A DNA stretch of 43,163 bases from Bacteroidota bacterium (GTDB lineage: Bacteria; Bacteroidota; Bacteroidia; Chitinophagales; Chitinophagaceae): assembly GCA_018268135.1 (NCBI GenBank), contig JAFDXD010000004.1:1-43163 (forward strand). Direction: 5' to 3'. Positions 1 through 43,163 of this stretch are shown in pieces. The notes beneath the pieces were generated by a model. It worked only from the letters and a program-made list of their open reading frames with translations, did not search any database and had not been told where the DNA came from. A program made the translations under genes and the position numbers. Each line of letters begins with the position of its first letter. Within the stretch, counting starts at the first letter, position 1.

Positions 1-936
1 ATGATAATTCCAATAGTCATTGGCAGTAATGCTTAATAATTTAATTACATCTTCCATATTATTTGCTTCTTTAATTTTTGAAAAGAGATGCAGACTATCA
101 TGTATCAGCGCTGCCAATTGTACCAATCGTATGGTAGGAAAATTTGCAGGGCGCATGCGTAAAAAATGGAGTGTAATATGAATTTGAGGAAGATGATATT
201 TCTTCTGAAGAAAAATATATTCTCTTTGTAACATTTGCGGATAGTCTTCAGTAAAATCTTTATTCAGCAAACCTGCCTGCCCTAATAGCAATGCCTCAAG
301 TTGATGTATCTGGTTTTTATGTTTTGCAAGAATATTTAAAGGCAATGATTGTGCTATTGCTTCAAATGCATCACAATTAACCTTGATACCAAAATTACGT
401 GCAAGCATCCACCAAAAAGTTTCTTCCCAATGCTGTTTATTTGATTGCAGCATTTTCTTTATGGCTGCTGCTTTAAGCTCCAGCCTTTCGGCCACCAATC
501 TATCTTTCCATGATACAAGGGTAATGGCAGGAGTATGGATGATATGAGCCTGGCAGGGGATAAATTTTTGCTGCTGCATTAGCTCTTCATACCGCTTTAG
601 CAAAATATTTGAAACCCTATATTGTAGTTCTAATGTTGGGAAAGGTAGATTTAATTCCACATCATTCTTCCATACTACATGCAAAATTACATTGTCATAA
701 TTTTTGTCGCTGCTATGTTTGTGAGATTGCCAGTCTGATACATTGATGTGCAACTCTACACTACCTGCCCAAATGGTATTATCTATTTTAATTTTAGCAT
801 TTAAAAAATCGGGGCCCTGGTTGGTATTGTAAGTGCCGGGATGAATAATTTCAATATTTTTTTGATCAGTAGTTTGCAAACTGCTGATATTAAAAAAACG
901 AAACTGCCAGATATAATGTAGCAATTGTTCTGTCAT
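1..936 (-). CDS. DUF2851 family protein (C-terminus beyond window)
   Basis: An open frame of 312 codons runs from an ATG at 934-936 to the window edge with no stop, so the C-terminus is missing. The N-terminus reads MTEQLLHYIWQFRFFN and is followed by a region rich in His, Trp and Asp (NQGPDFLNAKIKID, ELHINVSDWQSHKH). This matches my memory of the DUF2851 family, a conserved cytoplasmic protein of Bacteroidota with no established function. There is no signal peptide or membrane segment. It lies 74 bp downstream of the alginate operon in the same direction, but its likely role is unrelated. The strand and frame are certain; the family name is recalled rather than searched. Confidence 0.8.
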   Translation of the reverse strand, partial: MTEQLLHYIWQFRFFNISSLQTTDQKNIEIIHPGTYNTNQGPDFLNAKIKIDNTIWAGSVELHINVSDWQSHKHSSDKNYDNVILHVVWKNDVELNLPFPTLELQYRVSNILLKRYEELMQQQKFIPCQAHIIHTPAITLVSWKDRLVAERLELKAAAIKKMLQSNKQHWEETFWWMLARNFGIKVNCDAFEAIAQSLPLNILAKHKNQIHQLEALLLGQAGLLNKDFTEDYPQMLQREYIFLQKKYHLPQIHITLHFLRMRPANFPTIRLVQLAALIHDSLHLFSKIKEANNMEDVIKLLSITANDYWNYH

Positions 937-1010
937 GTAGGGAGGATTTACTTATAAAATAAATATACAGAAATTGCTACAAAAAAATGTAAGCGATGTT
1001 GATATAGAAA

Positions 1011-2282
1011 TTACTTCAGATAACTTTTGCTAAAATATCTTAATGAAAGCCAGGCTAAAGGTACCAACACTGCCCCCAAAACAAAAAAGGAGATGTAACT
1101 TGTTTTGGTTAAAACCGGCACCATCCACGTAGTAATTAATACACCCAATACAGCCGCCGTGCCCCCCATACCTGATACTACACCAACATTTTTGCCATTA
1201 AAAAAATCGGAAGGAAGTGTTTGTATATTATTAATAGAAAACTGAAAGCCAAATAAAATAAAACTAATTAGCCCAATAGCAACAACAGGCATAGCATTTA
1301 ATTGATTAAGAATAACTGCAATAACAACTAACGCCAGTAGCATAATGATACAACCAATAGTAATCGCTTTTATTCTTGCATTAGCTGCAGATGCGCCTTT
1401 CTTAATAAGGCCGGAAGAATAATACCCGCCAAGTATGCCGCCAATGGCAGCCATTAAATATGGAAACCATGCAAAGGCACCTATTTGCCCAATATCAAAT
1501 GAAAATTGCTCTTTTAAAAAAGTAGGGAGCCAGGTTACAAATAGCCACCATACCGGGTCGATAAAAAACCGGGAACTTATGATGCTCCAGGTGGTTTTAA
1601 ATTTGAGCAATTCTCTCCAGGTAAAAACCTTCGATTCATCTGATGCATTATTTTTATTTTCCAGGATATAGTCCTGTTCTTCTTTTGTAATCCACGGGTG
1701 TGCATCCGGTGTTTTTTTATTGATGATAAGCCAGGGGATAACCCATAACATACCAAGGCATGCAATGCCCACAAATGTACCCTTCCAGCCAATGGCTAAA
1801 TAAAGTGTGGCAATAATTGGGGCGCTAATTACAGAGCCTAAAGATGCGCCAGCTCCAAATATACCCTGTGCAATAGCTCTTTCTTTTGGCGGAAACCATT
1901 CTGCATTACTCTTGGTAGCGCCGGGCCAATTGCCGGCTTCGCTCAATCCCAGAAAAAAACGAAATATGTTGAAAGAAGAAATAGTTTTTGCAATGGCATG
2001 TAGTGCAATAGAAATGCTCCAAAAACCAATAGAGAGAGCCATGCCAATTTTTGTACCGATAGAATCCATCAACTTTCCAAAAACAGTTTGCCCCAAGGCA
2101 TAAGCAATCATAAAAAAGCTCGTCATTAATGCCAGGGCATTTTTATTATCGGCATCACTTATTCCAAAATCTTTATAGATGTAGGGCCACATAATATTAA
2201 TGGCGCTTCTGTCAATATAATTTATAATAGTAGCAATGCCAATCAATGAGATTATCCACCAGCGCAGGCCTTTTATTTTCAT
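1011..2282 (-). CDS. MFS transporter, ACS family (hexuronate/DEH type)
   Basis: This 423-residue protein has about twelve hydrophobic segments and the features of the anion:cation symporter (ACS) branch of the MFS, to which ExuT hexuronate and phthalate carriers belong: NYIDRSAINI in TM1, GKLMDSIGTKIGMALSI in loop 2-3, and GLSEAGNWPGATKSNAEWFP after TM4. It should sit in the inner membrane and import an acidic monosaccharide by proton symport. As the last gene of the alginate operon, 49 bp after the second lyase, its natural substrate is probably the unsaturated uronate (DEH) or its linear form. The substrate is inferred from context. The family call is strong. Confidence 0.88.
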   Translation of the reverse strand: MKIKGLRWWIISLIGIATIINYIDRSAINIMWPYIYKDFGISDADNKNALALMTSFFMIAYALGQTVFGKLMDSIGTKIGMALSIGFWSISIALHAIAKTISSFNIFRFFLGLSEAGNWPGATKSNAEWFPPKERAIAQGIFGAGASLGSVISAPIIATLYLAIGWKGTFVGIACLGMLWVIPWLIINKKTPDAHPWITKEEQDYILENKNNASDESKVFTWRELLKFKTTWSIISSRFFIDPVWWLFVTWLPTFLKEQFSFDIGQIGAFAWFPYLMAAIGGILGGYYSSGLIKKGASAANARIKAITIGCIIMLLALVVIAVILNQLNAMPVVAIGLISFILFGFQFSINNIQTLPSDFFNGKNVGVVSGMGGTAAVLGVLITTWMVPVLTKTSYISFFVLGAVLVPLAWLSLRYFSKSYLK

Positions 2283-2331
2283 ACCAAATAATGTTTAGGA
2301 TAGTTGCAAAAATTTTTAAATTAGTTTCTTC

Positions 2332-3519
2332 TTATTCATAAAATATTTGTACCAGTGTTTTAGTATTATCATCCTTTATTTTTTGTGCCGCATTCAGGTA
2401 TTTATTGTCTTTATACTTATCGGCAGCAATTAACAGCAGACGATAAAAATCACTTTTTTTATAATTACCAATTTGTTTATACTCCCACTTTTTATCTTCG
2501 GTTACAAATGGTATAAGAAAGTCAATTGCTTTTTTTAAACTTCTTCCATCATTGGTTTGATAATTCCAAAAATCAATTCCACGGGTAGACGCAGCAGTAG
2601 CGAGCATGCTCCAGGCTTCGAGATTAAAGGTAGAATAACTAAGTGCAAGCGTTCGCTCTAATTCCAGCGGTTGTTTTCCATCTGGCTCTACCTGGTAAGC
2701 GAGCCTCAAAAAATCTGACTTGAGCATATTATCTGCAATTTTAGTTTCGCCGCAGAATAAAGCAATTGTTACAATTTGTAAATCGTAAAAAGTGCCGTGA
2801 TTGTTTTTTGATGTTGATTCGCTTTTACCATTTTTACTGGTACGCATCCATTGCAGATAGGCAGAAAACCATTTTTTCATTCCGATATCATTGGCTGCTG
2901 TCCATTGGGAAGATGAGCGTAGCAGGCCTACTGCATCTACTATCTGTGGCAACTCATGTGTATCGATAATACCACTTTTATTCCCAGTATCAATACCTGT
3001 TCTCATTTGCGAATGATTGAGATTGGGCAGCATATAAGTAGCGCTGTCTAAAAACCATTGATGCAAAAGTTCAATACTTTTTGTGGCATATTTTTCTTGA
3101 TTGGTAAAATAGTATGCCCATGATAAAGTATTGACTGCACTTATCATGTTATCAAAGTTTTTGTCATCGCTCACCATATCATTTTCAGGATTCTTTTGTC
3201 CGTCTTTCCTGATGTATGGCTTACCATCAGGCTTGGCAGGGTCGGGCCAAAAATATTTAGCAAGGCTAAAATATTCGTGCATATTTCCACAGGGAGGCGC
3301 TATCTTTTTATCCATAACGGTACCAAATTTTATTGGCAAAAGTTTATCTGCCTGCCTGGCTAATTTCTTAATTTCATCAGCCTTAGCTGCATTGTTGTTA
3401 GCATCTTTTTTTACTGCATCAACTCTTTTTGCATCTATTAAAAACACCTGCGGTAGTTGCGCAAAAATATTGTTGTAGAAGAAGAGCGATACTAAGAAGA
3501 AGAATAATGATTTTTTCAC
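2332..3519 (-). CDS. Alginate lyase family protein (PF05426; PL38/PL5-like), copy 1
   Basis: A 395-residue exported protein with signal peptide at residues 1-20 (ending IFA-Q). The mature part is an all-alpha toroid-type PF05426 domain. Visible landmarks are HEYFSLAKYFWPDP (about 81-94), PYIRKDGQ (101-108), LPNLNHSQ and the NNHGTFYD block at about 239-246, whose Asn-His pair corresponds to the catalytic Asn-His of PL5 lyases. Beta-elimination of alginate is the expected activity, in the periplasm or, if further exported, at the surface. Similar Bacteroidota proteins are placed in PL38, whose members act on alginate or glucuronan; I cannot decide the CAZy family by eye. It is 25 bp after susD and paralogous to the lyase at 8361-9557. 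Confidence 0.82.
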   Translation of the reverse strand: MKKSLFFFLVSLFFYNNIFAQLPQVFLIDAKRVDAVKKDANNNAAKADEIKKLARQADKLLPIKFGTVMDKKIAPPCGNMHEYFSLAKYFWPDPAKPDGKPYIRKDGQKNPENDMVSDDKNFDNMISAVNTLSWAYYFTNQEKYATKSIELLHQWFLDSATYMLPNLNHSQMRTGIDTGNKSGIIDTHELPQIVDAVGLLRSSSQWTAANDIGMKKWFSAYLQWMRTSKNGKSESTSKNNHGTFYDLQIVTIALFCGETKIADNMLKSDFLRLAYQVEPDGKQPLELERTLALSYSTFNLEAWSMLATAASTRGIDFWNYQTNDGRSLKKAIDFLIPFVTEDKKWEYKQIGNYKKSDFYRLLLIAADKYKDNKYLNAAQKIKDDNTKTLVQIFYE

Positions 3520-3544
3520 TTAAATAATGTTTTTTAATAATAAA

Positions 3545-5089
3545 CTAATAGCCCGGGTTTTGAGCAATGGTTATTTGTGTATTTGTATCAATTTCGTGCT
3601 GAGGTATGGGCAGCAATAAATGATCGGTAGTTACATTGGCCTGCAGCTCAGCAAGAGTAGGTGTTGGCGCTACATAAAGGCTGTAGTGTGCAGCATAAAT
3701 GTGTGCAAAATGATCTTTAATGGTTTGTACAGCATTGATAGTTGTCATGGTTGTATTATATCTAAGTAAGTCAAACCATCTTTGATTTTCGAAAGCGAAT
3801 TCCAATCTTCTTTCTTCAGATAAAGCTTTTTCAAAGGTTGCGACTGAGTTAACGGAAGGAGGTAAAATTCCGACACCTGCTCTTGTTCTGATAGCATTAA
3901 TGTACCCTATGCTTTCCGGAGTAAATCCTTTTGCTTCTGCCATCATTAGCAATACATCAGCAAAGCGAATAACTGGCCAATCACTTTCCCCATCGCCACT
4001 AATAACTACCGGAAACAAATATTTTTTTACATAGAGCGTAGCTGCCGTTCCGCTACCATATTTAGCCAAAATTATATTGCGTCTTGCATCAGTAGCTATT
4101 AAGTTGGTATCGAGTTCGGATGTTGGAGTATTCCAACCAAGCCCCGATCCGTTGATTACTGTAGAGCCACTGTTTAAAGGCCCAAAATCGTTGCCAAATG
4201 TAGAGCCAAGCCCAAGCCCGCCAGATTTATACCTCACAGCAAAAATAATTTCAGAATTCATTTCATTGTTGATAGAAAAAACATTTGCATAACTTGACTG
4301 AAGAGAATAACCACTATTGGTCATCACATCCTGCAATTGAGTAATGGCATCGGCTTTTCTATTTAGAGTAAGATAAACTTTTGCAAGCAAAGCTTTAGCG
4401 CTCCAGGCATTGGCTCTGCCAAGATCGGATGAAGGGATTTGAGAAAATTTTAAAGGACTCAAAAAAGTGGTTGCAGAGGTAAGGTCTGCAATAATTAACT
4501 TATACACATCAGCTACCGGAGAGCGGTTGATAGATTTTGCTTCTGCCGGCGAAACAGGTTTATGAATTAAAAATACATCGCCAAATAATCTTACTAAATT
4601 AAAATAATGATAGCCTCTGATAAACAAAGCTTCACCAGCTAATTGCTTACGGCTTGAATCTGTAATAGATGTAGTAATATTTTGTAAAGTAATAGCACCT
4701 GCAGCTTCATCATACACAACACCTAATTTTTGCAATACTATGTTGCAATTTTTAATGTTATTGTAAGTATCTATCCAATAATTGTAAATACCCTGGTGAG
4801 TAGTAGCTGGAATAAATTCATCAAGGTCGCTCAAATCACGATTGGTAGAGCTGGTACTTCCCTCAGAGCCCATGATAGAATTATCTGAACGCAATTCCGT
4901 CAATTGCCACTCACGATACATAGGTTTTTGTAAACCATTATAACAGGCAGTTACCCCTGCTTTTACTTCATCATAATTTCTATAATAAGTAGCGGTATTA
5001 AGATTTGACTCCGGATATAAGTCAATTACTTTTTTACAGGATGCTAAAGTAAAGCTGCCTATGATTATTAAATATGGAATGTATTTCAT
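3545..5089 (-). CDS. susD: SusD/RagB family outer-membrane glycan-binding lipoprotein
   Basis: A 514-residue lipoprotein with signal and lipobox LASC, lipidated Cys at 18. The N-terminal part (DLYPESNLNTATYYRNYDE) and the TPR-like helices with GEALFIRGYHYFNLVRLFGDV are the standard SusD signature; the C-terminus has RFADVLLMMAEAKG, EERRLEFAFENQRWFDLLRY and LLPIPQHEIDTN. SusD proteins cap the SusC barrel on the cell surface and hold oligosaccharides for import. It lies 19 bp downstream of susC. From its neighbours the ligand is most likely alginate oligomers. Family assignment is very firm. Confidence 0.95.
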   Translation of the reverse strand: MKYIPYLIIIGSFTLASCKKVIDLYPESNLNTATYYRNYDEVKAGVTACYNGLQKPMYREWQLTELRSDNSIMGSEGSTSSTNRDLSDLDEFIPATTHQGIYNYWIDTYNNIKNCNIVLQKLGVVYDEAAGAITLQNITTSITDSSRKQLAGEALFIRGYHYFNLVRLFGDVFLIHKPVSPAEAKSINRSPVADVYKLIIADLTSATTFLSPLKFSQIPSSDLGRANAWSAKALLAKVYLTLNRKADAITQLQDVMTNSGYSLQSSYANVFSINNEMNSEIIFAVRYKSGGLGLGSTFGNDFGPLNSGSTVINGSGLGWNTPTSELDTNLIATDARRNIILAKYGSGTAATLYVKKYLFPVVISGDGESDWPVIRFADVLLMMAEAKGFTPESIGYINAIRTRAGVGILPPSVNSVATFEKALSEERRLEFAFENQRWFDLLRYNTTMTTINAVQTIKDHFAHIYAAHYSLYVAPTPTLAELQANVTTDHLLLPIPQHEIDTNTQITIAQNPGY

Positions 5090-5108
5090 AAAATAATTTT
5101 TTTTGTCA

Positions 5109-8100
5109 TTAAAAATTTAAATCAACTCCCAGCAAAAATGTTTTTTGAAAAGGGAAACTACCACGCTGATACCCATCAATCAATGGAGTAGCATAAGGCC
5201 CGGAATTGAAGCGGCCTTCGGGGTTAATGCCTCTATAACCACTAGCTGCATGAAAGAAAAGATTTTGTGCAGAGAAGTAAAAACGAAGTGAGCTTAATTT
5301 AGCTCTTTCTATCCACTTGCCGGGAAGCGTGTACCCAAGCAATACTTCACGAAGTGCATAATAAGAAGCGTCTTCTACTACATAATCGGTAAGCATCCAG
5401 TTAAATCCTAAAGTTGAGTAAGGGGTTTTACCATCTCCCGGAAACATTGGGCTTATCCACCTGTTTTGATTATAATTTTTATTGTATCTTTTTGTTTCAT
5501 TGTAATTAGGATCGCCATTAATTAAACTGCCGCCCTGCACACCCTGGAATGAAAAACTAAGATCAAAATTATGCAGGGTGAAGTTATTGACTAAGCCCCA
5601 TGTAAATTTTGGATATGGATTTCCGGTAACTACCCTGTCATTTGCATCAATGATATTATTGCCATCTACATCTACTAATTTTAGTCCGCCCGGTACAAAC
5701 ACATTACTCAGGCTGCTTTTCAATCCTTTTGCCTGCGCATCATTTATTTCTGCCTGCGATAACCATACCCCATCAGTTTTGTATCCATAAAACTGCACCA
5801 ATGGTCCGCCTACCATGTTTAAGTACAGCTCTGTTCTTTCGCCCTGGTTTAGCAATTTAGATTCGGCACCTAATTCAGAAATTACATTTTTTGTGTGAGA
5901 AATATTTCCGGAGGTAGTCCATTTGAAATTTTTGGTATTAATATTATTAGTATTTACGGCAAGTTCAATACCATTATTTTTTAAGCTTCCGATATTATTA
6001 AAGAAAAGATCAACACCTGTAAAAGCCATATTGGCTTGCTGTAGTAATAAACGATCAGTTTTTGACTGGTAAATATCTAGAGAAAATGAGATGGCATTTT
6101 TTAAAAGAGATACATCTATACCTGCATTGTATTGAAATGTTCGCTCCCATGTAATATTAGGATTAGACTGAATATTAGGAGAAGGCACCTGGCCGGATGA
6201 TACAGGTGAAGATGCAGTACCAAAAGAATAATTTACGGGATAAAGAACATCTACAAAACCATAATCCTGAATATTATTATTGCCGGTGGTACCATAGCTT
6301 AGCCTGAGTTTCAGATTGTCTAACCAATTTACATTTTGTAAAAACTTTTCTTTGCTTGCCACCCAACCTAATGAAACTGAGGGAAAGCTACCCCACTTTT
6401 GGCCGGGGCCAAATTTAGAGCTACCATCTGTTCTAAAACTTGCGGCAAATAAATATTTATTTTGATAATCATAAGTAATCCTGCCGAGGTAAGAAAGCAA
6501 ACCAATGGAGCTTTTATAATTATAAGTGCCTTGTAAATTCCCATTGGCATCTAAGCTTGGAGCCACTATTATTTTTGCCTGGTTTAAAGTGGTAATATTA
6601 TCACTTGGATAGTCCTGGCCCACAGAATGATCTAAATTAGATTTTGTTTTTTCTGCAGTAAACCCTGCCAAAATATTAAAAGTATGACCCTTGATTTTTT
6701 TGGTATAATTAAAAGTGTTTTCATTTAAAAGATCAATATACAGGTTGTTACTGTAGATGCCTGTATTTACATCTCCTGCCCTGTTTGAATTTCGCTTTGC
6801 AAAATCGAGTCCACGAGAATAGCTAATATAATTACTAAGTAAAGACTTAAAATTTAAACCGGGAATGATATTAATATTAAGCTCAGCCGATGAAAGCAAA
6901 CGATATTCATTTGAAGTAATACTTCTTGTTTCTAAAACCGTTTTTGGAGTATTGTTTGATGTGCTGAATGGATTGACAGGCGTTACAGTATTATAAAAAC
7001 TTCCATCGGGCATAAGGCCACTGTACACTCTGCCATTGTACATATTTGCTTGTACAAAATCGCCAATTTGAGTACTGGTATAAGCAGGATTTTGCCTAAT
7101 AAAATTAATATTGGAAGAATCTACATATACAGGGAGGTAAGATTGGAATCTTACAAAATCGATATAATTTACAGAAGGCCTTTCTCTTTTAATGTAAGAA
7201 GGATTTACATTGATAGTTAATTTAATTCTTTTACTAAGCTCGGCATCAATTTTACTTTTTGCATTAAATCTTTCAAATTCACTATGGTACATCATCCCCT
7301 GATCGTTTTGATATCCTGCACCAAAATAATATTTTAACCCGCTATTGCCGCCGGAAACATTCATTTGCAAATTTTTAATACCTGCATTTCTAATAGCCTG
7401 ATGCTGCCAATCGGTTTGAGCGCCGCCTCTTAAAGTGTTTTCAATGATGTAGGCTCCTCTTTCTGCAGTAGATGCAATTTGAGTAGTTGTTGGCGGAGTA
7501 ATAGAAGTATCTTTTAATTTAAGAGAAGCCTCATAAAACAACATATTGGTATATTCAGATGTTGTCATCATGGGGTATAACTCATAAGCCTGTTTATTGC
7601 CTACAGAATATTTCAGGTTAAATTTTGGCTTGCCTGATTTTCCACTTTTTGTAGTAATTAATATAACTCCATTGGCGCCTCTTGACCCATAAATAGCAGC
7701 AGATGCTGCATCTTTCAACACTTCTACAGATGCTACATCTGCCATATTAATAAACCCAAGTCCATCGGGTACAGGCTGCCCATCTACCACCACAAGCGGG
7801 CTTGCATTAGCATTAATTGAGCTAATACCTCTTACCTGCACTTTAGGGTCTGCACCTGCTTCTGATGCTACATTTTGAATAGTAACACCTGCAATTTTTC
7901 CCTGCAATGCCTGGTCTATTCTTGAGGAGGATGTTTCATCCAACCTGTCATTTTGATATTTTGAAACGGCTCCTGTAACACTGGATCTTTTTTGTGTACC
8001 ATAGCCAATTACTACCACTTCATCATTTGAAACGGCAGAAGATACCAGAGAAATATCAATATTGGTGCTTTTATTTACATGTACAGATTGCGATTTGTAA

Positions 8101-8330
8101 CCAACGAAAGAAAAGATAAGAGTAGTGGTTTTGCTATCTACCTGTATGCTGTACTTACCTTCAGTATTGGTGGCTACCCCACCCTTTTGCCCTACTGCAA
8201 GTACTGATACTCCTAGTAAGGGTTGGTTATTGGCATTATCAATTACCCTTCCGGTAATTAGTTTTTTTTGTGCACTTACGCTTCCGCATACAAGCAGTAG
8301 AGCCAGCCACAAAGTTTTACATTTTTTCAT
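5109..8330 (-). CDS. susC: SusC/RagA family TonB-linked outer-membrane transporter
   Basis: A 1073-residue protein with a signal peptide (about 1-20), a CarboxypepD_reg-like domain (ITGRVIDNANNQPLLGVSVL, about 24-95), the conserved linker DEVVVIGYGTQKRSSVTGAV, a plug domain with LQGKIAGVTIQ, RGISSIN and SAAIYGSRGANGVILITTKSG (about 130-230), and a long 22-strand barrel ending in an aromatic C-terminus (FLLGVDLNF). There is no N-terminal STN domain, so no direct anti-sigma signalling is expected. It imports oligosaccharides captured by SusD, driven by TonB. It sits between the two PF05426 lyases with only 30 bp upstream of its start, so it depends on the operon promoter. Confidence 0.96.
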   Translation of the reverse strand: MKKCKTLWLALLLVCGSVSAQKKLITGRVIDNANNQPLLGVSVLAVGQKGGVATNTEGKYSIQVDSKTTTLIFSFVGYKSQSVHVNKSTNIDISLVSSAVSNDEVVVIGYGTQKRSSVTGAVSKYQNDRLDETSSSRIDQALQGKIAGVTIQNVASEAGADPKVQVRGISSINANASPLVVVDGQPVPDGLGFINMADVASVEVLKDAASAAIYGSRGANGVILITTKSGKSGKPKFNLKYSVGNKQAYELYPMMTTSEYTNMLFYEASLKLKDTSITPPTTTQIASTAERGAYIIENTLRGGAQTDWQHQAIRNAGIKNLQMNVSGGNSGLKYYFGAGYQNDQGMMYHSEFERFNAKSKIDAELSKRIKLTINVNPSYIKRERPSVNYIDFVRFQSYLPVYVDSSNINFIRQNPAYTSTQIGDFVQANMYNGRVYSGLMPDGSFYNTVTPVNPFSTSNNTPKTVLETRSITSNEYRLLSSAELNINIIPGLNFKSLLSNYISYSRGLDFAKRNSNRAGDVNTGIYSNNLYIDLLNENTFNYTKKIKGHTFNILAGFTAEKTKSNLDHSVGQDYPSDNITTLNQAKIIVAPSLDANGNLQGTYNYKSSIGLLSYLGRITYDYQNKYLFAASFRTDGSSKFGPGQKWGSFPSVSLGWVASKEKFLQNVNWLDNLKLRLSYGTTGNNNIQDYGFVDVLYPVNYSFGTASSPVSSGQVPSPNIQSNPNITWERTFQYNAGIDVSLLKNAISFSLDIYQSKTDRLLLQQANMAFTGVDLFFNNIGSLKNNGIELAVNTNNINTKNFKWTTSGNISHTKNVISELGAESKLLNQGERTELYLNMVGGPLVQFYGYKTDGVWLSQAEINDAQAKGLKSSLSNVFVPGGLKLVDVDGNNIIDANDRVVTGNPYPKFTWGLVNNFTLHNFDLSFSFQGVQGGSLINGDPNYNETKRYNKNYNQNRWISPMFPGDGKTPYSTLGFNWMLTDYVVEDASYYALREVLLGYTLPGKWIERAKLSSLRFYFSAQNLFFHAASGYRGINPEGRFNSGPYATPLIDGYQRGSFPFQKTFLLGVDLNF

Positions 8331-8360
8331 AACAGCAGTTTAAATATTTGCAAATAGTAA

Positions 8361-9557
8361 TTAATATAGTAACCAGTTTATTGAACGCTTGCCTTTTCCA
8401 TCTTCAGATAATGCAACAGCATTTCTGCAATTGTTGCAATGGTACTTATTGGCGCCATCTAACAGTAACGGGTATGCGTCAGTTTTATCAAAATCTTTTA
8501 TTTGCTGGCCTTCCCAATTTTTGTTGCCCAGCAGGTAAGGGCTAAGTGCATCAAAAGCTTTTTTTAAAGACTTACCGCCCGGGCTTGTATAATTCCAAAA
8601 ATCCACATCCAATTTGCCGGCCATCTCTGCAATATTGAAAAACGCCTGCAATACAAAACAGGTGTAGTGTAAGGAGATGGTTCTTTCCATTTCTTTGGGA
8701 AAAGAGCCTGCATCATCCAGTTGCATATCGAGCCTGTTCTTTGCATTGTTGATGATATCCTTTGCAGCAGAATTATTATTAGTGTAAAGCGCTATTGCTA
8801 ATCTTAGCGCATCGTACCACACCCCATGATTATTATCTGCATGTAATTCTGACTTTCCATTTTTACTGGTTTGCATCCACTGCAAGAATGAAGCAAACCA
8901 TATTTTCATTTCAGTTTGATTTTTTTTTGTCCAATATTTTGAATCTTGCATAAGCCCAATAGCATCTATTACTTTTATAAAATGCCTTGCATCTATCAAA
9001 CCCGCTCCCCTACCCTCATTTACTCCTTTTATTGCCTGTGCATAATTGAGGTTTGGATTCATTTTAGTAGCAGGGTTTATAAACCAAACCTTAATTAATG
9101 TAGCAGCATGTTGTGCATACCCACCATTGCCAGAAAAATAATATGCCAGCGAAAGGGTAAAAATTTTATCGCATAAGGCAGGCATATATTCTTTGTCTTT
9201 ATAAACTTTAACCTCAGGGTTAGTTTGCCCGTCTTTTCTGATATATGGCAATCCGTCTGCTTTTGAAGAATCAGGCCAGAAATAAGGCGCAAGGCTCATG
9301 TAATCATGCTTATCGCCACTTGGCGGAATATTTATTTTAGCCATCACGCTCACCGGCTCAAACTGCATTGCTTTATCTGCATCTTTTAATAATTTTTTAT
9401 AAGCAGGCATTACATCTTCCTCTTTATTTAAAATAGCTGATTTGCTTTTTTGCAGGCGCTGCATGTTTAATGAATACACAACTGGCTTAGAACCTGCATC
9501 TGCCATAAAAGCTGTGATAACTAATGCAAGAAATGATATTAAAAACTTCAGTTTCAT
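8361..9557 (-). CDS. Alginate lyase family protein (PF05426; PL38/PL5-like), copy 2
   Basis: A 398-residue exported protein with signal peptide at about 1-21. It shares the layout of the paralogue at 2332-3519: HDYMSLAPYFWPDSSKADG (about 84-102), LPYIRKDGQTNPE, MNPNLNYAQAIKG and DNNHGVWYDALRLAIALY with the catalytic-type Asn-His at about 243-244. Here the residues after NNHG are VWYDA, closer to the usual family pattern than TFYDL of copy 1. Expected activity is beta-elimination of alginate. It follows the MBG protein by a single base and precedes susC by 30 bp. A pair of divergent paralogues flanking susCD suggests different M/G block preference, which is inference. Confidence 0.82.
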   Translation of the reverse strand: MKLKFLISFLALVITAFMADAGSKPVVYSLNMQRLQKSKSAILNKEEDVMPAYKKLLKDADKAMQFEPVSVMAKINIPPSGDKHDYMSLAPYFWPDSSKADGLPYIRKDGQTNPEVKVYKDKEYMPALCDKIFTLSLAYYFSGNGGYAQHAATLIKVWFINPATKMNPNLNYAQAIKGVNEGRGAGLIDARHFIKVIDAIGLMQDSKYWTKKNQTEMKIWFASFLQWMQTSKNGKSELHADNNHGVWYDALRLAIALYTNNNSAAKDIINNAKNRLDMQLDDAGSFPKEMERTISLHYTCFVLQAFFNIAEMAGKLDVDFWNYTSPGGKSLKKAFDALSPYLLGNKNWEGQQIKDFDKTDAYPLLLDGANKYHCNNCRNAVALSEDGKGKRSINWLLY

Positions 9558-9558
9558 G

Positions 9559-12500
9559 TTACTTATTTATTAAAATTGTTTGGGAAAGGTTTACCGTTTT
9601 GCCTGTTAATTTCAATACATTAATACCACTTGCAAAACCAGGCACATTGATGGTGAAACTAATAAACCCAGCGGGCAGAAATACATTTTTTGCTGCAAGT
9701 CGTCTTCCACTAATATCAAACAACACTGCATCTGCTATGGCAGGTTGGGGCGAATATGCAGTTACCATAAGGGTACTGCTGTTTACCATCCATGCCTTAA
9801 ATGAAGTATTGATGGTACCAGTTGCCGGGTTGATGGTAAGCCTTCCGTTAGTATAAGATATGTTATAGTTGTTAGAAGCTGCACCAGATGGAATAATCGG
9901 GTAATATCCTCCCACCGTATTTGTAGTAGCGGTAGTTGCTACCATCGGAGCTGTAAGCAGGTTTGCAACCGTTTCGCCTAATACAAATCCTGTATAAACA
10001 GTGGTAAACTCAGGGTTGGGGGCTCCTTCTGTTTTAACGGTATCACGAACTTTGATGTTGAGATTAGCTTTGTTAACCGTAAATGTTTTTGAAACATTAG
10101 CAGCAGCAAAATAGCCATCATTACCTGCCTGAGAAGCTGTAATAGTAGCTGTACCGGCACCTGTAATGTGAATGTTATTGCCAATGATAGTTGCTACATT
10201 GTTATTGCTGCTTTGGTAAGTAATTGGTATGGTATTATTAGTACTGCTTGCCCCTGCTGCAAAGTCAGCATTGCCATAAGTTTTTATGGGCAGTGTATTA
10301 AAAGTAATTGTTTGATTTTGCTTAGGCTGTACTGTAAGAGTGCCATTTACAAAAGTAATATTATAATTAGCGGCAGTGGCGCCACTTACAGTAATAGGGT
10401 AATTGCCTGCCGGAGAAGTTAATACTGCTGTAGTAGTAAGGATAGCAGGCGTTAACAATACAGCTTCGGTTTCATTGTTTACAAATCCAGTATAGGTAGC
10501 CGTTAATACAGGGTTTGCAGTTTGTTCAAATTTAATTTTATTATCAGCAGTTATTGTAATACCGGCTTTATCTACTGTTAGTATTTGAGAAATATTTGCT
10601 GCAGGATAAAAACCATCGCTTGCTTGTGCAGCAGTAATATTTGCTGTGCCAGCGCCTGTTATATGTATATTGCCTGCTACAATAGTTGCTACTGCTGCAT
10701 TATCACTGCTATATGTAATAGGCTGAGTGGTATTTAAACTAATGGCTCCTCCGCTAAAATCATCATCGCCATAAATTTTAGAAGGGATAGCATTAAAAAT
10801 AAATGGCTGTGTTGGAGGCTTGGAACCTACACTAAAAGAGCCTAAATTATTTACGATTGCTGTTGCTGAATTATTAGTATTATCGCCTGTACCAATTGGC
10901 AAGGTATATGACCCTCCCTGATTGTAAATTATACCAATTGAAGTATCAGGCAATGTAGTAAATGTTGCTCCTTCCAAAGCATTATCCCAGTTTAATTGAA
11001 TATTAGTATTACTACCTGCATTGCTACTATTCACCTGCCAAACTGCATTTACAACTGTTTGTTTTTGCATGGCAGTTAATGGAGTGCCCGAAACTGTACC
11101 ATCTGAAGTAATGCCTTCAAACACTGTAGTGCTAAACCCGGCAGCGGTAGATGGCGTAATAGTTACGGGTAAATAAAAATTGGGAGAGCCAATTGGCATA
11201 ACTGTGGCGGTGCCTACCTGGTCTTGCATCACAATGGCTTTATTACCTGTAGAGTTATCAACAGCAGTTACAATATATTTTGCAGGCCCAAATACCCCGG
11301 CAATATTTGCTGCTCCTATTAAATGTAAAGTATCTAATGGGCGCAAATTTATTTTGCCATTTACCAAAATGTGATTGTAAATATTAATGCTCTTATTGAC
11401 AGTAACATCAGCATTAATTTCAACACTTCCTGCATTGATAAAAGTATTTGTATTTCCACTGCTAATACCAAATGGCGATGTAGTGGCTGCATTAATAATA
11501 TAATTTGTGCCTGACTGATAATCTTTATTTCCTGTTACCACCACACTTCCTGTTATGCTATCCATCCCATTTGGGTTTGCCGTAACCATTGTAGCAGTAT
11601 CACTAAAAAAAGTAAAGCTGACACCAGAAGCTGTAGTGGTAGCAGGTTTTGATAAAAGTATTACAGCATTAGAGCCTGAGAAACCTACTACATTTGTATT
11701 AGCAGAAAGTCCAGCGCCAGTAATTGCAAGGCCTGTATTATTTGCTAATAATCCTGTTACATTTGTTATTTGATAAGACCCTGCTACAGTATTTCCTGTT
11801 ACTGAAGTTGCAGTATTATTTACCATCGAAGTAAAATCACCGGAGCCGGTTAATTGAAAATTACCAAAATTAATTTTGCCGGCAATACTTGTTGAGCCTA
11901 ATACATTTACCGATCTGGATAATATTACATTACTATAATTGGCAATGGTAAGAGTGGGCAAATCAATAGAGCCGCTTCCAGCAATAGTTTGAGGCGTATT
12001 GCCTCCCATTACAATAGTATTGGTACTTGCAGCAGGACCATTGAGTGTACCGTTTACTATTAAATCATTTAATATTGGAGTAACACCACTTGTATGAGTA
12101 TTAAAAGTACATCCATTGTCAATGGTAAAATTCTCTATCTTATTGGCAGGGCCATCTGCTTTTACTGTTGCATTATTTTGTATAAAAACATTTGCAAAAG
12201 TTTTTCTGTTTATCCAGGATGAGCTTGAGTAAGAGCTGCCATCAAGGTAACTTACATTTGATCCCCTAAAATAAAGGTTGCTACCTTGCTCAAAATTTAT
12301 AAACTGCGTAGTAGAGTTATTTCCAAACGGGCTTCGTCCGGAATAATAATATAAAGATGACCCACTTTTGAAGCTAATGCTTCCGGCAACAGAACCATTA
12401 AAACCTGAGCTTGCCGTAGAATCAGTAATAGAGCAGGAAGACCCTGTATCAAAAACTAATGAGTTAGCAGTAGAAGCAGTAATATAACTTCGTGTATGCA

Positions 12501-12993
12501 CCGACGTTGATAATGGGCTTAAATACACAGCGCCCTTTACTAAACCGGTAGCCCCTGCAGGTAAAATTATTTGTACATCAAAATTATAAATTGCCATACC
12601 GGTGGTGAGTGTACTTCCGGCACCTACAAATAAATCATCAGCAGGGGTACCATCGCCTACAATGGTAATAGTAGCAGCTCCTACAGAACTACGGCCAATA
12701 TTTACATTGGCACCATTTTGCAAAATCAATGCGGCTGCGCTGGTTGAGCTTGCAGTGGCGGTAACTAAACCTGTAGTGGGTGTAGCTCCTCCTACATTTG
12801 TGCCATCAAAAATTAAGATATCTGTACTGGCAGCCGCAGTTCTGAAAGTACCGCTACCATCCAATGCCGTATTCCAGTTTGTATTGGAAGTAAAACTGGT
12901 AGATGCTGTACCTCCTACCCAGTAATAAGTAGTTTGACCATAAAGAAATGTGGTCAAAAAAAATAGTAAATTAGTAAAAAATATTTTTTTCAT
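9559..12993 (-). CDS. Secreted MBG-domain surface protein with T9SS-like C-terminal domain
   Basis: An 1144-residue protein with signal peptide (ending LYG-Q). Residues about 22-70 hold a TYYWVGG...NTNWNT motif seen at the start of large Bacteroidota surface proteins, followed by a beta-helix-like Ser/Thr/Asn-rich region to about 740. Then come two MBG repeats (IYGDDDF / TYGNADF; HITGAGTANITA / HITGAGTATITA; ANYNITFVNGTLTVQP / NNYNISYTNGRLTINP). The last 80 residues (ADAVLFDISGRRLAAKNVF, FASGINVLKLTG) resemble a type A T9SS sorting domain. It should be displayed on the cell surface. No catalytic motif is visible. Being inside the operon, one base from a lyase gene, it may bind alginate or scaffold the enzymes, which is inference. 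Confidence 0.8.
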   Translation of the reverse strand: MKKIFFTNLLFFLTTFLYGQTTYYWVGGTASTSFTSNTNWNTALDGSGTFRTAAASTDILIFDGTNVGGATPTTGLVTATASSTSAAALILQNGANVNIGRSSVGAATITIVGDGTPADDLFVGAGSTLTTGMAIYNFDVQIILPAGATGLVKGAVYLSPLSTSVHTRSYITASTANSLVFDTGSSCSITDSTASSGFNGSVAGSISFKSGSSLYYYSGRSPFGNNSTTQFINFEQGSNLYFRGSNVSYLDGSSYSSSSWINRKTFANVFIQNNATVKADGPANKIENFTIDNGCTFNTHTSGVTPILNDLIVNGTLNGPAASTNTIVMGGNTPQTIAGSGSIDLPTLTIANYSNVILSRSVNVLGSTSIAGKINFGNFQLTGSGDFTSMVNNTATSVTGNTVAGSYQITNVTGLLANNTGLAITGAGLSANTNVVGFSGSNAVILLSKPATTTASGVSFTFFSDTATMVTANPNGMDSITGSVVVTGNKDYQSGTNYIINAATTSPFGISSGNTNTFINAGSVEINADVTVNKSINIYNHILVNGKINLRPLDTLHLIGAANIAGVFGPAKYIVTAVDNSTGNKAIVMQDQVGTATVMPIGSPNFYLPVTITPSTAAGFSTTVFEGITSDGTVSGTPLTAMQKQTVVNAVWQVNSSNAGSNTNIQLNWDNALEGATFTTLPDTSIGIIYNQGGSYTLPIGTGDNTNNSATAIVNNLGSFSVGSKPPTQPFIFNAIPSKIYGDDDFSGGAISLNTTQPITYSSDNAAVATIVAGNIHITGAGTANITAAQASDGFYPAANISQILTVDKAGITITADNKIKFEQTANPVLTATYTGFVNNETEAVLLTPAILTTTAVLTSPAGNYPITVSGATAANYNITFVNGTLTVQPKQNQTITFNTLPIKTYGNADFAAGASSTNNTIPITYQSSNNNVATIIGNNIHITGAGTATITASQAGNDGYFAAANVSKTFTVNKANLNIKVRDTVKTEGAPNPEFTTVYTGFVLGETVANLLTAPMVATTATTNTVGGYYPIIPSGAASNNYNISYTNGRLTINPATGTINTSFKAWMVNSSTLMVTAYSPQPAIADAVLFDISGRRLAAKNVFLPAGFISFTINVPGFASGINVLKLTGKTVNLSQTILINK

Positions 12994-13039
12994 ATTGCAG
13001 CATTTAATCTTTAGTAGTTAGTAGTGAACAAAGCCTTTT

Positions 13040-13387
13040 TTATTTTAAAAAATCTTCACGCATGGGGCTAAATGTATCTATCAGTATTCCTTCTTCCAGG
13101 CATTCAGCGCCATGCATGGTATTTGGCGGAGCATAAAATGCATCTCCCATTGACAATATTTTTTCCTCATCTCCAATTGTAACTTTAAACACTCCCTTAT
13201 TGATATGCGTAATTTGAGAATGAGGGTGACTGTGCAAAGTGCCGATAGCACCTTTTTCAAAATGCACTTTTACAAGCATTAGTTTTTCATCAAAACACAT
13301 AATTTTTCTTTTTACTCCTGCATCAGTTTGTTCCCATTCCATATTATTGTTATTAATAAATACACTCAAATGTGGCTTTGTTTCCAT
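13040..13387 (-). CDS. kdgF: KdgF-like cupin, uronate linearisation
   Basis: A 115-residue single-domain cupin with HSHPHSQITHINKGVFKVTIG (His52, His54, His56, Gln58), GDAFYAPPNTMHGAEC (His92) and the C-terminal DTFSPMREDFL typical of KdgF. KdgF proteins speed ring opening of the unsaturated uronate released from pectin or alginate, giving the linear ketone (DKI or DEH) that the next enzyme uses. No signal peptide is visible, so it acts in the cytoplasm. It lies between the PL17 lyase and the MBG protein genes. Length and the SPMREDFL ending match KdgF rather than a generic cupin. Confidence 0.88.
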   Translation of the reverse strand: METKPHLSVFINNNNMEWEQTDAGVKRKIMCFDEKLMLVKVHFEKGAIGTLHSHPHSQITHINKGVFKVTIGDEEKILSMGDAFYAPPNTMHGAECLEEGILIDTFSPMREDFLK

Positions 13388-13429
13388 TGTTAAGATTTAA
13401 TTGTTTTAAAGGATTTACGTTTCTTTTAT

Positions 13430-15610
13430 TTACAACTTCTTTCCATTATACCATACTAAAAAAGGCCCTTTCCATGTTAGACCGTTAGCAAAATGCATAC
13501 TGTCAACATTAAAGTCCTTATTGCATTGTGCAATCAGTAAAGTATTGTTATCTACTTTAATTTCTGCAATCGTGTAGTTATCATCATTCTGCAATAAGTT
13601 GATTTGTTTCACAGAGGGATACGAATTATAAGAGAGTTCGTTTATTGAATCATATTTTCCATGAATCTCTACCACATTTACAAATGATTGGTTGTTGCCC
13701 TTTTTTCTAATAATAAATGCAGGCTCATGCCTTAAATTAAAATTGGGGTCATTGGCACCGGTACGTGTAAAAAAGATTTGTGCAGAGTCCTGAATTAAAG
13801 AAGAAATAGAATAATAAGTACCATTATTTAGGAATGTACATTGTATGGTTGTGTCTCCAATAGTAGCTTCCGCTTCTTTCCATAAAAACTGGTACCCGTT
13901 TTTTTTACCCAACGCCTGCTGCTTTGTTGTAAAAGGGTTGTAGCTAAAAGAAGTATTAATCAGTTGACCAATATAGTGAAAAGGCAAATCATACTGGTGC
14001 GTAATTGCTGAATGTGCATTAAAGATATCAGCAATAATTTTTTTATCGCCTGGCAGTTGCAGCATATACACTGTACGTTGTAGAAGTGTGCCTGGGTATG
14101 CATTATCTTCCATTGCAGAAGCTACCTGTACATTTAAATTTGTGTAACTGCTAAATAATTTTTGTGAATGAAATTTTTCTGCAGTCGCTTCCTTTCCTCC
14201 AAAATCACTTGCTTCATCTACCGTAATAGTATTATGAGCAATTGTTTGCTCAGCATAAGTATTATTTTCGGGCAAATACCTGCCTCCATATTTTTGCTCA
14301 ATCCCTACAAACCTTACAGAACCATAATCTGTAAGTATTTCATTTCCTTTATCAAAAAGCATAATGCCTAACTTATCAAAATGGCCATGCGAAAGGCCAT
14401 GCGATGTATATTTAAACAGCAGGCTGCTTAAGTTTTTACCAGTTCCATTTCTAAAAATAGAAAGCCCGCCTTCATTTCCATTTGCGCCATCTGTACTTTC
14501 AATAGTTTTATAAGGAAAATACTCAGGTATATTTTTATTTGTCTGCAATGCTTCGGCAATGGATGCGCCCCCAATGTTGAGCAGTACTTTTCCCTGTTTT
14601 TTTACAATGGGCAATAAATTTTTATCGGGTCCATATACTTTCCAAAAAATATCTATTGCCGTTACCAGTTCGTTGGTAGTATAATCTTTTTCTTTTATGG
14701 CATCATTCAATGGAAAAAATCTTCCATCAAGATTTGTTTCTTCAATGCAGGTGTACAATGCCTTTTGCAAAATTTTATTGCGGTGCTCAAATATTTTTAA
14801 AGAAGGCCGGCTGTTATTTAGTGCATTAGCAAAAAGTACAAAGGGCAACAATGCATACCTTGTGTAATAAGGTCCTTCGGTATAATATCCATCGGGAGAA
14901 AAAAGACTATCCATCAGTGCAATAAATCCACGCTTGCCATCCTTTGCAGTTCCTTTCAATGCCATTTCCACATAATCGTTGTTGTGAGAAGCAATGCCAA
15001 TAATGCCAACTCCGGCACATGCCCATACTGCATGATTATGCAAAAGGTTAAACCAATTTTTTAAATCGTGTGTAAAAAAATCTACTTCCGGTTTAAAAGC
15101 TCCATCTTCAATAATCTTTCTATCTTTTTCACTTAATGCATTATACACTAAATCATAAGCCATACCAGAGTAAACCATCCAATTTGCATCATTCAATGCC
15201 TGCCAAAAAATTCTACCCGGTGAGTTGCTTGTAGCCTGTGGATGGTTTTTTAAAGTGGGGTTTAACGCTGCATATTTCAGAAGTAAATTTTTTACAATAA
15301 TGGCATATTGATTATTGCCGGTAAGATTGTACAAAATACCACTGTTAAACATCAGGGTATAATTGGCTTTGTGCCTGTCATGCGTGTATCCCCCAGCCGG
15401 GTCTTTAGGTACCGGCACATCTATATCTACTCCTATGTATTTATCTACATCATTTTTTATACTGGTAAATGATTGGTTTAATAAGGGGTAAACTTTTAGT
15501 AATTGCTTAAGCTTTATTGCTTCGGGTTTTGTAAAAAAAGTAATAGGATGCTGTGCCTTTACAGTTAAAGGCAAATAAAATATACATAGTATTAATACAA
15601 TCCTATTCAT
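13430..15610 (-). CDS. PL17-type oligoalginate lyase (exolytic)
   Basis: I start it at the ATG at 15608-15610 because a clean signal peptide (MNRIVLILCIFYLPLTVKA) begins there; an ATG eleven codons further up (15643) is possible and would give 737 residues instead of 726. The N-terminal half is an alpha-toroid with DRHKANYTLMFNSGILY, the catalytic-type HNHAVWACAGVGIIG (Asn192, His193) and SPDGYYTEGPYYTRYALLPF, holding the PL17-like Tyr. The C-terminal half is a heparinase II/III-type beta domain (HGLSHGHFDKLGIMLFDKG, AHNTITVDE). PL17 enzymes release unsaturated monomers from oligoalginate, usually in the periplasm. Gene order SDR-PL17-KdgF supports this. Confidence 0.88.
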   Translation of the reverse strand: MNRIVLILCIFYLPLTVKAQHPITFFTKPEAIKLKQLLKVYPLLNQSFTSIKNDVDKYIGVDIDVPVPKDPAGGYTHDRHKANYTLMFNSGILYNLTGNNQYAIIVKNLLLKYAALNPTLKNHPQATSNSPGRIFWQALNDANWMVYSGMAYDLVYNALSEKDRKIIEDGAFKPEVDFFTHDLKNWFNLLHNHAVWACAGVGIIGIASHNNDYVEMALKGTAKDGKRGFIALMDSLFSPDGYYTEGPYYTRYALLPFVLFANALNNSRPSLKIFEHRNKILQKALYTCIEETNLDGRFFPLNDAIKEKDYTTNELVTAIDIFWKVYGPDKNLLPIVKKQGKVLLNIGGASIAEALQTNKNIPEYFPYKTIESTDGANGNEGGLSIFRNGTGKNLSSLLFKYTSHGLSHGHFDKLGIMLFDKGNEILTDYGSVRFVGIEQKYGGRYLPENNTYAEQTIAHNTITVDEASDFGGKEATAEKFHSQKLFSSYTNLNVQVASAMEDNAYPGTLLQRTVYMLQLPGDKKIIADIFNAHSAITHQYDLPFHYIGQLINTSFSYNPFTTKQQALGKKNGYQFLWKEAEATIGDTTIQCTFLNNGTYYSISSLIQDSAQIFFTRTGANDPNFNLRHEPAFIIRKKGNNQSFVNVVEIHGKYDSINELSYNSYPSVKQINLLQNDDNYTIAEIKVDNNTLLIAQCNKDFNVDSMHFANGLTWKGPFLVWYNGKKL

Positions 15611-15663
15611 TTGCAAGCAATCTTTTTTTAAAAAAAAATGCACAACTCTGTGCTAACAGTCAA

Positions 15664-16410
15664 TTAAACAAAATAAGTACCGCCATTTATTTCTACGCTT
15701 TCCCCATTTATAAATGATGCAGCATCACTGGCAAGAAATAAAACCAAATTGCCTACTTCTTCTGATTTGCCTTCTCTTCTTAATGGAGTAGCTGCAGCTA
15801 CATTTACTCTTACTTCTGGCTTAGTAAAAGTGTTGTGAAATGTAGTATTAATCATACCAGGCGATACACAGTTAACACGGATACCTTTGGGGCCAAGCTC
15901 TTTTGCCATTGCCCTTGTAAATGTGAGCACCCCGCCTTTAGCAGCTGCGTAGGCAGATGAACCTCCACCTCCTCCATCTCTTGCAGCCTGAGAAGAAAAG
16001 TTTACAATTGCTCCACCATTATTCATGTGTGCCACTACCGCACGGCTCACCAGGTACACCGATTTTAAATTAACATCCATTACACTGTCCCAAAAAGCCT
16101 CATCCAAATCGGGCAATAATTTTCTTCCCATTAACCCACCTGCAACATTTATTAAAATATGAATTTCATTACCAAATGATTTTACACATTCACTTACAAG
16201 ATTATTTACATCAGCAGCTTTCGTCATATCGCCATGCACGGCAATAGCCTCTCCGCCGGCCTCTTTTATTAGCTTAATGGTTTCGTCTGCCATTTCTTTG
16301 TTTTCAAAATAATTTACACAAACCTTAGCGCCGGCAGCAGCTAGCTTTAAAGAAACCTGTCTGCCTATATCTCTTGCCCCTCCTGTTACGATTGCAATTT
16401 TTCCTTTCAT
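15664..16410 (-). CDS. SDR oxidoreductase, probable DEH reductase
   Basis: A 248-residue classical short-chain dehydrogenase: Rossmann TGGARDIG at 9-16, NVAGG at 88-92, Ser139/Ser140, Tyr154 and Lys158 in YAAAKGG, and the usual end ASFINGESVEINGG. No signal peptide is present. In alginate loci, SDRs of this kind reduce 4-deoxy-L-erythro-5-hexoseulose uronate (DEH) to 2-keto-3-deoxy-D-gluconate with NAD(P)H. The fold is certain and the substrate is inferred from position: it is the first gene of the lyase operon, 20 bp before PL17 in the long annotation of that gene. KDG kinase and aldolase must lie elsewhere. Confidence 0.85.
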   Translation of the reverse strand: MKGKIAIVTGGARDIGRQVSLKLAAAGAKVCVNYFENKEMADETIKLIKEAGGEAIAVHGDMTKAADVNNLVSECVKSFGNEIHILINVAGGLMGRKLLPDLDEAFWDSVMDVNLKSVYLVSRAVVAHMNNGGAIVNFSSQAARDGGGGGSSAYAAAKGGVLTFTRAMAKELGPKGIRVNCVSPGMINTTFHNTFTKPEVRVNVAAATPLRREGKSEEVGNLVLFLASDAASFINGESVEINGGTYFV

Positions 16411-16665
16411 ATTTATATTTTTAAGTTGATAAAATCCGTTTGATATTTTTTGAATAATTAAAAAAAATTATGTTGTCTGTGCCTAAAAATTGACCTCAAT
16501 AAAGAGCCGAAAAAAAATTAACTCACACAATACTAAGTTTTAAACTTATACCTACCCTCCAAAAGCGAATTAGAAGTTTTTAAATAATAAAGAATATTTA
16601 TTAAAATATATTTTAAAAAAACACACAAAAATGCTTAAAAACTAAATATTCAGACCGACAACGGT

Positions 16666-16683
16666 ACCGGTAACGATACCGGT
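16666..16683. promoter_or_regulatory. Candidate LacI-family operator
   Basis: ACCGGTAACGATACCGGT is an 18-bp inverted repeat with seven perfect pairs on each side of a central CG. Only the A/A pair next to the CG breaks symmetry. A CG-centred palindrome of this length is typical of LacI-family sites. It lies 49 bp upstream of the lacI start and in the -33 area of the lacI promoter candidate. It is GC-rich in an otherwise AT-rich spacer. I found no second copy in the window. Confidence 0.65.
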
Positions 16684-16705
16684 ATTCTCGAATTTGATTT
16701 AAGGT

Positions 16706-16713
16706 TAGCTTTG
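16706..16713 (+). promoter_or_regulatory. -7 element of the lacI-PL6 promoter
   Basis: TAGCTTTG fits the Bacteroidota -7 consensus TAnnTTTG exactly and lies 19 bp before the lacI ATG, 22 bp after the operator candidate. No clear -33 TTTG is seen at the usual distance, where the operator sits instead. Confidence 0.45.
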
Positions 16714-16731
16714 TTTACACAATAATTATTT

Positions 16732-17766
16732 ATGCTTAATAAGCCTCCTACAATTAAAGATATTGCCCGTCAATTGAACATTTCTGTATCCACAGTTTCA
16801 AGAGCCATACGCAATGCTTCTGATGTAAGTGCCGAAACAAAAAAAACAGTTATGGCCCTGGTGGAAGAATTAAATTATCAACCCAACCAGTTAGCGCTCA
16901 ATTTAAGAAGCAAGCAAACGCATACCATTGGAGTGATTGTACCTAATCTTGATTATGTATTATCCATGATGGTAAGAGGTATTGATGAAGTAGCACTTGA
17001 AGCGGGCTATACCGTTATCATTTGCCAAAGCAATGAATCGTATGGAAGAGAAATTTTAAATGCAAGAAGGCTACTCGACAGAGGTGTGGATGGGTTTATA
17101 GTATCGGTTTCAAGTGAAACAAATTCATTCGACCATTTCAAAAAAATTCAGGAGAAAAATATTCCAATGGTGGTGTTTGACAGGGTTGCATCACAATTGA
17201 AAGCGCCCAGTGTAAGGATTGATAATACCGGTGGAGGATTTATGGCTACAGAGCATTTGATAGAGCAGGGTTATAAACGCATTGCAGTATTAGCTGGCCC
17301 GCAAAATCTTGAAATTAGCAATAGCAGGTTAGATGGATATAAAAATGCTTTAAAAAAACATAAAATAAAAATTGATCCAAGCCTCATCATTCATTGCGAC
17401 TTTAATCAGGATTATGCATTCTTTGCAACAGAAGAATTGCTTTCATTAAAAAAAAGGCCCGATGCCATTTTTACAATTAGTGATCGTATGGCTTTGGGCG
17501 CTATGTTGGCCATTAAAAAAAAGGGATTACAAATGCCTAATGATATTGGGCTAATTGGCTTTAATGATGAACCGGTATTAAACCTTCTTACACCAAGTAT
17601 CTCCAGCATTGAACAGCCATCATTTGAAGTAGGAAAATTAGCTGCTAAACTTTTTATAGAAACTATGCACAACATGGATAATATAGACCTTAGTGAAAGG
17701 ATAATAAAAACAAAATTAATAGCAAGGGAATCGTCTCTTAAAATCAATGCCAAAAAATTAAAATAA
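16732..17766 (+). CDS. LacI family transcriptional regulator of the alginate locus
   Basis: A 344-residue regulator. The N-terminal helix-turn-helix covers about 5-30 (TIKDIARQLNISVSTVSRAI), the hinge helix about 48-60 (YQPNQLALNLRSK), and the rest is the periplasmic-binding-protein-like effector domain (IGVIVPNLDYVLSMMV, VFDRVASQ, RIAVLAGP, IGLIGFNDEP). It is transcribed divergently from the lyase-susCD operon and is followed after 5 bp by the PL6 gene, so it shares a transcript with PL6. The likely effector is an alginate breakdown product such as DEH or KDG, by analogy with other uronate-locus LacI proteins; this is inference. Confidence 0.92.
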   Translation: MLNKPPTIKDIARQLNISVSTVSRAIRNASDVSAETKKTVMALVEELNYQPNQLALNLRSKQTHTIGVIVPNLDYVLSMMVRGIDEVALEAGYTVIICQSNESYGREILNARRLLDRGVDGFIVSVSSETNSFDHFKKIQEKNIPMVVFDRVASQLKAPSVRIDNTGGGFMATEHLIEQGYKRIAVLAGPQNLEISNSRLDGYKNALKKHKIKIDPSLIIHCDFNQDYAFFATEELLSLKKRPDAIFTISDRMALGAMLAIKKKGLQMPNDIGLIGFNDEPVLNLLTPSISSIEQPSFEVGKLAAKLFIETMHNMDNIDLSERIIKTKLIARESSLKINAKKLK

Positions 17767-17771
17767 ACAAC

Positions 17772-20009
17772 ATGAAAAAAATATTGTTTTATACTTTTTT
17801 TATAGGGGCTCTGCAAACAGCAATGGCTGAAACCATGCCTGTAAAAAACATGAGCGAATTGCAACAAGCCAATAATATGGCGAAACCCGGAGATACAATT
17901 GTATTAAAAAATGGCGAATGGAAAAATGTAAATATTGCCCTCAATTGCAATGGCACTAAAGAGCAACCCATCATCTTTAAAGCAGAAAAAGCCGGCAAAG
18001 TGGTGATTACCGGGCAGTCGAAACTCGCTATTGGCGGTAGTTTTATAGTAGTAGATGGCTTGTATTTTACCAATGGGTTTGCAGGTGATGCAGTTATAAA
18101 ATTTAGAATAAACTCTAATGAAATTGCCAACCATTGCAGGGTAACCAATACTGTTATCAATAATTTTAATAACCCAAAAAGAATGTCGGAAAATTATTGG
18201 GTAATGTTTTATGGAAAAAATAACCGGTTAGATCATTGCAGTTTTTTTGACAAAAAAAACATGGGGGTGCAGGTTGCTGTAATTTTAGATAATGAAAAAA
18301 GCTGGGAAAATTTTCATTCGATTGATCACAATTATTTTGGATTTAGGCTACCGCTTGCTTCCAACTCAGGAGAAATAATCAGGGTGGGTGTATCGGAACA
18401 ATGCCAGTATAGCTCTAACACACAAATTACCGATAATTATTTTGAGCACTGTGATGGCGAAACAGAAATTGTATCAATAAAATCGGGAAACAATGTGATA
18501 AAAAACAATCTGTTTAAAGAGTGCCAGGGCAGTGTAGTATTGCGGCATGGAAATAATAATACAGTGATAAATAATATTTTTTTAGGCAATGGTAAAGATG
18601 GCTCAGGCGGAGTAAGAATTATTAATAAAGGGCAATGGGTCATTAATAATTTATTTTACAAATGCAGGGGCGAATGGTTTAAATCTCCATTGTCAATTAT
18701 GAACGGAGTGCCCAATTCGCCTGCATTTAGGTATGTACCTGTTACAGATGCAGTAATTGCCAATAACAGCTTTATACAATGTACTCCTATTGGTTTTGGT
18801 ATTGGAAGCGATACAGAACGAACAGTGCCTCCAAAAAATGTAGCCTTTTTAAATAATGTCTTCTACAATAATATTGATAAAGAAATTTACACTAAATACG
18901 ATAGTATGGAAGGCATCCACTTTGCAGGAAATCTGGTAAGCAATTCTGTAAAGCAGGCTACTGTTGAAGGTTTTATTAAATCAAATATAAATACAAAAAA
19001 TGTTGCTGGACTACCGATTTCAAATATGTACAATCAATACCCTATTCCGGATTCTTTAATAATGGAGGGCAAAAAAAGAGGTATAACAAATTTATCCGGC
19101 TATCCCGGGTTTAAAAATGATGCATTGATATTGCAAATAGAAAAAAATGCAAAAGAAAATTGTGGTGCAAAATGGTTCAAATACCCGGTAATTTCCAAAG
19201 TAAATAAAACGGTGAGTTGTATGAATGTTTCGGAAGTAGAATCACAAATTAGTAACAATAAAAATGGCCGCCTTACAATAAATTTAAAAGGGAAAACATA
19301 CGAGTTTGAAAAAGCGCTAAATCTTTCGGGCAATATAACTTTTACAAGTAGCAACAAAACCCCTGTTAAGTTTATTTTTTCAAACAACAACTACCTGTTT
19401 CAAATAAAAGCAGGCGCTGCAGTTAGTTTTAAGAATATTGGTATTGAATTAAGTGAGGTAAATAATTTTATAACTACTGATACCACCGGAAGTTGTAACC
19501 ATAGCAATATTGTTATCAGCAATGCCAGTTTTAGTAATCTCAATGGTTGTTTTTTAAATGCAGCCAAATACAGCGTAACAGACAGCATCATTATCAGCAA
19601 TAATACATTTACTCATTGCAATGGCAAGCTGTTTAATTTTACAAATGAAACGGATAAGAAAGGCTTGTACAATGTAGAAAAATTAAAAATAGTAAATAAC
19701 AAGTTTAATGATTGCTCCGGTCAAATTCTTGCAATGCTAAGAGGAGGAAACGACGAAAGCACCATGGGGCCATACCTAATTTTTACTAACAATAATATAA
19801 GTAATTGCAATAATTCTGATGACAAACCATTGATTCATTTATTTGGTGTACAAAGGTCTGTTATTACAAATAATGATTTTTCAAATAGCAATCCCAATAA
19901 AATAATTATTCAGTATGAAGATTTGGTAAGGGCTGTACATCATTTATACAATAATAAATTCACGGGTTCAGGCAGCATAATAAAAGATAAATTTGTATTA
20001 TCTCATTAA
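17772..20009 (+). CDS. PL6 family alginate lyase, two-domain
   Basis: A 745-residue exported protein with signal peptide (ending AMA-E, about 1-19). The N-terminal 430 residues form a right-handed beta-helix of the chondroitinase-B/PL6 type, with SGEIIRVG, DGETEIVSIKSG and VVLRHGNN. Lys237 and Arg258 fall 21 residues apart, the same spacing as the catalytic Lys and Arg of chondroitinase B. A second Asn-rich beta-helix follows (about 480-745), as in two-domain PL6 alginate lyases. It cuts alginate by beta-elimination. It forms an operon with lacI, and its stop codon overlaps that of the convergent maf gene. Confidence 0.9.
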   Translation: MKKILFYTFFIGALQTAMAETMPVKNMSELQQANNMAKPGDTIVLKNGEWKNVNIALNCNGTKEQPIIFKAEKAGKVVITGQSKLAIGGSFIVVDGLYFTNGFAGDAVIKFRINSNEIANHCRVTNTVINNFNNPKRMSENYWVMFYGKNNRLDHCSFFDKKNMGVQVAVILDNEKSWENFHSIDHNYFGFRLPLASNSGEIIRVGVSEQCQYSSNTQITDNYFEHCDGETEIVSIKSGNNVIKNNLFKECQGSVVLRHGNNNTVINNIFLGNGKDGSGGVRIINKGQWVINNLFYKCRGEWFKSPLSIMNGVPNSPAFRYVPVTDAVIANNSFIQCTPIGFGIGSDTERTVPPKNVAFLNNVFYNNIDKEIYTKYDSMEGIHFAGNLVSNSVKQATVEGFIKSNINTKNVAGLPISNMYNQYPIPDSLIMEGKKRGITNLSGYPGFKNDALILQIEKNAKENCGAKWFKYPVISKVNKTVSCMNVSEVESQISNNKNGRLTINLKGKTYEFEKALNLSGNITFTSSNKTPVKFIFSNNNYLFQIKAGAAVSFKNIGIELSEVNNFITTDTTGSCNHSNIVISNASFSNLNGCFLNAAKYSVTDSIIISNNTFTHCNGKLFNFTNETDKKGLYNVEKLKIVNNKFNDCSGQILAMLRGGNDESTMGPYLIFTNNNISNCNNSDDKPLIHLFGVQRSVITNNDFSNSNPNKIIIQYEDLVRAVHHLYNNKFTGSGSIIKDKFVLSH

Positions 20010-20569
20010 TAAATATTTTCAAGAGCTTGTACTACCCTGCTTACGGGCAAGCCCATTACATTATAAAAATCGCCTTCAATTGAGCGGATACCTACTACGC
20101 CAATCCATTCCTGTATGGCATAAGCTCCTGCTTTATCATAAGGTTGGTATTTATCTATGTAAAAAATTATTTGCTCCTTTGTAAGTGGATGAAAATGCAC
20201 TGTGGTAACATCAGCAAATCCAATTTCTTTTTCGTGATACAATATTATTACGCCGGTTATTACCTGGTGTGTATTACCCGAAAGCTTTGTCAAAATAGTA
20301 ATGGCATCTTCCCTGCTTTTGGGTTTGCCGATAATGGTTTCATTGCATACTACAATGGTATCGGCAGCTAATATCGGCAGGCTTGTAGCATTTTTATTTA
20401 ATACTGCATTGGCTTTATTTCTGGCAATATGTATGGCTGTTTCCTCAAAGGATAAATGGCTTGGAAAGCTTTCATCCGCATCAGACACTATTACTTCAAA
20501 AGGTACTTCAGCCCACTCAAGTAATTGTCTGCGTCTGGGAGATTGAGATGCTAAAATTATTTTTTTCAT
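20006..20569 (-). CDS. maf: Maf-like nucleotide pyrophosphatase
   Basis: A 187-residue cytoplasmic protein with the Maf signature ASQSPRRRQLLEWA near the N-terminus, the acidic block DADESFP, ADTIVVCNETIIGKP and the C-terminal DKAGAYAIQEWIG and IEGDFYNVMGLPV. Proteins with this pattern hydrolyse dTTP, UTP and modified nucleotides to monophosphates as house-cleaning enzymes. The gene is 6 bp downstream of the UbiA gene. Its stop codon overlaps the PL6 stop (shared TTAA core), so the two converge with no spacer. Confidence 0.93.
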   Translation of the reverse strand: MKKIILASQSPRRRQLLEWAEVPFEVIVSDADESFPSHLSFEETAIHIARNKANAVLNKNATSLPILAADTIVVCNETIIGKPKSREDAITILTKLSGNTHQVITGVIILYHEKEIGFADVTTVHFHPLTKEQIIFYIDKYQPYDKAGAYAIQEWIGVVGIRSIEGDFYNVMGLPVSRVVQALENIY

Positions 20570-20575
20570 ATTCCC

Positions 20576-21514
20576 TTAACTCAAAAAAATAAAAAATATC
20601 ATGGATAAAATACCAGTGAGCATTACAAACTTTACCATACTACTGATACTGTGATAATCAGAAGGCTGCTCTGCCTGGTATAGTTTTTTTAAAATATAAA
20701 ACAAGGGCGCTACAATTAAAAAAATAATATACAAAGCAATATACCACCAGCCAGACTGCCAGACATAAAGTTGTACTACTACTAATGCGCCAATACATAC
20801 AATAATCCATACGGCTGTAAAAACCTTGCTGGGCGGCACTCCCCACACAATGGGCATGGTTTTGCAATTATATTTTGCATCGCCATCCATATCTTCCAAA
20901 TCTTTTACTACTTCTCGAATTAAGGATACTATAAACGCAAAGCCGGCATATAAAATACAAAATTTAAAAAATTTTCTTTGATCTATCAAAGATGTTTGAT
21001 GCTGCCAAATACCCAGGCTTGCACCTGCAAAAAAATACACTACTACAATTACCCAGGCTGTTAGTGCAGCTATAATGACATTACCGGTTAATAACTTTTT
21101 TTTAAATGTGGTAGAGTAAAACCACAGCAATACTACGCAAACAAAATTTATAATTGCAATAATCCAACTTCCGGTTTTATAGCTGATAAACAAGCTGAGA
21201 GCAATGCCTGATGCAGATAAAACCCAATGCCAGATGATTGCCCATCGTCTTTTTATTATTTTATCTACAATTAATTTTTGTGGTTTATTAATAGCATCTA
21301 TCTGCAAATCGAAATAATCGTTTATAATGTATCCTGCTGCTGCAATACATACTGAAGCCAACATCAACAAATAAAAAAGTAAATGCCTGTGTACATAGCC
21401 AGGCTCCGAAATAAAAGAATCAAAAACACAAAAATAAAACAAGAATTGCGTAAGAGCTATAAATACCAGGTTAGGCCAGCGAACAAGTTGTAAAAATGCT
21501 TTAGCTAATTTCAT
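20576..21514 (-). CDS. UbiA-type prenyltransferase
   Basis: A 312-residue integral membrane protein with about eight or nine hydrophobic helices and the two Asp-rich motifs of the UbiA superfamily: NDYFDLQIDAINKP (about 65-78) and DLEDMDGD (about 204-211). These bind Mg-prenyl diphosphate. In Bacteroidota, close relatives are usually labelled geranylgeranylglycerol-phosphate geranylgeranyltransferase, but the acceptor is not proven and cannot be read from sequence. It is upstream of maf and probably cotranscribed with it, from a -7 element at 21532-21539. Confidence 0.88.
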   Translation of the reverse strand: MKLAKAFLQLVRWPNLVFIALTQFLFYFCVFDSFISEPGYVHRHLLFYLLMLASVCIAAAGYIINDYFDLQIDAINKPQKLIVDKIIKRRWAIIWHWVLSASGIALSLFISYKTGSWIIAIINFVCVVLLWFYSTTFKKKLLTGNVIIAALTAWVIVVVYFFAGASLGIWQHQTSLIDQRKFFKFCILYAGFAFIVSLIREVVKDLEDMDGDAKYNCKTMPIVWGVPPSKVFTAVWIIVCIGALVVVQLYVWQSGWWYIALYIIFLIVAPLFYILKKLYQAEQPSDYHSISSMVKFVMLTGILSMIFFIFLS

Positions 21515-21531
21515 AGTTAATTGCTGTAAAG

Positions 21532-21539
21532 CAAAATTA
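21532..21539 (-). promoter_or_regulatory. -7 element upstream of the UbiA gene
   Basis: On the minus strand this reads TAATTTTG, an exact TAnnTTTG match 17 bp before the ATG. It would drive the UbiA-maf pair. No -33 partner is clear. Confidence 0.4.
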
Positions 21540-21571
21540 ATTGAATAGGAAGCAAATAAATGAACTATTAT

Positions 21572-22093
21572 TTATACGGAAGCAATGCTTTCATCCTCTG
21601 CCCAGTGGTTATTTAATTTGAGTACTTTTTCAATAACATCTCTCACACAACCATTGCCACCCGAAATGGGTGAAATGTAGTGTGATACCGACTTTACCTC
21701 GGGTGCTGCATCTGCCGGGCAGCAGGCCATTCCCACCATTTGCATCGGAAAAATATCAGGGATATCGTCACCCATGTACAAAACCTGGGACCAGGGTAAA
21801 TGATGTTGTGCTACATACTTCAGCAATATTTCTTTTTTATTGGTAGCGCCAAGGTAAATATCTGTTATACCTAATTTTTGCAAACGGCTTCTTACAGCTT
21901 CTGAATTACCGCCGGAGATGATGAGAATTTTATAACCTTTTTTTATAGCTAGTTGCATTGCATAGCCATCCTTTATATTCATTCTTCTAGCCATCTGTCC
22001 ATCTTCCAGCAATAGTAAAGTACCATCGGTTAATACGCCATCTACATCTAACACTATTAACTGTATGTTTTTAAAAAGAGAAAGTACATTCAT
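21572..22093 (-). CDS. kdsC: HAD phosphatase, KdsC-like
   Basis: A 173-residue type C0 HAD phosphatase without cap domain. Motif I is LDVDGVLTDG (nucleophile Asp16, general acid Asp18), motif II is ISGGNSEAV, then LGATNKKE, and motif IV is MGDDIPDI. This pattern and the size match 3-deoxy-D-manno-octulosonate 8-phosphate phosphatase of the Kdo branch of LPS synthesis, which works as a tetramer in the cytoplasm. Single-domain NeuB-linked phosphatases look similar, but no sialic acid genes are near. Confidence 0.88.
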   Translation of the reverse strand: MNVLSLFKNIQLIVLDVDGVLTDGTLLLLEDGQMARRMNIKDGYAMQLAIKKGYKILIISGGNSEAVRSRLQKLGITDIYLGATNKKEILLKYVAQHHLPWSQVLYMGDDIPDIFPMQMVGMACCPADAAPEVKSVSHYISPISGGNGCVRDVIEKVLKLNNHWAEDESIASV

Positions 22094-22142
22094 AATTGCA
22101 AAAATGTAAATAAATACTAAAGCTGAAGTTTTATTAAGTCAA

Positions 22143-22379
22143 TTACTTTTGAGCATCCCTCCACTCATATACCCATGTACTTTGAATTTTTTCTAAATGC
22201 CCTTCATTACTCTCTTCGGGCTTGCCGGCAAAGTGTGGCAACTCCAACACCCATTTATGAAGATCTGTAAATCGTATCCTGTAAATTTTTGCTTCATTAA
22301 AATCATCTCCAAATCGTTCATAAAGTTTCAGGGCAATATCTTCATAATCGTTCCAGTAAATGGGCGGTTCAAATGTCAT
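22143..22379 (-). CDS. iscX: IscX-like Fe-S assembly protein
   Basis: A 78-residue acidic protein with the IscX/YfhJ landmarks IYWNDYEDIALKLYERF, RFTDLHKWVLELPHF and the ending IQSTWVYEWRD. IscX binds iron and IscS and tunes Fe-S cluster assembly. It lies 48 bp downstream of the ferredoxin gene on the same strand, as in isc operons, although iscS and iscU are not here. Confidence 0.9.
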   Translation of the reverse strand: MTFEPPIYWNDYEDIALKLYERFGDDFNEAKIYRIRFTDLHKWVLELPHFAGKPEESNEGHLEKIQSTWVYEWRDAQK

Positions 22380-22427
22380 AACAAATAAATATTTTTTTAA
22401 TTAAAAAGAGCCAAAAAAACAGCCGCT

Positions 22428-22763
22428 TTACTCACCTAAAAATTGGGTTTGGTCGGGCAATTTTACAATGATATCCCCATCTCCTTCTTGCAATACACAC
22501 TGGCAGCTAAGCCTTGAGTTTAATCTTGGGTTTACTGCCCTGTCAATAAAATCTTCTTCCTTATCACTCAATTCTTCCACCATATCATCTCCCTGCTCTA
22601 AATACACATGGCAGGTGCTGCAGGCACATACTCCTCCGCAATTGTGATGCAGGTCAATATCATTCTTTAGTGCTACTTCCAAAATAGACTGGCCATCTTC
22701 CACATTATTTATCGTTATCGGATCTAATCCTTTCTGCTCAAACTTAAACGTTATATTATACAT
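22428..22763 (-). CDS. fdx: 2Fe-2S ferredoxin
   Basis: I start it at the ATG at 22761-22763 (MYNITFKFEQ), giving 111 residues; the frame is open to a TTG at 22784, but that codon lies on the -7 promoter element, so it is unlikely to be used. The cluster ligands are in CGGVCACSTCHVYL and the distal Cys in LSCQCVLQ, as in adrenodoxin-type ISC ferredoxins. It would donate electrons for Fe-S cluster assembly. The gene precedes iscX. Confidence 0.92.
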   Translation of the reverse strand: MYNITFKFEQKGLDPITINNVEDGQSILEVALKNDIDLHHNCGGVCACSTCHVYLEQGDDMVEELSDKEEDFIDRAVNPRLNSRLSCQCVLQEGDGDIIVKLPDQTQFLGE

Positions 22764-22781
22764 ATTGCAAATTTCGGAGTG

Positions 22782-22789
22782 CAAACCTA
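22782..22789 (-). promoter_or_regulatory. -7 element of the fdx-iscX promoter
   Basis: On the minus strand this reads TAGGTTTG, an exact TAnnTTTG match 18 bp upstream of the chosen fdx ATG. It helps exclude the longer TTG start at 22784. Confidence 0.45.
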
Positions 22790-22888
22790 CTTTAAATTAC
22801 TAATTATGGAAAATCTGTATCTCATTTTCTGTACTTTTAGCCACAGAATGTTTATTTTGCCTGTAATTAACCTTTAAAAAATTGTAGA

Positions 22889-23542
22889 ATGATTATAAAA
22901 AAATCCCTCAGAAATAAAATCATTCCTCTCTGCATCCTACTCGTTTACCTTGCTGCCTGCAATCATAAAGATAATAATCATACCAATGGAGCAGACAGCA
23001 TAAAAATTGTCAGGGCAAAAGTAGCTCCCCCGGTACCCATAAAAAAGAATACACCCAAGGCACCCATTATCAATATTATTGATACCATTGCGGCAAAGAA
23101 AATTATTTTGTATATGAAAGATAGCGCAGCTACTCAGGAGCGCATCAGCATCAAACTGGCAGAAATATATGGTACAAAAATTTCATCCGTTATCAAAAAA
23201 AATAAATTAAAAATAAATGGCTCTCCGCTAGCCTGGTACCAAACTCAAAAAGCTCCTATATTTTTTGAAGCCGGTATTCCTGTAGATAAAAAACCCGCCA
23301 AACTTCCCAAAGGTTTTTTTATAAAAAATATTGGTGGGGATAGTGCAGTAGTAGCACACTTTTTTGGCCCCTACAATCTTACTTATGAAGCGTATGAAGT
23401 ATTGAGCGATTTTGTAAAAGATAAAAAGAAAAAGAAAACCGGGCTGCCTTATGAAATATATGTAGGCGATCCTTTAGATAAAAATGGAAAACCTCTTGAC
23501 CCCTTTAGAGTACAAACAGATATTGTACAAACTTACCATTAA
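22889..23542 (+). CDS. Lipoprotein with GyrI-like effector-binding domain
   Basis: A 217-residue protein with a lipoprotein signal (lipobox LAAC, Cys24) and a Lys/Pro-rich linker to about residue 65. Residues about 70-215 look like a GyrI-like/AraC effector-binding domain: RISIKLAEIYGTKISSVIK, a middle FEAGIPVDK, VAHFFGPYNLTYEAYEVL and the end PYEIYVGDPLDK...FRVQTDI. That domain normally binds small molecules in the cytoplasm. Here it is exported with no DNA-binding part, so a ligand-binding or carrier role in the envelope is possible. It is transcribed divergently from fdx. Domain recognition is by eye. Confidence 0.68.
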   Translation: MIIKKSLRNKIIPLCILLVYLAACNHKDNNHTNGADSIKIVRAKVAPPVPIKKNTPKAPIINIIDTIAAKKIILYMKDSAATQERISIKLAEIYGTKISSVIKKNKLKINGSPLAWYQTQKAPIFFEAGIPVDKKPAKLPKGFFIKNIGGDSAVVAHFFGPYNLTYEAYEVLSDFVKDKKKKKTGLPYEIYVGDPLDKNGKPLDPFRVQTDIVQTYH

Positions 23543-23545
23543 CCA

Positions 23546-24301
23546 TTAGGGGTTCATAATACTATCTGTAAGGCGCAGATATGTTGTTCTAAGTTTTGGA
23601 TGCTGAGAGAGCAGGCGCAAATGCTTATCCATTGTATTAATATCTTTACGAATGGCCGGGCCGGTTTGTACATCTTTTGGCGAATGTTTTTGTACCCTGA
23701 TTGCCGTTTCTTTAATTAGTGGTTTCAGTAAATTAAAATCTACATTTTCTTTCTTACAAAAATCCTCGGCAATAGAGTATAGGTAATTGGTAAAATTACT
23801 CACTATCACTGCAGCAGCATGTAATTTTATACGGTCTTCATTACTGCTTCTTTGCACATCATTAGATATGCTCTTTGCAAATGCTTCAATAATATTTAAT
23901 ACTTCTGCAGATGACCCGTCTATTAAAAAAGGTATCTCCGGTAATATATCTACTTCTTTTCTCAATGTTTGCAAAGGGTACAGCACCCCATAGTTTTTAG
24001 AATATTTTTGAAGAGCTTCCATTGGAATAGCCCCGGCAGTGTGTACAATCAGTTTATCATTCTTTATGATGCTTGAAAACAAATTTTCAAAACCATAGTC
24101 TGATATGGCCAATATAACAAGGTCTGCATCATCCATTACAGGTATTGAAAAATCATTGTAAGAAGCATTAAGTTCTTCTGCCAATTCTTTTGCATGCAAT
24201 ATATTCCGGCTAATAATTTGAGAAACGGTGTGGTTAGATTTCACAATCAATCTACCTAATATTGTAGCCACATTGCCTGATCCTACAATCGCTATTTTCA
24301 T
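23546..24301 (-). CDS. DUF2520 / Rossmann-like NAD(P)-binding protein
   Basis: A 251-residue protein opening with a dinucleotide-binding motif (KIAIVGSGNVATILGRLI) and ADLVILAISDYG, followed by an all-helical C-terminal half (AAAVIVSNFTNYLYSIAEDFC, GPAIRKDINTMDKHL). This is the DUF2520-type arrangement, related to pyrroline-5-carboxylate reductase and 3-hydroxyisobutyrate dehydrogenase folds. The reaction is unknown. It converges with the GyrI-like lipoprotein gene (3 bp apart). Confidence 0.85.
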   Translation of the reverse strand: MKIAIVGSGNVATILGRLIVKSNHTVSQIISRNILHAKELAEELNASYNDFSIPVMDDADLVILAISDYGFENLFSSIIKNDKLIVHTAGAIPMEALQKYSKNYGVLYPLQTLRKEVDILPEIPFLIDGSSAEVLNIIEAFAKSISNDVQRSSNEDRIKLHAAAVIVSNFTNYLYSIAEDFCKKENVDFNLLKPLIKETAIRVQKHSPKDVQTGPAIRKDINTMDKHLRLLSQHPKLRTTYLRLTDSIMNP

Positions 24302-24309
24302 ATTTATGG

Positions 24310-24317
24310 TAACTTTG
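24310..24317 (+). promoter_or_regulatory. -7 element just upstream of the hydrolase gene
   Basis: TAACTTTG fits TAnnTTTG exactly but ends only 5 bp before the ATG at 24323, so transcription would start at or beside the start codon. The mRNA would be nearly leaderless, or the true start lies further in. Confidence 0.35.
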
Positions 24318-24322
24318 CAAAG

Positions 24323-25174
24323 ATGAATGTACAGAAAAAATTAATATTTAGTTATATAAAACTAAAGATTTACTCCCTATCACTAATCAGTAAACGCAGA
24401 GCTGCCCAATATGCTTTTAAAATATTTTGCACCCCTATTAAAAATGGTCAACCAAAAGAAACTCCCATCTTTAAAAATGCTGAAAAACTAGAGCTTTTAT
24501 TAGATAATATTAAAATCAGGGGTTTTAGGTTTAATCACCCTCAGGCCAAAAAAATACTGGTGTTACATGGGTTTTCTTCCTACAGCTATAAGTTCGACAA
24601 TTATATTAATGCACTGGTACAAAAAAATTATGAAGTGATAGCATTTGATGCACCGGCGCATGGGCAAAGTGACGGCACTACTTTAACTGCTATAGAATAT
24701 AAAAACATGGTGCACAAAATAATAGAAGAATACGGCCCAATACAATATTTTATAGCACACTCTTTTGGCGGATTAGCCCTTTGCCTTGCCATGGAACAAA
24801 TGCAGGTAAGTAGTAATATTAAAATTGTACTCATAGCGCCAGCTACCGAAACCACTACTGCCATCAATTCAATTTTAAAAATGCTTCATCTTAAAATTGA
24901 AAAACTAAAAACAGCCATTTACAATCATATTTTTACCGTTTCGGGTCATCATCCTCACTGGTTTTCTATTAGAAGAGCAATAAAAAACATTCCCGCTAAT
25001 TTTCTTTGGGTGCATGATGAAGAGGATGAAATTACTCCCCTGTCGGATGCACTAAAAATAAAAAATGATAAGGTTAGCCATGTTCAATTTTTAATCACCA
25101 AAGGGCTTGGCCATAGTAAAATATACAAAGATGAAGTGGTAAAAAATGCCGTCATTAATTTTTTAGAAAGTTAA
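24323..25174 (+). CDS. Alpha/beta hydrolase
   Basis: A 283-residue alpha/beta hydrolase without signal peptide. The oxyanion region is LHGFSSYSYKF (about 76-86), followed by FDAPAHGQSDG. The nucleophile elbow is AHSFGG (Ser about 148) with Ala in place of the usual first Gly. The acid is probably in HDEEDEITP and the catalytic His in GLGHSKIY. Serine esterase or lipase-like activity is expected; the substrate is unknown. It is divergent from the DUF2520 gene with a 21-bp gap. Confidence 0.85.
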   Translation: MNVQKKLIFSYIKLKIYSLSLISKRRAAQYAFKIFCTPIKNGQPKETPIFKNAEKLELLLDNIKIRGFRFNHPQAKKILVLHGFSSYSYKFDNYINALVQKNYEVIAFDAPAHGQSDGTTLTAIEYKNMVHKIIEEYGPIQYFIAHSFGGLALCLAMEQMQVSSNIKIVLIAPATETTTAINSILKMLHLKIEKLKTAIYNHIFTVSGHHPHWFSIRRAIKNIPANFLWVHDEEDEITPLSDALKIKNDKVSHVQFLITKGLGHSKIYKDEVVKNAVINFLES

Positions 25175-25411
25175 CCTGTAAGCCTTTTTTTATACAAAAA
25201 ATGTTGATTTTTTAATTTTAAACTAATATTGCAGTGTTTTGGAAGGCAAAAATATAAACAGTTTTTACTAAATAAAAACAGTAAACAGCCTCTAACATCC
25301 GGTTGCAAATTGGTTTATTTTTTATGTAAAATATACTAAAGCAACCAACAAAAACGATAATATAGCCCAAAATAATAAAGTAGAAATTTTATAAAAAGGC
25401 GGTAAAAAAAT

Positions 25412-27961
25412 ATGGCAAAAAATTTATTAATAGTAGAAAGCCCGGCAAAAGCAAAAACCATTGAAGCTATTCTTGGTAAAGACTTTGAAGTAAAAAGTTG
25501 TTATGGCCATATACGAGACCTCGAAAAAAATGATATGGGCATTGATATTGGAAACAATTTTACCCCAAAATATATAGTACCTGCCGAAAAAGCCAAAGTA
25601 GTTAGCGATTTAAAAGCAATTGCAAAAAAAAGTGAAGAAGTATGGCTTGCATCGGATGAGGATAGAGAAGGAGAAAGCATTAGCTGGCATTTGGCAGAAG
25701 TGTTAAAACTTAATCCTAAAACCACCAAGCGCATAGTTTTTCATGAAATCACCAAGCCTGCCATAGAAAATGCGGTAAAAAACCCACGTACTATTAATAT
25801 GGATTTGGTAAATGCACAGCAGGCCCGGCGGGTACTCGACAGAATTGTGGGTTTTGAACTTAGCCCTGTATTATGGCGCAAAATTGGGCAAAAAGGCGGC
25901 CTAAGCGCAGGCAGGGTACAAAGTGTAGCAGTAAAATTAATAGCAGAAAAAGAAAGAGAGATTAATAATTTTACTCCGGTAAGCAGCTTTAAAATTGAAG
26001 CTTCTTTAGCGGCTACAGATATTAATAATAAAACGGTGCCTTTTAAAGCAGAGGGTGCTAGATGTAATAATACCGCCGATGCCGAAAAATTTTTAGAAAG
26101 TTGCAAAAATGCAAATTATACCGTAAAAGACATACAGGTAAAACCCGGAAAACGTACGCCTGCAGCGCCTTTTACTACCTCTACCTTACAGCAGGAAGCC
26201 AGTCGTAAATTAGGCTATGGCGTAAGCAAAACCATGTTGCTGGCACAAAAACTTTATGAAAGCGGTAAAATTACTTACATGCGTACCGATAGCGTAAACC
26301 TTGGCGATACTGCTATGCAAGCCATAAAAGATGAAATAAACAAAACTTACGGCAACGGGTACCTGCAAATAAGGAAATATAAAAACAAAAATGAAAGCGC
26401 CCAGGAAGCCCATGAAGCCATCAGGCCTACTTATATTGAAAACTCCAGTGTAAGCGACCCCGAGCTCAACCGCCTGTATGAACTGATATGGAAACGTACT
26501 ATTGCCTCACAAATGAGTGATGCAGAATTTGAAAAAACAATCGCCAAAATTGATATCAGCACCAACCATCAGGAACTTACAGCCTCTGGAGAAGTATTAA
26601 AATTTGACGGATTTTTAAAAGTGTATCTCGAAAGTACAGATGATGAAGAAGGCGAAGAAGACCAAAGCAGGCTCCCTACTCTTACCATTGGGCAGTCATT
26701 AGATTTTATTGAAATGAACGCCACCGAAAAATTTACAAAAGCAGGCGCAAGATATACCGAAGCATCTCTGGTAAAAAAATTAGAAGAATTAGGTATTGGA
26801 AGGCCCAGTACCTACGCTCCTACCATCTCTACTATTATTAAGCGTACTTATGTAGAAAAAAAAGACAAAGAAGCCATTAAAAGAGATTTCAGGGTATTGA
26901 AGCTAAAAAATAATACCATTACAAAGCTTACAGAAAAAGAAAATACCGGTGCAGAAAAATCTAAACTTTTCCCTACAGATCTCGGGCTGGTTGTAACCGA
27001 TTTTTTAAACCAGCATTTTAAAAATGTGATGGATTATTCTTTTACCGCTAATATTGAAAAAGAGTTTGATGAAATAGCTGATGGTAAAATGATTTGGAAC
27101 AAAATGGTGGGCGACTTTTATACCCCGTTTCATAACGGTGTAGAACACACGCTCGAAACTGCAGAGCGGGCTGTAGGCGAAAGAAGCCTTGGCCAGGCAG
27201 AAGATGGCAAACCCATTACTGCCCGTATGGGGCGCTATGGGCCAATGGTACAAATAGGAGCCCAAAACGATGAAGAAAAACCCAGGTTTGCTAAACTAAA
27301 ATCCTCTCAAAGTATTGAAACCATTACTTTAGAAGAAGCCCTTGACCTTTTTAAATTACCCCTTACATTGGGAGAATATGAAGGCCAGGAAGTATCAGTA
27401 AATATTGGGCGCTTTGGCCCTTATGTAAAATGGGGAGAGCAATTTATTTCATTGCCAAAAGCTGAAGAGCCAACTGAAGTAGATTTGCAAAGAGCAATAG
27501 AAGTAATCACTGCAAAGCAGGTAGAAGATGCCCCAATAGGTTTTTTTGAAGAAAAACCCATTACAAAAGGAAAAGGCCGCTTTGGTCCGTTTATTAAATG
27601 GAACAACCTGTTTATTAATGTACCAAGGGCTTATAATTTTGATGAGCTTACTCAAAAAGACTGCAATGAACTTATTGCCAAAAAAATAGAAAAAGAAAAT
27701 AACCGCTTTATTCAACAATGGCCCGAAGAAAAAATTGCCATTGAAAATGGCCGATGGGGACCATTTATTCGCTGGGGCAAAAAAATGCTGAAACTGGGGC
27801 TGAATAAAGAAAATAAAAAAACTACAGCAGAAGAAGCGGCTACCCTTACACTTGATGAAGTAAAAAAAATGATTACGGCTCAGGAGCCTAAAGCCTTTGA
27901 TAAAAAGGCGCCAGCCAAAAAAAAGGCAGTCACTAAAAAAGCCGTCCCTAAAAAGAAATAA
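25412..27961 (+). CDS. topA: DNA topoisomerase I
   Basis: An 849-residue type IA topoisomerase. The Toprim domain starts at residue 4 (LIVESPAKAKTIEAIL) and contains ASDEDREGE with the metal-binding acidic residues. The active-site Tyr289 is in GKITYMRTDS, followed by HEAIRP and GIGRPSTYAPTI. The C-terminal part (about 600-800) has no Cys4 zinc fingers; it has repeated glycine-rich units such as GRFGPYVKWG, GRFGPFIKW and GRWGPFIRWG, and a Lys/Ala-rich tail for DNA contact. It relaxes negative supercoils. A strong terminator follows. Confidence 0.98.
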   Translation: MAKNLLIVESPAKAKTIEAILGKDFEVKSCYGHIRDLEKNDMGIDIGNNFTPKYIVPAEKAKVVSDLKAIAKKSEEVWLASDEDREGESISWHLAEVLKLNPKTTKRIVFHEITKPAIENAVKNPRTINMDLVNAQQARRVLDRIVGFELSPVLWRKIGQKGGLSAGRVQSVAVKLIAEKEREINNFTPVSSFKIEASLAATDINNKTVPFKAEGARCNNTADAEKFLESCKNANYTVKDIQVKPGKRTPAAPFTTSTLQQEASRKLGYGVSKTMLLAQKLYESGKITYMRTDSVNLGDTAMQAIKDEINKTYGNGYLQIRKYKNKNESAQEAHEAIRPTYIENSSVSDPELNRLYELIWKRTIASQMSDAEFEKTIAKIDISTNHQELTASGEVLKFDGFLKVYLESTDDEEGEEDQSRLPTLTIGQSLDFIEMNATEKFTKAGARYTEASLVKKLEELGIGRPSTYAPTISTIIKRTYVEKKDKEAIKRDFRVLKLKNNTITKLTEKENTGAEKSKLFPTDLGLVVTDFLNQHFKNVMDYSFTANIEKEFDEIADGKMIWNKMVGDFYTPFHNGVEHTLETAERAVGERSLGQAEDGKPITARMGRYGPMVQIGAQNDEEKPRFAKLKSSQSIETITLEEALDLFKLPLTLGEYEGQEVSVNIGRFGPYVKWGEQFISLPKAEEPTEVDLQRAIEVITAKQVEDAPIGFFEEKPITKGKGRFGPFIKWNNLFINVPRAYNFDELTQKDCNELIAKKIEKENNRFIQQWPEEKIAIENGRWGPFIRWGKKMLKLGLNKENKKTTAEEAATLTLDEVKKMITAQEPKAFDKKAPAKKKAVTKKAVPKKK

Positions 27962-27986
27962 TATTTTTCTATAAGGAAATTACTAT

Positions 27987-28022
27987 TTAAATAAGCCGAT
28001 TTTATCGGCTTATTTAATTTAC
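27987..28022 (+). terminator. Rho-independent terminator of topA
   Basis: A perfect 14-bp stem (left arm 27987-28000, right arm 28004-28017, core AAGCCGAT/ATCGGCTT) with a TTT loop is followed by a short T-rich tract, 25 bp after the topA stop codon. It is symmetric enough to act in both directions. Confidence 0.85.
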
Positions 28023-28200
28023 TTTTCTCCTACAATTTCTTTATAAAAATAATTACCTGCTTTAATGCTACCTATACCCGTAAGCGTTGGTAATTTGTTA
28101 CATACAACTTTAAATTATAATACTGCAACCAGTTTTTACACCACTGTGGAAAAATATTAACGCAGCATTTATAAATCCTTTACGATATTCAATTACAAAT

Positions 28201-29079
28201 TTGCAACCGTTGAAAGAAAACAAAGAAATAAAAGCCCTGCTTCATTTAATAGATGACCCCGACGAAGATGTGTACAGCACAGTAAGCGAAAAGATATTTT
28301 CTTTCGGTAAAGCTATTATCCCCAACCTGGAAACCCTGTGGGAAAACAGCCACAATGAAGAGTTGCAGGAAAGAATTGAGCAATTAATACACCGCCTGCA
28401 CTTTAGAGATCTTACCACAGATTTTACCGAATGGAAAACTAATAATGGCCCCCTGCTTGATGGCGCATTATTAGTTGCAAAATATAATTACCCTGATATG
28501 CTGCCCGAAAATGCCCGGCAGGATATAGAAAAAATTCGTAGAAATATATGGCTGGAACTTAACAACTACCTTACTCCTCTTGAGCAGATAAATATTATAA
28601 ACAGCATTTTTTTTAATTATTATAAACAAAAAGGGGTAGAAATTAGTTACGACAATCCCGATTATTTTTTGATAAACAAAGCTCTCGAAACAAAAAAAGG
28701 AAATGCCATCAGCAATGGAATTATTTATTTAATTCTTTGCCACCTGCTCGATATACCGGTAAAAGCCATTAACATACCCCGGCAATTTATTTTAGCTTAT
28801 TTCGATTGGCAGTTTGAAGCGCTAAACCCCGCTGCTCACTCATCTGATAAAATAAAATTTTATATAGATGCCCTCACCGGCCAAATGTATTCACATAAGG
28901 ATATTGAAAACTACTTCAAGCGATTGTCCGTACCTCCGGTAGCAAGTTATTTTAAACCAAAAAATAATTTGCAGGTAATAAAATTTTTGCTGGAAGAGTT
29001 TAGCAAATGCTTTGACAATGACAATAATCAGTATAAAATGAATGAACTATTATCACTGGCCAATATATTAAGCGAATGA
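28201..29079 (+). CDS. SirB1-like transglutaminase-fold protein
   Basis: A 292-residue protein of the SirB1/Transglut_core2 type: LDGALLVAKYNYPD (about 86-99), LTPLEQINIINSIFFN, and the core KKGNAISNGIIYLILCHLLDIPVKAINIPRQFILAY (about 165-200). The catalytic Cys of true transglutaminases is not seen in this block, as is usual for the family, so it is probably non-enzymatic or binds a partner. The start is unusual: the first codon in frame is TTG at 28201, and no in-frame ATG precedes the conserved EIKALLHLIDDPDEDV. It overlaps the next gene by 4 bp. Confidence 0.8.
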   Translation: MQPLKENKEIKALLHLIDDPDEDVYSTVSEKIFSFGKAIIPNLETLWENSHNEELQERIEQLIHRLHFRDLTTDFTEWKTNNGPLLDGALLVAKYNYPDMLPENARQDIEKIRRNIWLELNNYLTPLEQINIINSIFFNYYKQKGVEISYDNPDYFLINKALETKKGNAISNGIIYLILCHLLDIPVKAINIPRQFILAYFDWQFEALNPAAHSSDKIKFYIDALTGQMYSHKDIENYFKRLSVPPVASYFKPKNNLQVIKFLLEEFSKCFDNDNNQYKMNELLSLANILSE

Positions 29080-29372
29080 TTTACCATGTAACACAGCAAA
29101 CCAATTGGCTAAAAGCCAAGGCAGACGGGGCTTACAAAGCCCCATCTCTTAGTATTGAAGGTTTTATACATGCCAGCTCCAAACAACAGGTAGCGGGTGT
29201 GCTTCACCGTTATTATCAAAATGAAACCGGGCTAATTTTGTTACATATAGATGAAACCAAACTAACTTCTCCATTAAAATACGAGCTCTCACCTTCTGTC
29301 AATCAGCAGTTTCCACATATTTATGGCCCTATTAATTTAGAAGCCGTAGTAGATATACAACCCATTCCTTAA
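29076..29372 (+). CDS. DUF952 domain protein
   Basis: A 98-residue protein starting at the ATG of an ATGA overlap with the SirB1-like gene. The pattern MIYHVTQQTNW, SIEGFIHASSKQQV and FPHIYGPINLEAVV is that of DUF952, a small fold distantly related to ADP-ribosyltransferase-type domains. Function is not known. Translational coupling suggests cooperation with the upstream gene or mere operon sharing. Confidence 0.85.
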   Translation: MIYHVTQQTNWLKAKADGAYKAPSLSIEGFIHASSKQQVAGVLHRYYQNETGLILLHIDETKLTSPLKYELSPSVNQQFPHIYGPINLEAVVDIQPIP

Positions 29373-29452
29373 GCGTTTTTAATAGAGGACAGCATTGACT
29401 GCACAAAAAACTCAGGCAATGGCCATCATAATGTCGTACTTTTAAAAAATTA

Positions 29453-29965
29453 ATGATGAAGGAAACAATTTTTTATAATAGCCCTGTAGGTTTGCTCAGC
29501 ATTGCAAATAATGGCGACGCCATCAGCGAAATATTATTTGTAAAAACCGAAAACCAATCTGAAATAAATGCCATAAAAAAAAGAATTACAAAACCCGTTA
29601 CCCCCATCTTACAAAAATGCATTGCACAGTTAGACGATTATTTTACAGGTAAAAATCTTTACTTCGATTTGCCCATCATGCAGCAGGGAACGCCCTTTCA
29701 GCAAAGAGTATGGAATGGCCTGCTAAGCATTCTGCCAGGCAAAACACTCAGTTATCAAAAATTTAGCAAGCGCCTTGGCAATGAAAAAGCCATTAGGGCT
29801 GTAGGTACTGCCAATGGAAAAAACAATGTATGTATTGTAGTGCCCTGCCACCGGGTGATTGGCAGCAACGGCTCGCTGGTAGGCTATGGTGGCGGATTGT
29901 GGCGCAAGCAATGGCTGCTGCAGCATGAGGCTAAGTATTGCAATGGAGTACAATCTATGTTTTAA
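29453..29965 (+). CDS. ogt: Methylated-DNA-protein-cysteine methyltransferase
   Basis: A 170-residue O6-alkylguanine-DNA alkyltransferase. The C-terminal domain has TPFQQRVWNGLLSILPGKTLSYQ, the helix-turn-helix region with AIRAVGTANGKN, and the acceptor motif VVPCHRV with Cys132, followed by GYGGGLWRKQWLLQHE. It repairs O6-methylguanine by moving the alkyl group to its own Cys in a suicide reaction. Two ATGs in tandem (29453 and 29456) could start it. Confidence 0.95.
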   Translation: MMKETIFYNSPVGLLSIANNGDAISEILFVKTENQSEINAIKKRITKPVTPILQKCIAQLDDYFTGKNLYFDLPIMQQGTPFQQRVWNGLLSILPGKTLSYQKFSKRLGNEKAIRAVGTANGKNNVCIVVPCHRVIGSNGSLVGYGGGLWRKQWLLQHEAKYCNGVQSMF

Positions 29966-30004
29966 AAAGTAGGCAGCCCAACATGATTGCAATGCCTGGC
30001 ACTC

Positions 30005-30080
30005 GTCCCGCCATACGCTATTACTCCGGCACAAAGCCCTGCACATAAGCCTCACCGGGGTAGCCGCTCCTGTCGGGGCT
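30005..30080 (-). repeat. GC-rich 76-bp dispersed repeat, copy A
   Basis: The complement of this segment matches 38745-38820 over its whole length apart from a few substitutions and small indels. The shared blocks include GGAGCGGCTACCCCGG and TTGTGCCGGAGTAATAGCG. It lies between the convergent ogt and cdd genes, is far more GC-rich than its surroundings, and contains complementary blocks (GCTA/TAGC, CCCGG/CCGG, CCCG/CGGG) that could fold into a nested hairpin. The rest of the 29966-30212 spacer shows nothing I recognise. Confidence 0.85.
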
Positions 30081-30212
30081 GGTCATTCGGCTCATTTGCA
30101 CATGGCATCACACATCATCATTTCACATGGGGGTTTGGCAGAATTTTAATACTTTTCGTATATCCGTTATAGTTATGTTGCAAAAATATTCGTAACAAAA
30201 GTACAGGCATAT

Positions 30213-30704
30213 TTAAGCCATATCTTCGCTGCCAAAAGAAAAAGGAAGTAATTGCTTTACAGAATTAATGATAAATACCTCTCCATCCATACCTGTTAAA
30301 ATAAGCCTGATAGGATGTTTGGTTCTTTCTTCATACTCACGCAGGTATTGCCTGCACATGCCACAGGGCGATACGGGCTTATGGCTCTTGCCTCCGGCAT
30401 TCATATTGTGATAGCTTATTGCCATTGTTTTTACAGGCACATTTGTATGTAACACAGCAGCCGTAGCCAGCAATACCCTTTCAGCACAATTACCTACCGG
30501 GTACGAGGCATTCTCCTGATTAGTGCCGCTTACCAATGCCCCATTATTTAATAAGGCTACAGCCCCCACATGAAATTGGCTATAAGGCGCATAAGCTTTA
30601 GCAGTTATGGCTCTTGCTGCTTCTACAAGTGTTTTATCTTCAGGCGCCAGTTCATCACTTGACGTAAAAATTTGGTATTCAAATTTTATTTCCTCTGTTC
30701 GCAT
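30213..30704 (-). CDS. cdd: Cytidine deaminase
   Basis: I start it at the ATG at 30702-30704 (MRTEEIKFEY), giving 163 residues. The frame is open for 25 more codons to 30779, but that extension lies across a terminator hairpin. Zinc ligands and catalytic Glu are in NCAERVLL (Cys and Glu) and PCGMCRQ (two Cys), as in tetrameric cytidine deaminases. It converts cytidine or deoxycytidine to uridine forms in pyrimidine salvage. It lies downstream of signal peptidase I but is separated from it by the terminator. Confidence 0.93.
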   Translation of the reverse strand: MRTEEIKFEYQIFTSSDELAPEDKTLVEAARAITAKAYAPYSQFHVGAVALLNNGALVSGTNQENASYPVGNCAERVLLATAAVLHTNVPVKTMAISYHNMNAGGKSHKPVSPCGMCRQYLREYEERTKHPIRLILTGMDGEVFIINSVKQLLPFSFGSEDMA

Positions 30705-30724
30705 TACGTGTATTTTTTTCGGAT

Positions 30725-30757
30725 AAAAAATCCTCCCGGTATTGATACGAGGAGGAT
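30725..30757 (-). terminator. Rho-independent terminator of signal peptidase I
   Basis: On the minus strand, ATCCTCC (30757-30751) pairs with GGAGGAT (30736-30730), with further pairing inside (CGTAT/ATACCG), and a T-run follows at 30730-30725. It is 47 bp past the lepB stop codon. Confidence 0.75.
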
Positions 30758-30803
30758 ATACGTTTATTGAAGGTAGCAAAAAAATACATTCATTTCACAA
30801 TAC

Positions 30804-32321
30804 TTAATGTATGCTAGTGAAAAGGCGTTTCCACCTGGGGCCATTTTCCCAGCTAAACCAAATTAGCGATGCCTTGCCTACTACATGATCTTCGGGTACA
30901 AAGCCCCAATACCGGCTGTCTAAAGAGTTGTGCCTGTTGTCTCCCATCATCCAGTAATAATTCATTTTAAATGTATAAGTAGTAGCAGGCTTATCGTTAA
31001 TGAATATTTGCCCACCCCTGTTTTCTACTTTATTATTTTCATACACTTCTATGCATCGCTTGTACCTAACCATATTATCGGGGGTAAGCGGTATGGTACT
31101 TCCTTTTTGTGGAATAGTAATGGGTCCATAATTATCGGGCCCCCAGTGTATGTTGGGGTTGGTATTGAAATAAGGAAATGTTCTGTTATCTTCTCCCTGT
31201 ATAGAGTCGGTAACACTAAAACCTGCAGGAATTTTTAAATGAGCAAACTCTTCATTGGTAATATTTACCTGAAATTCATTTGGTACAGCAGTTGGCCTTA
31301 CATCTCCAATATCTTCTCCTTCGTGAATATTAATACCAAGCGCCTTTAGTGTTTCTTTATCAGGATATACATTTGCAGGCACCCTTAGGTTATAATATCT
31401 TTCACTCTCCGGAAAAACAGGTTGTGGTTTCCCATTTACAATTACTTTACCATTTACTACTTGCAATACATCACCTCCAACAGCTACACATCTTTTAATA
31501 AAGTTTTCTCTTTTATCTACCGGCCGGGTAATAATGTTAGCGCCATAGCGATTCCATGTTTCTTCTCTACCCAATTGCCTCACCACTTCGTAATAAGTAA
31601 TTTTGCTGCCAAACTGTTGGTCGGGGTCATTTATCAAAGTATCATTTACCGGAAAATTAAATACCACCACATCATTACGTTTTACCGGGCTTGCAAACCA
31701 GCGTATATAGGGCAATTCAAGCACTTCAGAATATGATTTTGAATTGGAGTATGGCATGGTATTATGGATAAATGGCATGGCAATAGGCGTATTGGGTATG
31801 CGTGGGCCGTAGCTAAATTTGCTCACAAATAAAAAATCATTTACCAATAAAGTTTTTTCCATTGAAGGCGTAGGAATGGTATAAGCCTCAAATACAAAAG
31901 TGCGTATAAGCGTTGCAGCCACTATAGCAAATGCTGCTGCATCAATCCATTCACGTGCAGAAGATTTTACATAATTATTTACCACCAGCTTGCCGGCATA
32001 TTTTTCATTACTTGAAAAACCCAGGTAAGGAAAATAAATAAAAGGAATAAAAACGGTAGCAGCATGATGCAACACTCCAAACCTGCCAAAGTGCTCTACA
32101 AACTTAATGGTAATCCAAATGGTTATAAATTGCCCCGCTACCGGAATAAACTGAAGGAAAAACCATATTTTTTTCAACTCCATTTTTTGGATCATGCACC
32201 AGGTATTATAAAAAGGTATCAGCGCTTTCCAGGCATCCATACCTGCTTTTTTAAACATACCATATAAACCAATATGCCAACCAATAGTTGCTACAATAAA
32301 AATTATCCAGCCTATACTCAT
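30804..32321 (-). CDS. lepB: Signal peptidase I, extended
   Basis: A 505-residue membrane protease. The first 120 residues are an extra block of about four hydrophobic helices (WIIFIVATIGWHIGLYGMF, WKALIPFYNTW) before the peptidase core. The core has FVFEAYTIPTPSMEKTL with the catalytic Ser (about 154) and FIKRCVAVGGD with the general base Lys. The end has YWMMGDNRHNSLDSRYWGFVP and VGKASLIWFSW. A long insertion separates the catalytic boxes. It removes signal peptides at the inner membrane. A -7 element is seen at 32343-32350. Confidence 0.95.
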   Translation of the reverse strand: MSIGWIIFIVATIGWHIGLYGMFKKAGMDAWKALIPFYNTWCMIQKMELKKIWFFLQFIPVAGQFITIWITIKFVEHFGRFGVLHHAATVFIPFIYFPYLGFSSNEKYAGKLVVNNYVKSSAREWIDAAAFAIVAATLIRTFVFEAYTIPTPSMEKTLLVNDFLFVSKFSYGPRIPNTPIAMPFIHNTMPYSNSKSYSEVLELPYIRWFASPVKRNDVVVFNFPVNDTLINDPDQQFGSKITYYEVVRQLGREETWNRYGANIITRPVDKRENFIKRCVAVGGDVLQVVNGKVIVNGKPQPVFPESERYYNLRVPANVYPDKETLKALGINIHEGEDIGDVRPTAVPNEFQVNITNEEFAHLKIPAGFSVTDSIQGEDNRTFPYFNTNPNIHWGPDNYGPITIPQKGSTIPLTPDNMVRYKRCIEVYENNKVENRGGQIFINDKPATTYTFKMNYYWMMGDNRHNSLDSRYWGFVPEDHVVGKASLIWFSWENGPRWKRLFTSIH

Positions 32322-32342
32322 GTTATATTTTTTTTAAGGGCA

Positions 32343-32350
32343 CAAAAGTA
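32343..32350 (-). promoter_or_regulatory. -7 element of the lepB promoter
   Basis: On the minus strand this reads TACTTTTG, an exact TAnnTTTG match 21 bp before the lepB ATG. No clear -33 motif. Confidence 0.42.
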
Positions 32351-32380
32351 GTAAACCCATTTTATATTTAGATTACATAA

Positions 32381-32400
32381 GAGCTGTATTGTTACAGCCC
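32381..32400 (-). terminator. Stem-loop after the response regulator gene
   Basis: GCTGTA (32383-32388) and TACAGC (32393-32398) form a six-base stem with a four-base loop, extendable by a G-T and a G-C pair on the minus strand. It lies about 50 bp past the response regulator stop. The T-tract is weak, so termination is uncertain. Confidence 0.35.
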
Positions 32401-32446
32401 GGTATCAGGAAATGATGTATTAAAGTTTTTTTTAACAAATAGCAGC

Positions 32447-33610
32447 TTAGTTTTTTGGCAATACATACAGGCTGATATCTTCTGCAGTTATGGTTTTTCC
32501 TGACAGGATAATCAGGCGTTCCACTACATTTCTCAGCTCACGTATGTTGCCCGTCCAGTTATACTGTTGCAAAGCATCCATGGCTTCTTTATCTATTGAT
32601 TTGGCAGGTTGCCCATATTCGGCAGCTACCGAGGCCAAAAAATAATTTACCAGGTGGGGTACATCATCACGCCTTTCGTTTAAAGAAGGCACATGAATAA
32701 TGATAACACCAAGGCGATGGTACAAATCAAGCCTGAAGTTTTTTTCATCTACTTCTTTTAATAAATCTTTATTTGTTGCAGCAATTACACGTACATCTAC
32801 ATTAATATCTTTATCGGCGCCCACTCTTGTAATTTTTCCTTCTTGCAATGCCCTCAATACTTTAGCTTGTGCATTGAGGCTCATATCGCCAATTTCATCT
32901 AAAAACAAAGTGCCTCCATTGGCCTGTTCAAATTTGCCAATACGTTGTTTAATGGCAGATGTAAAAGAGCCTTTTTCGTGCCCAAACAATTCGCTTTCTA
33001 TTAATTCGCCGGGTATGGCAGCACAGTTTACCTCCACTATCGGGGCATTGTTGCGATTGCTTTTTTCATGAATCCATCTTGCTACTAATTCTTTACCTAC
33101 CCCATTTTCGCCGGTTATTAAAATACGGGCATCTGTGGGGGCTACTTTTTCTATGGTATCTTTAATTTTTTGTATGGGTTTGCTTTGTCCTACCATTTCC
33201 TGCACCCTGCTCACTTTGCGTTTAAGCACTTTAGTTTGGGTTACCAGCTCCTGCTTTTCGGTAGCATTGCGAAGAGTAATGAGTAAGCGATTAAGATCTG
33301 GCGGCTTGCTGATGTAGTCAAATGCGCCTTTTTTAACGGCTTCCACAGCGGTATCAATATTGCCATGCCCACTAATCATAATAATTGGGATATCAGCATT
33401 AATAGTTTTGGCTTTCTCCAAAAACTCAATACCATCAATTTTTGGCATTTTGATATCGCACAAAACGAGGTCGTAATTTTTTTCACTAAATCTTTTCAGT
33501 CCTTCTTCACCATCTCCTGCTTCATCAATTTTATATCCTTCAAAACTTAGTATTTCAGACAGGGTTTTACGGATTGCTTTTTCATCATCAATGATTAATA
33601 TATTGGCCAT
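32447..33610 (-). CDS. NtrC-like response regulator lacking a DNA-binding domain
   Basis: A 387-residue protein with a receiver domain (1-120; phospho-acceptor Asp52 in LVLCDIKMP, Lys102 in SKPP) and a sigma-54-type AAA+ domain (140-375; Walker A GENGVGKE at 167-174, Walker B TLFLDEIGD at 234-242). The sigma-54 contact loop usually written GAFTGA reads GSFTSA at 214-219. The chain ends soon after the lid helices (NWTGNIRELRNVVERLIILSG), with no Fis-type helix-turn-helix. It may act from solution on sigma-54 or through protein partners. No histidine kinase is adjacent. Confidence 0.93.
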   Translation of the reverse strand: MANILIIDDEKAIRKTLSEILSFEGYKIDEAGDGEEGLKRFSEKNYDLVLCDIKMPKIDGIEFLEKAKTINADIPIIMISGHGNIDTAVEAVKKGAFDYISKPPDLNRLLITLRNATEKQELVTQTKVLKRKVSRVQEMVGQSKPIQKIKDTIEKVAPTDARILITGENGVGKELVARWIHEKSNRNNAPIVEVNCAAIPGELIESELFGHEKGSFTSAIKQRIGKFEQANGGTLFLDEIGDMSLNAQAKVLRALQEGKITRVGADKDINVDVRVIAATNKDLLKEVDEKNFRLDLYHRLGVIIIHVPSLNERRDDVPHLVNYFLASVAAEYGQPAKSIDKEAMDALQQYNWTGNIRELRNVVERLIILSGKTITAEDISLYVLPKN

Positions 33611-33924
33611 GTATTACATCGTTTTCTTTTGTAAGTAGCTGAGATAATGGTATCTCTCTTTATGATAAGTTCAAAAATAATCATTTATGCCTGTAAAACT
33701 ATTGTTAGCTGGTTGTTTTTAGCTTACTTACTAGTTTTCATTTATTGGTTTATGTAAAATGAGCCAAAACAGATTTGCAAGGCCTGGGCTCCGGCCTCAT
33801 AAAAAAAGCGTTAAGAAAATTTGGGTGGCAGCCGTTAAAAAATAAAATTAATGCTGAAAAAGCTACATATTTGACTTATCGGATGGTGTCATCACCAATC
33901 GAAATTCTTCTGCACCTTTTCATA

Positions 33925-33948
33925 CCGGTTGCTGTCCTCAGCAACCGG
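33925..33948. other. Perfect 10-bp hairpin, unassigned
   Basis: CCGGTTGCTG and CAGCAACCGG flank a TCCT loop. There is no proper T-tract on either side, and the nearest genes are far away, so it is not an obvious terminator. It may belong to a small structured RNA. Confidence 0.6.
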
Positions 33949-34059
33949 AACTTTCTATAACCTGACTCACTAAAAAAAATTACCAATAAAATCAAATAGC
34001 TTCAAATGCACAGATACGCATTGCACAAATGCCATGCTGCATATCTGCGCCAGTAGAGA

Positions 34060-34130
34060 GAGGTGATGGAGCAGCCCGGTAGTCCCGACTACTGTACGGG
34101 ATGGGGTTGCAGGCTCTAATCTTTTAAGTC
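34060..34130 (+). pseudogene. Degenerate tRNA-Pro-like sequence
   Basis: GGTGATGGAGCAGCCCGGTAG matches the acceptor/D-arm part of the tRNA-Pro at 34223 in 20 of 21 positions, and the T-arm region is still recognisable (TTGCAGGCTCTAATC against TCGCAAGTTCGAATC). The acceptor ends do not pair, the anticodon loop has nine bases and the T-loop is broken, so it cannot be a working tRNA. It lies about 95 bp upstream of the intact gene. Confidence 0.65.
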
Positions 34131-34222
34131 ATTTTATCCCCAATTTTCTTTTTGATAAGTTTTCATTTAAACTGTTTTTGAAAATTTGCTTTTTGCCTTT
34201 ACATTTGCAATCCTGTTTTTTT

Positions 34223-34296
34223 CGGGTGATGGCGCAGCCCGGTAGCGCACACGTCTGGGGGGCGTGGGGTCGCAAGTTCGAATCTTGTTCACCCGA
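34223..34296 (+). tRNA. tRNA-Pro (GGG anticodon)
   Basis: A 74-nt cloverleaf: acceptor CGGGTGA/TCACCCG fully paired with discriminator A, D-stem GCGC/GCGC, anticodon stem CACGT/GCGTG (one G-T pair) with loop CTGGGGG giving anticodon GGG and G37, variable loop of five, and T-arm GCAAG TTCGAAT CTTGT. CCA is not encoded. Its 3' end is copied at 38659-38673. Confidence 0.95.
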
Positions 34297-34297
34297 C
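34283..34297 (+). repeat. Attachment-site-like repeat, left (tRNA 3' end)
   Basis: TCTTGTTCACCCGAC, made of the tRNA-Pro T-stem and acceptor 3' strand, recurs exactly at 38659-38673. Such duplications mark tRNA-targeted integration. Confidence 0.6.
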
Positions 34298-34308
34298 AGA
34301 TACCCAAA

Positions 34309-34350
34309 GGGAGCGATTGGAATTAAAAAGTTTCAATTGTTCCCATTTTT
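34309..34350 (+). terminator. Terminator downstream of tRNA-Pro
   Basis: A 14-bp stem with three G-T pairs (34309-34322 with 34331-34344; outer GGGA/TCCC) and an eight-base loop is followed by ATTTTT, 12 bp after the tRNA. Confidence 0.7.
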
Positions 34351-34470
34351 ATTAGCATAATTGCGAAATTTAAAGATTAATCAATTAAAGTACAAGAGAA
34401 GGTTATGTTGATCACAGATGTCAAGCTAAAGTCTTTTTGAGTAATTTTAGGTACTAATTGTTAGAATACA

Positions 34471-35028
34471 ATGAAGCTTTACATAAAAAATATGGTTTGC
34501 AACCGCTGCATTATGGTGGTGCAACAGCAGTTTGAAAAATTAAAATTACAACCCCTTCATGTGGCAATGGGAGAGGTAGAAATAAAAAAGCCACTCACAG
34601 AAAAACAGCAACAGCAGCTAAATGAAAATTTGAAAATATTAGGCTTTGAATTGTTAGACAGCCAAAAGCAACAGCAGATTGAAAAAATAAAAAACCTGCT
34701 CATACAAAAAGTACAGGATGGTGCAATAGAAGAACATTTCAGCATTACTGATTTTCTTACCAAATCAATACATAAAGATTACAGCCATATATCCCGTTTG
34801 TTTTCCGAAGTAGAAGGCATTACCATTGAACAGTTTTTTATTCTGCAAAAAATTGAGAAGGTAAAAGAATGGCTTATTTACAATGAAAGCAACCTTAGTG
34901 AAATAGCATGGAAATTAGGCTACAGCAGCGTAGCCCATCTATCTGCACAGTTCAAAAAAGTAACAGGGCTTACGCCATCAGCATTTAAAAAAATAGGCGG
35001 CAGCCGCAAGTCGCTTGACCAGATGTAA
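34471..35028 (+). CDS. AraC-type regulator with HMA-like N-terminus
   Basis: A 185-residue protein. Residues 1-60 look like a ferredoxin-like HMA metal domain (MKLYIKNMVCNRCIMVVQQQ) with Cys10 and Cys13 in a CxxC. Residues about 88-178 are an AraC DNA-binding domain with two helix-turn-helices (SHISRLFSEVEGITIEQFF; LSEIAWKLGYSSVAHLSAQFKKVTGLTPS). It is much shorter than classical AraC proteins and has no sugar-binding cupin. It probably senses copper or another soft metal directly and controls the two genes behind it. Metal identity is inferred from the multicopper oxidase nearby. Confidence 0.85.
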   Translation: MKLYIKNMVCNRCIMVVQQQFEKLKLQPLHVAMGEVEIKKPLTEKQQQQLNENLKILGFELLDSQKQQQIEKIKNLLIQKVQDGAIEEHFSITDFLTKSIHKDYSHISRLFSEVEGITIEQFFILQKIEKVKEWLIYNESNLSEIAWKLGYSSVAHLSAQFKKVTGLTPSAFKKIGGSRKSLDQM

Positions 35029-35063
35029 CAATTAAATACAAAACCTTTCCATCATTCTGTAAC

Positions 35064-35092
35064 AACCCTGCCACAGGTTCAAAGTAATTTTG
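35064..35092 (+). promoter_or_regulatory. Promoter and dyad before the HMA-MauE gene
   Basis: TAATTTTG at 35085-35092 fits the -7 consensus TAnnTTTG. Just upstream, at 35064-35079, lies a dyad (AACC[C]TG-CCA-CAGGTT) where the -33 region should be, a possible site for the AraC-type regulator. The start codon is 20 bp downstream of the -7 element. Confidence 0.45.
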
Positions 35093-35111
35093 TGTTCTTA
35101 AAATTAATTCA

Positions 35112-35825
35112 ATGACACATACATACACCATTAAAGGAATGACCTGCGGCAATTGCGAAGTCAAAATAAAGAGTAGTTTGCTCATGCTGCCAAATGTTAC
35201 AGAAGTAGAGGTATCGAAAGAAAAACAAACGGCTACCATCAGCATGGATAAACATATTTCTTTATCTACTTTTCAAAATGCATTAGATAAAAAATACAGC
35301 ATCGAAGCAATAGAACATAACGAAACGACAGAACAGGCAAAAAGCTGGTTTGCTACTTACAAACCAATACTGTTGATTTTTTGCTACATCACTATAGTGG
35401 CATTTATGGCTGCAAAGCAGCAGCATAATTTTAACTGGATGCAGGGAATGAATATTTTTATGGCAGGTTTCTTTCTTACATTCTCATTCTTTAAAATGCT
35501 TGATTTAAAAGGTTTTGCCGAAAGTTACGCCATGTACGATATTGTAGCAAAGCAAATAAAAGCATGGGGCTTAATTTATACCTTTATTGAACTGGCTTTG
35601 GGCATTGCTTACGCTACGGGTTTTCAGCCCTTGCTTACTAACATCATTACATTAACGGTAATGTCGGTAAGTATCATAGGCGTATTGCAAAGCGTATTCA
35701 ACAAACGCAAAATACAATGTGCCTGTTTAGGGGCGGTTTTTAACCTGCCCATGAGTACAGTTACTATTATAGAAAATGCGTTAATGATAGCAATGAGTGC
35801 AGGTATGCTTTTTAAAATGTTATAA
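35112..35825 (+). CDS. HMA domain fused to MauE/DoxX-type membrane domain
   Basis: A 237-residue protein. The N-terminal HMA domain (1-68) has GMTCGNCEVKI with Cys12 and Cys15. After a linker come about five membrane helices of the MauE/DoxX type (about 84-237): PILLIFCYITIVAFMAA, MAGFFLTFSFFKML, YTFIELALGIAYATGF, and a loop CACLGAVFNLPMSTVTIIEN with two Cys near the membrane. It probably handles copper or thiol redox at the inner membrane. The order regulator, HMA-MauE, oxidase suggests one copper-response unit. Confidence 0.82.
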   Translation: MTHTYTIKGMTCGNCEVKIKSSLLMLPNVTEVEVSKEKQTATISMDKHISLSTFQNALDKKYSIEAIEHNETTEQAKSWFATYKPILLIFCYITIVAFMAAKQQHNFNWMQGMNIFMAGFFLTFSFFKMLDLKGFAESYAMYDIVAKQIKAWGLIYTFIELALGIAYATGFQPLLTNIITLTVMSVSIIGVLQSVFNKRKIQCACLGAVFNLPMSTVTIIENALMIAMSAGMLFKML

Positions 35826-35920
35826 AATAAATGACTGCGGCTAAATCAATAGAGCAGCTTCATAAAAAGCAAATAAAATCATTTTTAAAAAAAGATTGCT
35901 CCAAATAAAAATATTTTACA

Positions 35921-38560
35921 ATGAAAAAGGCAGTCATAATAAAACTCCTTCTTGCATTTTATTCCCTTGCACAAGCACAAGATATGAAAGGCATGGATAT
36001 GAATAAGAAAGATACAAAACAACAGCCACAGCAGGTTACCTACACCTGCCCCATGCACCCGGAGATACATGCCACAAAGCCCGGCAACTGCCCAAAGTGT
36101 GGAATGAAACTGGTAAAAGAAAAACCAAAGCAAGCCAAACAGCAAAAGGGCAAAATGCAGGAAACAATGCCCATGCCTAAAGACACAACTAAGAAAAAAG
36201 TTGATGACATGAACCACATGCAGCATGATAAAGTGGATATGCCAAATGATACATCCAAATCAAAGGCAATGGATATGGGCAACATGCAAATGGATAGAAT
36301 GAACAACATGCCAATGCCCAAAGCTGATTTGGGAAAAATAAAAACCATTGTAAACAATACTCCGCCCCGAACTGTACGCTACGATTTATATATAGCTGAT
36401 ACCATTGTAACATTTGGTAACAAGAAAAAGAGAGCCATTGCAGTAAACGGGCAAATCCCGATGCCCACACTCACTTTTACAGAAGGTGATACGGCAGAGA
36501 TTTATGTACACAATAATCTCAACGAAGAAACATCCTTGCATTGGCATGGCTTGTTTTTGCCCAACAAAGAAGATGGTGTACCCAACCTTACACAAACTCC
36601 CATCAAACCACACACCACACATTTATATAAATTCCCCATCATTCAGCATGGCACACACTGGTATCATAGTCATACAGAATTGCAGGAGCAATTCGGCATG
36701 TACGGCATGTTCATTATGAATAAAAGAAACGAATGGGATATACCAACCGTCCCCGTTATTTTAAGCGAATGGACAAATATGAAACCTGAAGAAGTACATC
36801 GTAGCTTACATGCCGCCACCGATTGGTTTGCAGTTCAAAAAGGAAGTACGCAAAGCTATGCCGAAGCAATTAAGCAAGGTTGGTTTAAAACAAAACTTAC
36901 CAACGAATGGAAACGGATGAATGCAATGGATTTAACGGATGTGTACTACGATAATTTTTTAATCAACGGTAAAAATCAAAACGAACTGCCGCAATTTAAA
37001 GCAGGCGATAAAGTAAGGCTGCGTATTGCAAACGGTGGAGCATCGGATTATTTTTGGCTGAAATATTCAGGAGGTAAAATAACAGTGGTAGCCACAGATG
37101 GCAACGATGTTGAACCGGTAGAAGTAGATAGATTGATTATTGCCGTTTCAGAGACTTACGATGTGGTAGTAACCATTCCCGAAAACAAGAGTTACGAATT
37201 TTTAGTAACACCCGAAGACCGCACAAAATCTGCATCTATTTGGTTGGGCAGTGGAGAGAAAGTACCTGCTGTAAAAATGAGCCGTCCAAAATATTTCGCA
37301 GGCATGAAGATGATGAACGACATGATGGATATGAAAGGCAATATGATTGAAATGGAAGGAATGCACATGCAAAACCAGATAATGGATATGAATACCGTAA
37401 TGTACCCTGAAATTACTGGAGAAGAACCAAAAAGAAAATCAAGAAAAACAACCAACGACCATTCAAACCACACCATGCAAATGCCCAATAACAACAGTAT
37501 GCAAGGCATGAACATGGCTGCCGAAAGTTCAGACATCGTTACACTTAATTACAGCATGTTGCGGTCACCCGAAAAAACAACATTGCCCCCTGGCAATGTA
37601 AGAGAATTGAAATTTGATTTAACAGGAAACATGAACAGGTATGTATGGACATTGGATAACAAAACTGTTTCAGAAAGCGATAAGATATTAATAAAGAAGG
37701 GAGAAAATCTACGAATAGTTTTATACAACAACAGCATGATGCGGCATCCTATGCACCTGCATGGACACGACTTTAGAGTGCTGAACGGACAAGGGGATTA
37801 TGCACCCATGAAAAATATAATTGACATCATGCCAATGGAAAGAGATACCATAGAATTTGCAGCAACAGAAAGCGGAGATTGGTTTTTTCATTGCCACATA
37901 TTATACCATATGATGAGCGGAATGGGTAGAATATTTAGTTACGAAAATTCACCTGTTAACCCGGAAATACCCAATCCGAAATTGGCACAAAGAAAATTGT
38001 TTGCAGACGACAGGATGTTTCATTTAATGGGTCGTGTAGGTATAGAAAGCAATGGCAGCGATGGTGAAGCAATGCTGGCAAATACAAGATGGAAAGCAAG
38101 CACACTATGGCATTTGGGCTATCACGATATGCATGGCTACGAAAGCGAAACAATGATAGGGCGATACTTAGGCAGGATGCAATGGTGGTATCCATACATT
38201 GGGTTTGACTATCATTACAAAGTAGAAGGTGGTCCCAAAAACATTTTTGGTAGTGAAGAAAAAAACTGGTTCGGGCAAATAAGCAATAAAAACAACCGCA
38301 AAACAGTTGTGGCAGGTATTGCTTATACCTTACCTATGTTGTTTGTAGCAGACCTTCGTGTAGATGGCGATGGTAGGTTTCGTTTCCAATTTGGCAGAGA
38401 AGATGTACCTGTAACAAAACGTTTGCGTTTCAGTATGATGATAAATACTGATAAAGAATACATGGCAGGATTAAGATATATTGCTACAAAATACATTTCC
38501 CTTTCATCACATTACGATAGTGATATGGGGTTGGGGGTAGGTATGACAATTACTTACTAA
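35921..38560 (+). CDS. Multicopper oxidase fused to a CopB-like outer-membrane barrel
   Basis: An 879-residue exported protein (signal ending AQA-Q, about residue 19). Residues about 40-66 are a heavy-metal-binding domain (YTCPMHPEI, NCPKCGMKL). A Met/His-rich linker follows (many MDM, MNNM and MQ units). Then comes a multicopper oxidase with LHWHGLF (about 207), HWYHSH (about 249), HPMHLHGHDF (about 608) and HCHILYHMMSGMGRIF (about 657), giving all type 1, 2 and 3 copper ligands. A second Met-rich insert is at about 460-530. Residues about 690-879 (WWYPYIGFDYHYKV, RFRFQFGRED, final aromatic MTITY) resemble the copper-resistance CopB barrel. Cuprous oxidase activity in copper tolerance is likely. 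Confidence 0.88.
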   Translation: MKKAVIIKLLLAFYSLAQAQDMKGMDMNKKDTKQQPQQVTYTCPMHPEIHATKPGNCPKCGMKLVKEKPKQAKQQKGKMQETMPMPKDTTKKKVDDMNHMQHDKVDMPNDTSKSKAMDMGNMQMDRMNNMPMPKADLGKIKTIVNNTPPRTVRYDLYIADTIVTFGNKKKRAIAVNGQIPMPTLTFTEGDTAEIYVHNNLNEETSLHWHGLFLPNKEDGVPNLTQTPIKPHTTHLYKFPIIQHGTHWYHSHTELQEQFGMYGMFIMNKRNEWDIPTVPVILSEWTNMKPEEVHRSLHAATDWFAVQKGSTQSYAEAIKQGWFKTKLTNEWKRMNAMDLTDVYYDNFLINGKNQNELPQFKAGDKVRLRIANGGASDYFWLKYSGGKITVVATDGNDVEPVEVDRLIIAVSETYDVVVTIPENKSYEFLVTPEDRTKSASIWLGSGEKVPAVKMSRPKYFAGMKMMNDMMDMKGNMIEMEGMHMQNQIMDMNTVMYPEITGEEPKRKSRKTTNDHSNHTMQMPNNNSMQGMNMAAESSDIVTLNYSMLRSPEKTTLPPGNVRELKFDLTGNMNRYVWTLDNKTVSESDKILIKKGENLRIVLYNNSMMRHPMHLHGHDFRVLNGQGDYAPMKNIIDIMPMERDTIEFAATESGDWFFHCHILYHMMSGMGRIFSYENSPVNPEIPNPKLAQRKLFADDRMFHLMGRVGIESNGSDGEAMLANTRWKASTLWHLGYHDMHGYESETMIGRYLGRMQWWYPYIGFDYHYKVEGGPKNIFGSEEKNWFGQISNKNNRKTVVAGIAYTLPMLFVADLRVDGDGRFRFQFGREDVPVTKRLRFSMMINTDKEYMAGLRYIATKYISLSSHYDSDMGLGVGMTITY

Positions 38561-38658
38561 GAGTTGCAGTAAATCTATTTCTAATATTATCTAAGGTCAA
38601 ATAGTTCGGAAATTCCCCGAATTTGTTCCAAATCTTTCAAAATCAAGTTAGAGGATTG

Positions 38659-38673
38659 TCTTGTTCACCCGAC
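38659..38673 (+). repeat. Attachment-site-like repeat, right
   Basis: An exact second copy of TCTTGTTCACCCGAC from the tRNA-Pro 3' end. Bases just upstream (CAAGTT...ATTG) weakly resemble the tRNA T-arm with altered spacing. Confidence 0.6.
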
Positions 38674-38677
38674 TTTT

Positions 38678-38705
38678 AAAATCTCTGCTTTGCAGAGATT
38701 TTTTT
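38678..38705 (+). terminator. Terminator at the right end of the copper island
   Basis: An 11-bp stem (AAAATCTCTGC with GCAGAGATTTT, loop TTT) runs directly into more T residues. It starts 4 bp after the tRNA 3'-end copy, the position expected for the original tRNA terminator. Confidence 0.85.
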
Positions 38706-38744
38706 ATTTGTAAATGCCGCCATATTGTTTGCTGCCCGGCTTAT

Positions 38745-38820
38745 AGCCCCGATTGGAGCGGCTACCCCGGTGAGGGCTTGTGCTATGGCCTTGTGCCGGA
38801 GTAATAGCGGAAAGCGGGAC
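38745..38820 (+). repeat. GC-rich 76-bp dispersed repeat, copy B
   Basis: This matches the complement of 30005-30080, including GGAGCGGCTACCCCGG and TTGTGCCGGAGTAATAGCG. It sits in the 367-bp spacer between the multicopper oxidase and the dihydroorotase-like gene, which also holds the right attachment copy and a terminator, and no gene. Confidence 0.85.
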
Positions 38821-38927
38821 CAACGCTGAAGAGAAATACAAATGTTGAGCTCCTAAAAAAATGGTTTTGGTTTTCAAATTTGCTGCATCGGTATTTTTAT
38901 GGATATTTGCGAAATCTTAAAACAATA

Positions 38928-40190
38928 ATGAGGGTTTTAATAAAGCAAGCCAACATCATCTCTTCTTCTTCGCCATACCATGGCCAGGTAAAAGACATTT
39001 TAATTACAGAAGGTATTATTGATAAAATAGCAGACCATATTTCGGAAAATGCTGATGAAATAATTGCAGTGGACAACCTGCATGTAAGCATTGGCTGGAT
39101 GGATATATTTGCGAACTTTTGCGACCCTGGCTATGAACATAAAGAAACGCTTGAAACGGGATGCGCCGCTGCTGCTGCAGGTGGATTTACTGATGTGATG
39201 GTAACCCCGGGCACACAACCACCCATTGCTACTAAAAATATGGTGGAATATATTGTTAGAAAAAGCGCTCCCCTGGCTGTAACGGTGTACCCGATGGGGG
39301 CTATCAGTAAAAATGCAGAAGGAAAAGAATTGGCAGAGATGTATGATATGCATAACAGTGGCGCTATTGCATTTGGCGATGGTACCAGCCCATTGCAAAG
39401 CCCGGGTATATTATTAAAGGCATTGCAATATGTACTTGCCATTGAGGCTACTATTGTACAAATGCCCGATGATAAAAGCATTAGCGCCCATGGATTGATG
39501 AATGAAGGCCTTGAAAGTACAAGGCTTGGGCTGCCAGGCAAGCCTGCAATTGCTGAAGAGCTGATGATTGCAAGAGACATAGAATTACTTCGCTATACAA
39601 AATCGAAATTGCACATAACTGGCGTATCTACTAAAAAAGGTATTGACTTAATTACAGCAGCTAAAAGAGAGGGTTTGAATATTAGCTGCTCTGCTACTCC
39701 GTATCATGGCTGGTTTTGCGACGAAGACCTGCAACACTATGATACCAATTTAAAAGTAAACCCGCCCTTGCGGAGCAAGCAGGACATGCTGACTGTACAA
39801 CAAGCTATTGCTGACGGTGTAATTGATTGCATAGCATCGCATCATTTACCCCAACATAGTGATAATAAAGCCTGCGAATTTGAATACGCCAAAAACGGTA
39901 TGACCGGCCTGCAAACTTTGTTTGGCGCTGTCAATTATTTTGCTAAAGATTTGCCCCGGCTAATTGAACAACTTACTACGGCACCTAGAAAAATATTTGG
40001 CATTGCAGCGCCCGAAATTAAAGAGGGCGAAACAGCCTGCCTTACTCTATTTGACCCCGTAGCAGAAACGGTATTTGAAAAAAAAGATATACTTTCAAAA
40101 TCTTATAACACAGCTTTTACAGGTAAAAAATTAAAAGGAAAAGTGATAGGCATTGTAAATAAAAATAAATGGGTACCACACAATAAATGA
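38928..40190 (+). CDS. Dihydroorotase-like protein, probably inactive
   Basis: I start it at the ATG at 38928 (MRVLIKQANI), giving 420 residues; an in-frame TTG at 38880 is a poor alternative. The amidohydrolase fold is clear: GWMDIFANFCDPGYEHKETLETG, GGFTDVMVTPGTQPPI, NPPLRSKQDML, DGVIDCIASHHLP and GMTGLQTLFGAV. The metal-binding DxHxHxRxPG of active dihydroorotases reads DIFANFCDPG (both His and the Arg lost), and the catalytic TDHAPH box reads SHHLPQ. It may be a structural partner of aspartate transcarbamoylase, like PyrC' of pseudomonads, or have another role. It overlaps the next gene by 4 bp. Confidence 0.87.
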   Translation: MRVLIKQANIISSSSPYHGQVKDILITEGIIDKIADHISENADEIIAVDNLHVSIGWMDIFANFCDPGYEHKETLETGCAAAAAGGFTDVMVTPGTQPPIATKNMVEYIVRKSAPLAVTVYPMGAISKNAEGKELAEMYDMHNSGAIAFGDGTSPLQSPGILLKALQYVLAIEATIVQMPDDKSISAHGLMNEGLESTRLGLPGKPAIAEELMIARDIELLRYTKSKLHITGVSTKKGIDLITAAKREGLNISCSATPYHGWFCDEDLQHYDTNLKVNPPLRSKQDMLTVQQAIADGVIDCIASHHLPQHSDNKACEFEYAKNGMTGLQTLFGAVNYFAKDLPRLIEQLTTAPRKIFGIAAPEIKEGETACLTLFDPVAETVFEKKDILSKSYNTAFTGKKLKGKVIGIVNKNKWVPHNK

Positions 40191-40699
40191 AAAATATAAA
40201 TGCAACCAAAAAAGGGGTGCTTGCGGCCCTGGTAATGATCATTTTATCTTTGGTATTTTTTTACGTTTTAAAATACCCGGTATCGGGCAATAACCAAATT
40301 GTAATATTATTGGTATATGTAGCGGCGGTAATATGGAGCTTGTTATCTTTTAAATCTGCCGATAGCGATACTTTAAAATTTAAAGATTATTTTTCGGAAG
40401 GGTTTAAGACATTTGTAGTAATAACATTGCTGATGGTGATATTTACTTATGTTTTTTACAAATTTAATCCTCAAATATTAGAGGATGGAATAAAGCTAAA
40501 CAATGAATTGCTTCAAAAGCAGGGCGACCATACCCCGGCAGAAATAGAAGCCAATTCAAAAAAATTGAGAGATATATTTTTACCCATGATGACAGCCATC
40601 AATACTTTAAAATATTTAATAATTGGGGCGCTGGTGGCGGCAATTGGCGCAGGTTTTTTATCTCAGAAAAATAAAAATAATTTGCAATACAGCAATTAA
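40187..40699 (+). CDS. DUF4199 membrane protein
   Basis: A 170-residue inner-membrane protein with four hydrophobic helices (about 10-28, 36-54, 72-92 and 140-158) and the DUF4199 pattern: FKDYFSEGFKTFVVITLL after TM2 and a charged loop with QGDHTPAEIEANSKKLRD before TM4. Function is unknown. It starts within the last codons of the dihydroorotase-like gene (ATGA overlap) and is 12 bp before a glycosyltransferase gene, so the block is one operon. Confidence 0.85.
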   Translation: MKNINATKKGVLAALVMIILSLVFFYVLKYPVSGNNQIVILLVYVAAVIWSLLSFKSADSDTLKFKDYFSEGFKTFVVITLLMVIFTYVFYKFNPQILEDGIKLNNELLQKQGDHTPAEIEANSKKLRDIFLPMMTAINTLKYLIIGALVAAIGAGFLSQKNKNNLQYSN

Positions 40700-40711
40700 A
40701 AAAATTAATAA

Positions 40712-41656
40712 ATGATGGACTTATCATTAGTAATACCATTGTATAACGAAGATGAATCGCTGCCGGAACTAACGCAATGGATACAGCGTGTAATGGCCGC
40801 CCATCATTACAGTTATGAAATAATTTTTATAGATGATGGCAGCACAGATAACTCTTGGAACATTATAGAAGAGCTGCGAAGTAAAGACAGCAATATAAAG
40901 GGCATTAAATTTCAAAGAAATTATGGCAAAAGCGCTGCGCTAAATGAAGGCTTTAAAGCAGCCTTGGGCGAAGTGGTAATAACTATGGACGCTGATATGC
41001 AGGATAGCCCTGATGAAATACCGGAGCTTAGAAATATGATTATAAACGAAGGCTATGATATTGTAAGCGGCTGGAAGAAAAAAAGATATGACAATACTTT
41101 TTCAAAAAACCTGCCTTCAAAATTATTTAATGCTGCTGCCCGTAAAAGTTCGGGGATAAAACTACATGATTTTAACTGCGGGCTAAAGGCTTATAATAAA
41201 AAAGTAGTGAAAAGTATTGAAGTATATGGCGAAATGCATCGCTATATACCGGTACTTGCAAAATGGTCGGGTTTTAAAAAAATTGGAGAAAAGGTGGTAG
41301 AACACCGGCCAAGAAAATATGGTGTTACCAAATTTGGCTGGGAGCGTTTTATCAATGGTTTTCTTGATTTATTTTCAATCATGTTTGTGGGGAAATTTGG
41401 CAAAAGGCCGATGCATTTTTTTGGTTTGTGGGGTACTTTATTTTTTATGTTTGGCCTGGTGGTTTTTATTTATCTAACGCTGAGTAAATTTTTATTTGAC
41501 CATACAGGGCTTACGCAAAGGCCGCTTTTCTTTTTTGCTATACTGGCAATGATTATTGGGTCGCAACTATTTTTGGCCGGTTTTATTGGCGAATTGATTG
41601 CAAGAAACTCTCCCGAAAGAAACATGTATTTAATAGAAGAAAAAATTGGTTTGTAA
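40712..41656 (+). CDS. GT2 glycosyltransferase, DPM1/GtrB-like
   Basis: A 314-residue family 2 glycosyltransferase. The GT-A domain has SLVIPLYNEDESLPEL, DDGSTDNSW, KFQRNYGKSAALNEGF and MDADMQDSPDEIPEL (metal-binding DxD). DFNCGLKAY, EHRPRKYGVTKFG and two C-terminal membrane helices (FGLWGTLFFMFGLVVFIYL; FFAILAMIIGSQLFLAGF) follow. This layout is that of polyprenyl-phosphate mannosyl- or glucosyltransferases at the inner membrane. The sugar is not clear. Confidence 0.92.
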   Translation: MMDLSLVIPLYNEDESLPELTQWIQRVMAAHHYSYEIIFIDDGSTDNSWNIIEELRSKDSNIKGIKFQRNYGKSAALNEGFKAALGEVVITMDADMQDSPDEIPELRNMIINEGYDIVSGWKKKRYDNTFSKNLPSKLFNAAARKSSGIKLHDFNCGLKAYNKKVVKSIEVYGEMHRYIPVLAKWSGFKKIGEKVVEHRPRKYGVTKFGWERFINGFLDLFSIMFVGKFGKRPMHFFGLWGTLFFMFGLVVFIYLTLSKFLFDHTGLTQRPLFFFAILAMIIGSQLFLAGFIGELIARNSPERNMYLIEEKIGL

Positions 41657-41693
41657 TTTTTAATCAGAAAAACAATCTAAGGTTTTACTAAAA

Positions 41694-42848
41694 GTGAACG
41701 CTGCTTCAGGTAAAAATATTGCTATCATTGGGCCTGCATACCCACTTAGAGGCGGTGGCATGGCTACATTTAATGAGCGGCTGGCAAGGGCTTTTCAACA
41801 ACAGAATTATAAAGTAACCATCTACACTTTTTCACTTCAATATCCCTCCTTTCTTTTTCCGGGTAGTACCCAATATTCTACAGAGCCTGCCCCAACTGAT
41901 TTGAATATTAAAGTACTCATCAACTCTATAAACCCGATTAATTGGATAAAAACCGGCCTTGCATTAAAAAAAGCCAGGCCCGATATTATTGTTGTACGAT
42001 ACTGGATGCCTTTTATGGGCCCATGCTTTGGCAGCATACTTCGCATAGCAAAAAAAAATAAACACAGTAAAATAGTTTGTATTGCTGATAATGTAATTCC
42101 CCACGAAAAACATTTTTACGACAGGGTTTTTACAAAATATTTTATTCCGCCCATTGATGCATTTATTACCATGAGCCAAAAAGTGCTGCAAGACTTAAAA
42201 GAATTTACCAGCACCAAACCGGCTATACAGGTTTTGCATCCACTTTACGATAATTTTGGAGAAAAGATTAGCCAAGCGGTTGCAAGAAAAAACTTAGGGA
42301 TAGCGGCAGATGAAAAAATTATCTTGTTTTTTGGCTTTATAAGAAAATACAAGGGGCTCGATATTTTATTGGATGCCATGCCCCTCATTTTAAAAAAAAT
42401 ACCGGAGCTTAAATTAATGATTGCCGGGGAATACTATGAAGATGAAAAAATATATGAACAGCAAATAAAGAAATACGGCCTACAAAACTCGTTGATAATG
42501 AAAACCGGATTTGTAGCCGACCAGCAAATAAAGAACTACCTGTGTGCTGCAAATGTAGTGATACAGCCCTACCGTCATGCTACGCAAAGTGGGGTAACTC
42601 CTTTAGCCTATCATTTTGAAATACCCATGATAGTTACCAATGTAGGCGCATTGCCGGATATGGTGCCAGATGGAAAAGTAGGATTGGTGGCGGAGCCAAA
42701 TGCAATCTCAATTGCAGAAAAAGTTATTGAATATTTTGAAAAAGGGGAAGCATTTTTTTTGCCTGCCTTAATTGATGAAAAGAAGAAATACAGTTGGGAT
42801 ACCCTGATAAATCAAATAGTACATTTGGCGCAAGAAGTAATAGGATAG
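41694..42848 (+). CDS. GT4 glycosyltransferase
   Basis: A 384-residue GT-B fold enzyme starting with GTG (41694-41696). The N-terminal domain opens with NIAIIGPAYPLRGGGMATFNERLARAF and the C-terminal domain has ILFFGFIRKYKGLDILLDAM, LMIAGEYYE and QSGVTPLAYHFEIPMIVTNVGALPDMV, the nucleotide-sugar binding part with the Glu of the EX7E-type motif replaced or shifted (FEIPMIVTNVG). It probably acts in surface glycan synthesis beside the GT2. The acceptor is unknown. Confidence 0.88.
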   Translation: MNAASGKNIAIIGPAYPLRGGGMATFNERLARAFQQQNYKVTIYTFSLQYPSFLFPGSTQYSTEPAPTDLNIKVLINSINPINWIKTGLALKKARPDIIVVRYWMPFMGPCFGSILRIAKKNKHSKIVCIADNVIPHEKHFYDRVFTKYFIPPIDAFITMSQKVLQDLKEFTSTKPAIQVLHPLYDNFGEKISQAVARKNLGIAADEKIILFFGFIRKYKGLDILLDAMPLILKKIPELKLMIAGEYYEDEKIYEQQIKKYGLQNSLIMKTGFVADQQIKNYLCAANVVIQPYRHATQSGVTPLAYHFEIPMIVTNVGALPDMVPDGKVGLVAEPNAISIAEKVIEYFEKGEAFFLPALIDEKKKYSWDTLINQIVHLAQEVIG

Positions 42849-42948
42849 TAAAAGTTGCCACATTTTACCGTTGATAAGCTTTAGTTAAATTTCAATTTAC
42901 TTCGGCGATATTAATCTATAAGCAAAATCTTTTTTTACATTTACCATT

Positions 42949-43163
42949 ATGAAATTTTCAGTTTTCCTGCTCAGCTTAGTGCTGATGGCAAATGCTATAC
43001 AAGCACAAAAAATTAGCAGCTCCGATTATAGCCTTCTACAGCAAAAAGAAGATTCTATGCAATCGCCGGCTATGCAAATTATACAAGGAAGAAATACCTC
43101 AGACCGTTTTTATGCCGACAGTAATTTTACAAGAATTTTGATAAGAGCGCTAAAAACTCCATA
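42949..43163 (+). CDS. Secreted protein, N-terminal fragment at window end
   Basis: An ATG at 42949 opens a frame that is still open at the window edge (71 codons). It begins with a signal peptide (MKFSVFLLSLVLMANAIQA-Q) and continues with SSSDYSLLQQKEDSMQSPA and DRFYADSNFTRILIRALKTP. I do not recognise the family from this part. It is 100 bp after the GT4 gene on the same strand. Confidence 0.7.
   Translation, partial: MKFSVFLLSLVLMANAIQAQKISSSDYSLLQQKEDSMQSPAMQIIQGRNTSDRFYADSNFTRILIRALKTP

Follow-up and report, generated by a model that had tools for sequence, protein, structure and literature searches.

A GyrI-like lipoprotein in a conserved chromosomal slot of a Chitinophagaceae genus, probably a reduced descendant of an exported SRPBCC-GyrI protein

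Results

Genes at the locus

The stretch of DNA analysed here, referred to as the window, comprises 43,163 nucleotides, positions 1 to 43,163 of contig JAFDXD010000004.1 from a Bacteroidota bacterium of the family Chitinophagaceae. On its forward strand, at 22889..23542, the ORF listing and its translation place a gene for a GyrI-like lipoprotein of 217 aa, running from ATG to TAA. No neighbour shares its strand, and it lies within a slot bounded on the right by a DUF2520/F420_oxidored protein (23546..24301, minus strand) and on the left by a 2Fe-2S ferredoxin of the Fer2 family (22428..22784, minus strand), both recognised by family matches. The left flank continues with a 78-aa Fe-S assembly protein (22143..22379, minus strand; PF04384, 1.5e-25), which we take to be IscX, and with the HAD-type hydrolase that helps to define the slot (21572..22093, minus strand; family matches), presumably a KdsC-like enzyme. 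A UbiA-family prenyltransferase also lies near the lipoprotein gene, within this flanking block. Look-alike ORFs of 78-79 aa were noticed by eye near the ferredoxin in 13 of the 27 DUF2520 loci considered below.

No ORF of at least 80 aa is listed on the minus strand inside 22889-23542, and the single reverse frame that was translated contains stops. A scan for terminators and for promoters of the sigma-70 type gave only shuffle-level results (5 promoters against 4.0 +- 2.0; 0 terminators against 0.8). An operon function read from the neighbours was rejected, because the gene has no companion on its strand and the flanking block persists around an empty slot elsewhere. A chance ORF was ruled out by the presence of the gene in 50 of 59 genomes of the genus, its own counted. 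Elsewhere in the window (16732-20009, plus strand), a LacI-type regulator precedes a protein of 745 aa whose residues 24-412 match a chondroitinase-B-family domain; past this domain no family match was found at E <= 0.001.

Protein architecture

The N-terminus, MIIKKSLRNKIIPLCILLVYLAAC (residues 1-24, 22889..22960, plus strand), consists of basic residues, a hydrophobic core and the lipobox LAAC, the last codon being that of Cys24. The lipobox reported by the initial annotation is thus present, and Cys24 is identical in all 34 distinct sequences, the window protein counted; a loose lipobox pattern of our own writing fits 33 of them, the exception being L002, which has CAS before the Cys. There follows a linker of low conservation (residues 25-57, 22961..23059, plus strand) which does contain the Pro and Lys residues previously described, and then the GyrI-like domain (residues 58-217, 23060..23539, plus strand), supported by family profile, ortholog profile, relatives, model and Foldseek. 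On average the fraction of the 34 sequences that agree with the window protein is 0.17 in the linker, 0.19 in the signal peptide and 0.59 in the domain. Surface-exposed lipoproteins of Bacteroidota carry an acid-rich export signal after the Cys; at +2 to +6 the 34 rows have on average 1.1 acidic residues. From its sequence, the window protein is probably exported and lipid-anchored.

Conservation and distribution

Among the genus genomes with at least 90% completeness and at most 5% contamination, 37 of 42 carry the gene. In the wider family the window protein was matched in 19 of 195 genomes at E <= 0.001, four of which belong to the genus, and in its own genome (3.27 Mb) it matches only its own gene. 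The lipoprotein is conserved across the genus and scarce outside it. The named records with orthologs are metagenome-assembled genomes, labelled Ferruginibacter sp. (3), Chitinophagaceae (1), Bacteroidota (1) and Bacteroidetes (1). The GyrI domain of the window protein is 53-66% identical to those of the other orthologs compared, and 24 residues are invariant in the 34 distinct sequences, including C24, W116, E127, H157, G160, E189, Y191 and P195. The segment from W116 to E127 (23234..23269, plus strand) alone holds the invariant W116, P123, F126 and E127.

Assignment of the C-terminal domain

The initial annotation had proposed a GyrI-like domain and named PF06445 as the profile to search with. 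Taken alone, the window protein stays below the Pfam cut-off (E = 0.023, 15.4 bits against 26) and was not reported when PF06445 was scanned across its own genome; the proposal is nevertheless borne out, as 23 of 25 aligned relatives match the family at E <= 0.01, the best at 1.1e-15. A profile of seven orthologs retrieved only GyrI-type proteins from the PDB, with nine sequences at E <= 0.1: the Rho-tag 9rtm (5.1e-8), four CTR107 entries (1.9e-6 to 4.1e-6), CtaZ 7zhd/7zhe (5.9e-5 and 6.1e-5) and EcmrR (0.014 and 0.035). Since the relatives match PF06445 and the ortholog profile finds GyrI-type entries, the assignment is settled: sequence comparison confirms residues 58-217 as a GyrI-like domain of the PF06445 superfamily, and the opposite outcome foreseen earlier, a C-terminal region unlike GyrI, did not arise.

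Structure prediction, the other check suggested at the outset, yielded models of low confidence. AlphaFold, run with seven sequences for the full length and seven for the domain, returned mean pLDDT values of 57.3 and 57.4. Foldseek ranks 1-33 for the domain model include 30 named GyrI-type proteins, among them CTR107/Rho-tag, STM3175, EcmrR, BmrR, BrlR, CtaZ, lin2189 and Rob; the counting of BrlR and CtaZ as GyrI-type is our assumption. The remaining three are P. aeruginosa regulators without a name (5xql, and 5yc9 twice). Over these ranks a single match reaches E <= 0.001, query TM-scores are 0.30-0.43 and rmsd is above 9. The order of strands and helices in the pLDDT-57 models fits the duplicated strand-helix-strand-strand arrangement, again at query TM-scores of 0.30-0.43. 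The ranking obtained with this low-confidence model is in line with a GyrI fold.

The window protein has no Pfam match to a DNA-binding domain, its N-terminus being signal peptide and linker, so on its own it would be no regulator, and a BmrR/Rob-type transcription regulator was rejected for the same reason. It gave no Polyketide_cyc2 match at E <= 1 that would indicate an SRPBCC domain, and NCBIfam returned one weak, irrelevant match.

Groove residues

The motif E189-I190-Y191 (23453..23461, plus strand) stands out through the identity of E189 and Y191 in 34 of 34 sequences, through its alignment to 9rtm and through the literature on the groove Glu. In that alignment E189, Y191 and D194 pair with positions 133, 135 and 138 (E133 and Y135 of CTR107/Rho-tag). 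The E189 column of the 25-row alignment has E in 22 rows and D in 3, and at the D194 position 31 of the 34 distinct sequences have D and the other 3 have E. By a reading of the motif, not a superposition, E189-I190-Y191 is the analogue of E185/Y187 in lin2189 and of E253 in BmrR, the latter two Glu residues being described as conserved in the groove in the accessible text of PMC5684135.

A chromosomal slot with variable content

The setting of the gene recurs in its orthologs. All 16 orthologous loci examined besides that of the window (six from named records and ten more) have the lipoprotein between DUF2520 and the ferredoxin/HAD-hydrolase block, the only gaps being L058, without a HAD match, and L063, without a ferredoxin match. 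Outside the genus the same slot can hold a larger protein composed of an N-terminal helix, an SRPBCC domain and a GyrI domain. Eleven fusion loci were examined, L018 being among the fusions outside that set, and in the eight that score best (491-583 bits; 338-344 aa; seven genomes of the genera g65, g9 and g100) the fusion occupies the slot. All eight lie beside the HAD block, and six have DUF2520 on the opposite side; the two without a DUF2520 match are L066, whose contig ends close by, and L065. Around the other three fusions (L115, L117 and L118; 149-166 bits) none of the slot's neighbours was found. The slot genes seen share one strand relative to the flanks. In one genome, G145, two contigs (L108 and L109) carry closely similar slot regions, each with a fusion, which may be a duplication or a mixed assembly.

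Three SRPBCC-only loci were also examined: L112 (G152) is inside the slot, and L113 and L114 are outside it. The gene in question, L112:8001-8549 (PF10604, E = 1.2e-11), is the reciprocal of the GyrI-only lipoprotein of the window. None of six stand-alone GyrI genes from the family (L069-L074, which correspond to L011 and L013-L017) is in the slot. DUF2520 was found in 27 of 30 chosen genomes; in 21 of these 27 loci the neighbouring block is present and the slot contains neither half, three of them being genus members without the lipoprotein, and the other six comprise G152 and five loci with different neighbours. Slots are variously empty, fusion-bearing or lipoprotein-bearing, so that only some of the lineages carry the gene there.

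Fusion relatives and phylogeny

The window GyrI domain is 42.8% identical to that of the slot fusion L005, 41.4% to L020 and 40.9% to L006; the remaining slot fusions lie at 36-37%, except L012 at 30.6%, and the best stand-alone protein outside the genus, L011, reaches 32.6%. By sequence, the GyrI domains of the slot fusions are the closest relatives outside the genus among those compared. PF10604 (Polyketide_cyc2) is matched by 9 of the 25 aligned relatives and the same alignment holds nine fusions, the two figures being counts only. At the level of the class, 20 of 20 sampled GyrI proteins of about 340 aa match an SRPBCC profile and 19 of 20 were called as having an N-terminal hydrophobic helix, and among 20 sampled shorter GyrI proteins the lipobox pattern was present in three (L179, L180 and L183).

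In a tree of 48 domains, midpoint rooted and so with an arbitrary root, the 18 lipoproteins group as a single clade (support 99/93); sister to these genus lipoproteins, and set on a long branch, are the lipoproteins L011/L013 (95/91). The tree gives the lipoproteins no clear sister among the fusions. L180 and L183 fall apart from the clade of the window protein; they are very similar stand-alone GyrI-like lipoproteins with an LASC lipobox, from another family of the class (G423 and G393). Inspection by eye of the family's stand-alone genes found a lipobox-like signal in L011, L013 and L017 and a signal-like helix in L014-L016. Exported-looking GyrI domains are not unique to the window gene, since they occur in these six proteins and in L179, L180 and L183 as well.

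Discussion

Comparison with known GyrI-like proteins

Known GyrI-like domains include drug binders, regulators and detoxifying enzymes (excerpts of PMC5684135, PMC12744356, PMC12814168 and PMC10414762). Of the GyrI-like multidrug-binding proteins CTR107/SAV2435, CTR107, the parent of the Rho-tag 9RTM, provides the best PDB match by profile and by Foldseek. Shared with the window protein are a lone GyrI-like domain and the groove Glu and Tyr (YEIYL / YEIYV), and the window D194 corresponds in position to the site of N138A. Position 138 of CTR107 is N, and the available text of PMC12814168 reports that E36V with N138A raised the binding of a TMR dye 48-fold. However, identity to 9rtm in the Foldseek alignments is only 17-18%, and the lipobox and linker of the window protein have no counterpart in what the accessible sources mention for CTR107/SAV2435. 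BmrR, EcmrR, Rob and STM3175/YgiV likewise possess a GyrI-like ligand-binding domain, but those described as regulators add a DNA-binding domain, and STM3175 and YgiV are described, in the parts of PMC10414762 available, as devoid of the groove Glu which the window protein has.

Nearer at hand are the Bacteroidia helix-SRPBCC-GyrI proteins of about 340 aa, which share a homologous GyrI domain (up to 43% identity), the slot at eight loci and, to judge from the N-terminal helix, a predicted orientation towards the periplasm. They differ from the window protein in that they retain the SRPBCC domain and bear a helix where the latter has a lipobox.

Origin and likely function

Since a bigger membrane protein of two domains, the second of them GyrI, takes this slot in certain relatives, the lipoprotein resembles a trimmed-down version of it; and as the nearest sequences beyond the genus are fusions bearing a signal-anchor-like helix, eight of them at the same locus, the domain had probably been exported already. 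Sequence relationships thus suggest that the lipoprotein probably descends, by reduction, from a protein that was exported beforehand. This bears on the oddity raised by the initial annotation, a normally cytoplasmic domain behind a lipobox: the GyrI domain does appear to be exported, but its presence outside the cytoplasm is less of a surprise given the helix-bearing slot fusions and the 19 helices in the class-wide sample. The lipoprotein form may, moreover, predate the slot scenario, because L011/L013, which lie outside the slot, are the sister branch. Division of a fusion into two genes within the same genome was rejected, as the only other match to the fusion profile there at E <= 1 is weak and SRPBCC-type (42.6 bits).

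The account we favour, with a confidence only somewhat above even, is that reduction of a slot fusion gave a lipid-anchored, exported GyrI-like domain which binds small molecules. The ancestor in the slot would have been a two-domain, signal-anchored SRPBCC-GyrI protein; its helix-SRPBCC half would have been lost, with a lipoprotein signal and a flexible linker gained in its place and the GyrI domain still outside the cytoplasm. By analogy, the linker would hold the domain off the membrane, the cleft between two helices, with E189/Y191 at its base, would take small molecules of aromatic, often cationic or amphipathic character, and the bound compounds would be buffered or sequestered in the periplasm. 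The ligands of known relatives include rhodamines, closthioamide, albicidin and cyclopropanoids (accessible parts of PMC5684135, PMC12814168 and PMC10414762, and Foldseek entries). Judged by this analogy alone, the protein would likely serve to bind small aromatic or amphipathic compounds in the periplasm, and the conserved acidic and aromatic residues fit such a role for amphipathic molecules.

Alternative explanations

A distinctly unlikely alternative is that the cleft binds a protein or peptide, such as an immunity or envelope-assembly partner, in place of a small molecule. The precedent is ExiB, a GyrI-like DUF5085 protein whose cleft binds the glycine zipper of a toxin; that cleft is, however, lined with hydrophobic residues (both according to excerpts of PMC12744356), whereas the groove acid and Tyr are present in 34 of 34 sequences here, and the neighbours annotated or traced are not toxin-like.

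We hold it similarly improbable that the protein is a lipid or quinone carrier, with an ancestral SRPBCC-GyrI pair handling a lipophilic envelope metabolite and either half able to work alone. Such a role would agree with the Pfam description of the SRPBCC-type match (polyketide cyclase / dehydrase and lipid transport), with the finding of one half or the other in the slot of different lineages, and with the nearby UbiA-family prenyltransferase; but that gene says little about the lipoprotein, because its block also flanks empty slots, and the weak 42.6-bit match is all that the genome offers besides.

That GyrI, SRPBCC or fused genes entered the slot on several separate occasions, the shared position being coincidence or a favoured insertion site, appears very unlikely. 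In its favour are the 21 empty slots among the 27 DUF2520 loci and the related stand-alone lipoproteins and three fusions located elsewhere; the common strand of the slot genes speaks against it, as does the fact that the slot fusions are also the closest outside-genus relatives by sequence.

An exported hydrolase like YtkR7/lin2189, inactivating electrophilic toxins in the periplasm, is scarcely probable, for although the family, the E-x-Y pair (E189-x-Y191, resembling lin2189 E185/Y187 by motif) and the invariant W116 and E127 recall the cyclopropanoid hydrolases, whose lin2189 uses the acidic pair E157 and E185 with an aromatic cage (parts of PMC5684135), the second catalytic Glu, equivalent to the essential E157, was not located in the window protein, where the position 28 residues before E189 falls in a GPY region with no invariant acid and no sign of an enzyme was seen, and lin2189 (3b49) stands at Foldseek rank 16, below CTR107.

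Conclusions

The favoured account, reduction of a slot fusion to a lipid-anchored small-molecule binder, can be extended, at a probability we consider low, to a periplasmic 'sponge' of Bacteroidota: an exported multidrug-binding GyrI domain serving as a first line against amphipathic toxins and once partnered with SRPBCC, the two halves having been shed reciprocally at one locus and each working alone. In the literature searched, which leaves out most subscription journals, we recognised no publication on exported GyrI domains. Exported-looking versions turn up repeatedly in Bacteroidia, either by themselves or fused to SRPBCC; what is new here is a single slot with a GyrI lipoprotein in one genus and fusions in three other genera. 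Holding one half, both or the other half according to lineage, this slot offers a natural way to ask what the role of each half is.
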